47,123 nucleotides of DNA, taken from contig NZ_QMKQ01000028.1 in assembly GCF_003287975.1 (NCBI RefSeq), positions 1 to 47,123 on the forward strand. The letters run 5' to 3'. Below, piece by piece: positions 1 through 47,123 of the stretch. The notes under the pieces are model-generated. The model worked only from the letters and a program-made list of their open reading frames with translations, did no database searches and was not told the origin of the DNA. Position 1 is the first letter of the stretch. Each line of letters begins with the position of its first letter. The DNA comes from Arthrobacter sp. AQ5-05 (GTDB lineage Bacteria; Actinomycetota; Actinomycetes; Actinomycetales; Micrococcaceae). The position numbers and the translations under genes were made by a program.

Positions 1-1
1 G

Positions 2-55
2 GAATCGGTCCCGTTCATCGGCAGCGATCTCAAAGCACCCATGTTGCCATCTTAA
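2..55 (+). CDS. possible 3' end of an IS-encoded gene (partial)
   Basis: An open frame enters from the window edge and ends ESVPFIGSDLKAPMLPS at a TAA that overlaps the first of three IS-type repeats. In IS21-family elements the second gene (istB) ends close to the terminal repeats, so this could be such a C-terminus. The 17 residues alone identify no family, and the neighbouring frame starting at base 1 is also open, so the reading frame is a guess. Confidence 0.22.
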   Translation, partial: ESVPFIGSDLKAPMLPS

Positions 56-122
56 CTGAGACAAACCATGAAATCCGTATCTTGCCAAGTATATTGAGAT
101 TTTTGCCAACAATACTGAGACA
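44..122. mobile_element. terminal repeats of an IS21-like insertion sequence (left)
   Basis: Three 19-bp direct repeats lie at 44-62, 82-100 and 103-121. Each begins TTGCCA and ends TGAGAC or TGAGAT (for example TTGCCAACAATACTGAGAC). The last is followed by A, so the block closes with CA at 121-122, as expected for the TG...CA termini of IS21-family elements, which carry multiple internal repeats at their ends. The body of the element would lie to the left of the window. No transposase is visible, so the family is inferred from repeat architecture only. Confidence 0.5.
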
Positions 123-164
123 GGACAGACACGGGTGCTTGCTGGGGAGTGTCCTCGAACTGCA

Positions 165-192
165 ACTTGACATAATGTAGATTATCGGCGCA
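165..192 (-). other. dif: dif-like XerC/XerD recombination site
   Basis: On the minus strand these 28 bases divide into an 11-bp XerC-type arm TGCGCCGATAA, a 6-bp centre TCTACA and an 11-bp XerD-type arm TTATGTCAAGT. The E. coli dif arms are GGTGCGCATAA and TTATGTTAAAT, so the XerD arm matches at 9 of 11 and the XerC arm at 7 of 11, with the same 11-6-11 spacing. The inner ATAA/TTAT pair gives the usual partial dyad. Dif is where XerC/XerD resolve chromosome dimers at the replication terminus under FtsK control. The site lies 42 bp from the IS end. It could instead be a dif-mimicking attachment site of an integrative element, but no phage or plasmid genes are visible. Confidence 0.72.
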
Positions 193-526
193 ATGCCCAG
201 GGTTTTGAAAGTGGTGAAATCCGCACATTCCAGCACATCCAGACGTCTGCCTCGATCGTGTCCAACTCCCCCGAAAATCCCGCTTTTCTCGTTTTCGGCG
301 GCGGTTCGTCGGCAACTGCCCGTGGGCCCTCACCGAGCGCGCCCACGGATTTCGGTGCCCGCCAGCGCCTGGAATCGGCCGCAAGTGGAAAATCCCGAAG
401 TATCTCTGCGAAATCCGCGTGTTTCTGCCGCTCCTCCGCGTCACTGGCAGGGATAACTGTTGGTTGACATAACTACTTTTCGGCCTGTTTTGGCGCTTGC
501 ATAGTTATTCAGGGAAACTCGATGGT
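193..526. other. gene-free leader between dif-like site and zapE
   Basis: No convincing coding frame is seen here on either strand. The end nearest zapE has a TTGACA at 464-469 (possible -35, but no good -10 at standard spacing) and a short inverted repeat, ATAACTA at 469-475 with TAGTTAT at 502-508, just upstream of the zapE start. These may form the zapE promoter/operator region, but the support is weak. Confidence 0.4.
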
Positions 527-1708
527 ATGCCACATCAATATTCAGACGTCCATGCAGGTGCACATGCCGGCACCGCGCGAGGAATCCAGGACCTCATTCT
601 CGAGCGTGCCATGGGCGAGGGCTTGGACCTGGATCCGCAGCAACGCGGCACGATCGGTTTGCTGGCACGAAACGCGCAGCGACACCTGTCCCGACAGCAC
701 CAATCCCCCTCCGGTGACCACGTTTATCTTTGGGGGCCTCCCGGCCGGGGAAAAACCTGGACGCTGGGTGCCTTCTTCGATGCCCTTCCAACCAGCAACA
801 AGCGGCGATTCCACTTCCACGAATTCTTCAGGGAGCTGCATGCCACCGCGCACAAGGCCACGGCGACAGCATTGGCCCAGATCGAGGAGCCAGGGGCGCT
901 TGGCAATGGCCGGGGACGCATGGACCGGGTGGCGGCACGCACCAGCGCCATTGAGCAATCCATCGAGTCGATCCTGGGCAACGTCGAGGTTCTTTGCTTC
1001 GACGAATTCCACTGCAACGACCCAGGCGACGCGATGCTCTTGGCGCGGATGTTCAAATTCGTCATGGGCCGACGGATTCTGTTGGTCACCACCTCGAACT
1101 ATCCGCCCGAGCAACTTCTGGCCGACGAGTACTACCACCACCTGATCTTGCCGACCATTGACGAAATCCGCGAGCACATGGATGTCCACGAGCTCGATGC
1201 CCACCGGGACTACCGCAGCATCGATGTCGCCGATGCCCAGCGCCACGGCTACAATTCCGGCAGCATCCTGGTTGACCCGGCCGCCGCTGAATTGCACCGG
1301 ATTGGACTCAGCGCGCCGGCGCAGCACGAGGCGGCCAACCTCAAGCCCACCAGCCATGACATCCGTGCACTCCGGGCGGTTTCGGGGCAACTTTGGTTCG
1401 AATTTGGTGATCTTTGCGAAGCGTTGACCTCGACGCTGGACTACCTGGAACTGGCCAAGGAATTCAATCACTGGGTTATTTCCGGCGTACCAGGTGCTGC
1501 CGGCATGAGCCCGTTTGGGCTGCGCCGCCTCGCCAACGCCATCGACGTCCTGTACGACCGCGACATCCGCCTGGACCTGCTGGCCCAGGGCGACTTCTCG
1601 GAGTCGCTGAGCCACCTGCCGGAGCTGGACGCTGCACGCCTGGCCAGCCGGCTGAACGCCTTGCAAACCGCCGCCACACTACCAGCCACCCAAGGTGCCA
1701 ACGCATGA
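527..1708 (+). CDS. zapE: AFG1/ZapE-family cell division ATPase
   Basis: This 393-residue P-loop ATPase of the AFG1/ZapE family has a Walker A motif GPPGRGKT near residues 70-77, the family segment FHEFFRELHATAHK near 97-110, and a Walker B/family motif LCFDEFHCND near 156-165. E. coli ZapE associates with the Z-ring; yeast Afg1 helps membrane protein quality control. The role in Actinobacteria is not established. I place the start at ATG 527, with AGGGA about ten bases upstream, rather than at an in-frame TTG at 497 that has no ribosome site. The stop overlaps the start of the next gene (ATGA), so the deformylase is translationally coupled. Confidence 0.85.
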   Translation: MPHQYSDVHAGAHAGTARGIQDLILERAMGEGLDLDPQQRGTIGLLARNAQRHLSRQHQSPSGDHVYLWGPPGRGKTWTLGAFFDALPTSNKRRFHFHEFFRELHATAHKATATALAQIEEPGALGNGRGRMDRVAARTSAIEQSIESILGNVEVLCFDEFHCNDPGDAMLLARMFKFVMGRRILLVTTSNYPPEQLLADEYYHHLILPTIDEIREHMDVHELDAHRDYRSIDVADAQRHGYNSGSILVDPAAAELHRIGLSAPAQHEAANLKPTSHDIRALRAVSGQLWFEFGDLCEALTSTLDYLELAKEFNHWVISGVPGAAGMSPFGLRRLANAIDVLYDRDIRLDLLAQGDFSESLSHLPELDAARLASRLNALQTAATLPATQGANA

Positions 1709-2382
1709 GCTACGAATCAAAGACGGACTTCAATGACGCGGGACCAGCCACCTACTCGCCCGCCTGGATCCGCAGCGAAGTCACCCGCCTCGTCGACCTC
1801 GTTGGCTCGGGCGAGATGCCGCCGATCGTCCAACTTGGGCACCCGGTGTTGAGGATGCGGGCCAAGGAGCTCGACGGCCAACTCGGGCCCGAACTGTTGC
1901 GAGGATTCCTGGGGACGATGCGCATGGTGATGCTCGATGCCCCGGGCGTTGGCCTGGCCGCACCGCAGCTGGGCATCCCCTTGCGGATTGCCGTGCTTCA
2001 GGATCTCTACGAAACCAACCCCGAAATCGCTCATGCTCGCGAGCGGGAGCCGCTGGACCACCTGGAAATCATCAATCCGCATTACAAACCGGTCGGTGAC
2101 CGCACCGCCGCCTTCTACGAGGGCTGCCTGTCGTTCAACGGATACCAGGGCGTGGTGGAGCGGCCCGCCGACATTTCCACCAGTTTTCTTGACGCCGACG
2201 GCGTCCCCCGGCGGAGGAACTTCTCCGGATGGCAGGCGCGGATCTTCCAGCACGAGACCGACCACCTGGATGGCACCGTCTACATCGACAAGGCACTGAC
2301 CCGGTCGCTGTGCGCCAACCACGAGTTTCCGCGCTGGGCGAATCCCGGAATCGACCAGGCACGGGTCGGGCTGGGTTTTTAG
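1705..2382 (+). CDS. def: peptide deformylase
   Basis: A 225-residue peptide deformylase that removes the N-formyl group from nascent proteins. All three family motifs are intact: GVGLAAPQLG (motif 1), EGCLSFNG (motif 2, whose Cys is a metal ligand) and QHETDHLDG (motif 3, HExxH-type, two His ligands and the catalytic Glu). It is longer than minimal deformylases by an N-terminal extension of about 35 residues. ATG 1705 overlaps the zapE stop. Actinobacteria often have more than one def. This one is not beside fmt, so it may be a secondary paralogue (inference). Confidence 0.93.
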   Translation: MSYESKTDFNDAGPATYSPAWIRSEVTRLVDLVGSGEMPPIVQLGHPVLRMRAKELDGQLGPELLRGFLGTMRMVMLDAPGVGLAAPQLGIPLRIAVLQDLYETNPEIAHAREREPLDHLEIINPHYKPVGDRTAAFYEGCLSFNGYQGVVERPADISTSFLDADGVPRRRNFSGWQARIFQHETDHLDGTVYIDKALTRSLCANHEFPRWANPGIDQARVGLGF

Positions 2383-2692
2383 CTGCCGAGCCATGGGTGG
2401 CTGATCCGGAACGATCACCCACGGGCAACCACGGTGCCCGCTGCACCATTAAGACTTGGAGCCGGAGCATCCCTAGCCAGAGGCGGATCCCGCCGAAACA
2501 CCGGGCACACCCCGGTGGAGCGCGGTGCCGCCGGGGCAAACTGCATGACCGCCGCTCGATACCGGGAACCTGGCCTCCAATGGACCTTACGGGCGCCGTT
2601 GGCCCCCATGCGTTCGAAGCCCGGTCAATCCCTGGATGGCAAGACGGAATTCAACCGATCCGTGCCACCCGACGGCGCCCGACATCGGGTGG
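2383..2692. other. gene-free gap between convergent def and S9 peptidase
   Basis: I see no supportable gene in these 310 bases. Near def there is an imperfect hairpin at 2391-2424 (CCATGGGTG ... GATC pairing with GATCACCCACGG, with a small bulge) that could terminate the zapE-def transcript. The rest has no recognisable element. Confidence 0.4.
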
Positions 2693-4732
2693 CTAGGAGC
2701 CCGTTCGGTTCGCGGATCGGTTGACCGGCAAATACCGATTGAACCACTCCAGGATTGCCTCAAAACGCTGGCGGCGGTGCCACGGGGACCCTGCCCGGCT
2801 GAGCCCGTGGCTCTCCCCCGGGAACAGCACGAACTCGGTGGGCACTCCGCGTTGCTTCAGGCCCACGTAATACCGCTGGGCCTGTTCCACCGGGCAACGG
2901 AAGTCGCCCTCGGAGTGCATGACCAACGTCGGGGTGCGCACCTGTCCGATCTTGGCCATCGGCGACTGGGCGGCAACCCGCTCGGGATCCGATCCGGTGT
3001 AGGCAGCGGAGAAGAACCAGCCGATGTCGCTGGTGCCCACGAAGGACAGCGGATCCAGGAACCCGCGTTCCACCATGGCGGCGGCAAAGCGGTGCTCGTG
3101 GGCAGTGGTCCAGGCGGTCAGGTAGCCGCCGTAGGAACCGCCCAGCACACCCACTCGGCCCTCGTCCAGTTCCGGCTCGCTCGCACAGGCACCGTCAAGG
3201 AAGGCCATGACGTCCTGCAGGTCCACCGTGCCCATCGCGTGACTGATGGCCGTCCCGTGTGCCCGCCCGTAGCTCGAACTGCCGCGCGGGTTGCATTGCA
3301 GCACCGCGTACCCGGCCGCCGCATAGACCTGGGCCTCGTCAAAGTAGGCGGGCCCGTATTGCGAGAACGGACCGCCGTGGATGTTCAGCAGCACCGGGTG
3401 CGGACCGGGGCCCTGCGGCAGGTGGATCCAGCCGTGGACCGGGTACCCGTCCGGGGCGGTGAAGCTGGCCTCGTGTGGGGCGCTGAGGGTGGTTTGCCGC
3501 CGCAGTGTGTTCCCGAACCCGGTCAGCCGGCGCAACAAACCGCCCTCCAGCGCGGCGCACTCCCCCGGTGACTCCTCCGAGCTGTAGGACACCACGATCT
3601 TCGACCCGCTCGAGGCCGCCCCGTGGATGAGCTGCGGGCCGGCTCCCAGCACCGAGCTCTCGCCGTCGGCAGTGACCAGGTGCAATTCCCCGGTGCCTCG
3701 CACCCGGGCCAGGGCCAGGACCCCGGAGTCGCCGTGGGGCACCAGTTGCTCGCACTCTGTGTAGTCAACGGTATCGGTGTTGGTCAGCACCGAAGCCTCG
3801 TGCACGCCGATAGCCTGGGCATCAACGGCACACACGGCGACCTGCCGGGCCAGGAAGTCCGTGCCCGACTCCCCCACGAACTGGCCCAGGGCAAAGAGGG
3901 TTGCAGCGTCGTTGCTGAACTGCGGGGCCCGGTAGGCCCACTCGGAGTCCGCGCCGCCCAGCACCAGCTCGGGGACCGCCGGGGCTTCCCCGTCGGCGGG
4001 CACCCGGTAGACCTGCGACCGCAGGTCCGTGTCATGCCCTTGGTGCAGCGCGGCGGCAAAGTAGATCCACCGCCCATCGGGGCTGTAGCAGGGATCGGCC
4101 ACATCCTGCTCGGCCAGTGCCCGCACGGCCACCTCGGGCAGGCCGCTGGGTACCTTGTGGAGCCCGTGGGCGGCCCGGCCCCGGGGACGGACAAATGGCT
4201 CCTTCTCAATGTCCGGAACACCCAGCGTGAACAGTTCCTGGACCTTGTCTCCGGTGAAGCCCACCCCGTCGCCGCGGTAGTTGAAGGTGGTGATGTGCCG
4301 CGGGGCCTCGGCCCCGGCGCCGACATCGTCGATGGAGCCGTAGCGGCCCGGTTCGGGGGTGCGGGAGACAAAAGCAATCGAGCCGCCGTCCGGGGCCCAG
4401 GCGAAACCGCCAACGCCCAGCGTGCGCTCGGTCAGCACCTGCGGCTCGCCGCCGGCGGCCTCGACCAGGGCCAGCTGGGCGACGCCCTTCGCGTCTGCGC
4501 GCAGGAAGGCGATCCAGGTGCCGTCCGGGGAATGCCGCGGTCCGCTGTCGGATTCTCCGCGGGTCAGGCGCCGGGGCGGGGCGGTCCCGTCAAGCTCCAG
4601 CAGCCACAATTGGCCCGCATATGAATCGGAAGCGAAGCTGGGCCGGGAGGCGGACACCACGGCATGGCCTGCATCCGGGCTCAGGCTGGGCGCCGATACA
4701 GTAGTCAGTAGTTCTAGTTGCTCTGGTTTCAC
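2693..4732 (-). CDS. S9-family serine peptidase (prolyl oligopeptidase / acylaminoacyl-peptidase type)
   Basis: This 679-residue protein has no signal peptide, so it is probably a cytoplasmic oligopeptidase. The N-terminal part (about 1-400) is WD40/TolB-like beta-propeller sequence (SPDG-type repeats such as SPDGTWIAFL and SPDGRWIYFA). The C-terminal alpha/beta hydrolase domain has the nucleophile elbow GGSYGGY with Ser533, the Asp in SEGDFRCP (about 610) and His in GESHG (about 642). The start is GTG at 4732. TAGGCT ends six bases upstream and could be a -10 for a leaderless transcript. It is divergent from the methyltransferase gene across only 40 bp. Substrate cannot be told from sequence. 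Confidence 0.92.
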   Translation of the reverse strand: MKPEQLELLTTVSAPSLSPDAGHAVVSASRPSFASDSYAGQLWLLELDGTAPPRRLTRGESDSGPRHSPDGTWIAFLRADAKGVAQLALVEAAGGEPQVLTERTLGVGGFAWAPDGGSIAFVSRTPEPGRYGSIDDVGAGAEAPRHITTFNYRGDGVGFTGDKVQELFTLGVPDIEKEPFVRPRGRAAHGLHKVPSGLPEVAVRALAEQDVADPCYSPDGRWIYFAAALHQGHDTDLRSQVYRVPADGEAPAVPELVLGGADSEWAYRAPQFSNDAATLFALGQFVGESGTDFLARQVAVCAVDAQAIGVHEASVLTNTDTVDYTECEQLVPHGDSGVLALARVRGTGELHLVTADGESSVLGAGPQLIHGAASSGSKIVVSYSSEESPGECAALEGGLLRRLTGFGNTLRRQTTLSAPHEASFTAPDGYPVHGWIHLPQGPGPHPVLLNIHGGPFSQYGPAYFDEAQVYAAAGYAVLQCNPRGSSSYGRAHGTAISHAMGTVDLQDVMAFLDGACASEPELDEGRVGVLGGSYGGYLTAWTTAHEHRFAAAMVERGFLDPLSFVGTSDIGWFFSAAYTGSDPERVAAQSPMAKIGQVRTPTLVMHSEGDFRCPVEQAQRYYVGLKQRGVPTEFVLFPGESHGLSRAGSPWHRRQRFEAILEWFNRYLPVNRSANRTGS

Positions 4733-4772
4733 TGCGCTAGCCTATCGAATTCACCTGAGACGAAGGACACAC

Positions 4773-5645
4773 GTGCAGCAGCCAACACCTCTTGACCAGG
4801 GACTTCGCTGCCCCGTCTGCAAGTTGGGGCTGTCCCTGCAGCAGCAGCCGGGCCGCCCGGCACGTCTGGAGTGCGAGGCCGGGCACGGCTTTGACGCCGC
4901 AAAGCAGGGCTATTTCAACCTTCTCACCGGCAAGGGAACCAACTTCACCGAAGACGGGGCGCCCATGGTCGCTGCCCGGGCCTCCTTCCTGGACGCCGGG
5001 CACTACGAGTCCCTGGCCGAGGCCCTGGGCCACAGGGTCCGCAACGCCCTGCGGGGAAACGAGCACCCCCGGCTTCTGGATGCCGGGGCCGGGACCGGCT
5101 ACTACCTCCGCCAGGCCCTGCAGGCCCTGCCCGGGACATCGGCGTCCAGCGCCGTGGCACTGGACATCTCCCGCTACGCGATGCGCCGAGCGGCAAAACT
5201 CCCCGACACCCTGGCACTGGTGTGGGACCTGTGGCGCGAGTTGCCGCTGGAGGACGAATCCTTCGATGTCGTGCTGAATATCTTCTCCCCGCACAACGGG
5301 GCCGAATTCTCCCGGGTGCTGCGCCCTGGCGGAACGGCCTTGGTCGTGACCCCGCTGCCCGGCCACCTGGCCGAGGGTGCGGCGCTGTTGGGCCTGCTGG
5401 GGATCGCCGCCGACAAGGCCGCGGGTGTCGTGGCCTCGATGGGCGGGCGCTTCGAGCTTCGAGCCACCGAAGAGGTCAAGATCCCTCTCGTGCTTGATCC
5501 TGAGGCCGCGTTCGAGCTGGCGATGATGGGTCCGGCCGGGCACCACCTGAACCCCGAGAGCCTGCGCAGCCGCCTCGCGGATGCCGGAAGCGCCACGCTT
5601 GTCACCGCGGCGTTCCGCATCCAGGAATTCCGCCGGATCGGCTGA
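4773..5645 (+). CDS. rlmA: 23S rRNA (guanine-N1)-methyltransferase, RlmA family
   Basis: This 290-residue protein starts with an RlmA-type zinc site: LRCPVCKLGL, then LECEAGHGFD (Cys-x2-Cys and Cys-x3-His), followed by the family signature AKQGYFNLLTGKG. A class I SAM-binding domain follows (LLDAGAGTGYYLRQAL). RlmA enzymes methylate N1 of a guanine in 23S rRNA helix 35. The Gram-positive branch (RlmA-II/TlrB) modifies G748 and can confer tylosin resistance, whereas the enterobacterial branch modifies G745. Which base is the target here is not decided by sequence inspection. The GTG start at 4773 is preceded by GAAGGAC. A longer in-frame reading upstream would run into the promoter region and the divergent gene. 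Confidence 0.85.
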   Translation: MQQPTPLDQGLRCPVCKLGLSLQQQPGRPARLECEAGHGFDAAKQGYFNLLTGKGTNFTEDGAPMVAARASFLDAGHYESLAEALGHRVRNALRGNEHPRLLDAGAGTGYYLRQALQALPGTSASSAVALDISRYAMRRAAKLPDTLALVWDLWRELPLEDESFDVVLNIFSPHNGAEFSRVLRPGGTALVVTPLPGHLAEGAALLGLLGIAADKAAGVVASMGGRFELRATEEVKIPLVLDPEAAFELAMMGPAGHHLNPESLRSRLADAGSATLVTAAFRIQEFRRIG

Positions 5646-5669
5646 ACGCCCAAAACGCCGTCGCCCGGC

Positions 5670-5695
5670 GGCCCCTCATCGCAGTGATGAGGGCC
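5670..5695 (+). terminator. hairpin after rlmA
   Basis: Arms GGCCCCTCATC and GATGAGGGCC pair around GCAGT with one extra C, 24 bases after the rlmA stop. There is no T-run, as is common in high-GC genomes. Confidence 0.5.
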
Positions 5696-5805
5696 GGCTG
5701 CGGAACATCGTCCCTTGTGCTGATTCGATTGGGCATGCCCATCGGGCAAAATGGAAGGCATAGAGGTTGGTGTGTATCCAACACATCTGGACTTAAGGGG
5801 CAACA

Positions 5806-6273
5806 ATGTACGACTGGCTCGTAACCAACGCATGGGTTGTTTGGCTGGCGCTCTTCCTCTTGCTGGCCATCATCGAAATGATTTCCCTTGACCTGTACTT
5901 CATCATGCTTGGAGTCGGGGCCCTGGGTGGCGTGACCGTTGCGCTGCTTGGCGGGGAATTCTGGTTGCAGATGGTGGTCTTCAGTGTCACATCACTGCTC
6001 ATGATCATGCTGGTGCGCCCCATCGCCCTGCGGCACCTGCGCAAGGACCCGGAAGGGCTGCGCACCAACGTCGATCGGCTCATCGGCGAAGACGCCCTGG
6101 TCCTGGAGCCCACCTCCAGGATGAACGGGCGCGCCAAGATCGGCGGGGAAACCTGGTCCGCGCGGACCGAGGACGATGTCGCCCTGCAGCCGGGCACCTA
6201 TGGCTCGGTGGTCCGCATCGACGGGGCAACGGCCTACATCACGCTGCGCACCCAAATGCCCGGCCTGGACTAG
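5806..6273 (+). CDS. NfeD-family membrane protein
   Basis: The 155-residue protein has hydrophobic segments at roughly residues 10-30, 32-48 and 50-68, followed by a soluble C-terminal part (about 90-150, with GEDALVLEPTSRMNGRAKIGG) typical of the NfeD OB-fold. NfeD proteins are encoded next to SPFH/stomatin partners and are thought to act with them in membrane microdomain organisation. The next gene here is exactly such a partner, 59 bases downstream. This is the short form without the ClpP-like protease domain. ATG 5806 follows AGGGGC. Confidence 0.88.
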   Translation: MYDWLVTNAWVVWLALFLLLAIIEMISLDLYFIMLGVGALGGVTVALLGGEFWLQMVVFSVTSLLMIMLVRPIALRHLRKDPEGLRTNVDRLIGEDALVLEPTSRMNGRAKIGGETWSARTEDDVALQPGTYGSVVRIDGATAYITLRTQMPGLD

Positions 6274-6332
6274 CAACTCCAAGACAAGTTTTCGGCGCCT
6301 GGAACATGGCGCCCCAACGAAAGAGAGAAGAG

Positions 6333-7268
6333 ATGCAAACATCGGGTCTTGGCCTCACGGTCGTCCTGGTAGTACTGGCAATCTTCGTGATCATCGTGCT
6401 GCTGCGCTCCGTGCGCATCGTGCCGCAGGCTCGGGCCGGGATCGTGGAGCGACTGGGCAAGTACCATCGCACCCTGCTTCCCGGGCTGACGATTTTGATT
6501 CCGTTTGTTGACCGCTTGCTGCCGATGCTGGACCTTCGCGAACAGGTTGTGAGCTTTCCGCCGCAGCCGGTGATCACGGAAGACAACTTGGTTGTTTCCA
6601 TCGACACCGTGGTCTACTTCCAGATCACCGAGCCGCGCGCAGCAACCTACGAAATCGCGAACTACATCCAGGCAGTGGAGCAGCTGACGACCACCACGCT
6701 TCGTAACGTCGTCGGCGGCCTGAACCTCGAAGAGGCGCTGACCAGCCGCGACCAAATCAACGGCCAGCTGCGTGGCGTCCTTGACGAAGCCACCGGCAAG
6801 TGGGGCATTCGTGTCTCCCGTGTCGAGCTCAAGGCAATCGATCCACCGCTGTCGATCCAGGACTCCATGGAGAAGCAGATGCGTGCCGAGCGTGACCGCC
6901 GTGCAGCGATTCTTACGGCCGAAGGCACCAAGCAGTCGGCAATCCTCACCGCCGAGGGCCAGCGCCAGGCATCCATCCTCAAGGCGGAAGGCGACGCCAA
7001 GGCAGCGATCTTGCGTGCAGATGGCGAGTCGGCAGCCATCCAGAAGGTCTTCGACGCGATCCACGCCGGCAAGCCGGACCAGAAGCTTCTGGCCTACCAG
7101 TACCTGCAGATGCTGCCGAAGATCGCCGAAGGCTCCGCCAACAAGCTGTGGATCATTCCCAGCGAGGTCGGCGAGGCCTTGAAGGGGATCGGCGGGGCGC
7201 TGGGCAACTTCAACGAAGGCCCGGGCGACGACCAGAAGCCGGAAGGCACCGGCAACACCCTGATGTAA
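6333..7268 (+). CDS. SPFH/Band 7 (stomatin-like) membrane protein
   Basis: This 311-residue protein has one N-terminal transmembrane helix (about 7-25), an SPFH/Band 7 domain (about 27-200, including ARAGIVERLGKYHRTLLPGL and the conserved VVSIDTVVYFQITEP), then an alanine/glutamate-rich helical region with near-repeats of AAILTAEG (about 185-230) typical of oligomerising stomatin and QmcA-type proteins, and a proline/glycine-rich tail. I prefer ATG 6333, with GAGAGAAG directly upstream, over ATG 6306. It forms a pair with the NfeD gene. Confidence 0.92.
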   Translation: MQTSGLGLTVVLVVLAIFVIIVLLRSVRIVPQARAGIVERLGKYHRTLLPGLTILIPFVDRLLPMLDLREQVVSFPPQPVITEDNLVVSIDTVVYFQITEPRAATYEIANYIQAVEQLTTTTLRNVVGGLNLEEALTSRDQINGQLRGVLDEATGKWGIRVSRVELKAIDPPLSIQDSMEKQMRAERDRRAAILTAEGTKQSAILTAEGQRQASILKAEGDAKAAILRADGESAAIQKVFDAIHAGKPDQKLLAYQYLQMLPKIAEGSANKLWIIPSEVGEALKGIGGALGNFNEGPGDDQKPEGTGNTLM

Positions 7269-7292
7269 CGACCCGTTTCATGCGGCAAAATA

Positions 7293-7330
7293 TCGGGCGG
7301 GCGACCCCACAAGCGAGGGTGCCCGCCCGA
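7293..7330 (+). terminator. hairpin after the NfeD-SPFH pair
   Basis: TCGGGCGGGCGACCC pairs with GGGTGCCCGCCCGA (one unpaired base) around an ACAAGCGA-type loop, 24 bases after the SPFH stop. It separates that operon from the rbpA promoter region. A TATAAT at 7347-7352 immediately follows and may be a housekeeping -10. Confidence 0.7.
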
Positions 7331-7377
7331 AGCCGCGTTTGGGCCGTATAATGGAAACTTCGAGACTTGCGCCCCGC

Positions 7378-7405
7378 GGGAATTTTACGGTGAACCGGGA
7401 CGTTG
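7378..7405 (+). promoter_or_regulatory. sigma-R/SigH-type promoter of rbpA
   Basis: GGGAAT at 7378-7383 and GTTG at 7402-7405 are separated by exactly 18 bases. This is the arrangement of the Streptomyces sigma-R (mycobacterial SigH-like) consensus GGAAT-N18-GTT. In S. coelicolor rbpA is a known member of the sigma-R disulfide-stress regulon, so the site is where theory expects it. Transcription would begin near 7412, leaving a leader of about 38 bases. Confidence 0.72.
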
Positions 7406-7449
7406 AAATCGGTAGCCGAACCCGTATGTAATCGCAGTAGGGAGACAAC

Positions 7450-7809
7450 ATGAGCGATCGCAGCCTGCGAGGAATGCGCCTTGGCGCACAGAGCATGGAA
7501 ACTGAGGCTGGCGTAGAGCCAGCAGCGCGTCAGCGCGTTGAATATCGTTGCGAAGACGGCGAGCAGGTGTTCGTGATTTTTGCCGCTGAGGCAGATATCC
7601 CGGCAACCTGGATGTCCAAGACCGGCAAGGTTGCCAAGCTGGTCAACGGTGAAGTCCAAGAAGAAGTGAGCACCGAGAAGCCGGTGCGTACCCACTGGGA
7701 CATGCTTCTTGAGCGTCGTTCCATCGACGAATTGGAAACGATTCTGAAGGATCGCTTGGATAAGCTGCGTACCACTCGTGGTGCAGCCCAGGCAGCATTG
7801 AAGGGCTGA
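7450..7809 (+). CDS. rbpA: RNA polymerase-binding protein RbpA
   Basis: This 119-residue RbpA is the actinobacterial RNA polymerase/principal sigma factor binding protein that stabilises open complexes. The sequence shows the family N-terminus (SDRSLRGMRLGAQSMET), the core barrel with YRCEDGEQVFVIFAAEADIP, the basic linker, and the sigma-interaction domain RTHWDMLLERRSIDELETIL. GGGAG precedes ATG 7450. It is transcribed alone between two strong hairpins, with two candidate promoters (TATAAT at 7347 and the sigma-R-type site). Confidence 0.97.
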   Translation: MSDRSLRGMRLGAQSMETEAGVEPAARQRVEYRCEDGEQVFVIFAAEADIPATWMSKTGKVAKLVNGEVQEEVSTEKPVRTHWDMLLERRSIDELETILKDRLDKLRTTRGAAQAALKG

Positions 7810-7831
7810 CAACACCCTTCTGTTTGCAGCA

Positions 7832-7874
7832 ATGGCGAGGGCCCGAATGGATCATCCATTCGGGCCCTCGCCAT
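7832..7874. terminator. perfect bidirectional terminator hairpin
   Basis: Twenty-base arms starting ATGGCGAGGGCCCGAATGGA pair without mismatch between the convergent rbpA and ppm1 genes. A second hairpin, CCGGCCGCAT/ATGCGGCCGG at 7877-7901, lies directly after the ppm1 stop and probably serves the minus strand. Confidence 0.85.
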
Positions 7875-7907
7875 GTCCGGCCGCATCCGGGATGCGGCCG
7901 GAGGGTT

Positions 7908-8636
7908 CTACTTGCGGCCGGTCAGCTTCTTCCAGCGGGCGTTCAGTCCCCACTTGGTCACATTCAGCATCGCCTCAACCACGATGTTCCCGCTCATCTT
8001 CGAAACGCCAAGTTCACGCTCGACGAAGGTGATGGGAACTTCGACGATCTTCTTGCCCATCTGGGCCACGCGGAAGGTCATGTCGACCTGGAAGCCGTAG
8101 CCCACCGAATCGATGGCGTCGAAGTCCATGGCCTCGAGGGTCTCACGGCGGAACGCGCGGAAGCCGGCGGTGATGTCGCGCAGGTTCACGCCCAGCATGG
8201 TGCGTGAATAGAAGCTGCCCATGCGCGAGATCATCTTGCGGTGCAGCGGCCAGTTGACGACCGAGCCGCCCTTGACCCAACGCGAACCGATGACCAGGTC
8301 AGCGCCCTTGGGGATTTCTGCCAGCAGCAAGGGAAGCTGCTCGGGCTTGTGTGAACCATCGGCATCCATCTCCACCAGGACGTCGTACCCGGCGTCCAAG
8401 GCCCAGCGGAACCCGGCCAGGTAGGCGGCACCCAGGCCGGCCTTGCCCGTGCGGTGCATGACGTGGATGGACTTGTCCTCGGCAGCCATCTTGTCTGCCA
8501 AGGCGCCGGTGCCGTCCGGGGAGTTGTCGTCTACGATCAAGACATCCGAATCAGGCACCGCGGCGCGCAAGCGGCCCACGGTGATGGGCAGCGATTCAAG
8601 CTCGTTGTAGGTCGGAATGATCGTGACTACGCGCAC
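7908..8636 (-). CDS. ppm1: polyprenol monophosphomannose synthase (GT2)
   Basis: The 242-residue family 2 glycosyltransferase makes polyprenol-phosphate mannose, the mannose donor for lipoglycans and protein O-mannosylation. It shows VVTIIPTYNELESL at the N-terminus, the nucleotide-binding VDDNSPDGTG, the metal-binding DAD in VEMDADGSHKPEQLP, and the dolichol-phosphate mannosyltransferase core FRRETLEAMDFDAIDSVGYG. It lacks C-terminal membrane helices and is not fused to the Lnt acyltransferase as in M. tuberculosis Ppm1. No lnt gene is adjacent. Confidence 0.9.
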   Translation of the reverse strand: MRVVTIIPTYNELESLPITVGRLRAAVPDSDVLIVDDNSPDGTGALADKMAAEDKSIHVMHRTGKAGLGAAYLAGFRWALDAGYDVLVEMDADGSHKPEQLPLLLAEIPKGADLVIGSRWVKGGSVVNWPLHRKMISRMGSFYSRTMLGVNLRDITAGFRAFRRETLEAMDFDAIDSVGYGFQVDMTFRVAQMGKKIVEVPITFVERELGVSKMSGNIVVEAMLNVTKWGLNARWKKLTGRK

Positions 8637-9169
8637 GCGGCAGTCCCTTTCTGCTGATGGAACGATCCGCGGAAGAGGGCCTCAAGGGCCAGGTACCAAC
8701 GTGCCGCGTAGCGTTAACCCGCTGCGACTGGTTTCAGGGATCGGGTGGGGGTCAGTGCACAATTATACGCAACCGCTCCCCCGAAACCCGGCTCCCCGCC
8801 GTGTGATGCGCAAGACGATTCGGCCAATCGGCGGGGCGCACAAATCGACCCCGCGGCTTCGGTCCGTCCCTCCCGGCCGACAAACGGCCAAAAGGGTGTT
8901 ATCTAATGCCAGCGGGGTCAATTTGTTCTTGCGGACCGGAATACCGGTAAGCCGGATCGAAGGATCAGACACTGGTTACAGCCTACCGTCCAGTTTTTAG
9001 CTGTCAACCGTTTCCGGACCACTGGCTACGTGAATTCGATCAGGTCAGCCGATATATGGCGGTCCGACCGGCATTGGGCGAACTTGCCGCAACTTCGAGC
9101 AAATACTTCAATTTCGACCTTGCCAAAACGCCGTTTCCCTGAACCCGGGGGCGGGGAAGCCCGATCCGC
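8637..9169. other. 533-bp non-coding region upstream of ppm1
   Basis: No frame here looks like a real gene. On the minus strand a perfect TATAAT (8767-8762) preceded by GGTTGCG could be a -10 for ppm1, leaving a leader of about 120 bases. No convincing -35 is seen. The remainder, up to the amidohydrolase stop, is featureless to inspection. Confidence 0.35.
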
Positions 9170-10789
9170 CTAAGCTGCGCCCGTCGCGTCGAAGATCACG
9201 CGGCCGGCACGCACCGTGCGCAGGCAATTGGGCAGATCGTCTTCCAGCACCGGGAGCATCGGGGTGCCGGCGCGGGCATCGGTGCTCCATGACGAGACTC
9301 GAAGGTCGGGTGTCTGCACGGAAAGCTCGGCGGCATCCCAAATCGCAAATGTGGCCTCGGCGCCGTTGACCAGCTGCCCCGCCATCGGGTTCGACGAGCC
9401 CAGGGCACGGAAACCGGAGCGGGTGTGGGCCATGAATGCCGCCCTGGCCGAGATGCGTGCCTTCGGATCACTCAGTTCCAGGCAGGCCTTCACCGCTGCC
9501 CACGGGCTGGCCACGGTTACCGGGGCATCGGAGCCGATGACCACGGGCACGCCGGACGAGAGAAACTGCCCCACGCCGTTCATGCCGGCCGCCCGGGACT
9601 CCCCCAGGCGCTGGGCGTACAGGCCGCCCGTCCCTCCCCAGGCAGCGTCGAAGCCCGGCTGCATGGATGCAGTCAGGGCGAAGTCCAGCATCCGGGCACG
9701 TGCGGCAGCATCGACCATTTCCACGTGCTCCAGGCGGTGCCGGCCCGCCTGGACCTTGGCCAGCCCCACGGATTCGGCTGCCTTGGCAAAACCTTCAAGG
9801 GCCAAATCGAGACCGGCATCGCCGATGACGTGGAACGAGGCTTGGATCCCGGCCAGGGAACAGGCCGCCACGTGTGCGCTGATCTGCTCAATGCCAAGGT
9901 AGGAGGTGCCCCGTTCGCCGGCGGCGTCGGCATAGTCTTCCCGCAGCAACGCGGTGCGCGAGCCGATCGATCCGTCGATGTTCAAGTCCCCGCCCAGTCC
10001 GACAACCGCATCGGAATTGAACGAGGCCAGCAACGTGCGGGCTTCGTCCTCGGTGCCCACGAGTTCTCCCCAGTAGGCAAAGACCTCGGGGGTTGCGGCC
10101 TTTTCCGCGTCTGTGCGGGCCAGCAACGCCTCGAGGTCCGCGCGGCCGGAGATCTGACCGGCGGCCATCTCCACGACCGTCCCGTGCCCGGTGGAGGCCA
10201 GGTGCGCCAGGGCGCGATTGTGGTTCTCGGTGCTTGTTGCTTCGTCAAGGGCGAAAATGGCATCCCGGATGCGTCCGTGGGCCTTCCCGCGGACCAGGGC
10301 GCCGGTGTATTCGGGACCTTCGGACAGACCGAAGCGCATGGCCAGCTTGGGGCTGATGAGCGCCGAATGCACATCGACGCGTGCCAGGTAGACCTCGCGG
10401 TCGGGGGCCGCCTGCTGCAGCTGCTCGGAGGTGGGCAACGTGCCGTCGCCGAAGGCCGATTCGTCCCACCCGGCACCCAGGAGGATGCCGCTGCCCGTGG
10501 TTGCCGCCGAGGCAACTGCCTCGAGCACCTCGCCGGCGCCGCGGGCGCCGCCCAGGTCCAGCCCGTTGAGCCTGGCTCCGAGCGAGCCAAGGTGGACGTG
10601 CGAGTCCACGAAGGCCGGGGTGATGAGGGCCCCTTGCAGGTCGATCTCCGTCATCCGCGCATCAAGCAGCGCGCCGGCGGCGGATTCGGTGCCGATCCAC
10701 GCAATGGTGCCGTCCTCGACCAGCATGGCGGTGGCAAAGGGATCGGCCGGGGAATAGATGGAACCATTGCGGTACAACTCAACAGACAT
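9170..10789 (-). CDS. amidohydrolase family protein (YtcJ-like, amidohydrolase 3)
   Basis: A 539-residue metal-dependent hydrolase of the amidohydrolase superfamily. The metal-ligand signature FVDSHVHLGS lies near residue 60. Further conserved segments are SFHVIGDAGLDLAL, HRLEHVEMVD and GSDAPVTVASPWAAV (the last Asp being the general base position). N- and C-terminal beta-sandwich pieces flank the barrel. YtcJ-like proteins have varied or unknown substrates (cyclic amides, N-substituted compounds). ATG 10789 has AGGTAAG upstream. It is not obviously co-transcribed with helY, which ends 88 bases away on the same strand. Confidence 0.88.
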   Translation of the reverse strand: MSVELYRNGSIYSPADPFATAMLVEDGTIAWIGTESAAGALLDARMTEIDLQGALITPAFVDSHVHLGSLGARLNGLDLGGARGAGEVLEAVASAATTGSGILLGAGWDESAFGDGTLPTSEQLQQAAPDREVYLARVDVHSALISPKLAMRFGLSEGPEYTGALVRGKAHGRIRDAIFALDEATSTENHNRALAHLASTGHGTVVEMAAGQISGRADLEALLARTDAEKAATPEVFAYWGELVGTEDEARTLLASFNSDAVVGLGGDLNIDGSIGSRTALLREDYADAAGERGTSYLGIEQISAHVAACSLAGIQASFHVIGDAGLDLALEGFAKAAESVGLAKVQAGRHRLEHVEMVDAAARARMLDFALTASMQPGFDAAWGGTGGLYAQRLGESRAAGMNGVGQFLSSGVPVVIGSDAPVTVASPWAAVKACLELSDPKARISARAAFMAHTRSGFRALGSSNPMAGQLVNGAEATFAIWDAAELSVQTPDLRVSSWSTDARAGTPMLPVLEDDLPNCLRTVRAGRVIFDATGAA

Positions 10790-10877
10790 TTCTTACCTTT
10801 GCTTTAAGCAGGCACGCACGAATCCCTCGGCGTGCTTCGAACCAACGGGTGCCCGGCCGCGCCCGGGAGCGGGGATC

Positions 10878-13673
10878 CTAGTCGACAACGTTTGAATAGG
10901 AGACGACCCCGCGGCGGACGCGCTGGACCGCACGGTTGCAGGAGCGGGCCAACCCCGCGTCCAGGTCGGGGATCTTCGCCAGCTGGTCCAGCACATCGAT
11001 GACCTGTTTGGCCCAGCGCACGAAGTCGCCGGCCGCAAGGTCGGTGCCGCGCAGGCACTCGCGCAGGTCCGAGCCGCGCGCCCACTTGTAGATCGGCCAG
11101 ATCAGCCCGGAATCCGGGGCGACGGTCTCGGGCAGGCCGGCATTCGCCTCGACGTCCGAGAGCCGCGACCACAGGTTCACCGCGGCTTCCCAGGCGATCT
11201 GGATCTTCGCGGTGGGCATGCGCGGATCGGGCCCGTGGTCTTCGCGCCGCGCCTGGAAGACCAGGGCGGAGATGAAACCGGCCAGCTCCTCTGCGGTCAT
11301 TTCGTTCATGGCCCCGGTCTCCATGACCAGCGAGGTCAGCAGGTCGCGTTCGCCGTAGATGCGGCGCAGCCGCTGCCCGGCAGCGGTGATCTGCGCCTGG
11401 CCCAGGTCGTCGGACGCGGGCACCAGGTACTCGAAGTCCTCCAGCACCTTGGCCACCTTGTCAAAGGTCTTGGAAATGGTGTTGGTGCGACCGCTGATCT
11501 GGGAGCGCAGCTTGTTCGTGTCGAGCAAGAGCCTGGAGTAGCGCTCGCCCCAGCGGGCGTGGTCCTCGCGCTCCGGGCACCCGTGGCAGGGGTGGGCCTT
11601 CAAGGTGGCGCGCAGCTGGCTGATGCGGGCTTCCTGCTCGTCGCTGCCGGTGAAGTTGTACTCCGGGGCGTCATCGCGCGGCGGGCGGGACCCGGACAGC
11701 GCATTGTGCAGCGACGCGGCCAGATCCTTGCGTTCCTTGGGGCTGCGCCCGGTGAAGCCCTTGGGGATCCGGATCCGGGAGATGACCTCGACCGGGCCAT
11801 TGAGGTCCTGGACGCCGACACGGCGGATGTGCTTGTCCTCGGTCAGCACCGTCGGGCGCGGGTCGTTCCAGGCGGAATCCTGTTCGATGACCACGCAGCG
11901 CCCGAGACGCCGGGTGCCGGTGACCTCGATGATGTCGCCGCGCACCAGGGCTTCCAGGGATTCGGTGGCCGAGGCGCGGCGCAGCCGGGAAATGGTTTTT
12001 GCCGCGTCCTTTTCGGCCGTGGACAATTCGGCACGCAGCGCCGCGTACTCGGTGAAATCCCCGAGGTGGCAGGTCATCGACTTCTTGTACCCTTCCAGCG
12101 ACTCCTCCCGGGAGCGGACCTGGCGGGCCATGCCCACCACGGAGCGGTCGGCCTGGAACTGGGCGAAGGAAGTCTCGAGGATGCCGCGGGCCCGTTCCCT
12201 GCCGAATTGCGAGGTCAGGTTCAGCGACATGTTGTAGGTGGGTCGGAAGCTGGAGTTCAGCGGGTAGGTCCGCTTCGAGGCGAGCCCGGCCACTGCGGCC
12301 GGTTCGGTGTCCTGCTGCCACAGGACCACCGCGTGGCCCTCGACGTCGATGCCACGGCGCCCGGCACGGCCGGTCAGCTGGGTGTACTCCCCCGCGGTGA
12401 TGGCCACGTGCGATTCGCCGTTGAATTTCTCCAGTTTTTCCATGACCACCGAGCGGGCGGGCATGTTCACGCCCAGGGCCAGGGTTTCGGTGGCGAACAC
12501 GGCCTTGACCAGGCCGCGGACGAAGAGGTCTTCGACGACTTCCTTGAAGATCGGCAGCAACCCGGCATGGTGGGCCGCGAAGCCGCGCATCAATCCCTCG
12601 CGCCATGGCCAGAAGCCCAGCACCTCGAGGTCGTCCGGCGGCAGCTTGTGCGCCACCAGGTCGATGGCCTGTTCGATAGCGGTGGCCTCGGCGATGGTGG
12701 TCAGGGCCAGGCCCGAGCGCACGCATTGGGCAACGGCCGCGTCGCAGCCGTTGCGGGAGAAGATGAACACCAGCGAGGGCAGCAGCCCTGCCCGGTCAAG
12801 GGCCATGATCATGTCGGGGCGCGAAACGCGGGTGCTGAGCTGCTCGCGCTGCTCCCCCCAGGATCCCCCGCCACGGCGCGAACGGCCGCGCTGGGAACGT
12901 GGGCCGGCCATGGAACGGTGGGCCATCTTGGTCAGCTCGGGGTTGACCTCCGCGGCTCGCTCGGGTGCGTTGGCGACCTGGTCGAAGGACACGTCCTCGG
13001 CGAACAGGTCAAGGAGTCGGCCGCCGACCATGACGTGCTGGAACAACGGGATGGGGCGGTGCTCGGAGACGATGATGCTGGTGTCCCCGCGCACGGTGTC
13101 GAGCCAGCCGCCGAACTCCTCGGCGTTGGAGACCGTGGCCGAAAGCGAGATCACCTGGACGTCGTCGCGCAGGTGGATGATCACTTCTTCCCACACGGCG
13201 CCGCGGAACTTGTCGGCCAGGTAGTGGACCTCGTCCATGACCACGTAGCCCAGGGAATCCAGGGTGTCGGAGTCCGCGTAGAGCATGTTGCGCAGCACCT
13301 CGGTGGTCATGACAACGATCTCGGCCTCGCCGTTGATGGTCATGTCCCCGGTGAGCAGTCCGACCCGCTCGGGGCCGTAGGTGGCCACGAGGTCGGAGTA
13401 CTTCTGGTTGCTCAGCGCCTTGATGGGTGTGGTGTAGAAGGCCTTGCGGCCAGAACGCAGCGCCTGGAAGATGGCGAATTCGCCGACCACGGTCTTCCCC
13501 GCACCCGTCGGGGCGGCGACCAGCACACCGGAACCGGTGGCAACGGCTCGGCAGGCCTCTTCCTGGAAGGGATCAAGGTCGAAGCCCAGGGTGGCCCGGA
13601 ACTCGGCAAGCCCGGTTCCCTCCTCCTGTGGTTGTTCCTTGGCTGCGGTGTATCGCTCGGCCGGCATGCTCAC
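10878..13673 (-). CDS. helY: Ski2/Mtr4-like DEVH-box RNA helicase HelY
   Basis: This 931-residue superfamily 2 helicase has Walker A APTGAGKT at 54-61, motif Ia TTPIKALSNQKY, the DEVH box at 147-150, SLSATVSNAEEFGGW (motif III), the C-terminal RecA motif with TGRAGRRGID (motif VI), and a C-terminal DSHCT-like region (about 740-920). It matches the actinobacterial HelY family related to Mtr4/Ski2, presumed to act in RNA metabolism. The start is GTG 13673 with GAAAGGGG upstream. Its position next to tatAC and pafBC reproduces the conserved actinobacterial gene order. Confidence 0.94.
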   Translation of the reverse strand: MSMPAERYTAAKEQPQEEGTGLAEFRATLGFDLDPFQEEACRAVATGSGVLVAAPTGAGKTVVGEFAIFQALRSGRKAFYTTPIKALSNQKYSDLVATYGPERVGLLTGDMTINGEAEIVVMTTEVLRNMLYADSDTLDSLGYVVMDEVHYLADKFRGAVWEEVIIHLRDDVQVISLSATVSNAEEFGGWLDTVRGDTSIIVSEHRPIPLFQHVMVGGRLLDLFAEDVSFDQVANAPERAAEVNPELTKMAHRSMAGPRSQRGRSRRGGGSWGEQREQLSTRVSRPDMIMALDRAGLLPSLVFIFSRNGCDAAVAQCVRSGLALTTIAEATAIEQAIDLVAHKLPPDDLEVLGFWPWREGLMRGFAAHHAGLLPIFKEVVEDLFVRGLVKAVFATETLALGVNMPARSVVMEKLEKFNGESHVAITAGEYTQLTGRAGRRGIDVEGHAVVLWQQDTEPAAVAGLASKRTYPLNSSFRPTYNMSLNLTSQFGRERARGILETSFAQFQADRSVVGMARQVRSREESLEGYKKSMTCHLGDFTEYAALRAELSTAEKDAAKTISRLRRASATESLEALVRGDIIEVTGTRRLGRCVVIEQDSAWNDPRPTVLTEDKHIRRVGVQDLNGPVEVISRIRIPKGFTGRSPKERKDLAASLHNALSGSRPPRDDAPEYNFTGSDEQEARISQLRATLKAHPCHGCPEREDHARWGERYSRLLLDTNKLRSQISGRTNTISKTFDKVAKVLEDFEYLVPASDDLGQAQITAAGQRLRRIYGERDLLTSLVMETGAMNEMTAEELAGFISALVFQARREDHGPDPRMPTAKIQIAWEAAVNLWSRLSDVEANAGLPETVAPDSGLIWPIYKWARGSDLRECLRGTDLAAGDFVRWAKQVIDVLDQLAKIPDLDAGLARSCNRAVQRVRRGVVSYSNVVD

Positions 13674-13705
13674 GATGCGACCCCTTTCAGGAGGGTAGTA
13701 GGTGC

Positions 13706-13734
13706 GCCCGCGTCCGTGTTGCGGACACGGGCGT
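13706..13734 (-). terminator. hairpin between tatC and helY
   Basis: CGCCCGCGTCCG pairs with CGGACACGGGCG (one mismatch) around TGTTG immediately after the tatC stop on the minus strand. It lacks a T-run, so it may only partly separate tatAC from helY. Confidence 0.45.
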
Positions 13735-13736
13735 TC

Positions 13737-14573
13737 CTATGGAAGATCCGGCGAGTCGGGAATGCTGGACCCCTCGCCTGCGTTGGCGGCGTTTTCCGCC
13801 TCAAGTTGTGCGCGTTTCTTGTCGCGCTTCTTGTCGTTCAGGTGGCAGATCAACGTTGCCGTCGCAAAGGTCACGAACAACGGACCAGCCAGTGCAAACA
13901 TGGTGATCGCATCGCCACCGGGAGCCGCCATGGCGGCCACGAGGGCGATGAGGAAGACCGTGATGCGCCAGTGCTTCATGATCAGCTTGGCCTTCAGCAC
14001 GCCGACCATGTTCAGTCCGACCATCAGCACCGGGGCCAGCATGGCCAGCCCGAAGGCGATCAGCAGGCGGAAGACGAATGGCAGGTAGGTGTCCGTGGTC
14101 AGCCAGGACTGCGCGTTTTCCGGGGTCAGCGAGATGAAGAACTTCAGGGCGTGCGGAAGCACCCAGTAGGCCATGCCCACGCCGAGGATGAACAGCGGTG
14201 CCGCCGCGGCGGCGAAGCCGATGGCGGTGTTGCGTTCCTTCTTCTTCAAGCCCGGGACGATGAAGGCCCAGAGCTGGTAGATCCAGATGGGCGCGGAGAA
14301 GACCAAGCCCAAGAGAAGCGATGTCTTGAGCATGATGTCGAAGGGCGCCATCACGGAGGTGAAGTTGACTTCGCCGCCGTACGCGCGCACCGGCGCGATG
14401 ATCAGCTCGAGGACATTGTCATAGAGGAAGAACCCTCCGACGGTTCCCAGCACCAGGGCAATCAGCGATATGAAGAGACGGTTCCTGGCCTCGACCAGAT
14501 GCTCCTTCAAGGCCATGCGGCCCTCGGGATTATTCTTCCGCCCCTTGGTGGCAGCAGCTTCTTGTTCGCTCAC
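13737..14573 (-). CDS. tatC: Sec-independent protein translocase subunit TatC
   Basis: This 278-residue polytopic TatC is the receptor for twin-arginine signal peptides. The conserved cytoplasmic N-terminal segment MALKEHLVEARNRLFISLIA contains the essential Glu and LxExRxR-type motif. Six hydrophobic helices follow, with the family motif APFDIMLKTSLLLGLVFSAP in the second third. A charged tail (EEGS-type, rich in Lys and Glu) is cytoplasmic. It lies six bases downstream of tatA, forming a tatAC operon. No tatB is present in the window. Confidence 0.96.
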   Translation of the reverse strand: MSEQEAAATKGRKNNPEGRMALKEHLVEARNRLFISLIALVLGTVGGFFLYDNVLELIIAPVRAYGGEVNFTSVMAPFDIMLKTSLLLGLVFSAPIWIYQLWAFIVPGLKKKERNTAIGFAAAAAPLFILGVGMAYWVLPHALKFFISLTPENAQSWLTTDTYLPFVFRLLIAFGLAMLAPVLMVGLNMVGVLKAKLIMKHWRITVFLIALVAAMAAPGGDAITMFALAGPLFVTFATATLICHLNDKKRDKKRAQLEAENAANAGEGSSIPDSPDLP

Positions 14574-14579
14574 GAAATA

Positions 14580-14804
14580 TTAGGCGTTGTTCTCACGACG
14601 GTCGGGATCAACGATCTTGCCCTCGACGGTTTCGTCGCCGGCAGCAGGAGCCTTGTCGTCGTCCTTCATCTGGCGGACCTCGGACTTGAAGATTCGCAGG
14701 GACTGGCCCACGGAGCGTGCCAAACCGGGAAGCTTCGGGGCACCGAACAGCAGCAGTGCCAGAATTACGATGATGACCAGATGCCATCCTTGGATTCCAC
14801 CCAT
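14580..14804 (-). CDS. tatA: Sec-independent protein translocase subunit TatA
   Basis: This 74-residue TatA forms the translocation assembly. It has one N-terminal transmembrane helix (GWHLVIIVILALLLFG), the hinge FGAPKLPGLARSVG, an amphipathic helix SLRIFKSEVRQM and an acidic/basic tail. I place the start at ATG 14804, preceded by GAAAGGTAGG. An in-frame TTG six codons earlier lies inside that ribosome site and is unlikely. Confidence 0.95.
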   Translation of the reverse strand: MGGIQGWHLVIIVILALLLFGAPKLPGLARSVGQSLRIFKSEVRQMKDDDKAPAAGDETVEGKIVDPDRRENNA

Positions 14805-14838
14805 GGGGAACCTACCTTTCAATCGAGTTAAGTCTACG

Positions 14839-15198
14839 TCAGAACAATTCTAGATCGCCTACGCGCTGGGGTTGTCCGCGCAGGGCTTTGCGCTGCACAC
14901 GTGTGTCGCGGCGGGCGGTGGCCCGCCGAAGCTTGCCGGCCTCGTATCCCTGGCGTGCGTCATCGGGATCCTGGAACAACGCGGCCACCCCTGCCGGGGT
15001 CCTGTCGGAGGGCTCGGGGTAGTCGCGGTCCGCGGCGTCGGCGTCCAACGATTCACCGGTGCGGTCCATGGCCTCGCCGACCTCGTGGGCCAGTGCCATG
15101 AAGCCGCGAAAGAGCCTGATCCCTGCCAGCACCAGGAACAGCAGCGTGGCCAGGACCAGCACGGTCCACAACAGGGCCCAAAACCACCAAGGCAACAT
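14839..15198 (-). CDS. small single-pass membrane protein of unknown function
   Basis: A 119-residue protein. The first 30 residues are one strong membrane helix (PWWFWALLWTVLVLATLLFL), followed by an acidic then basic, polar C-terminal part (DRTGESLDADAADRDYPEP ... RRATARRDTRVQRKALRG). The ATG is two bases from the pafBC stop, and tatA starts 34 bases downstream, so it sits inside the pafBC-tatAC transcription unit. I recognise no family. Its location suggests a conserved passenger of this cluster in Micrococcaceae (inference). Confidence 0.75.
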   Translation of the reverse strand: MLPWWFWALLWTVLVLATLLFLVLAGIRLFRGFMALAHEVGEAMDRTGESLDADAADRDYPEPSDRTPAGVAALFQDPDDARQGYEAGKLRRATARRDTRVQRKALRGQPQRVGDLELF

Positions 15199-15200
15199 CG

Positions 15201-17156
15201 CTACTTCACTTCCAGGGAGTCAACTGCCGCACGAAGCCAGGTCTCGACCTCGGTGCGCAAGGAATCGGGGCCGATGACCCGCAGGTCCCCGCCATGGTAG
15301 GCAACCATGCCCGGCATGGTCGAGGTGGAGGGCATCCGGATCTCGGCAATGTGCTCTTCCCCGGCCTTGGCCCAGCTCTCCGGTGCGTACTCCTCCACCA
15401 GGGCGGCCAGCCGCGGGGCAAAGCCCAGCACCACGAGTTCGTCGGCGGCACCGGGGGTGAAAAAGATGTCGGCCTCGTCCTCGTGCCGCTGCGCATCGAA
15501 GTCAAAGACCGCCCCGGGGAGGGTCGCGGACTGGATCCGGTCGATGCGGAAAGACCGGATCTCGTCGTTGGGGATCGAGAAGGCACGAAGGTACTGGCGA
15601 CCGGCGTTCTCCAGCAGCCTGATCGGCTCGACCCGCCGAACTGTGACGGCATCGCTGGAGGCGCTGTAGTAGGTCAGCTCGACAACCCGGCGTTCACGGA
15701 TCGCCCGCGCCAGGGTCGCATGGATCTCGTTTTCCTCGGCGGAACGCAGGGTGATGGACAAAACCGCTTCCAGGCCCTCGAAACCGACGGCGGCGGCCTG
15801 CAGCTTCGAATAGGCAGAATCGACGGCACCTGCATGTTCGAATCCTGGAAGCCCGCGCAGCGAGGCCAGTCCCGCAAGCATGGTGGCGGCCTCGGGAAGG
15901 CTGAGCCTGATTGGGGCGTTGAGGGCCTCGGCGTTGTTGATGCTGATGGTGCCGGCCTCCCATTCCACGTCGATCAGTTCATCGGGCAAGCCGTTGGGCA
16001 CCCCGCACATCATGATGGTTTGCAGGTGGGCCAGCAGCTGCTTTTCAGTCAACCCGAAGTGGGTGGCCGTTTGCACAACGCTTGGTGAACCGTGGCTTGC
16101 CACGTAGGAAATGATGTCCAGGTTCCGGGCCACGGCCTCGGTGGACGGCGGCCGTCCGGCGTTGCGGCGCTTGCCCAGTTTGAAACCCGGGACCGGGAGG
16201 TTCGAGGCTGCCAGCGCCCCGTCGAGTTTCCGGCGCACCACGGCCGCCAGCGGTGCCGGTTCCAGCACGCGGGCGTGGGCGCCGAGCTTGGCCACGTCGG
16301 CCGCCAGTGCCATGAGGTCGTGGAATTGCAGGGAGATTTCGTCGTGGTCCCGGCCCGGGGTGATGGATGCGGCGCGGGAGCGCAGTGCCCAGCCGGCGTC
16401 CTTGGCCACCGAGATCCTGGCGGTCTGCCCGGCGATGTCGGGATCCAGCCGGCCCAGGGTCCGGGCCATGGAGAACCCGGCGGGGCGGGTGTCGTGGGCC
16501 TTGCCGGTGTGGATGGGGCTGAGGATGCGGGTGAGCCGGAACATCCGCACGTCTCGGCGCTGGTGGTCCATGCCCACCAGGTACCAGTTCCCGAAGCGGG
16601 ACCCGATCCCCCAGGCATCGATGGTTCGTTCGCTGGTGCGGCCCTGCGCATCGAAGTACTCGAAGGAGACGACCTGGTGTGCCCAGACCGCTTCCAGGCA
16701 GGCGGCGAAGGCCGGCCCGGCGGCGTGCAGCCGGGGGACGTATTCGGTGAACCGGATCCCGTGACCGTTGTCTTCCAGACCGGCCGAGAGCCTGCCGTTG
16801 GCCCGTGAGGCGGAGGATTCGAGGTCGGTGTCCTTCCACAGCTGCGCCGCCAGGCCCAGCACCGCGGCTTCCTCGGTGCTGAAGCTGACCTCGGGCAGCC
16901 TGTAGCTCTCGGGGGTGATCAGGTAACGTTCGTCGGATCCGGTGCCCAGGGTCTTCACTGGAACACCCATGTCGCGAAGGTCCTTCTTGTCCCGGTCGAA
17001 CTTCCTGTCAAAGGCGGCGTCGTTCAGCCCCTGGTAGTCGTCAACGATCTTGCGCAGCTCACGCTTGGAGTACCCGTGCGGGGTGTTGATCAACGCATAG
17101 GTGAGACTGACGAGTTTCTCGGCACGGGAAGGACCACCGGAATTAATTTGAGCCAC
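15201..17156 (-). CDS. pafBC: PafBC, fused WYL-domain DNA-damage response activator
   Basis: This 651-residue protein contains two consecutive PafB/PafC-type units, each a winged-helix domain followed by a WYL domain and C-terminal extension. The first unit spans about residues 1-320 (SRAEKLVSLTYALINTPHGY, then VVSFEYFDAQGRTSERTIDAWGI), and the second spans about 330-650 (ISYVASHGSPSVVQTATHFG, then VVELTYYSASSDAVTVRRVEPIRLL). In mycobacteria PafB and PafC are separate partners activating the LexA-independent DNA-damage regulon. In Arthrobacter they are naturally one chain, which this gene matches. Start chosen at GTG 17156 (VAQINSGG); the longer frame extends into the upstream hairpin. It follows the Pup-proteasome genes. 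Confidence 0.9.
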   Translation of the reverse strand: MAQINSGGPSRAEKLVSLTYALINTPHGYSKRELRKIVDDYQGLNDAAFDRKFDRDKKDLRDMGVPVKTLGTGSDERYLITPESYRLPEVSFSTEEAAVLGLAAQLWKDTDLESSASRANGRLSAGLEDNGHGIRFTEYVPRLHAAGPAFAACLEAVWAHQVVSFEYFDAQGRTSERTIDAWGIGSRFGNWYLVGMDHQRRDVRMFRLTRILSPIHTGKAHDTRPAGFSMARTLGRLDPDIAGQTARISVAKDAGWALRSRAASITPGRDHDEISLQFHDLMALAADVAKLGAHARVLEPAPLAAVVRRKLDGALAASNLPVPGFKLGKRRNAGRPPSTEAVARNLDIISYVASHGSPSVVQTATHFGLTEKQLLAHLQTIMMCGVPNGLPDELIDVEWEAGTISINNAEALNAPIRLSLPEAATMLAGLASLRGLPGFEHAGAVDSAYSKLQAAAVGFEGLEAVLSITLRSAEENEIHATLARAIRERRVVELTYYSASSDAVTVRRVEPIRLLENAGRQYLRAFSIPNDEIRSFRIDRIQSATLPGAVFDFDAQRHEDEADIFFTPGAADELVVLGFAPRLAALVEEYAPESWAKAGEEHIAEIRMPSTSTMPGMVAYHGGDLRVIGPDSLRTEVETWLRAAVDSLEVK

Positions 17157-17213
17157 GTCCGCAAGATTACCCCGTGGTGCCGAACCCGGGCCAATGCAAC
17201 GCCGCGTTAATGG

Positions 17214-17261
17214 CCTTTGGCCGTGGTTTCCCAGTTCAACATGGGAAAACACGGCCAAGGG
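17214..17261 (-). terminator. long hairpin between the FKBP genes and pafBC
   Basis: CCTTTGGCCGTGGTTTCCCA pairs with the facing TGGGAAAACACGGCCAAGGG with two mismatches (the arms otherwise complement) around an eight-base loop, just after the FKBP stop. It probably ends the pafA-FKBP transcript and implies a separate promoter for pafBC. Confidence 0.68.
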
Positions 17262-17282
17262 CGTCGATCGGTGAAGCTGTTC

Positions 17283-17678
17283 CTAGCGCACCGCGACCAG
17301 GTCCACGACGAAGATCAAGGCTTCGTCCGGGCCGATGGCTCCGCCGGCGCCACGGGAACCGTAGGCCATTTCCGAGGGGATTTCCAGGCGACGGCGGCCG
17401 CCGACCTTCATCCCGATCAGGCCCTGGTCCCAGCCCTGGATGACCTGGCCGACGCCGGCACGGAAGTCCAGCGGGGTGCCGCGGTTCCAGGAGGCGTCGA
17501 ATTCCTCGCCGGTGGACCAGGCCACGCCGACGTAGTGGGCAGAGATGTTCGAGCCCGGAACGACCTCGGCGCCGTCGCCGACGACGATGTCCTCGATCTT
17601 CAGCTCGGTCGGGGCATCGGTTCCCGGGAAATCGATCTCGGGCTTGGTGCGGTCGTATTCACGCTGTCCAAAAGACAT
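17283..17678 (-). CDS. FKBP-type peptidyl-prolyl cis-trans isomerase (cytoplasmic)
   Basis: This 131-residue single-domain FKBP catalyses cis-trans isomerisation of proline bonds. The core residues of the FKBP pocket are visible in VVPGSNISAHYVGVAWSTGE, EFDASWNRG, VIQGWDQGLIGMKVGGRRRL and IPSEMAYGSRGAGG. There is no signal peptide, so it is cytoplasmic. It follows the lipoprotein FKBP gene by 39 bases. Both lie between pafA and pafBC. Confidence 0.95.
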   Translation of the reverse strand: MSFGQREYDRTKPEIDFPGTDAPTELKIEDIVVGDGAEVVPGSNISAHYVGVAWSTGEEFDASWNRGTPLDFRAGVGQVIQGWDQGLIGMKVGGRRRLEIPSEMAYGSRGAGGAIGPDEALIFVVDLVAVR

Positions 17679-17717
17679 GGGTGAAGTCCTTTCGGTTGTT
17701 TGCTAGAAGCGTCCTAG

Positions 17718-18686
17718 CTACTTTACTTCCTTGAGCTCAACGAAGAAGACCAGCGTGCCCTCGGGGGCTCCCTGTGCCGCGGCATCCGGTCCGTAGGCCA
17801 GATCCGTCGGGATGGTCAGCATGACCTGCGTGCCGGCCTTCAGTCCGGTCAGGCCCTGGGTCCAGCCGGGGATGACGCCGTCGAGCCCGAAGTCCGAGGC
17901 CTTGCCCCGGTCGTAGCTGGAGTCGAACTGCTTGCCGTCTTCCCAGCGCACCCCGGTGTAGTTGGCCGAAACCTTTGAGGTGGCGGTGGCAACCTTGCCG
18001 GTGCCCTCCTTGACGATGTCAACGACCAGGCCGGCCGGCGCATCCTTGTCCTTCGGGATGGTGATGGCCGGCTTGCCATCCTTCATTTCGAAGGTCGGCA
18101 GCGCTCCGTCGTCCTTGAGCTTCTTGACCTCGTCGGCGCCCAGCTTCTTGGAAGGCGGTGCGGCCGGGGGGATCTCCTCGGTGGAGACGACCTTCAGCAC
18201 GACCACGGTTTCGGCCTGGGCCGCTTCCGGGCTTGCCGAGGGCGAGGCACCGTCGGTGGCCGCCGCTTCGGCTGCAGGTTCGACCATGGCGATCCAGGAG
18301 CCCACCTTGGTCTGCATCAGCGTCTCGTAGAGCGCCGGGAGCTGGGTCTTGAATTCCTCGTTGGTCGGCAGGGTCACCGGTTCGCCGGCGAAGCCCGATC
18401 CGAGCAGGCTCGCATCCGTTGCCTTGTAGGCGATGGACTTGAACTTGATGTTCTGGTTTTCCTTGATTGCCTCGCCCTTGCCCTCGACGAGGACCTTGGC
18501 GGCGGTTCCCGTGGCAACCAGCGGGGTATCGAAGGTGACCGTGGGATCGGACGAATCATCCGCACCCGGGGTGACCTTGATCGATGTCAGGGGGGCGGTG
18601 TCACCGCTGGAGGCCATCGTGGTTGAACCACAGGCCGTCACCAGCAGCAACGAGGCCGTTGCAACGAGTGCCATAACTTTGCGCAC
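17718..18686 (-). CDS. FKBP-type prolyl isomerase lipoprotein
   Basis: The 322-residue protein begins with a lipoprotein signal, MRKVMALVATASLLLVTACG, with a VTAC lipobox and Cys19, so it should be anchored outside the membrane. The C-terminal 110 residues are a regular FKBP domain (VSANYTGVRWEDGKQFDSSY, VIPGWTQGLTGLKAGTQVML, IPTDLAYG). The middle (about 55-180) looks like a degenerate second FKBP repeat: VLVEGKGEAIKENQNIKFK parallels the C-terminal VVDIVKEGTGKV segment, but pocket aromatics are not conserved. An Ala/Ser/Pro-rich linker interrupts it. It probably assists folding of exported proteins. Confidence 0.93.
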   Translation of the reverse strand: MRKVMALVATASLLLVTACGSTTMASSGDTAPLTSIKVTPGADDSSDPTVTFDTPLVATGTAAKVLVEGKGEAIKENQNIKFKSIAYKATDASLLGSGFAGEPVTLPTNEEFKTQLPALYETLMQTKVGSWIAMVEPAAEAAATDGASPSASPEAAQAETVVVLKVVSTEEIPPAAPPSKKLGADEVKKLKDDGALPTFEMKDGKPAITIPKDKDAPAGLVVDIVKEGTGKVATATSKVSANYTGVRWEDGKQFDSSYDRGKASDFGLDGVIPGWTQGLTGLKAGTQVMLTIPTDLAYGPDAAAQGAPEGTLVFFVELKEVK

Positions 18687-18792
18687 GAAATCAACTTTCA
18701 GTTGGGGATTTTGGGACTGGAAACACCCACACTGAATGGTGAGCTTTCGAAACAGGTTACAGACAGCCTAAGGGCCGAATCTGTGAATCTCC

Positions 18793-20190
18793 TTATTGCA
18801 GGCGGCCGGAAGCCGCCTGCGGCGCGCCGCCCATCGAGGTGATCATCTCCTGGACCCGCGGGTCCTTGTTGACGAAGGGATCCTTGCACAGCACCGTTTG
18901 GCCAGGGTGGTCGTTGAGCTTCAAGTGCACCCAGTCCACGGTGAAGTCCCGCTCCGCGTTCTTGGCGGCGCGCACAAAGTCCCCGCGTAGTTTCGCCCGG
19001 GTGCTTTGCGGCGGATTGTCCACCGCAAAGGCGATCTCCGCGGGATCCACCACGGTGGCAGCGCGCCCGCGGGCGGCCAGCAGGTGGAAGAGCCCGCGCT
19101 TGGTGTCGATGTCGTGGTAGGTCAGATCCAGCTGGGCCAGGCGTTGTGCGCCCATGTCCAGGTTGTGCCGGTTGGCGTAGGAAGTGATCAGCTTGTGCTT
19201 GATCGCCCAGTCGATTTCCGTGTCGATGCCCGAGAAATTGCCCGATTCCACGGCGTCCAGGGTCCGGGTCCACAGATCCAGCACCGCTGGCACCTGGTCG
19301 TGGTGCGCCCCTTCGCGCTGCACGAAGTCGGTGGCCAGGGCAAGGAAGCGGCGTTGCAGGGCCAGGGCGGAAAGCTCGGTGCCGTTGGCGAGCCTGACCA
19401 TGGTGCTGCCGTTGAAATCGTGGGAGATCTCGCGGATGGAGCGGATCGGGTTTTCCAGCCGCAGATCCTCCATGATCTTTCCCGACTCGATGATCCGCAA
19501 CATCAGGTCGGTGGCCCCGAGCTTGACGAGCTGGGTGGTCTCGGACATGTTCGAATCCCCCACGATGACGTGCAGGCGGCGGAAGTATTCGGCATCCGCG
19601 TGCGGCTCGTCGCGGGTGTTGATGATCGGACGGGAGCGGGTTGTGGCCGAGGAGACGCCCTCCCAGACGTGGTCGGCGCGCTGCGAGAACGCATAGAGCG
19701 GCTCGCCCTCGATGTTCACGATCTTTCCGGCCCCGGCAATCAGCTGCCGGGTGACCAGGAACGGGATCAGGATCTCGGCGAGCCGGGCGAACTCGAGCTT
19801 GCGCGGGATCAGGAAGTTCTCATGGCAGCCGTAGGAGTTCCCGGCGGTGTCGGTGTTGTTCTTGAACAGGTAGAGCCGGCCGTTGTAGCCGTCGGCGGCC
19901 ATGCGTTCCTCGGCGCTTTGCACCAGGTCGTTCAGGATCGCTTCCCCGGCCCGGTCGTGCGCGATCAGCTGGGTCAGCTCGTCGCACTCGGCCGTGGCGT
20001 ATTCGGGGTGCGATCCGACATCCAGGTAGAGCCGGGAGCCGTTGGTGAGGAACACGTTGGAGCTGCGCCCCCAGGCCACCACCCGGCGGAAGAGGTAGCG
20101 GGCCGATTCCTCCGGCGTGAGCGGGCGCCCCTCGGGGTCCGAGTAGTTGATCCCGTATTCGGTTTCGATGCCGAAGATTCTGCGGTCCAT
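18793..20190 (-). CDS. pafA: Pup-protein ligase PafA
   Basis: This 465-residue carboxylate-amine ligase attaches the C-terminal glutamate of Pup to substrate lysines using ATP. The N-terminus [13 protein letters not shown] carries the ATP/Mg-binding Glu residues. [17 protein letters not shown] contains the conserved catalytic Asp (residue 57), and [20 protein letters not shown] and [14 protein letters not shown] are family blocks shared with glutamine synthetase-like folds. Length is close to the family norm of about 450-480. It lies seven bases after prcA and is the last gene of the tightly packed Pup-proteasome block. Confidence 0.97.
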
Positions 20191-20197
20191 GTTCTGT

Positions 20198-20908
20198 CTA
20201 CTTCCCTGCGCCCAGTATCCGGGCGATGGTGGGGGTGTCGAGGCGGCGGAAATGACGGTGCGAACCGCTGGTCGTGGTCCGTTCGAGCATGGCGACCTCC
20301 AGGAGGTGCGCGTCCCCGGGGCTCTCTCTCAAGCCCGGCAAGACCAGGGCAGCGGCGCGGATGACCTCGTCGATGCCGGCGGCCGCCAGCTCCTTGCCTG
20401 ACCAGTACGCGTTCCAGGCCTCGCGCAGAGCGGGGGTGTCCCCGCCCATGATGATGTGCCCTGGTTGCTCGGCGATCGACCCGTCGAAGTTCAGTGAGAA
20501 CAGCGTGTCCTCGGGCGGGGTCGCGCCGAGTTCCAGGACCGCCAGCTCCACCTCGAAGGGCTTGGCCTCGGCGGTGAACACCGCGCCCAGGGACTGGGCG
20601 TAGACGCTGGCCAGGCCGCGGCCGGTCACGTCGTGGCGGGAATAGGAGTAGCCGCGGGTGTCGGCGTAGCGCACCCCGGCCTGGCGCAGCGACTCGAACT
20701 CGTTGTACTTGCCCACCGCCGCGAAGGCGATGCGGTCGTAGATCTCCCCGATCTTGTGCAGCGAACCCGAGGGGTTCTCCGCGATCAGTGCGATCCCGTC
20801 GATGCAGGAGGCGACGATGACCGCCCGTCCGCGGGCGATGCCCTTCCGGGCGAAGTCCGCCCGGTCCTTCATGAGTTGTTCGGGCGATACGTAATATTGT
20901 GCGCTCAT
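20198..20908 (-). CDS. prcA: proteasome subunit alpha
   Basis: This 236-residue alpha-type 20S subunit forms the outer rings that gate the chamber and receive the Arc C-termini. The sequence shows the alpha-type N-terminus [20 protein letters not shown] and [20 protein letters not shown], plus the conserved [20 protein letters not shown] block, and no catalytic N-terminal Thr. It directly abuts the prcB stop. The C-terminal tail ([20 protein letters not shown]) is slightly long and basic. Confidence 0.96.
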
Positions 20909-21700
20909 CTAGGACTCCCTCCCGCTGGCGGTGCGTGTGTCAATGATGTCGCGCGCCATCTGCGCGAGGATTGCGTCCTCGACGCGGTGCGCCCCGGTGG
21001 AATCAACGGTGTAGATGACCGGCCACAGGCCGCGCACGGTGTCCGGTCCCCCGGTGGCCGAGTCGTCGTCGGCGGCGTCGTAGAGCGCCTCAACGGCGAC
21101 CTTTACCGCGGCGGTGGCCCCGAGGCCGGGCTGCCAGAGCTTCTTCAGCGCCCCGCGGGCGTACGGGGAGCCGGAGCCGACCGAATGGTGCTCGACTTCC
21201 TCGTAGAGCCCTCCGGTGATGTCGAAGGAGAAGATCCGTCCGCTGCCCGAAAACGTATCGAAGCCGGCAAAGAGCGGTACGACGCTCATCCCCTGCAGGG
21301 CCATGGGCATGTTGGAGCGGATCATCGAGGCCAGACGGTTGGCCTTGCCGTCCAGGGACAGGCGGGTGCCCTCGATCTTTTCGTAGTGCTCCAGCTCCAC
21401 GGTGAAGAGCTTGGCGATGTCGATGGCCAGGCCAGCCGCGCCGGCGATCCCGATGACCGAGTAGGTGTCGGTCTCGAAGACCTTCTCGATGCGGCGGCTG
21501 GCGATCACGTTGCCCATGGTCGCCCGGCGGTCCCCGGCCATCACGATGCCGTCCGCGTAGGCCAGGGCGACGATGGTGGTTCCGTGCGGAACCTGGGCGC
21601 CGGCATCCGCCGGCAGCACGGCGCGGGTGCCGGGCAGCAGGTCGGGGCGGTCCCGGTTCAGGTGCTCCAGGAAGGAGGGCCCGGGACCGAGTTCGGTCAC
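20909..21700 (-). CDS. prcB: proteasome subunit beta
   Basis: This 263-residue catalytic beta-type 20S subunit carries a propeptide of 40 residues ending PHG, so processing would expose Thr41 of [20 protein letters not shown], the N-terminal nucleophile with the following Asp and the Lys/Arg region of NTN hydrolases. [17 protein letters not shown] and the C-terminal Ser-Asp-Gly-like blocks fit the family. The GTG start overlaps the pup stop by four bases (GTGA), coupling its translation to pup. Confidence 0.97.
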
Positions 21701-21876
21701 TGCCCGCCCTTTTGGATGAAGCCGCGCACGAATTCCTCCGCGTTCTGCTCCAGCACCCCGTCGATCTCGTCGAGCAGGTCATCGACCCCGGCGTCCTGGC
21801 CGGCAGCGGCCGTGGTTTCCTGCTCCTGCGCCTGGGTTTCCTCGCGGCGTTGTGCCGAGTGGTGTTCCTGTGTCAT
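21697..21876 (-). CDS. pup: prokaryotic ubiquitin-like protein Pup
   Basis: This 59-residue protein is the tag conjugated to lysines for proteasomal degradation. It is disordered and acidic/Gln-rich at the N-terminus ([20 protein letters not shown]). It then has the helical Arc-binding segment [19 protein letters not shown] and ends RGFIQKGGQ. The C-terminal Gln means it must be deamidated to Glu by Dop before PafA can use it. ATG 21876 has GGAAGAGAG upstream, and the stop overlaps prcB. The 105 bases between dop and pup have no clear promoter or terminator. Confidence 0.97.
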
Positions 21877-21981
21877 GGCGGTCCGCTCTCTTCCATCTGT
21901 TCCGGGGGCCGGCCACGGCGACTGCTTGGCCTGGGCCCCTTGGTTCTGCTGCTACTTACATCTTGCCACTGGGTAGGGCTT

Positions 21982-23580
21982 TTAGCTCCGCAGCGTGGCA
22001 ATGAACTCGTGGATCGACAGCTGCTGGTCCAGCAGTCCCCCGACCAGGGCCTTGGTGCCGCGCAACGGCTCCAGGGTCGCGATGCGCTCGAGCTTCCGGC
22101 CCCCGGGAACCGTGAAGGACACCGAGTCCCAGCTGGCCGCCACCACGTGCTCCGGATACTGGCTGAGCACCCGCCCGCGGAAGTATGCGCGGGTGTCCTC
22201 CGGCGGGTTGGTCGCGGCGTGCTCGATCTGCGCCGGGGAGTACAGGGTTTCCATCAGCCCGCGCGCGGCCAGCCGGTGGTATAGGCCCTTTTCCGGGCGG
22301 ATGTCCGCCCATTGCAGGTCCATCGCCGCGATGCGCGGGTCGGTGAAATCCATGGAATGGCGCTGCGCATAGGCGCTCATCAGCTTGTATTTCGCCACCC
22401 AGTCCACGGTGGAGGACGCGGAGAAGATGTCGGTTTCCAGCAGGTGCAGGGTTTCCGCCCAGCGCCGCTGGATTTCCACGGTGGCCTCGTCGGTCGCATC
22501 GGTGGCGCCGCTGTGCCGGGCAGCGGCCTCGGCGTAGATCCACTGGATTTCAAGTGCGGTGAGCTTGCGCCCGTCAACCAGTTCGACCTTGGCGGTGAGC
22601 GTCGGGTCGTGGCTGATCACCTGCAGCGCGGCGACCGGATCGCGCAGCTCGATCGCCGGGGCGGTGCCGGCCTCGATCATCGAAAGGACCAGTGCGGTGG
22701 TGCCGGTGCGCAGCAGCGTGGAAACCTGCCCGAGGTTCGCGTCCCCGATGATCACGTGCAGCCGGCGGTATTTTTCCCAGTGCGCGTGCGGCTCGTCCCG
22801 GGTGTTGATGATCGGGCGGCGGATGGTGGTTTCCAGGCCGATCTGCGCCTCGAAGAAGTCCGCGCGCGCCGAGACCTGGAACCCGGGGTAGGAACCGAGC
22901 ATGCCGCGGCCCACCCGGCCGGAGGCGCAGATGACCTGGCGGGTGGCGAAGAACGGGATCAGCCCGGCGGCGATCGAATCGAAGGGCACCGACCGGGGCA
23001 TCAGGTAGTTCTCGTGCGCCCCGTAGGAGACCGACTTGTTGTCGGTGTTGTTCTTGTACAGGTGCACATCCGGCACCCCGGCCAGCGACTCGATGCGGCG
23101 CACCGCGGCCAGTGCCACGTGGTCCCCGGCCTGGTCCCAGAGCACCGCGTCGAACGGGTTGGTGGTTTCCGGGGAGGAGTATTCCGGGTGGGCGTGGTCG
23201 ACGTAGAGCCGGGCGCCGTTGCCCAGCACCATGTTCATCAGCACCTCGTGGTCGTAGGGCCCGGCCTGGTAGAGGGTGTCCCCGATCGTGACGTCCCCGC
23301 CGGCCAGGGCGACCTGCTCGGCGTCCAGTTCCGGCTCGACGTCGGTGAGCTGGGACGGGTCGGCCTGGGCGCGCGGCTGGGTGAAGCCGCGCGCGTCGAT
23401 CAGCGGGGTTTCGTCCGCGTAGTCCCAGCGGGTCCCGGCGATCCTTCCGCGGGCCTCGCGGACTGTTGCGGCATAGGCGTTGATGACCTGGGCCGAAAGC
23501 ATCGTGGCGTTGGCACCGGGCATCGAGGGGGCCAGCACTCCGTACTCGGTTTCCAGGCCCATGACGCGGTGGACGCTCAC
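21982..23580 (-). CDS. dop: Pup deamidase/depupylase Dop
   Basis: This 532-residue PafA homologue converts the C-terminal Gln of Pup to Glu and removes Pup from proteins. It has [11 protein letters not shown] at the N-terminus, [16 protein letters not shown] (the block distinguishing Dop from PafA), the catalytic Asp128 in [15 protein letters not shown], and [20 protein letters not shown]. The stretch between RGF and LYVD is about 30 residues longer than I recall for M. tuberculosis Dop, enlarging the Dop loop. Start GTG 23580 overlaps the arc stop (GTGA). Confidence 0.96.
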
Positions 23581-25313
23581 AGGTACTGCCCGGTCTCGTC
23601 GGCCCCGGGGGCCGGCAGGGTCTTGCCGCGCCCGTTCTTGTCGGCCACGATGGTGCGGATGAAGGTGATGCGTTCGCCCTTGCGCCCGGAGATCCGCGCC
23701 CAGTCATCGGGATTGGTGGTGTTGGGCATGTCCTCGTGCTCGTGGAATTCCTCCACGACCGCGGCCAGCAGGTGCTCCATGCGCAGCCCGCGCTCCTGCC
23801 CGGTAAGCAGCGCCTTGATGGCGGACTTCTTGGCGCGGTCCACGACGTTGCGGATCACCGCCCCGGAGGAGAAGTCCTTGAAGTACAGGATCTCGGTTTC
23901 GGTGTTGGCGTAGGTCACCTCGAGGAACTGGTTCTGTTCCCCGGTGGAGTACATGGCATCGACGGTCGCCTGGATCATGGCGCGCACCGTCGCCGCCGGG
24001 TCGTTGCCGTGCTCGGCCAGGTCGTCCGGGTGCAGCGGCAAATCCGCGGTGAGGTACTTGGCGAAGATCTCCGCGGCGCCCTGGGCGTCGGGGCGCCGGA
24101 TCTTGATCTTCACATCCAGCCGGCCCGGGCGCAGGATGGCCGGGTCGATCATGTCCTCGCGGTTGGAGGCGCCGATGACGATGACGTTGTCCAGCCGCTC
24201 CACCCCGTCGATCTCGGCCAGCAGCTGCGGGACGATGGTGGTTTCCACGTCGGAGGAGACCCCCGTGCCGCGGGTGCGGAAGAGCGAATCCATCTCGTCG
24301 AAGAACACCACCACGGGGTTGCCGCCGGCGGCCTTCTCCCGGGCGCGGGCAAAGATCAGCCGGATGTGGCGCTCGGTTTCCCCGACGTACTTGTCCAGCA
24401 GCTCGGGGCCCTTGATGTTCAGGAAGTAGCTCTTGGCCGTGCCGGTGTCGCCGTTGCGTTCGTTGGTGCGCTCGGACAGCGAGTGCGCGACGGCCTTGGC
24501 GATCAGCGTCTTGCCGCAGCCCGGCGGTCCGTAGAGCAGGATGCCCTTGGGGGCGGTGAGCCCGTGCTCGCGGTAGAGGTCGGGGTGCAGGAAGGGCAGT
24601 TCCACCGCGTCCCGGATGGCCTCGATCTGGTCGCTCAGCCCGCCGATGTCGGCGTAGGAGATGTTCGGGACCTCCTCGAGCACCAGGGACTGCATGTCGG
24701 ACAGGTGCACCTTTTCCAGGCCCAGCCCGGTGCGGGTGTCCAGGGTCAGCACATCTCCCACGCGCACGGTGTCCTTGACCAGCGGTGCGGCCAGGCGGAT
24801 GACGCGCTGGTCGTCGGCCCGTCCCATGGCCACCACGCGGTGGTCCTCCAGGACCTCCTTGACGGTGACCAGTTCCCCGGATTTCTCGTAGCCGAGCCCG
24901 GCGACGATGACCAGGGATTCGTTCAGCAGCACCTCCTGGCCGATGGCCAGCTTGGCGAAGTCCAGCAGCGGGGAGATGCCCACGCGCAGCTTGCGTCCGC
25001 CCTGGACGATGTCGGCCGATTGCACGCCGGTCGAGGAGATCGCGACCCCTGGCGCCGGGTGGGTGCGGGGGTGCAGGTCGATGATGGTGCCGTGGCTGAA
25101 GGGGGTGTCCCCGTCCTTTTCGAGACCGGACTTCAGGTTCAGGATTTCCTCGCGGGTGCGCTCGAGCATGGCGACCAGGCGTGAGTTGTTGGCCCCGGCA
25201 GTGGCCAGCTGCCGGTCAAGCTGGCGGTTCTTGTCCCGCACGATGTTCAGCTGCCGCTCGGCCGCCGTGACCTGGCCCTCGAGCCGTGCGCGATCCGTAT
25301 CTTCGCCCATCAT
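23577..25313 (-). CDS. arc: proteasome-associated AAA ATPase ARC (Mpa)
   Basis: This 578-residue hexameric unfoldase recognises Pup and threads substrates into the 20S core. The N-terminal coiled coil (about 5-62) is the Pup-docking region. Two OB-type domains follow (about 70-205), then an AAA module with Walker A GPPGCGKT at 262-269 and Walker B VVVFFDE ending at Glu340. The chain ends GQYL, the penultimate-Tyr motif that docks on and opens PrcA. The AAA domain carries an inserted loop [14 protein letters not shown]. Start [12 protein letters not shown]; dop follows with a four-base overlap. Confidence 0.97.
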
Positions 25314-25419
25314 CCACCTGTTTCGCTTGATCCGGAGGGTTTGCGGGTGCCGGGGTGAACCGGCACCTCACCTTTGCTTCCATCCTAGGCATGGGCGCGG
25401 CGGAATGAACGAAATGTGA

Positions 25420-25461
25420 CCGCGCACCTTCGCGGGCAGGTGGGCCCGGAAAGGTGCGCGG
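25420..25461 (-). terminator. hairpin between trmI and arc
   Basis: Arms CCGCGCACCTT and AAGGTGCGCGG pair perfectly around a 20-base GC-rich loop, 19 bases after the trmI stop. A smaller hairpin (GGGTGCCGG/CCGGCACCT) lies at 25345-25368. Together they suggest trmI and arc are separate transcripts. Confidence 0.58.
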
Positions 25462-25480
25462 CCACGGGGGCGCGCGGGGT

Positions 25481-26545
25481 CTAGTTGCCCTCGGCCCGGG
25501 TTTCCGGCTCGGTGCCGGCGGGCAGCGAACCGCGCTGGATCATCGATTTGGCGTCCTTGGCGGCGCGGCGCAGCTTGCGGTCCGAGACCCCGCGCTCCCC
25601 CAGGGCTTCGTGGTGCCAGGCCTCCGGGTTCTGCGAGCGGGTCCAGGTTTCCAGGTCCTCGGCGGAGTAGGTGTGTTCCTTCACGCGCTTGGCGCCCGGG
25701 ATGCCCACGGCGCCGTCGGCCAGCCGGCGGCAGGTGATCAGGAAGGCGGTGTGCGCGACCATGCGGTGGTCCGGGCGCACGGCCAGGCCCTCGACGTGCC
25801 AGCCGCGGACCATGGTCTCGAAGGACTCGGGCTCGGTGTACAGGCCGGTGGCGCGGATGGCCTCGACGGTGCGGGACATCTGGGTCACGGTGGCCACGTA
25901 GTTGACCCAGACCCCTCCGGGGGCCAGCACGGTGGAGACGGCGTCGACGCACTCCCACGGGGAAAGCATGTCCAGCACCACGCGGTCCACGGATCCGGGT
26001 TCCTCGGTTTCCAGGACCTTTTCCTGGAAGTCGCCGATGGAGATCTGCCAAGCCGGGTGCGGTCCGCCGAAGACGGTGTCCACGTTCCCGCGGGCGATTT
26101 CGGCGAATTCCTCGCGGCGCTCGAAGGAGTGCAGGTAGCCGTGGTCCCCCACGGCGCGCAGCAGCGACATGGACAGGGCGCCGGAGCCGACGCCGGCCTC
26201 CACGACGCGGGCGCCGGGGTAGATGTCGCCCATCTGGATGATCTGCGCGGCGTCCTTGGGGTAGACCACGGTGGCGCCGCGCGGCATCGACAGCACGAAG
26301 TCCTTCAGCAGCGGGCGCAGGGCCTGGTAGCGGACCTCGTTGGTGTTCTCCACGATGGAGCCCTCGGGGGCGCCGATCAACGCATCGTGGAAGAGCACGC
26401 CCTTGTGCGTGTGGAACTCCCCGCCGGCGGTCAGGGTGATGGTGTGGATCCGGCGCTTCTGGTCGGTGAGCTGGACCCGGTCGCCGGGGCGGAAGGGGCC
26501 GCGGCGGTTCTCGGCCCCGTGGGGTGTTGCTGGCTTTTCGCTCAT
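25481..26545 (-). CDS. trmI: tRNA (adenine-58-N1)-methyltransferase TrmI
   Basis: This 354-residue SAM-dependent enzyme makes m1A58 (and sometimes A57) in the tRNA T-loop. The N-terminal beta domain (RPGDRVQLTDQKRRIHTITL, HTHKGVLFHDALIG) is typical of TrmI. The Rossmann domain has VVEAGVGSGALSMSL near residue 115 and DRVVLDMLSPWECVDAV, with the catalytic-site Asp. The C-terminal 50 residues are a charged extension. TrmI is a standard upstream neighbour of arc in Actinobacteria (Rv2118c in M. tuberculosis). Confidence 0.94.
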   Translation of the reverse strand: MSEKPATPHGAENRRGPFRPGDRVQLTDQKRRIHTITLTAGGEFHTHKGVLFHDALIGAPEGSIVENTNEVRYQALRPLLKDFVLSMPRGATVVYPKDAAQIIQMGDIYPGARVVEAGVGSGALSMSLLRAVGDHGYLHSFERREEFAEIARGNVDTVFGGPHPAWQISIGDFQEKVLETEEPGSVDRVVLDMLSPWECVDAVSTVLAPGGVWVNYVATVTQMSRTVEAIRATGLYTEPESFETMVRGWHVEGLAVRPDHRMVAHTAFLITCRRLADGAVGIPGAKRVKEHTYSAEDLETWTRSQNPEAWHHEALGERGVSDRKLRRAAKDAKSMIQRGSLPAGTEPETRAEGN

Positions 26546-26616
26546 GGGGGTGGAAGTGTCCTTACGTTCTGGATAGGTGGGTGTTCGTCGGCGGCGGCCG
26601 CAATGCGGCGCCGTGG

Positions 26617-27744
26617 CTAGTGCGGCTTGCCGGTGATGGCCGCGACGATGCGGGCCTGGGAAAGCAACCCGATGACGCGGTGGGATTCGTCGATGACCGC
26701 GTATTCGCTGCCCTGCAGCGTGGCCAGGTACCCGATCAGGGCGCGGCCGTCGGCGTTGGCATCGACCACCGCTCCCGGTCCCAGGGCGCGGGCCGCGGAC
26801 AATGCCGGGGACCCGGCCAGCAGCGAGGGGTCGATGGAGCCCAGGGCCTCCTCGTCGACCACCGCGACCGGGTTCCCGGCCTCGTCGACGAGGATGACCC
26901 GCCCGCCGCGGCTGGACAGCCGGGCGGCGACCTGGGCGAGCGTTGAGTCCTGGCGGATGGCCGTGGCCGGTTCCATCAGGGCGCGCACCTTAACCAGCGG
27001 CAGGCGCAGGCGCAGCTTGGCATGGGTGATGCCCTGCGAGGCGCCGACCCACATGAAGCCGCCGACCAGGACCGCGACGACGAGCACCTGCAGGTCCAGG
27101 GGCTGGTTGCGGGTCAGCGGGATGATCACGAAGTATCCGACGACCAGGATCACCAGCACGCGCCCGGCCCAGCCGGCGGCGATGGTGCCGCGGTCCTGGG
27201 ATCCGGTGTAGCGCCAGACTGCCGATTCGACCAGGCGCCCGCCATCGAGCGGGAGGCCCGGCAGCACGTTGAAGATCGCCACCAGCAGGTTCGCCCAGAC
27301 CAGGATGAACCACAGCAGGTAGAGCACGCCGGTTGGCTGCACCCAGAGCAGCAGCCAGTAGCCGAGCCCGGCCAGCACGAAGTTCGCGGCCGGCCCCGCC
27401 ATCGCCACGGCCAGCGAGCGGCCCGGGGTGGCATCGAAGGAGGAGAACTGGGTGTGCCCGCCCCACAGGTTCAGGGTGATCCTCGCCCCGGGCCAGCCGA
27501 AGGACTTGGCGACCAGGGCGTGTGCGAGCTCGTGGATGAGCACCGAGACCGCCAGCAGCACCGCGTAGGCAAAGGCCACCAGGTAGGCCGTGGCCCCGAG
27601 CCCGGGGATGGAGCTGGCGACGTTGGGCCCGAAGAGCAGCACGACGACCCCGGTGATGACAAACCAGGACCAGGCCAGGGAGACCGGGACCCCGAAGATC
27701 GATCCGAGCGGGATTCCGGCACGCTTGGTGCCCGGTTCGCTCAT
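26617..27744 (-). CDS. site-2 protease-type M50 metalloprotease with CBS domains
   Basis: This 375-residue intramembrane metalloprotease has the zinc motif HELAH at 71-75 within a hydrophobic helix and the third ligand Asp167 in NVLPGLPLDGGRL. About six membrane helices span residues 20-235. Two CBS domains occupy about 245-375 (VRALMEPATAIRQDSTLAQV and AVIDESHRVIGLLSQARIV), suggesting nucleotide-dependent control, as in SpoIVFB-like CBS proteases of Actinobacteria. The substrate is unknown. ATG 27744 overlaps the HAD stop by four bases (ATGA). Confidence 0.92.
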   Translation of the reverse strand: MSEPGTKRAGIPLGSIFGVPVSLAWSWFVITGVVVLLFGPNVASSIPGLGATAYLVAFAYAVLLAVSVLIHELAHALVAKSFGWPGARITLNLWGGHTQFSSFDATPGRSLAVAMAGPAANFVLAGLGYWLLLWVQPTGVLYLLWFILVWANLLVAIFNVLPGLPLDGGRLVESAVWRYTGSQDRGTIAAGWAGRVLVILVVGYFVIIPLTRNQPLDLQVLVVAVLVGGFMWVGASQGITHAKLRLRLPLVKVRALMEPATAIRQDSTLAQVAARLSSRGGRVILVDEAGNPVAVVDEEALGSIDPSLLAGSPALSAARALGPGAVVDANADGRALIGYLATLQGSEYAVIDESHRVIGLLSQARIVAAITGKPH

Positions 27745-28460
27745 GTGCGTGCCCCCGCGGACACCAGGGCGCCCAGGGTCTGAAGGTCCAACTGTGCGAG
27801 CGAGCCGACGCGGTGCCAGGATCCGGAGTCCGGGACCGGGGCGATGTGCGGGATGAGCACCGCGGTGATGCCGCTGGCGGCGGCCGAGGCGATGCCGGGG
27901 GCCGAATCCTCCAACCCGATGACCCGGGCCGGCTCGAGATCCGCCACGGAGCGTCCCAGCAGGTCAAGGCCCAGCAGATAGGGGTCCGGGTGCGGCTTGC
28001 CGCGCGCGACCATGTCCCCGGTGACGCGGAAGCCGAAATAGGGCTGCGGCAGCTGTTCCAGCACCAGGGCCGCGAGCGGCTCTTCGGACATGGTCACCAG
28101 CCCGCAGGGGACGTTCGCCCGGTGCAGGGTTTCGAGCAGTTCCAGGGCGCCGGGGCGCCAGTCGACGTGGCGGCGCACCCCGTCGAGGACCTCGGCGGTG
28201 AGCCGGTCGATGATCTCGCGCTCCGGGAGCCTGACCCCGGCGCGCTGCAGCGCGGCCGCGGCGTCGGGCAGGGCGTTGCCGACCAGGGCCATGGCCTGGT
28301 CCTCGCTCCATCGGCCGCCGAATTCGGCCACGAGGGCCGCCTCGGCGGCCATCCAATAGGGTTCGGTGTCAAGCAGGGTTCCGTCCATGTCCCACAACAC
28401 GCCCTGGATGTCGGTGTTCAGGGCAGCGCTGGGCAGGGGGTCGCAATTCTGGGTTGGCAT
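27741..28460 (-). CDS. HAD-family phosphatase (beta-phosphoglucomutase-like)
   Basis: A 239-residue HAD hydrolase of subfamily IA. Motif I is DMDGTLLDTE with nucleophile Asp24 and Asp26. The cap is helical (about 38-105), motif II has LVTMSEEP, and the motif III/IV region is GKPHPDPYLLGLDLLG and VIGLEDSAPGIASAAASG. The cap and the ITAVLIPHIAP ending resemble phosphoglycolate phosphatase/beta-phosphoglucomutase relatives, but the substrate cannot be set. It is translationally coupled to the M50 gene and divergent from the PAC2 gene across 61 bp. Confidence 0.9.
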   Translation of the reverse strand: MPTQNCDPLPSAALNTDIQGVLWDMDGTLLDTEPYWMAAEAALVAEFGGRWSEDQAMALVGNALPDAAAALQRAGVRLPEREIIDRLTAEVLDGVRRHVDWRPGALELLETLHRANVPCGLVTMSEEPLAALVLEQLPQPYFGFRVTGDMVARGKPHPDPYLLGLDLLGRSVADLEPARVIGLEDSAPGIASAAASGITAVLIPHIAPVPDSGSWHRVGSLAQLDLQTLGALVSAGART

Positions 28461-28521
28461 GAGCCAATTCTAGTGCGTGCGCCATTGCCCCGGCGACCGG
28501 TGCGCGCGCTAGGGTGAGGAT

Positions 28522-29532
28522 GTGAGCGAAGATATGAATGAACCCGTGACACTTTCCTCGCTGGTGGCAGCATCCGCGACGCCCGCGCCCATGCGCCCGG
28601 CGATCATGGTGGTGGCCTTCGAGGGATGGAACGATGCCGGGGACGCCGCAAGCTCGGCGCTCAAGACGATCAAGGCGGCCACCGGGGCGGTGAAGATCGC
28701 GGGCATCGGCGACGACGACTACTACGACTACCAGTTCTCCCGGCCGCAGGTGCACCGCAATGCCGCCGGCAAGCGGGTCATCAAGTGGCCCACCACGCGC
28801 ATCTACCGTGCCTCGCTGCCCGACTCTCCGGTGGACCTGCTGCTGGTGCGCGGGGTGGAGCCGACCTACCGGTGGAAGGCGTTCATCACCGAGATCCTCA
28901 CCCGCGCCGAGGAGGAAAACGTGCAGGGGGTCATGGCGCTTGGCTCCTTGCTGGCCGATGTGCCGCACACCCGCCCGATCCAGGCCTCGATCTCCTCCGA
29001 CGATCCGAAGGTGCGCGAGGCCCTGGGCGCCGGGCAGGCGACCTACGAGGGTCCGACCGGGATCCTGGGGGTGCTGGCCCAGTTCTCCGAGGCCGCCGGG
29101 CTGCCCACGCTCTCGATCTGGTCCGCCGTCCCCCACTATGTGGCGCAGCCGCCCTCGCCGAAGGCGGAATTGGCGCTGCTGCACCGGGTGGAGGAGCTTT
29201 TTCCGCTGACCCTGGACCTGCACGAACTGACCGAGGACGCCTTGGCCTGGGAGCGCGGGGTCAACGCGCTGGCCACCGGGGATGCCGACGTGGCGGCCTA
29301 TGTGCAGCAGCTGGAGCAGGCGCAGGACGAGACCGAGCTGCCCGAGGCCACCGGCGAGGCGATTGCCCGGGAGTTCGAGCGCTACCTCAAGCGCCGGCGC
29401 CGTCCCGGGGCGGCAGGGTCGCACGGGGAACACGAACCGACCGAAGGGCGCGATCCGGCCACCGGGGGGCCCGAGACGCCGCAATCACCGGATACGCCGG
29501 ATACCCCCGGGACCCCGGGCACTCCCGACTAG
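28522..29532 (+). CDS. PAC2-family (proteasome assembly chaperone-like) protein
   Basis: This 336-residue protein has a PAC2 domain (about 25-280): MVVAFEGWNDAGDAASSAL, then DDDYYDYQFSRPQV, WPTTRIYRASLPDSPVDLLL and VMALGSLLADVPHTRP. Eukaryotic PAC2/Pba2 chaperones 20S proteasome assembly, and the bacterial members have no proven role. The last 20 residues are low-complexity, with repeated TP, DTP and GTP units. The GTG start has GGTGAGGA upstream. Encoding within 3.5 kb of arc makes a proteasome connection worth testing, but it is also found in proteasome-free genomes, so this is only suggestive. Confidence 0.88.
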   Translation: MSEDMNEPVTLSSLVAASATPAPMRPAIMVVAFEGWNDAGDAASSALKTIKAATGAVKIAGIGDDDYYDYQFSRPQVHRNAAGKRVIKWPTTRIYRASLPDSPVDLLLVRGVEPTYRWKAFITEILTRAEEENVQGVMALGSLLADVPHTRPIQASISSDDPKVREALGAGQATYEGPTGILGVLAQFSEAAGLPTLSIWSAVPHYVAQPPSPKAELALLHRVEELFPLTLDLHELTEDALAWERGVNALATGDADVAAYVQQLEQAQDETELPEATGEAIAREFERYLKRRRRPGAAGSHGEHEPTEGRDPATGGPETPQSPDTPDTPGTPGTPD

Positions 29533-29565
29533 CGGTTCACGGAAGGATCCCCCGGGGATACGCAA

Positions 29566-29625
29566 AACGCGTCCCGCGCCCTGCCCCTGCCCCAGGGAAG
29601 GGGCAGGGCGGGTACGGGACGCGTT
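29566..29625. terminator. long two-part hairpin after PAC2 gene
   Basis: The outer arms AACGCGTCCCG and CGGGACGCGTT enclose a second stem CGCCCTGCCCC / GGGGCAGGGCG. It lies between the convergent PAC2 and mshC genes and can act in both directions. A further hairpin at 29633-29660 (CCGGGCCGC/GCGGCCCGG-type) lies right after the mshC stop. Confidence 0.8.
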
Positions 29626-29664
29626 CCGGTTTCCGGGCCGCTGCCGAGGCGGCGGCCCGGATCG

Positions 29665-30942
29665 CTAGGAGATCTTCAGGCCCAGCAGCGCATCGAGCGC
29701 ATCGGTGAGCAGCTGACCGCCGGCACCCTGCGTGCCGTCGTCCTCGGCCGGATCCTGCGCGGCGAAGGCGTCAAGCACGGCCAGGGCGGCGGGTGCGTTG
29801 ATGTCGTCGGCCAGCTTCGAGCGGATCCGGGTGATGATCGCGGTGGCCTCGGCCAGGGAGGCGGAACCGATGCGCTTGCGCCAGCGGGCCAGGCGGTCCT
29901 GCGCCCCGGCGAGCAGCTCGTCGGTCCAGAACCAGTCGCTGCGGTAGTGCTGGCCCAGCAGCACGGTGCGGATCGCCACCGGCTCCACGCCGCCGGCGCG
30001 AAGCTTGGAGACCAGCACCAGGTTGCCCAGGGACTTGCTCATCTTTTCGCCGTCCAGGCCCACCATGCCGGTGTGCACGTAGGACTGTGCCAGCGCCTTG
30101 CCGTCCAGTGCGGCGGCGTGGCCGGCGGAGAATTCGTGGTGCGGGAAGATCAGGTCCGACCCCCCGCCCTGCACGGTGAAGGGGGCGGGCAGGAAGCGGC
30201 GGGCGATCACCGAACACTCGATGTGCCAGCCCGGGCGCCCGGCGCCCAGGGTTCCGCCGTCCCACTCCGGTTCACCGGGCCGGGCCACGCGCCACAGCAA
30301 CGGATCCAGGGCGTCGCGCTTGCCCGGCCGCGCCGGGTCCCCGCCGCGTTCGGCGAAGAAGCCGAGCATGGTCTCGCGGTCGTAGCCGCTGACGGTGCCC
30401 AGTTCCCAGGCGTCGGACGCCGCGGCCGCGGCGTCGAAGTAGATGTCCCCGTCCGGTTCCCCGTTTTCGCCGGGCACCGCATAGGCCAGGTCCTTGGCGA
30501 CGAGCTCCTCGACCATCGGGACGAGCCAGGTGATGGATTCCACGGCACCGACGTAGTGCTGCGGCGGGATCACGTTCAGGGCTTCCATGTCGGCACGGAA
30601 CAGGTCGGTCTGCTCCTTGGCCAGCACCTGCCAGTCCATGCCGGTGGCGGCTGCACGCTCGAGCAGCGGGTCGTCGATGTCGGTGACGTTCTGCACGTAG
30701 GTGACTTCGCGCCCGGCGTCGCGCCAGGTGCGCAGCAGCAAATCGAAGGCCACGTAGGTGGCGGCGTGCCCCATGTGTGTGGCGTCGTAGGGGGTGATGC
30801 CGCAGACGTACATGCTCGCCGGTGCGTTGGACTTCTCGGCGGGGGCTGTGTCAACCAGCCGCTGCGTGGCGGTGTCATGCACCTGGAGGATCGGTGCGTT
30901 TCCCGGCACGTGCGGGACGGTGGGCGCGGACCATGCAAGCAC
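29665..30942 (-). CDS. mshC: cysteine:GlcN-Ins ligase MshC (mycothiol biosynthesis)
   Basis: This 425-residue ATP-dependent ligase joins L-cysteine to glucosaminyl-inositol, the third step of mycothiol synthesis. It is a cysteinyl-tRNA synthetase relative: the first zinc-ligand Cys47 lies in [20 protein letters not shown], which also holds the HIGH-like [21 protein letters not shown] and the KMSKS loop in [10 protein letters not shown] follow. It lacks the anticodon-binding domain, and the start [14 protein letters not shown] is diagnostic of MshC rather than CysS. The GTG start 30942 has GAAAGGA upstream. It follows uppP by 111 bases. Confidence 0.95.
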
Positions 30943-31053
30943 GGGGCGTCCTTTCTCTTAGGGATTTGCCCCGGACAGGCCGGGGCGCAATGCAGTTACT
31001 TGGAACAAGCCCAAAGACCCCCGCGCTTATTCCACGATGCGGGGCCGGGTTTG

Positions 31054-31878
31054 CTAGGCGTTGATCACACCGAAGCCCAGCAGCAGGTACAGGGCCAGGC
31101 CCAGGGCGACGCGGTACCAAACGAAGAGGCGGTAGCTGTGCGAGGAAACGTACTTCAGGAACCAGCCGACGATGACGAATCCGACGACGAAGGCGATGAG
31201 GGTGGCCAGGCCCGTTTGCGGCAGCGAGTACACCCCGGGCTCGTCGAAGGACTTGGCCAGCTTGTAGAGCCCCGAGGCGAAGACCGCGGGGATGGCCAGC
31301 AGGAACGAGTAGCGGGCCGCGGCGCCGCGGGTGTAGCCCATGAACATCCCGGCGGTGATGGTGCCGCCGGAGCGCGATACCCCGGGGATCAGGGCCAGGG
31401 CCTGGGCGAAGCCAAAGAGGATGCCGTGCTTGGGAGTGAGCGAGACCAGCTCGCGGTCCTGCTTGCCGTAGTAGTCTGCGACGGCCAGGATCAGGCCGAA
31501 GACCACCAGGGTGGTCGCCACGATCCACAGCGAGCGGAAGGAGGTATCGATCTGGGTTTCGAAGAGCAGGCCCAGCACCGCGATCGGGATGGAACCGACG
31601 ATGATCAGCCAGCCCATCTTCGCGTCCGGGTCGCTGTGCGGAATCCGGCCGCGCAACGCGTTGAACCAGGCGCCGATGATCCGCACGATGTCTTTCCAGA
31701 AGAACACCAGCACCGCGGTTTCGGTGCCCAGCTGCGTGATCGCGGTGAACGCCGCGCCAGGGTCCGCGGCGCCGGGCAATAGCTCTCCGACGATGCGCAG
31801 GTGGGCGCTGGAAGAGATGGGGAGAAATTCTGTCAGACCCTGGATCAGCCCCAGGAATGCCGCTTCAAACCAATTCAC
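31054..31878 (-). CDS. uppP: undecaprenyl-diphosphatase UppP (BacA)
   Basis: This 274-residue membrane phosphatase recycles the undecaprenyl carrier for peptidoglycan and also underlies bacitracin tolerance. The active-site blocks are [14 protein letters not shown] near residues 14-27 (with Glu17) and [16 protein letters not shown] near 172-187 (catalytic Arg/Ser). About eight hydrophobic helices span the chain. The start is GTG 31878 with no strong ribosome site. UppP next to mshC is the usual actinobacterial arrangement (Rv2136c and Rv2130c are near neighbours in M. tuberculosis). Confidence 0.95.
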
Positions 31879-32017
31879 GTACCGACACTACTTCACCAAG
31901 GCGCGCCAACGCCCGTTGGCTCTCCATGGCGGGGCGAAGTTAATACCGTGGTCCCACCCTCCGCTGGCCACCACCGGTACCCGGGTGCCGGTTCCGCGCG
32001 CCGGCCTTGCCCCGGTC

Positions 32018-32275
32018 CTATTGCCCGCTGCCCTGAAGCGGCCCGTCCTCGTCGTAGGGGTCGTTGTCGTCGTCCTCGTCCACCACGGTCAGCGGCAGGA
32101 ACTCCTCGTAGGACTCGTAAAGTGCATCCTCGTACTCCTCATAGGCATCGGCCACGGCAAGGAATGCCGCGCTGATCGAGGCGTCCTGGGCACCACGCTT
32201 TGCCGCCACCGCCGAAAGGTGTTCTTCGAGGCAGCTGATCAATACACTGAGGGCAACACGCGGGTCTGTACTCAT
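32018..32275 (-). CDS. small acidic conserved protein of unknown function
   Basis: An 85-residue acidic protein: helical start MSTDPRVALSVLISCLEEHL, then a Glu/Tyr-rich stretch (AYEEYEDALYESYEEFLP) and an Asp-rich tail (VDEDDDNDPYDEDGP). ATG 32275 was chosen because upstream codons overlap the divergent neighbour. I recognise it only as the kind of short protein commonly found beside DUF5703 genes in Micrococcaceae. The function is unknown. Confidence 0.65.
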   Translation of the reverse strand: MSTDPRVALSVLISCLEEHLSAVAAKRGAQDASISAAFLAVADAYEEYEDALYESYEEFLPLTVVDEDDDNDPYDEDGPLQGSGQ

Positions 32276-32317
32276 GTGTTCGACGTTACATGCACAAGCC
32301 ACACTATGGACAGGGTC

Positions 32318-32572
32318 ATGATCGAAAAGAAAATCACGGCACCAAGCCCGATCGACCAGATGCCCGGGGACCCCGGACACCGCTTCGAATACCTGGTCAT
32401 CACCGCCCGCCCCGGCGAGCACAGGTCGGTGGCCCGGGCAGCGGTGCGGGAGCACTCCGAATACGGCAAATGGGAGCTGGTGCGCACCTGCCTCTATGAG
32501 GGCGGCGGGCAGAAGTACTGGATGCGCAGGCGCATCATGAGGGTCAAGCCGACCCTGGATATCCGCGGCTGA
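32318..32572 (+). CDS. DUF5703-family small protein
   Basis: This 84-residue protein matches the small actinobacterial DUF5703 pattern: RFEYLVITARPGEHRSVARA, then EHSEYGKWELVRTCLYEGG and a terminal basic run YWMRRRIMRVKP. The function is unknown. ATG 32318 follows ACAGGG closely; ATG 32306 is an alternative adding four residues. It is divergent from the acidic small gene across 42 bp. Confidence 0.72.
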   Translation: MIEKKITAPSPIDQMPGDPGHRFEYLVITARPGEHRSVARAAVREHSEYGKWELVRTCLYEGGGQKYWMRRRIMRVKPTLDIRG

Positions 32573-32646
32573 GCATCTCCGCTTCCCCGCGGACGATCGA
32601 CGACGGCGGGGCGGCAGACGTCGTCCCGCCAATGGATCAAGCCCGG

Positions 32647-33735
32647 TCAGAACCTCGCGAGGTGGGCGGGTTCACTGGACACCGCTGCGGGCTTACCTTC
32701 CAGGAGGTTGCGGACCTGAAGCGAGATGTACCGACCGATGCGATCGCCGGCGTCGAGCGGATCGACGGTTGAAAAGGCATCGAAAAGCTTCTCCAGGGTC
32801 TGGACCACTTGTGCGCGGGCGGCCGGCTCCGGAATCCCCCACGCCGCGCCCTCGTTGACGAGATGTCCAACTGTCACCGCCGGCTGGTACGAGACGCCGT
32901 TGACGCGCAGCGCAAGGTCTTGTTGTCCGTCCGGGGCCAACGCCAACGCCGTGACGTCGTAGAGCGGCGCAAGCCCCACCTTTCCGTCCCGGAAGTGACG
33001 GATGGAAAAGTTCTTCGCGTGGGCGTCGGTGTTGCCGATGGCTGCATTGAAGGTCGTGTAGGCCAGCAGGCGATGCCGGTCTCCCCGGCTGGGCGAGAGC
33101 TTTCTCACTGCCGGCAGCAATCCGGCGATATTCTTGAGCGCGGCCCCGTGGTCCACGGCCTCGAACTTGGCGTCACCGTCCCATGGGAGGCCAAGGGCCT
33201 GTGCCGAGTCTTCCTGGTGCAGCCGTTCGACGTCGCCGGCACCCCGGATGATCCTGTCGTAGCGTTCCACGACCAGCGCGGTGCGCGACTCGAAACGCAT
33301 GACCGAGGCCTCGAATTCCAGCAGGCCCAGCTCTCGCCCGAGTGACAGGCAATAGGCCTCCCAATGCGCGCGCCACTCCTCGCCTGCGGCCACCGGCTTG
33401 ACGATGTGCGTGGAGACGGCGCCGCCCTTGGTAATGTGCCACTGCCCGTCAAACAGGGCCAGTGTGGCCTTCGGCTGGACACCGGGCAGCGACCCGCCGC
33501 CGCCGACGGTGCCCATGGCATGGTCGGCGGTCCGGGCGAGGAGCTGCTCGACGTCACTGACACGCGCCCGAATGTGCTCGGCCCTTGGGCCGGGATCCTT
33601 TCCGACGTTGACGGCGCCCGGCAGATCCCACCCGGCATAGTCCAGCATGCCGAAGGTATCCGTGCTGTCCACGCCGGCCTGCTTGGCCAGGTTGGTTCGG
33701 CCGCGTCCCTCGGGCAGCAAGCCGCCAAAGAAGTT
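32647..33735 (-). pseudogene. 5'-truncated HipA-family kinase (toxin remnant)
   Basis: The frame carries a HipA-type Ser/Thr kinase starting abruptly inside the family motif NFFGGLLPEGRGR, with no Met or Val start in the frame before it. The only possible initiator is the TTG at 33720, inside that motif, which would give 357 residues. About 60-80 N-terminal residues of a normal HipA are missing, and there is no HipB antitoxin gene. Kinase elements remain: GSLPGVQPK, the ATP-Lys in HIVKP (residue 108), GNTDAHAKN (catalytic Asp232) and LYDVTA (metal Asp255). Upstream sequence abuts the end of the acyl-CoA dehydrogenase gene, so a deletion is likely. Confidence 0.72.
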
Positions 33736-33801
33736 GGTTGGTCTATCCTGTTTTCGTAATATCCACCTCTGTCCCGGCGGAACGGCCGGGGCTCCCGCGG
33801 C

Positions 33802-34959
33802 CTAGTCCTTGACCGGTCCCAGCAACCAGGAGGCCACCGTGGAGTGTGCCGATTCGGCATCCGAGGGGTGGTACAGGCTGGCCAGCGCGTCGCGGTAGAG
33901 CCGCTCGAGCTCCGAGCCGCGGAAGTATTGCCCGCCGCCGGAGACCTTGGCGGCGACGTCGATGCAGGAGCGGGCAGCGTCCCCGGCCGCGGTGCGCAGC
34001 GTGACCAGCCGCGGGAACCAGGATCCCCCGTGGTCCACCAAGTCGTCGAGGTCCCGGGTGGTCATCCGCAGCATCGCATCGAGGGCCAGGATCTCCATCC
34101 CGGCGTTGGCGACCTGCCACCTGATGTCCGGATCCTGGTCATAGCTCCGCCCGCCGTTCTTCAGTGATTTCCGCCGGACCGGGTTGGCCGCGGCCAGTTG
34201 CATGCCGCGCTCGGCCAGCCCCACGTAAACCGAGGCGGTGAGCGAGAGGAAGGAGGCGAAGATGCCGAAGACCAACAGGTCCGGAACGGGGCCCACCGGC
34301 AGGGTGCTGTGGATGTGCTCGGCCGCCACCTGTGCCTCGGTGAGGATCGTCGAGTTCGACTGGGTGGCCCGCATGCCCAGGGTGTTCCAGTTGTGCGGGA
34401 TCTCGATGCCGGGCGCATCCCGGTGCAGGAAGCCGTGGACCAGCTTGGGCTCCTGACCGCTTTCGTCCTTGCCGAAGACCCCCAGCCGGGTCCAGACCGG
34501 GGCCAGCGAGGTGAAGATCTTGATGCCGGTGAAGGCATAGGAACCGTCGGGCGCCGGGACGGCCCGGGTGACGGAATCGAAGAGGACCTGGTCGTTGCCG
34601 GCCTCGGAGATGCCGAAGGCCATGACCTCCCCCGCCTGCACCCAGTCCAGGACCATGTCCAACCGGTGGTCCCCGCGGGCGGCGAGCAGCGTCGCAACCC
34701 CGCACCAGACGTGGTGCATGTTCACGGCCAGTGCCGTGGCCGGGGCGTAAGCGCCGAGCAGGCGCTGGGCCGCGGTCATCGTTTCCATGCCCCAGCCGAA
34801 GCCCCCGCGCGATTCCGGGAGCATGGCCCGCAGGTATCCGGCATCGGCGAGTTCGGCAAAGTCCTGCGCGCAGAAGGTGTTCTGTTCGTCGTAGCCTCCG
34901 GCACGTGCCCGGAATCCTTCGAGCATTTCGGTGCCGAGCACCTCGTCAATCGTCTTCAC
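33802..34959 (-). CDS. acyl-CoA dehydrogenase family protein
   Basis: This 385-residue flavoprotein of the acyl-CoA dehydrogenase fold has the N-terminal helical domain DFAELADAGYLRAMLPESRGGFG, the middle domain with FGISEAGNDQVLFDS and FTGIKIFTSLAPVW, and the C-terminal helical domain ending GGGQYFRGSELERLYRD. The usual catalytic Glu position is not obvious, so it may be an oxygenase-like or atypical member. GTG start at 34959. It follows the M20 peptidase by 82 bases on the same strand and may share its transcript. Confidence 0.87.
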   Translation of the reverse strand: MKTIDEVLGTEMLEGFRARAGGYDEQNTFCAQDFAELADAGYLRAMLPESRGGFGWGMETMTAAQRLLGAYAPATALAVNMHHVWCGVATLLAARGDHRLDMVLDWVQAGEVMAFGISEAGNDQVLFDSVTRAVPAPDGSYAFTGIKIFTSLAPVWTRLGVFGKDESGQEPKLVHGFLHRDAPGIEIPHNWNTLGMRATQSNSTILTEAQVAAEHIHSTLPVGPVPDLLVFGIFASFLSLTASVYVGLAERGMQLAAANPVRRKSLKNGGRSYDQDPDIRWQVANAGMEILALDAMLRMTTRDLDDLVDHGGSWFPRLVTLRTAAGDAARSCIDVAAKVSGGGQYFRGSELERLYRDALASLYHPSDAESAHSTVASWLLGPVKD

Positions 34960-35041
34960 GTGGGGTTCGCTTCGCTTCCTGTTGTCTGGGGGCGCCGGGA
35001 CAGCCGGCCACCGGATGGCCCGGGCATTGCCTGGGCGGGTA

Positions 35042-36367
35042 TCAGTAGGTGGTCAACAGGTCGCGCAGAACCCGGGTGCCGAACTTCAGCGAATCGACCG
35101 GGACTCGCTCGTCGACGCCGTGGAACATGCCGGTGAAGTCCAGTTCGGCCGGAAGGCGCAGCGGGGCGAACCCGTAGCCGGTGATGCCCAGCCGGGACAG
35201 CGCCTTGTTGTCGGTGCCACCGGAGAGCATGTAGGGAAGCACGACGGCTTCCGGGTCCTCGCGATTCAGCGCGGCGACCATGGAATCGACCAGTCCCCCG
35301 GCAAAGGGAACCTCCAGCGCGCGGTCCAGGTGCAACGAGGACAACTCGACGTCCGGCCCGGCCAGCGCGCGCAGCGTTTCCATGACGGCCTCGTGCTGCC
35401 CGGGCAACGTGCGCACATCAAGCAGCGCCTCGGCGGCCCCGGGGATCACGTTGTGCTTGTACCCGGCGGAGAGCACCGTGGGGTTGGCGGTGTTCTGCAG
35501 GGTCGCCCCGACGAAGCGGGCGACGTTGCCCAGCTCATTCAGCAGCACCTGCGGGTTGTCCTCGGTGAATTCGATGCCGGTCATCCCCGAAACGCCCTCG
35601 AGGAAGGCGCGGGTGGTGTCGGTGTAGGAAATCGGCCAGTCGTGCTCGCCGATGCGGGTGATGGCCGCCGCCAGCCGGGTCACCGCGTTCGCCTCGTTGA
35701 TCTGCGAGCCGTGCCCGGCCCGGCCCGTGGCGGTGAGCTTTAGCCAGGCGATGCCCTTCTCGGCGGTCTGCAGCAGGTAGGCGCGCTTGCCGTCGATGGT
35801 CGCGGAGAAGCCGCCGACCTCACTGATGGCCTCGGTGGCGCCCTCGAAGAGTTCGGGGTGGTTCTGCACCATCCAGCGGGCCCCGTAGTCGCCGCCGGCC
35901 TCCTCGTCGGCGAAGAACGCGAAGACCAAATCGCGGCGCGGGCGGATGCCGGTGCGCTGCATCTGGCGCATCACCGCCAGGATCATCGCGTCCATGTCCT
36001 TCATGTCCACCGCACCGCGGCCCCAGATCATCCCGTCCTTGATCTCGGCCCCGAACGGGTCCACGGACCATTCGTCCTTGAATGCCGGGACCACGTCGAG
36101 GTGCCCGTGCACGATGAGGGCGGGCAGGGACTTGTCGGTGCCCTCGATGCGGGTGACCACGTTGGCGCGGCCCTGGGCGGATTCAAGCACCGTGGCCTCG
36201 AGACCCACCTCGTGGATGAGTTCGGCGACGTATTCGGCCGCCTTGCGCTCCCCCGCACCCTCGTTGTTGCCGTAGTTGGTGGTGTCGATCCGGATCAGCG
36301 CCTGGCAAATGCCGGCGACCTCGTCCTCGGCGACAATGGTGTCCGGGGTGCTCTGCGCAGCTGACAT
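35042..36367 (-). CDS. M20-family metallopeptidase
   Basis: This 441-residue zinc peptidase of the M20 (ArgE/DapE/carboxypeptidase) family has HGHLDVVPA with His89 and Asp91, GRGAVDMKD with bridging Asp121, and DEEAGGDYGA with catalytic Glu155 and ligand Glu156. A dimerisation insert spans about 190-310, and the terminal ligand His lies in the C-terminal quarter. Substrate is undetermined (acylamino acids or dipeptides are usual). AAGGA lies upstream of ATG 36367. Confidence 0.92.
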   Translation of the reverse strand: MSAAQSTPDTIVAEDEVAGICQALIRIDTTNYGNNEGAGERKAAEYVAELIHEVGLEATVLESAQGRANVVTRIEGTDKSLPALIVHGHLDVVPAFKDEWSVDPFGAEIKDGMIWGRGAVDMKDMDAMILAVMRQMQRTGIRPRRDLVFAFFADEEAGGDYGARWMVQNHPELFEGATEAISEVGGFSATIDGKRAYLLQTAEKGIAWLKLTATGRAGHGSQINEANAVTRLAAAITRIGEHDWPISYTDTTRAFLEGVSGMTGIEFTEDNPQVLLNELGNVARFVGATLQNTANPTVLSAGYKHNVIPGAAEALLDVRTLPGQHEAVMETLRALAGPDVELSSLHLDRALEVPFAGGLVDSMVAALNREDPEAVVLPYMLSGGTDNKALSRLGITGYGFAPLRLPAELDFTGMFHGVDERVPVDSLKFGTRVLRDLLTTY

Positions 36368-36488
36368 GGGGGAATCCTTCTGCCTCTCGTGACGAAACCT
36401 GGTTCCCCCACCCTATCCAGCCCGGCGCACGCAGGCGAGGGACAGGCTGGATAGGGCCGGCGGCGGGGCCTTTTGCGGGAACGAGAAA

Positions 36489-36520
36489 ACCCCCGACCGG
36501 ATTCTCATCCGATCGGGGGT
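36489..36520 (-). terminator. intrinsic terminator of tRNA-Leu
   Basis: ACCCCCGACCGGAT pairs with ATCCGATCGGGGGT with one mismatch. On the minus strand it is followed by TTTTC, a clear rho-independent terminator eight bases beyond the tRNA end. Confidence 0.85.
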
Positions 36521-36527
36521 CTGTCTG

Positions 36528-36610
36528 TGCGAAGGAGGGGACTTGAACCCCCACCCACTTACGTGGACTAGCACCTCAAGCTAGCGCGTCTACCATTCCG
36601 CCACCCTCGC
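36528..36610 (-). tRNA. tRNA-Leu (anticodon GAG)
   Basis: On the minus strand the acceptor GCGAGGG pairs with CCTTCGC and is followed by discriminator A. The D-loop has GGCGGAATGGTAGACGC. The anticodon stem CTAGC/GCTAG holds TTGAGGT, giving GAG, which reads CTC and CTT. A long class II variable arm (CCACGTAAGTGG) and the T-arm GGGGGTTCAAGTCCCC complete a leucine tRNA. CCA is not encoded. Confidence 0.97.
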
Positions 36611-36971
36611 TGGTGGCCGCTGCACCGGAAGAAGTTCGTGAAGAACTTTGTTTCCGTTGTCCGCGGCGAGATAAGACTCTAGCACGGGTTTGGGGCGCAC
36701 TTCAATTCGGCGGCTCCCTGCCCCAAGAACCCCGTGTTTACAAGGCAATTTGCGTGCCCCGGAGCCAAAATATCCCTTCGGTGCGGGTGTTTGTGAGCAG
36801 GGTCATATTCCACGGGTGGAAGTCGGGGATTTCGGGCCCGCGGCCGAGCATGATCCGGGGTGGGACTTGTTGCGTAGGATGAAGGTGTTTGCCCGTCATC
36901 TCCCGAGCCCCTCGGGGAAAGGGACGGGCACATTGATGGCACATTTCTCGTTTACAGGCGGCAGAGCACCG
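36611..36971. other. divergent control region between tRNA-Leu and mshA
   Basis: This 361-base region contains the tRNA promoter on the minus strand and the leader of mshA on the plus strand. A possible mshA -10 is TAGGAT at 36875-36880, with TGATCC 18 bases upstream as a weak -35. No gene is supported here. Confidence 0.4.
36676..36705 (-). promoter_or_regulatory. promoter of tRNA-Leu
   Basis: On the minus strand TTGAAG (36705-36700) and TAGAGT (36681-36676) are 18 bases apart, a good housekeeping-sigma match. The start would be near 36668, about 58 bases before the tRNA. Confidence 0.65.
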
Positions 36972-38210
36972 ATGTCCGAACCCACGAACAGCCCCAAGCG
37001 CATCGCCATGATTTCGCTGCACACCTCCCCGCTGGAACAGCCCGGGTCCGGGGATGCCGGCGGAATGAACGTGTACATCAGGAACCTGGCGCTCGCCCTG
37101 GCCGATCTCGGGGTGCAGGTCGATGTCTTCGTCCGCGGCACCGAGACCAGATCCACCGACATGGCGCCGGGGGTGGTGTGCCACGAGGTGCAGGCCGGCC
37201 CGCCCGGGAAACTGACCAAGGAGGAGCTGGCCGGGCACCTTCCGGAGGCCGCATCGGCGATCCAGGGCTACGCCTCGGGCCTTGGATCCTACGACGCGAT
37301 CCATTCCCACTACTGGCTCTCCGGGATCGTCGGGCTGCAGCTGCGGGATGCGTGGGGCGTGCCGCTGGTGCACACCATGCACACCCTGGGCAAGGTCAAG
37401 AAGCTCTCGGCGCACACCGAGGAGTCCGCCGCCCGCATCCGCGGGGAGCTGCTGCTTTGCCTGCAGGCCGACCGGCTCACCGCCAACACCCCCGCCGAGG
37501 TCGAGGAGCTCATCCACCTCTACGGCGCCGAGCCGGCGGCACTTGACGTGGTGGAGCCCGGCGTGGATTTGTCCACTTTCCATCCCGGGGTGTGCGAACA
37601 GCGCGAGAGCGCACCGGATTCCCTGCGCGTGGTCTTTGCCGGGCGCATCCAGAAGCTGAAGGGCCCGCAGATCCTGGTGCGGGCCCTGGGGATCCTGGCC
37701 CGCGACCGCCCGGACCTCGATGTGAAGCTCTCGGTGATCGGGGCGCGCTCCGGGGCCAAGGAACTGGACCTGCAGAAACTGGTCGAGGCACAACAGGTGG
37801 AGCACCTGGTGCGGTTCTCGCTGCCGATGCCCGCGGAGCACCTGGCCAAGGCGTTCCGCGGCGCCGACGTCGTGGCGGTCCCCTCCTACAGCGAGTCCTT
37901 CGGGCTGGTGGCGCTGGAGGCCCAGGCCTGCGGCACCCCGGTGCTGGCCCGCCGCGTCGGGGGGCTGCCCCATGCCGTGCGCGACGGTCACACCGGAATC
38001 CTGGTCGATGGCGCCGAACCATCAGCCTGGGCGGTGGCACTGGCGAAGCTTGCCGCCGACGCGCCGCTGCGCCGGCGGCTGGGCGCGCAGGCCGCCGAAT
38101 TCGCCGCCGGGCACGGTTGGGACAAGACCGCCGCTGCCGCCCTTGGTTCGTATCGCCGGGCAACAGCCCGCGGCCCGGTTGGCTTCCCGCATACCTCACC
38201 GGTCGAGTAA
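36972..38210 (+). CDS. mshA: D-inositol-3-phosphate glycosyltransferase MshA
   Basis: This 412-residue GT4 enzyme transfers GlcNAc to inositol 3-phosphate, the first step of mycothiol synthesis. The signature SLHTSPLEQPGSGDAGGMNV near the N-terminus binds inositol-P. HSHYWLSGIVGLQL and HTMHTLGKVKKL follow, with the C-terminal UDP-sugar region VPSYSESFGLVALEAQACGTP. I chose ATG 36972, with AGGCGG upstream. ATG 36936 is an alternative adding 12 residues. It is monocistronic, ending at a hairpin. Confidence 0.94.
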   Translation: MSEPTNSPKRIAMISLHTSPLEQPGSGDAGGMNVYIRNLALALADLGVQVDVFVRGTETRSTDMAPGVVCHEVQAGPPGKLTKEELAGHLPEAASAIQGYASGLGSYDAIHSHYWLSGIVGLQLRDAWGVPLVHTMHTLGKVKKLSAHTEESAARIRGELLLCLQADRLTANTPAEVEELIHLYGAEPAALDVVEPGVDLSTFHPGVCEQRESAPDSLRVVFAGRIQKLKGPQILVRALGILARDRPDLDVKLSVIGARSGAKELDLQKLVEAQQVEHLVRFSLPMPAEHLAKAFRGADVVAVPSYSESFGLVALEAQACGTPVLARRVGGLPHAVRDGHTGILVDGAEPSAWAVALAKLAADAPLRRRLGAQAAEFAAGHGWDKTAAAALGSYRRATARGPVGFPHTSPVE

Positions 38211-38261
38211 CGCCCCTGGCGGCACCTACCGCCGCGGGGAACGTGCTTCGGGCCAAAAGCC

Positions 38262-38300
38262 AGGTGCCCCGCAAACCAGCGTCTGGTTCACGGGGCACCT
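38262..38300. terminator. bidirectional terminator between mshA and htdX-like gene
   Basis: AGGTGCCCCGCAAACCAG pairs with CTGGTTCACGGGGCACCT with two imperfect positions around a three-base loop (CGT). It lies between convergent genes. Confidence 0.82.
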
Positions 38301-38328
38301 TGGGCCCAACGGTTCATGGCCGTGGCGA

Positions 38329-39237
38329 CTACCGGCCGCTGCCCGGCGCTTGCGCCATGGTGGTGATCGATCCGGAGAAATGCGGCTTTCCGCTGCGCGC
38401 GCCCCACCCGCTGAAGACGGTTTGGTCCCCGCGGTCCGTGAAGGCGACATCGACGGTGGAGGGCAGGAACACCGGGGTGGCGAACTCGATGCCCCACTGG
38501 TAGCCCGTGTCGTGGGGTGTGCTGCCGGCCAGCGCCCGTCCGGCCAGGTACATCCCGTGGGCAATGGCGCGCTTCATGCCCAGTGCCTTGGCCGAGGCCG
38601 CCGAGAGGTGGATGGGGTTGTAGTCCCCCAGCACCGCCGCGTAGGCGCGCCCGGTGCCAGCGGCCAGCTTCCACGACGCGGTGCGTCCAGGGATGTCGAA
38701 GGGCGCCCGGGCCTCGGCGGGGGCACCGGGCCGAGGCCCGGGCCAGATCCCGCGGGCCAGGTAGGTCGAGACCCCGCGCCACACCGGTTCGCCGCCTTCG
38801 GCGACCTCGACGAGAACATCGAGCTGGGTTCCGGCGCGGTGCTCGCGCAGGTCAGCCGCCCAGGCGGTGGCCGAGAGCGTCGCCGCACCGGAGATCGGCC
38901 GCAGGTGGTCGACCTGGTTGGACAGGTGCACCATGCCCAGCAGTGGCAGCGGGAAGTCCTCGCGCACCATCACCGACATCGCCACCGGGAACACCATGCC
39001 GTGCACGAAGACGCTGGGCAGGGTGTCGCGCACCGTGTCGCCCATCAGGCGCTGGTAGGCCACCAGCCGTGCGGGATCGGCAACCAGGGCCTCGAGGTGG
39101 TGCTCGGCGCGGGGCAGCGTTCCGCCTTCGGCCTTGCCGCCGGGCAGCAGGGCGCGCAGCCGGCTTCCGGCTGCCTTGGCGTAGAGCGCGCCCAGCGACG
39201 GCGCGGCATCCATGACCACCCGTTCGCGGTCGCTCAT
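38329..39237 (-). CDS. MaoC-family (R)-hydratase/dehydratase, HtdX-like
   Basis: This 302-residue double hot-dog MaoC protein has the C-terminal hydratase 2 motif GDYNPIHLS with Asp205 and His210, then AKALGMKRAIAHGMYLAGRA. The N-terminal hot-dog (about 40-150) is degenerate. It likely dehydrates or hydrates 3-hydroxyacyl/enoyl thioesters. Last of three co-oriented genes (thiolase, ketoreductase, dehydratase) matching the order Rv0243c-Rv0242c-Rv0241c (fadA2-fabG4-htdX) in M. tuberculosis. ATG 39237 overlaps the fabG4-like stop (ATGA). Confidence 0.86.
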   Translation of the reverse strand: MSDRERVVMDAAPSLGALYAKAAGSRLRALLPGGKAEGGTLPRAEHHLEALVADPARLVAYQRLMGDTVRDTLPSVFVHGMVFPVAMSVMVREDFPLPLLGMVHLSNQVDHLRPISGAATLSATAWAADLREHRAGTQLDVLVEVAEGGEPVWRGVSTYLARGIWPGPRPGAPAEARAPFDIPGRTASWKLAAGTGRAYAAVLGDYNPIHLSAASAKALGMKRAIAHGMYLAGRALAGSTPHDTGYQWGIEFATPVFLPSTVDVAFTDRGDQTVFSGWGARSGKPHFSGSITTMAQAPGSGR

Positions 39238-40571
39238 GCCCCCACCAGCGACTGTCCGCACACCCGCAGGGTGCGCCCGTTGATGCCCGCGGCCGCATCC
39301 GAGGCCAGGAACCCGATGGCTTCGGCCACGTCCAGCGGCAGCCCGCCCTGCATCAGCGAGGGCATCAGCATGCGGGCCACGGCGCGGGTGGCCAACGGGA
39401 TCTTCGCGGTCATGTCGGTCTCGATGAAACCGGGTGCCACCGCGTTGATGCCTCCCCCGGTGGCGGCGAATGCGTGCGCGGAGGCCCGCACCATGCCGAT
39501 GACCCCGCCCTTGGAGGCCGCGTAGTTGGTCTGCCCGCGGTTCCCGGCGATGCCCGAGGTCGAGGCCAGCGATACGATGCGCAGCCCCGGCAGCTTTGCT
39601 GCCAGGAAGGCCTCGTTCATGGCCAGCTGCGAGGAGATGTTCACCGCGATCACCGAGTCCCAGCGGGCCGCGTCCATGTTGGCCAGCAGCTTGTCGCGGG
39701 TGATCCCGGCATTGTGGATCACGATGTCCAGTGCCCCGTGGCGGGAGCGCGCGTGCTCGATGATCTTTTCCCCGGCGTCGGCCCGGGTCACATCCAGCTG
39801 CAGGGCGGTGCCGGAAACCTCGTTGGCGACCTTTGCCAGCGCGTCCCCGGCGGCCGGGACATCGACCACCACCACGGTGGCGCCGTCGCGGTGCAGCGTG
39901 GCGGCGATGGCCGCCCCGATGCCGCGGGCAGCGCCGGTGACCACGGCGATTTTTCCGGCCAGGGGCCTGTCGAAGTCCTCCGGCAGCGTCCCGTCGGCCG
40001 AGTCAACGGCGATGAACTGGCCGTCGACGTAGGCACTGCGCCCGGAGAGCAGGAAGCGCAGGGCCGCCAGTGCGGAGGGTGCCGTGGGCGGGACACCCTC
40101 GGCGAGCACGATGCCGTTGGCGGTCGCCCCGCCACGCATTTCCCGGCCCAGGGAGCGCACGGTTCCGTCGATGCCCTGGCGCACTGCGGCCACGGCCGGT
40201 GCGTCGGTGGCCAGTGCGGGGCGGCTGAAGGAGACCACGCGTCCGCCGGGGGCCATCCGGCGCAGCGCCGCGCCGGCGGAGAGCATCGGTTCGGACAGTT
40301 CGGCGGGGTCCGCCAGCTCGTCGAGCAGCAGGATGATCCCGCCGAGCTTGGTCTCGCCGGAGGCGTGCCGGCGCACGTCCAGGCCCCAGCCCAGCAGCGT
40401 GTCGGCCAGGTCCTGTGCGGCGGAGGAGTTACCGAGCAGCAGCAGCGGGCCGGGCAGCAGCGGGGCCCCGGGTGCGTAGCGGCGCAGGATCGCCGGGCGC
40501 GGGGCGCCCAGGGACTTGGCGAGCTTCTTGGTGAAGCCGGAGTTCACGAGTTCCAGGTACTTGTCGGCCAT
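39234..40571 (-). CDS. long-type 3-oxoacyl-thioester reductase, FabG4-like
   Basis: This 445-residue protein contains an N-terminal domain (about 1-200) that is Rossmann-like but lacks the short-chain dehydrogenase catalytic residues, then a full SDR domain. The SDR domain has the coenzyme motif VVTGAARGIGAAIA near 213-226, IHNAGITRDKL, and the catalytic Ser/Tyr/Lys in SLASTSGIAG and TNYAASKGG. This two-domain layout is that of mycobacterial FabG4 (HMW FabG). ATG 40571 has GGAGG upstream, two bases after the thiolase stop. Confidence 0.9.
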   Translation of the reverse strand: MADKYLELVNSGFTKKLAKSLGAPRPAILRRYAPGAPLLPGPLLLLGNSSAAQDLADTLLGWGLDVRRHASGETKLGGIILLLDELADPAELSEPMLSAGAALRRMAPGGRVVSFSRPALATDAPAVAAVRQGIDGTVRSLGREMRGGATANGIVLAEGVPPTAPSALAALRFLLSGRSAYVDGQFIAVDSADGTLPEDFDRPLAGKIAVVTGAARGIGAAIAATLHRDGATVVVVDVPAAGDALAKVANEVSGTALQLDVTRADAGEKIIEHARSRHGALDIVIHNAGITRDKLLANMDAARWDSVIAVNISSQLAMNEAFLAAKLPGLRIVSLASTSGIAGNRGQTNYAASKGGVIGMVRASAHAFAATGGGINAVAPGFIETDMTAKIPLATRAVARMLMPSLMQGGLPLDVAEAIGFLASDAAAGINGRTLRVCGQSLVGA

Positions 40572-40573
40572 GG

Positions 40574-41872
40574 TCAGCGTGCCTCCAGGATCGCCACGAC
40601 GCCCTGTCCGCCGGCGGCGCACACGGAAATCAGGCCGCGGCCCGATCCCTTCTCATGGAGCATCTTCGCCAGCGAGGCCACGATGCGTCCGCCGGTGGCG
40701 GCGAACGGATGGCCGGCGGCCAGCGAGGAGCCGTTGACATTGAGCCTGGAGCGGTCGATGGCACCCAGCGGTGCCTCGAGGCCCAGCTTGTTCTTGCAGA
40801 ATTCGGCATCTTCCCAGGCCGCCAGCGTGGCCAGCACGGTGCCGGCAAAGGCCTCGTGGATCTCGTAGAAGTCGAAGTCCTGCAGGGAGAGGTTGTTGCG
40901 CTTCAGGATGCGGGCCACGGCGTGGGCCGGTGCCATGAGCAGGCCGTCGGCCCCGTGAACGAAGTCCACCGCGGCGGCCTCGAAGTCCACGAAGTTCGCC
41001 AGCATCGGCAGGTCGTGCTCGCGGGCGTATTCCTCCGAGCCCAGCAGCACGGCCGATGCCCCGTCGGTCAGCGGGGTGGAGTTGCCGGCGGTCATCGTGG
41101 CCTCGGCACCCAGGTTCTTGCCGAAGGCCGGCTTGAGCGTGGCGAGCTTTTCCAGGCTGGAATCGGCGCGCATGTTGGTGTCCTTCGAGACCCCGGCGAA
41201 CGGGGTCATGAGGTCGTCGAAGAAGTTCCTCTCGTACGCTGCGGCAAGGTTCTTGTGGCTGGCCAGGGCGAGCTCGTCCTGGGCCGCGCGGGTCACGTTC
41301 CAGGCCTTGGTGGTGATCGCCTGGTGGTCGCCCATTGACAGGCCGGTGCGTGGTTCGCCGGTGCCCGGCGCGTTCGGTGCCAGGTCGCGGGGGCGGAACC
41401 TGGAGACCGCCTTGAGCTTCGCGCCGGTGGTGCGTGCGCGGGAAAGGTCCATCAGCACCGCGCGCAGGCCCTCGGAGACCGCGATCGGGGCGTCCGAGGT
41501 GGTGTCCACGCCGCCGCCGATCCCCGAGTCGATCTGGCCCAGCTTGATCTTGTTGGCCAGCGAGCCGATGGCTTCCATGCCGGTGGCGCAGGCCATCTGG
41601 ACGTCGTAGGCCGGGGTCCGGGCCGAGAGCGAGGTGCCGAGCACGCATTCGCGCACCAGGTTGAAGTCCTTGGAATGCTTGAGCACCGCGCCGGCGGAAA
41701 CGGCGCCGAGGCGCTGGCCCTGCAGGCCGAAGCGGGCGATGAGCCCGTCGAGTGCGGCGGTGAGCATGTCCTGGTTGCTGGCCTTGGAGTACGCGCCGTT
41801 GGAACGTGCGAAGGGGATGCGGTTTCCGCCGATGATGACGGCCGGGCGAATGGCTTGGGTCTGGTCGGACAT
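40574..41872 (-). CDS. acetyl-CoA acetyltransferase (thiolase), FadA2-like
   Basis: This 432-residue thiolase catalyses acyl-CoA cleavage or condensation. Active-site Cys95 lies in VQMACATGMEAIGS, the His in YEIHEAFAGTVL, a GHP motif in SLAAGHPFAATGGRI, and the second Cys in SVCAAGGQGVV at the C-terminus. ATG 41872 with AGGAG upstream is the clear start. A longer frame extends across the operator and is rejected. First gene of the minus-strand operon facing tetR. Confidence 0.94.
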   Translation of the reverse strand: MSDQTQAIRPAVIIGGNRIPFARSNGAYSKASNQDMLTAALDGLIARFGLQGQRLGAVSAGAVLKHSKDFNLVRECVLGTSLSARTPAYDVQMACATGMEAIGSLANKIKLGQIDSGIGGGVDTTSDAPIAVSEGLRAVLMDLSRARTTGAKLKAVSRFRPRDLAPNAPGTGEPRTGLSMGDHQAITTKAWNVTRAAQDELALASHKNLAAAYERNFFDDLMTPFAGVSKDTNMRADSSLEKLATLKPAFGKNLGAEATMTAGNSTPLTDGASAVLLGSEEYAREHDLPMLANFVDFEAAAVDFVHGADGLLMAPAHAVARILKRNNLSLQDFDFYEIHEAFAGTVLATLAAWEDAEFCKNKLGLEAPLGAIDRSRLNVNGSSLAAGHPFAATGGRIVASLAKMLHEKGSGRGLISVCAAGGQGVVAILEAR

Positions 41873-41912
41873 GCTGATGTTGCTCCTGGGGGCAGATGTG
41901 AGGTGAGTTACT

Positions 41913-41943
41913 GATACCCAGCGTACCTGATACGCTGGGTATC
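41913..41943. promoter_or_regulatory. 31-bp perfect palindrome, TetR operator
   Basis: GATACCCAGCGTA and its exact reverse complement TACGCTGGGTATC flank five bases (CCTGA). It lies between the divergent thiolase and tetR genes and ends one base before the tetR GTG. It also covers a promoter: TTACTG at 41908-41913 and TACGCT at 41931-41936, 17 bases apart, would start transcription at or next to 41944, making the tetR mRNA leaderless and self-repressible. Confidence 0.85.
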
Positions 41944-42657
41944 GTGAACAACCCACAAGCCCCCGACACCGCGGGCACCCCCACGCAAGCAGCAGGCGAT
42001 GGCCGTTCGGCCCGCTGGGATGCCCACCGGGCCGAACGGCGCCTGGAACTGATCAAGCTCGCCCGGCACACCATCCACCGGCTGGGCCCCGGTGCCTCCA
42101 TGGAGGAGATCGCCGCGCAGGCGAACACCTCCAAGTCCGTCTTCTACCGCTATTTCGGCGACAAGGAGGGGCTGCGCCAGGCGCTGGGCCAGTACGTCAT
42201 CACCAACTTCCGCACCGAGGTGATCTCCGCGGCCCTCAAATCCAGCGGCGAGGGCGATGCCTTGCACGCCATGGTACTGGCCTACCTGAAGATGGCCGCT
42301 ACTTCCCCGAACATCTACTTCTTCGTCACCGCCAGCCCCGCAACGGACGTGCTGACCGACCCGGCCGGTGCCGGAGGGCAGGTCCGCGACGGCGCACTGA
42401 ACGACTTCTTCGAGGACCTGGCAACGATGATGCGCGAACGCATGCACGCCTACATGGGCGTCGGGCCGGGAGAACAGGCCAGCCCCGCCCTCGAGCTCTG
42501 GCCGCGCGCATCGATCGGCATGGTCCGCGCCGCCGGGGAACTGTGGCTGCGCGCACCCGAGGGCCCCGGGCGCCCCGGCATCGAGGAGCTCGCCCGGAGC
42601 CTGACCCTGTGGCTCACCCACGGCGTGGCCTCCCAGACCACGCTCGAACGTCCATAG
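41944..42657 (+). CDS. TetR-family transcriptional repressor
   Basis: The 237-residue regulator has an N-terminal helix-turn-helix (about 37-80: LELIKLARHTIHRLGPGASM then EEIAAQANTSKSVFYRYFGD), followed by a ligand-binding helical domain. GTG 41944 abuts the palindrome without a Shine-Dalgarno, consistent with leaderless translation. By position it should repress itself and the thiolase-FabG4-HtdX operon, probably with an acyl-CoA effector (inference). The next gene, fadE5-like, starts 108 bases downstream in the same direction. Confidence 0.9.
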   Translation: MNNPQAPDTAGTPTQAAGDGRSARWDAHRAERRLELIKLARHTIHRLGPGASMEEIAAQANTSKSVFYRYFGDKEGLRQALGQYVITNFRTEVISAALKSSGEGDALHAMVLAYLKMAATSPNIYFFVTASPATDVLTDPAGAGGQVRDGALNDFFEDLATMMRERMHAYMGVGPGEQASPALELWPRASIGMVRAAGELWLRAPEGPGRPGIEELARSLTLWLTHGVASQTTLERP

Positions 42658-42765
42658 CCCCATCTCCTTGCCGCACGGCAAGATGACCACCTTCACGAAT
42701 CCAAGAAATCCAGCGCCAGCTCCCCCGCACCGCGAGGGCAGCACAACCGAAAGGCAGCAACGCCA

Positions 42766-44847
42766 GTGACCCAGGAACAAATCACCATCGACACCGCCGA
42801 CGTCGCCATCGACGTGGCCTCCCTCGGCGAACAGCTGCTGGGCCGCTGGGCGGAGATCCGCAAGGAAGCCCGCGCACTGGCCGGCACCGAGGCCGTGCGC
42901 GGCACCCCCGGGCTGTCCATGGACGGGCACCGCGAACGCGTCTTCACCCAGCTGCACGAACTGGTCAACGCCAAGGCCGTGCACCGGGCCTTCCCGCGGC
43001 GCCTCGGCGGCGAGGACAACCACGGCGGCTCCATCGCCAGCTTCGAGGAACTGGTCACCGCCGACCCGTCCCTGCAGATCAAGGCCGGGGTCCAGTGGGG
43101 CCTGTTCGGCTGTGCGGTGCTGCACCTGGGCACCGCCGAGCACCACGACAAGTGGCTGCCGGGCATCATGAACCTGGAAATCCCCGGCGCCTTCGCGATG
43201 ACGGAGATCGGGCACGGCTCGGACGTCGCCTCCATCGGCACCACCGCCACCTACGATGCCCAGGCGCAGGAATTCGTCATCAACACCCCGTTCAAGGCCG
43301 CCTGGAAGGAATTCCTGGGCAACGCAGGGGTCCACGGCAAGGCCGCGGTGGTCTTCGCCCAGCTCATCACCGGCGGCGTGAACCACGGCGTGCACGCCTT
43401 CTACGTCGACATCCGCGACGAGAACGGCTTCCTGCCGGGCATCGGCGGGCAGGACGACGGACTCAAGGGCGGACTCAACGGCATCGACAACGGCCGGCTG
43501 CATTTCACCAACGTCCGCATCCCGCGCACCAACCTGCTCAACCGCTACGGCAACGTCACCGAGGACGGCACCTATTCCTCGCCCATCCACTCCCCCGGAC
43601 GCCGCTTCTTCACCATGCTCGGCACCCTGGTCCAGGGCCGGGTCTCGCTCGACGGGGCGGCCACCGCCGCCTCGAAGATCGCCCTGCAGATCGCGGTGAC
43701 CTACGCCCACCAGCGCCGCCAGTTCAACGCCTCCTCCGAAACGCAGGAGGAAAACATCATGGACTACCAGCGCCACCAGCGCCGGCTGATCCCCCGCCTG
43801 GCCCGCACCTACGCCGCGTCCTTCGCCCACGAGGAACTGCTGGCGAAGTTCGACGGCGTCTTCTCCGGTGCCACCGACACCGACGCGGACCGCCAGGACC
43901 TCGAGACCCTCGCCGCGGCCCTGAAGCCGCTGAGCACCTGGGACGCACTGGACACCCTGCAGGAGGCCCGCGAGGCCTGCGGCGGTGCCGGATTCATTGC
44001 CGAGAACCGCTTCACCGCGTTGCGCGCGGACCTGGACATCTACGTCACCTTCGAGGGCGACAACAACGTGCTGCTGCAGCTGGTGGGCAAGCGGCTGCTG
44101 ACCGACTACGGCCAGGAATTCCGCAAGCTCGACGCCGGGGTGCTGGCCCGCTACGTGGTGAAGCAGGCCGAGAACGTCGCACTGCACCGCACCGGGCTGC
44201 GTTCGGTCGCCCAGGCCGTCGCCGACACCGGGGACGAACGCAAGAGCGCGAACTTCTTCAAGGACGAATCCAACCAGCGCGCCCTGCTCACCGACCGGAT
44301 CAACACCATGGTCGCCGAGATCGCCGACGCGCTGCGCGGGGTCAGCACCAAGGACCGCGCGGCCTCCGCCGCCGCCTTCAATGAGAAGCAGGACGCGCTG
44401 ATCGCCGCGGCCCGCGCGCACGGCGAACTGCTGCGCTGGGAGGCCTTCACCACGGCCCTGGGCAACACCTCCGACGCAGGGACCCGCACGGTGCTGACCT
44501 GGCTGCGCGATGTGTACGCGCTGACCCTGATCGAGGAAAACCTCGGTTGGTACCTGATGAACGGGCGCCTGTCGATGCAGCGGGCCCGCACGCTCACCGG
44601 CTACATCAACATCCTGCTCGCCCGTCTGCGTCCGCACGCCCAGGACCTGGTCGATGCCTTTGGCTACGGTCCGGAGCACCTGCGCGCGAAGATCGCCGAC
44701 GGCGGGGAAGCCGAACGCCAGGACGAAGCCGCGGAGTACTACCGCAAGCTGCGTGCCAGCGCCGACGCCCCGGTTGACGAGAAGGTGCTGATCGCCCGCG
44801 ACAAGGCCGCCAAGAAGGCCGTGCACCACGCGTCGGCCGGGAAGTAG
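42766..44847 (+). CDS. acyl-CoA dehydrogenase/oxidase, FadE5-like
   Basis: A 693-residue flavoprotein with the acyl-CoA dehydrogenase core (AFAMTEIGHGSDVASIGTTA near 145; RRFFTMLGTLVQGRVSL near 281) and a long C-terminal extension with EACGGAGFIAENRF and the catalytic-region FEGDNNVLLQLVGKRL. The length and extension resemble acyl-CoA oxidases and the FadE5 class (FadE5, Rv0244c, lies beside fadA2 in M. tuberculosis). It performs the first beta-oxidation step. GTG 42766 has GAAAGGC upstream. It probably shares the tetR transcript. Confidence 0.88.
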   Translation: MTQEQITIDTADVAIDVASLGEQLLGRWAEIRKEARALAGTEAVRGTPGLSMDGHRERVFTQLHELVNAKAVHRAFPRRLGGEDNHGGSIASFEELVTADPSLQIKAGVQWGLFGCAVLHLGTAEHHDKWLPGIMNLEIPGAFAMTEIGHGSDVASIGTTATYDAQAQEFVINTPFKAAWKEFLGNAGVHGKAAVVFAQLITGGVNHGVHAFYVDIRDENGFLPGIGGQDDGLKGGLNGIDNGRLHFTNVRIPRTNLLNRYGNVTEDGTYSSPIHSPGRRFFTMLGTLVQGRVSLDGAATAASKIALQIAVTYAHQRRQFNASSETQEENIMDYQRHQRRLIPRLARTYAASFAHEELLAKFDGVFSGATDTDADRQDLETLAAALKPLSTWDALDTLQEAREACGGAGFIAENRFTALRADLDIYVTFEGDNNVLLQLVGKRLLTDYGQEFRKLDAGVLARYVVKQAENVALHRTGLRSVAQAVADTGDERKSANFFKDESNQRALLTDRINTMVAEIADALRGVSTKDRAASAAAFNEKQDALIAAARAHGELLRWEAFTTALGNTSDAGTRTVLTWLRDVYALTLIEENLGWYLMNGRLSMQRARTLTGYINILLARLRPHAQDLVDAFGYGPEHLRAKIADGGEAERQDEAAEYYRKLRASADAPVDEKVLIARDKAAKKAVHHASAGK

Positions 44848-44868
44848 CCCAGGCACCCACCCCCGCGC

Positions 44869-44929
44869 GGGGAGTGCGGCGCGGATCCGACCGGCAGCTA
44901 ACTGCCTTTCGGTCCGCACCGCGCTCCCC
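44869..44929. terminator. hairpin after fadE5-like gene
   Basis: GGGGAGTGCGGCGCGGA pairs with TCCGCACCGCGCTCCCC allowing G-U pairs (positions in the arms differ by C/T changes), around a loop containing CAGCTAACTG. It lies between convergent genes. Confidence 0.6.
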
Positions 44930-45014
44930 GTTCGCCGGTCCCTGCACTTCCTGGGGCCTGCATCAAGCGCATTCCGCGGTGAAGCACCGTGGTCCGGGAC
45001 CTCCTATACCCGCC

Positions 45015-45659
45015 TCAGGAAGCGTTGTGCTTCACGAAGGCCCCCGCGCCCGGCCCGGAAAGTTCGCCAACACCCAAAGGCCGGCCGGAAACAGCGGGCA
45101 ACAAGGACGGTACCGGGCCGCTGACCATCTCCCCGGTACCGTGCTCGAACCGTGTGTCCGAGGCCACCAGCCTGAACCCGGCGGCGAGTTCCTTGCCGCC
45201 ACCGATCTTGGTGCTGGTCCGCACCTGGTATTCCAACGCCGTGGCCACGTGTGCGGCCGGGTAGTCGCTCCGGATTCCCAACGGACGGCGAATGTCTTCC
45301 CCGTGCACAAACGCCTCCATCAGGCGCGTGGGCAAGGCCGCCGGCGGGGTGCTGGTACGCGTGAGCACCCGGCGATCCCCGGCCAGCGTCTGTTGGGGGT
45401 CCGCGCAGCGTTCCCCGGCGAGACCCACGGCGCTGACCTTGTCGAAGTCGAAGCCCGCAGCGAACATGCGGCGGACGAATCCCAGCCGGGTGGTCCTGGC
45501 GGTGTCGACGAGGTGGGCCAGCACGTCGTGCACGGACCAGCCGGGGCACAGCGACGGCGTCTCCCAGTGCCCGGGCGCCAGCATTTCCAGGTCGTTGGCC
45601 AAGGCCAGCCGCTTCCGGTGAACGACTTGCCAGATCACCGGGAGCGGTCCGGGGGTCAT
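45015..45659 (-). CDS. mycothiol-dependent maleylpyruvate isomerase-family protein
   Basis: A 214-residue DinB/MDMPI-fold protein. CPGWSVHDVLAHLVDT gives the first zinc-site His49, and LMEAFVHGEDIRRPLG gives Glu115 and His119, the His-Glu-His zinc triad of mycothiol-dependent isomerases and transferases. The family uses mycothiol as cofactor, consistent with mshA and mshC in this window. The actual substrate is unknown. ATG 45659 has GGTGGAG upstream. The in-frame extension upstream overlaps the pspA promoter and is rejected. Confidence 0.85.
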   Translation of the reverse strand: MTPGPLPVIWQVVHRKRLALANDLEMLAPGHWETPSLCPGWSVHDVLAHLVDTARTTRLGFVRRMFAAGFDFDKVSAVGLAGERCADPQQTLAGDRRVLTRTSTPPAALPTRLMEAFVHGEDIRRPLGIRSDYPAAHVATALEYQVRTSTKIGGGKELAAGFRLVASDTRFEHGTGEMVSGPVPSLLPAVSGRPLGVGELSGPGAGAFVKHNAS

Positions 45660-45791
45660 GGCTCCACCCAAGCAGTTGCGACGCCCCAAGGCAACAATCA
45701 CCCGGACACCCGATCCACCGGATGCCGGCCACTTCGTCCAGCCCGGCGCGCCGCGGATGCCCCTCGCCTCCGGGGAATCCATGGTCCCGGG

Positions 45792-45820
45792 TTCAGTCGG
45801 GGCCGCGTGTCGCATAGAGT
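45792..45820 (+). promoter_or_regulatory. candidate pspA promoter
   Basis: TTCAGT (45792-45797) and TAGAGT (45815-45820) are 17 bases apart, 38 bases before the pspA ATG. The -10 is good, the -35 moderate. The rest of the 199-bp divergent region has nothing clear. Confidence 0.45.
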
Positions 45821-45858
45821 TATTCCAACGCGGCTTATGAAAGGGCAACGCTCCCCCC

Positions 45859-46671
45859 ATGAAGAAGAACTCGATTTTTGCACGACTGTTCCGCATCGGA
45901 AAGTCCAACGCCAACGCGGCATTGGACGCACTGGAAGACCCGCAGAAGATGCTGGACCAGAACGTGCGCGACTACTCCGACAACATCGCCAAGGCCGAAA
46001 CCGCGGTGGCCCAGACTATCGGCAACCTGCGCATGCTCGAGGACGACTACAAGACCGCGGTAAACGACGCCCGGGAGTGGGGCGCAAAGGCCCTGGCCGC
46101 CTCGAACAAGGCCGAGGAATACTCGGCCGCCGGCGACAGCGCCAACGCCGAGAAGTTCAACAAGCTGGCCACCGTGGCCATCCAGCGCCAGATGGCCAGC
46201 GAGAAGCAGGCATCGAACGCCGAGCCGAACATCGCCTCGCAGCGCCAGGTGGTCGAGCAGCTCAAGACCGGCCTGAACACCATGTCCACCAAACGCCAGG
46301 AATTGGTGGCCAAGCGCGACGAGCTGGTGGCCCGCGCCCGCAACGCCAAGACCCAGGGCCAGATGATGGACGCGGTCAAGGCCCTGGACATGAGCGATCC
46401 GACCTCCGAGATTGGCCGCTTCGAAGCCAAGATCCGCTCCGACGAGGCACGCGTGCGCGGTGCGGCAGAACTTGCTTCGTCCTCCCTGGATGCGCAGTTC
46501 GCCTCCCTTGAGGATCTGGGCGAGTCCACCGAGGTCGAGGCTCGCCTGGCGGCCATGAAGGCCGAGAAGAACATCCTGGAACAGGGAACTGCCGACGCCC
46601 AAATCGAAGACGCCCCGGCGGTGTCCGAAATCGAAGCCCGTCTGGCGGAGCTGAAGGCCAAGAACCAGTAA
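45859..46671 (+). CDS. pspA: PspA/IM30 (ESCRT-III-like) membrane-stress protein
   Basis: This 270-residue PspA/Vipp1-family protein is almost entirely helical: an N-terminal amphipathic helix (MKKNSIFARLFRIGKSNANA), LDALEDPQKMLDQNVRDY, and long coiled coils rich in Ala, Glu, Lys and Gln (about 30-210). The tail ends EIEARLAELKAKNQ. It binds stressed membranes and assembles into ESCRT-III-like rings. ATG 45859; the upstream GAAAGGG is 12 bases away. It is monocistronic, ended by a hairpin. Confidence 0.93.
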   Translation: MKKNSIFARLFRIGKSNANAALDALEDPQKMLDQNVRDYSDNIAKAETAVAQTIGNLRMLEDDYKTAVNDAREWGAKALAASNKAEEYSAAGDSANAEKFNKLATVAIQRQMASEKQASNAEPNIASQRQVVEQLKTGLNTMSTKRQELVAKRDELVARARNAKTQGQMMDAVKALDMSDPTSEIGRFEAKIRSDEARVRGAAELASSSLDAQFASLEDLGESTEVEARLAAMKAEKNILEQGTADAQIEDAPAVSEIEARLAELKAKNQ

Positions 46672-46710
46672 CACCCGACCCGGGAGGGCCGCGGCCCCGG
46701 ACAGGGAACC

Positions 46711-46749
46711 ACAGGTGGCGGATGCGAACGACTCGCATCCGCCACCTGT
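46711..46749 (+). terminator. perfect terminator hairpin after pspA
   Basis: ACAGGTGGCGGATGCGA and TCGCATCCGCCACCTGT are exact complements (17 bp) around ACGAC, 39 bases after the pspA stop. Confidence 0.85.
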
Positions 46750-46891
46750 GCTTTGCCCGAAGGCACAGTTTCCCGGCATCTGCATGCTGTTGGCCCGAAG
46801 GGCATGGGCATCGTCGTGTCGTCGAGGGAGCCCTCGGCCCTCAAAGCGGTAGTGTTGCCATCTTCGGCAGCGAACCCAGGAGGGCAGTGCC

Positions 46892-47014
46892 GTGCGCTTG
46901 AAAAAACGTGGCCTGCGTTGTTGGGCAATCACCGGCTCGCTGCTCCTGGCCGGAGCCATCATCCTGCTCCCCGTGGTGGTCATCGCCGTCCACATCTGTC
47001 AGCGGAAGTTCTAA
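46892..47014 (+). CDS. 40-residue predicted membrane peptide
   Basis: A strong AGGAGGG sits eight bases before GTG 46892. The 40 codons give a basic start MRLKKRGLRC, a hydrophobic helix WAITGSLLLAGAIILLPVVV, and a short polar end VHICQRKF. This is the shape of a single-pass inner-membrane small protein. I recognise no family. The stop ends two bases before the right IS repeats, so the gene may be intact or may have been trimmed by the insertion. Confidence 0.5.
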   Translation: MRLKKRGLRCWAITGSLLLAGAIILLPVVVIAVHICQRKF

Positions 47015-47016
47015 AG

Positions 47017-47100
47017 TGACCGTAGGCGGCAATCCCCGCTGACCACCAGCGGCAATTGAACTGACCACCGGCGGCAACCGGTTTTGACCACTGGCGGCAG
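47017..47100. mobile_element. terminal repeats of an IS21-like insertion sequence (right)
   Basis: Four 16-bp direct repeats of the form TGACCACYGGCGGCAA start at 47017, 47040, 47062 and 47085, spaced 23, 22 and 23 bases. The outermost begins TG, fitting an element end at 47017, with the body running off the right edge. The repeat sequence differs from the left IS, so two distinct elements flank the window. IS21-type is inferred from multiple-repeat architecture; no transposase is visible. Confidence 0.5.
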
Positions 47101-47123
47101 GCTTTCCCACCCCATTTCCGGGC

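Follow-up and report, generated by a model that had tools for sequence, protein, structure and literature searches.

Tn7 inserts with its right end facing its attachment site, glmS, leaves that site intact and generates a 5-bp target duplication. Tn5053 is a TniQ-bearing transposon that senses resolvase on res, and the Tn5053/Tn402 family, which has a TniR resolvase and res and no TnsA, is said to have been described by Minakhina in 1999 as res-site hunters. Insertion sequences (IS) of the IS1202 family of Acinetobacter have been published as 'dif site hunters' (PMC10132070). Tn6022 combines a short TniQ (369 aa) with a tyrosine-recombinase-like protein, TnsF, as its target selector (PMC10293859), and PMC8649781 presents an Actinobacteria-dominated Tn7-like clade without an experimentally characterised member. 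Here we describe a locus of Arthrobacter sp. AQ5-05 where dif adjoins an apparently Tn7-like element. The window, that is, the whole stretch analysed, consists of the 47,123 nucleotides of contig NZ_QMKQ01000028.1 (C28).

Results

The initial annotation proposed an 11-6-11 dif-like site at positions 165-192 of the window, and the site proved to be real. It reads on the minus strand, where 192-165 is TGCGCCGATAA-TCTACA-TTATGTCAAGT, with the XerC arm at 192-182, the central region at 181-176 and the XerD arm at 175-165. When the arms were re-counted against the E. coli dif sequence, the scores first given, 7/11 for XerC and 9/11 for XerD, were reproduced. A closer standard was the actinobacterial dif, as the 28 bp matched the Frankia alni dif given in PMC3025954 at 24/28 positions (9/11 in the XerC arm and 11/11 in the XerD arm). 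With up to three mismatches, the core pattern CCGATAATNNACATTATGTCAAGT was found once in the window and in none of 100 shuffles. A search of the whole 4.65-Mb draft genome (116 contigs) with the same tolerance returned this single match and no second copy. Among related genomes, dif was recovered in 15/15 members of the genus (≤2 mismatches) and in 287/295 genomes of the family (≤3 mismatches), some of which carry a second dif-like site that is usually weaker. One recombinase of the genome scored as a XerD above the family cut-off (349 bits against 329.6), and another related to it, which scored 261 bits, was assigned as XerC. Judged by its sequence, the 28-mer is a genuine dif; candidate xerC and xerD genes are present in the genome, and XerC/XerD recombination at the site is predicted.

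The site had also been proposed to mark the terminus of the chromosome, and this was supported in relatives. In 18 chosen genomes that have dif and dnaA on one contig, the two were separated by 0.40-0.494 of the contig (mean 0.472), and dif lies nearly opposite dnaA, near the replication terminus, in these 18. The GC-skew check that had been suggested agreed in one relative and not in the other: the skew peak of G005 was at the 2.88-Mb sample, near dif at 2.94 Mb, whereas that of G010 was at 1.47 Mb, 0.67 Mb away from dif at 2.14 Mb. With 20 samples of 20 kb per genome, the skew of these two relatives was too noisy, so the dif-dnaA separation was used instead. The window encodes two Pup-ligase-family proteins, a proteasome subunit and a proteasomal ATPase. 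The first gene beside dif, on its XerC side, encodes an AFG1/ZapE-like ATPase (497-1708, plus strand; PF03969, E 2.7e-71; start codon unsettled); the ZapE of E. coli functions in division.

The neighbour of dif had been taken for an IS end 42 bp away, and this description had to be replaced. The window opens with what appears to be the right, tnsA-proximal end of a Tn7-like transposon (1-127, minus strand); the element ends at base 127 and is separated from dif by a 37-bp spacer (128-164). Positions 1-127 are identical to the final 127 bases of contig C58 (4,952 bp). This overlap looks like the word length of the assembler, so C28 was taken as continuing C58, and the basis of the join is the 127-bp assembly overlap together with the target duplication, not reads. 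The window contig thus ends inside the transposon, whose tnsA, on C58, would be transcribed in the direction leading away from dif. C58 has four genes, all reading inward; in order from the dif-side end they specify proteins of 263 aa (TnsA-like), 680 aa (Mu/TnsB-type transposase), 295 aa (TniB/TnsC-type ATPase) and 280 aa (TniQ-like). The Mu-transposase C-terminal domain and TniB exceeded the Pfam cut-offs, and the TnsA-like protein scored below its cut-off (22.6 vs 26.5 bits) at the position expected for it. The ends of C58 are TGTCC...GGACA with repeated inner motifs. In the window, the terminal inverted repeat ending ...GGACA (103-127, minus strand) is the same as the other end of C58 at 24/25 bases, and three repeats of family D1, which are putative TnsB sites, lie on the minus strand at 44-61 (inner), 82-99 (middle) and 103-120 (terminal). 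The target duplication GACAC occupies 128-132, and the same five bases adjoin the left end on contig C38. With TnsA, TnsB and TnsC in order, TGT..ACA ends, TnsB-type repeats and a 5-bp duplication, C58 can be classed as a probable Tn7-like transposon. An IS21-type end was another candidate for the neighbour and was rejected once the C58 sequence had been read.

The genome contains three copies of the element. Because GACAC abuts the right end on C28 and the left end on C38, these two contigs were taken as the flanks of one insertion. The second copy has CAGGA next to each of its ends (C22 and C2), and no common duplication was found for the third (presumed flanks C37 and C50), which leaves a 5-bp duplication common to both flanks in two of three copies. 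The 9-mer TTATCGGCG of the dif XerC arm lies 54, 53 and 54 bases outside the right ends in C28, C22 and C37, and of its four occurrences on both strands of 102,964 bp of the genome, three are these junctions. In the C22 and C37 targets the XerC arm is retained, with another arm in place of the dif XerD arm. Beyond the left end on C38 lies a decayed second element, with tnsA and tnsB fragments 33-44% identical to those of the first and a right end that by eye resembles that of locus L062. When the first element and one GACAC are removed, this right end is 48 bp from dif; the decayed element would have been at that distance before the first one inserted, and dif has therefore been hit by two separate insertions.

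Variant sites with the dif XerC arm, a similar centre and another second arm are present at C22:66765, C37:34056 and C25:52966, and are perhaps Xer-type attachment sites of islands; those on C22 and C37 are near genes that by eye resemble type I and type III restriction genes. Two sets of three tandem tyrosine recombinases each were observed at C43:3373-6079 and C61:551-3317, which we take to resemble recombinase-in-trio elements.

Across Actinobacteria, 33 junctions were compiled, 11 of them from the window's genus; they were chosen because both features were visible and are not a sample. The right end faced dif in these junctions across a gap of 34-69 bp (mean 44.6, sd 7.2), on the XerD side in 29 and on the XerC side in 4. 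Automatic end-calling gave no duplication-backed pair for most loci of the window's clade, so the right ends were assigned by eye, and those of L181 and L192 begin with TGC, not TGT. As read from the sequences, the arrangement is a right end towards the site, 34-69 bp off and mostly on the XerD side, with dif intact and 5-bp duplications. Many members of the genus carry related elements at dif. The right-end motif was found 37-49 bp past dif in 10/15 main dif loci of the genus (one, L072, is a remnant) and at 43 bp from one second dif-like site; at dif it was absent by eye in L058, L061, L064 and L068, and L065 had only a degenerate trace. In Nesterenkonia LB17 (L154), right-end motifs were present on both sides of dif, 35 and 40 bp off. 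Occupancy outside the genus looked low, with 2 right-end motifs and 1 tnsA at 30 family dif loci drawn, as the first genera listed, from the 287 site-bearing genomes.

Further searches started from the transposon. An end-caller blind to dif returned 20 elements with an ITR of ≥14/22 and a perfect 5-bp duplication, and dif (counted at ≤4 arm mismatches) was no further than 110 bp from the right end in 6/20 and from the left end in 0/20; this set dropped duplication-bearing pairs with an ITR <14/22 (L176, L181, L243 and L247), and chance pairings may account for some of the 20. TnsA matches were obtained in 41/295 family genomes. Among the 29 non-self loci fetched from 55 match rows, dif was ≤1.5 kb from tnsA in 14 and not in the other 15, and the ten best loci by E-value were all among the 14. 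A TnsB-profile search of genome contigs gave 127 named loci, and the best 80, which were used, span Arthrobacter, Pseudarthrobacter, Kocuria, Nesterenkonia, Mycolicibacterium, Nocardioides, Streptomyces and others. In 28 of the 78 loci with upstream sequence among these best 80, dif (≤3 arm mismatches) was ≤2.6 kb upstream of tnsB, with 4 more at 4 mismatches, and 0/63 control stretches had a dif-like site at ≤4 arm mismatches. At several TnsB loci, dif was not adjacent but 300-800 bp beyond the element end.

A TnsB tree of 88 leaves, without support values and with manually assigned labels for 4 dif and 6 outgroup leaves, contained 23 dif, 8 far, 44 other and 13 cut leaves. The window's clade was almost wholly dif-adjacent, the exceptions being L187 (none) and L172 (degenerate, 5 mismatches). 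Within the tree, L191 and L192 are labelled far and other by their distance from tnsA, yet their right-end motifs are 37 and 34 bp from dif sites with 4 and 2 mismatches, respectively. A second clade was largely dif-adjacent except for L215 and L248, L222 stood alone, and the large remainder of the tree, including Streptomyces, was not dif-adjacent. Plasmid records with a TnsB relative numbered 176, and the two in which it exceeded 60% identity were looked at. The conjugative plasmid pJ349-116 carries an element with a 74%-identical TnsB whose right end is 36 bp from a dif-like site with one arm mismatch, and neither a left end nor a duplication could be found for this copy; plasmid pHiyo8-1 (L187, of the window's clade) had no dif nearby.

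The placement of the transposon beside dif is not chance. An ordinary dif with an unrelated IS next to it by accident would be a natural view of the single window, and it is refuted by the entire targeting evidence and by the rarity of the right-end motif TGTCNNNTCYC, which occurs at 0.019/kb per strand in 40 sampled 20-kb stretches of two relatives. The presence of related elements at dif in so many members of the genus could also reflect one ancient insertion that was inherited or carried along, the spacing then being a mark of descent. We regard this as very unlikely, because the target duplications differ (GACAC, TCCAC, ACTGC, ATGAT, GCGCC, ACGGC and CGGAT), the gaps vary, and the elements fall into two clades, occupy both sides of dif and are nested in one genome. 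TnsE-type targeting by Tn7 favours replicating or terminating DNA, and a general preference for the terminus, where dif is located, might likewise draw elements near it. The spacing of 34-69 bp and the orientation are set at the level of bases, which largely refutes such a preference; moreover, the C22, C37 and pJ349-116 copies also adjoin Xer-type half-sites or sites, and inspection of the 4,952-bp element by eye revealed no tnsE-like gene. The chance of this being the explanation is accordingly slight.

The fourth protein was short. In the 10 dif-sited elements first read it had 280-299 aa in seven and 220 aa in one, and an intact one was not found in L062 and L158, whereas in 8 distant non-dif relatives it had 546-659 aa and was about twice as long. 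Among the named loci, its length, taken from first-start ORFs of which some are broken, was 133-416 aa in the dif-adjacent group (20 loci) and 143-471 aa in the group labelled other or cut (49 loci). The protein is thus short family-wide, and its length separates the whole family from the distant relatives, not dif users from non-users. The protein of C58 itself had no Pfam match and no DNA-binding Pfam domain. It has an N-terminal stretch in common with the long relatives (HHalign 80%, E 1.4e-5, 40 residues), a CxxC...CxxH pattern is common to the short protein and the long relatives, and one of its relatives had a weak Pfam match. We call the protein TniQ-like on the basis of gene order, the weak match of the relative, the Cys/His positions and the 40-residue HHalign alignment. 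The best of five AlphaFold models had a pLDDT of 79 (the others 57-64), and the model had no PDB match below E 0.6.

Other palindromes were seen outside right ends. In a Mycolicibacterium-type sub-clade (L194, L197, L198, L203, L207, L210 and L212), GTCACWGTGAC was located beyond the right end (as judged by eye), at a distance of 41-94 bp, in 7/7 loci, whether or not dif was near, and it is possibly the sub-clade's own target site. In 5/20 elements (L220, L236, L238, L239 and L240), inverted repeats of 10-11/11 with a 6-bp spacer were 33-61 bp from the right end, while the best on the left sides of all 20 elements was 8; these repeats are perhaps operators, hairpins or recombinase sites. At dif itself, a similar downstream flank around ACTATTTGCARAAYGTGCAG follows the second dif-like sites of L070 and L073 and the main dif of L061 and L066, is absent in L060 and is hardly present in L058, which suggests Xer-using integrative elements at dif. 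Element-free dif sites (L030, L031, L034, L037, L039 and L041) have a GCATCYGATGC palindrome about 15 bp past the XerD arm.

Discussion

The locus is probably best explained as a chromosomal dif next to a Tn7-like transposon from a family with two or more clades that take dif, and in some cases dif-like XerCD sites elsewhere, as their attachment site. In the mechanism that we propose, the short TniQ-like protein would recognise host XerC/XerD bound at dif and would then load TnsC, after which TnsA and TnsB would carry out cut-and-paste joining of the ends some four helical turns from dif. As a conserved, single and non-coding marker of the terminus, dif would be a safe homing site, and Xer-type plasmid sites would offer a route to new hosts. 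The shortness of the fourth protein suggests reliance on a protein that is already bound, which at dif would be XerC/XerD; the proposal is modelled on Tn5053 and its sensing of resolvase on res. In the sister clades, palindrome-binding proteins may play the part of XerC/XerD.

A competing view is that the TniQ-like or another transposon protein recognises dif DNA without XerC/XerD, much as TnsD of Tn7 reads glmS. The fixed spacing and the conserved sequence fit this equally well, and family members whose fourth proteins are just as short have other palindromes in comparable positions. On the other hand, the protein is about half the length of the TnsD-like proteins in the 8 distant relatives and has no DNA-binding Pfam domain that we could find, and two targets in the same genome have the XerC arm without the XerD arm, an observation that is compatible with either view. 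We think direct reading of dif rather improbable.

Recognition of bound XerC/XerD can be placed in a wider setting. The other palindromes at similar places in the sister sub-clades indicate that dif is one of several targets of a wider family. A somewhat improbable extension is that a large actinobacterial lineage swapped long sequence-reading selectors for a short TniQ-like protein able to dock on host proteins bound to DNA; its partners would be tyrosine recombinases in the dif clades, both at dif and at the Xer sites of plasmids, and other dimeric proteins at the palindromes of the sister clades. The family-wide shortness of the protein and the palindromes beside several non-dif members fit this extension, and if it is true, transposition would be guided by a host protein complex, not by DNA or RNA sequence.

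If dif is indeed the attachment site, the marker of the terminus serves transposons across several actinobacterial orders, and the element would be a natural example of Tn7-type machinery possibly directed by a recombinase complex of the host. Mobile ends beside dif would then be expected and not assembly noise, and the compact 5-kb element makes target sensing by res and dif 'hunters', a long-standing question, testable.

The dif of the window is an ordinary member of its class. Like the actinobacterial dif/XerCD sites of PMC3025954, from which no difference was seen, it is a 28-bp 11-6-11 site, present in a single copy and near the terminus in relatives. The element beside it has its nearest precedent in the IS1202 family, with which, as portrayed in PMC10132070, it shares several features: IS1202 elements insert at a set distance and in a set direction next to dif and the pdif sites of plasmids, they have TGT...ACA ends and a 5-bp duplication, and their transposase has been modelled on TnsB. 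IS1202 differs in being 1.5 kb long with one gene and in inserting 5 bp from the XerC arm (PMC10132070), whereas the Arthrobacter element is 4,952 bp long with four genes in the order TnsA-TnsB-TnsC-TniQ-like, and its family is 34-69 bp off and mostly on the XerD side. C58 has neither the 1.5-kb length nor the single transposase gene that define the IS1202 family. With Tn5053/Tn402 the likeness is that of an element with a TniQ or TniQ-like protein at a resolution site occupied by a recombinase, as dif would be. The recombinase and site are a serine resolvase and res there and tyrosine XerCD and dif here, and C58 stands outside that family with its TnsA-like gene and with no resolvase recognised by eye among its ORFs of ≥120 aa. 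The proposed selector would resemble that of Tn6022 in pairing a short TniQ-like protein with a tyrosine recombinase. In Tn6022, TnsF is encoded by the transposon and targets comM according to the main text of PMC10293859, where the word 'dif' is absent; the 4,952-bp element has no such gene. Gene order, a right end that faces the attachment site, a 5-bp duplication and an intact site are all as in Tn7, from which the element differs in having dif, not glmS, as its attachment site and no selector of TnsD length. No description of a TnsABC-TniQ element at dif was found in the open-access papers that were searched. Since the 'dif site hunters' of the IS1202 family have been published, dif was already known as a transposon target, and what is new, as far as these open-access papers show, is a TnsABC-TniQ-type system at dif.
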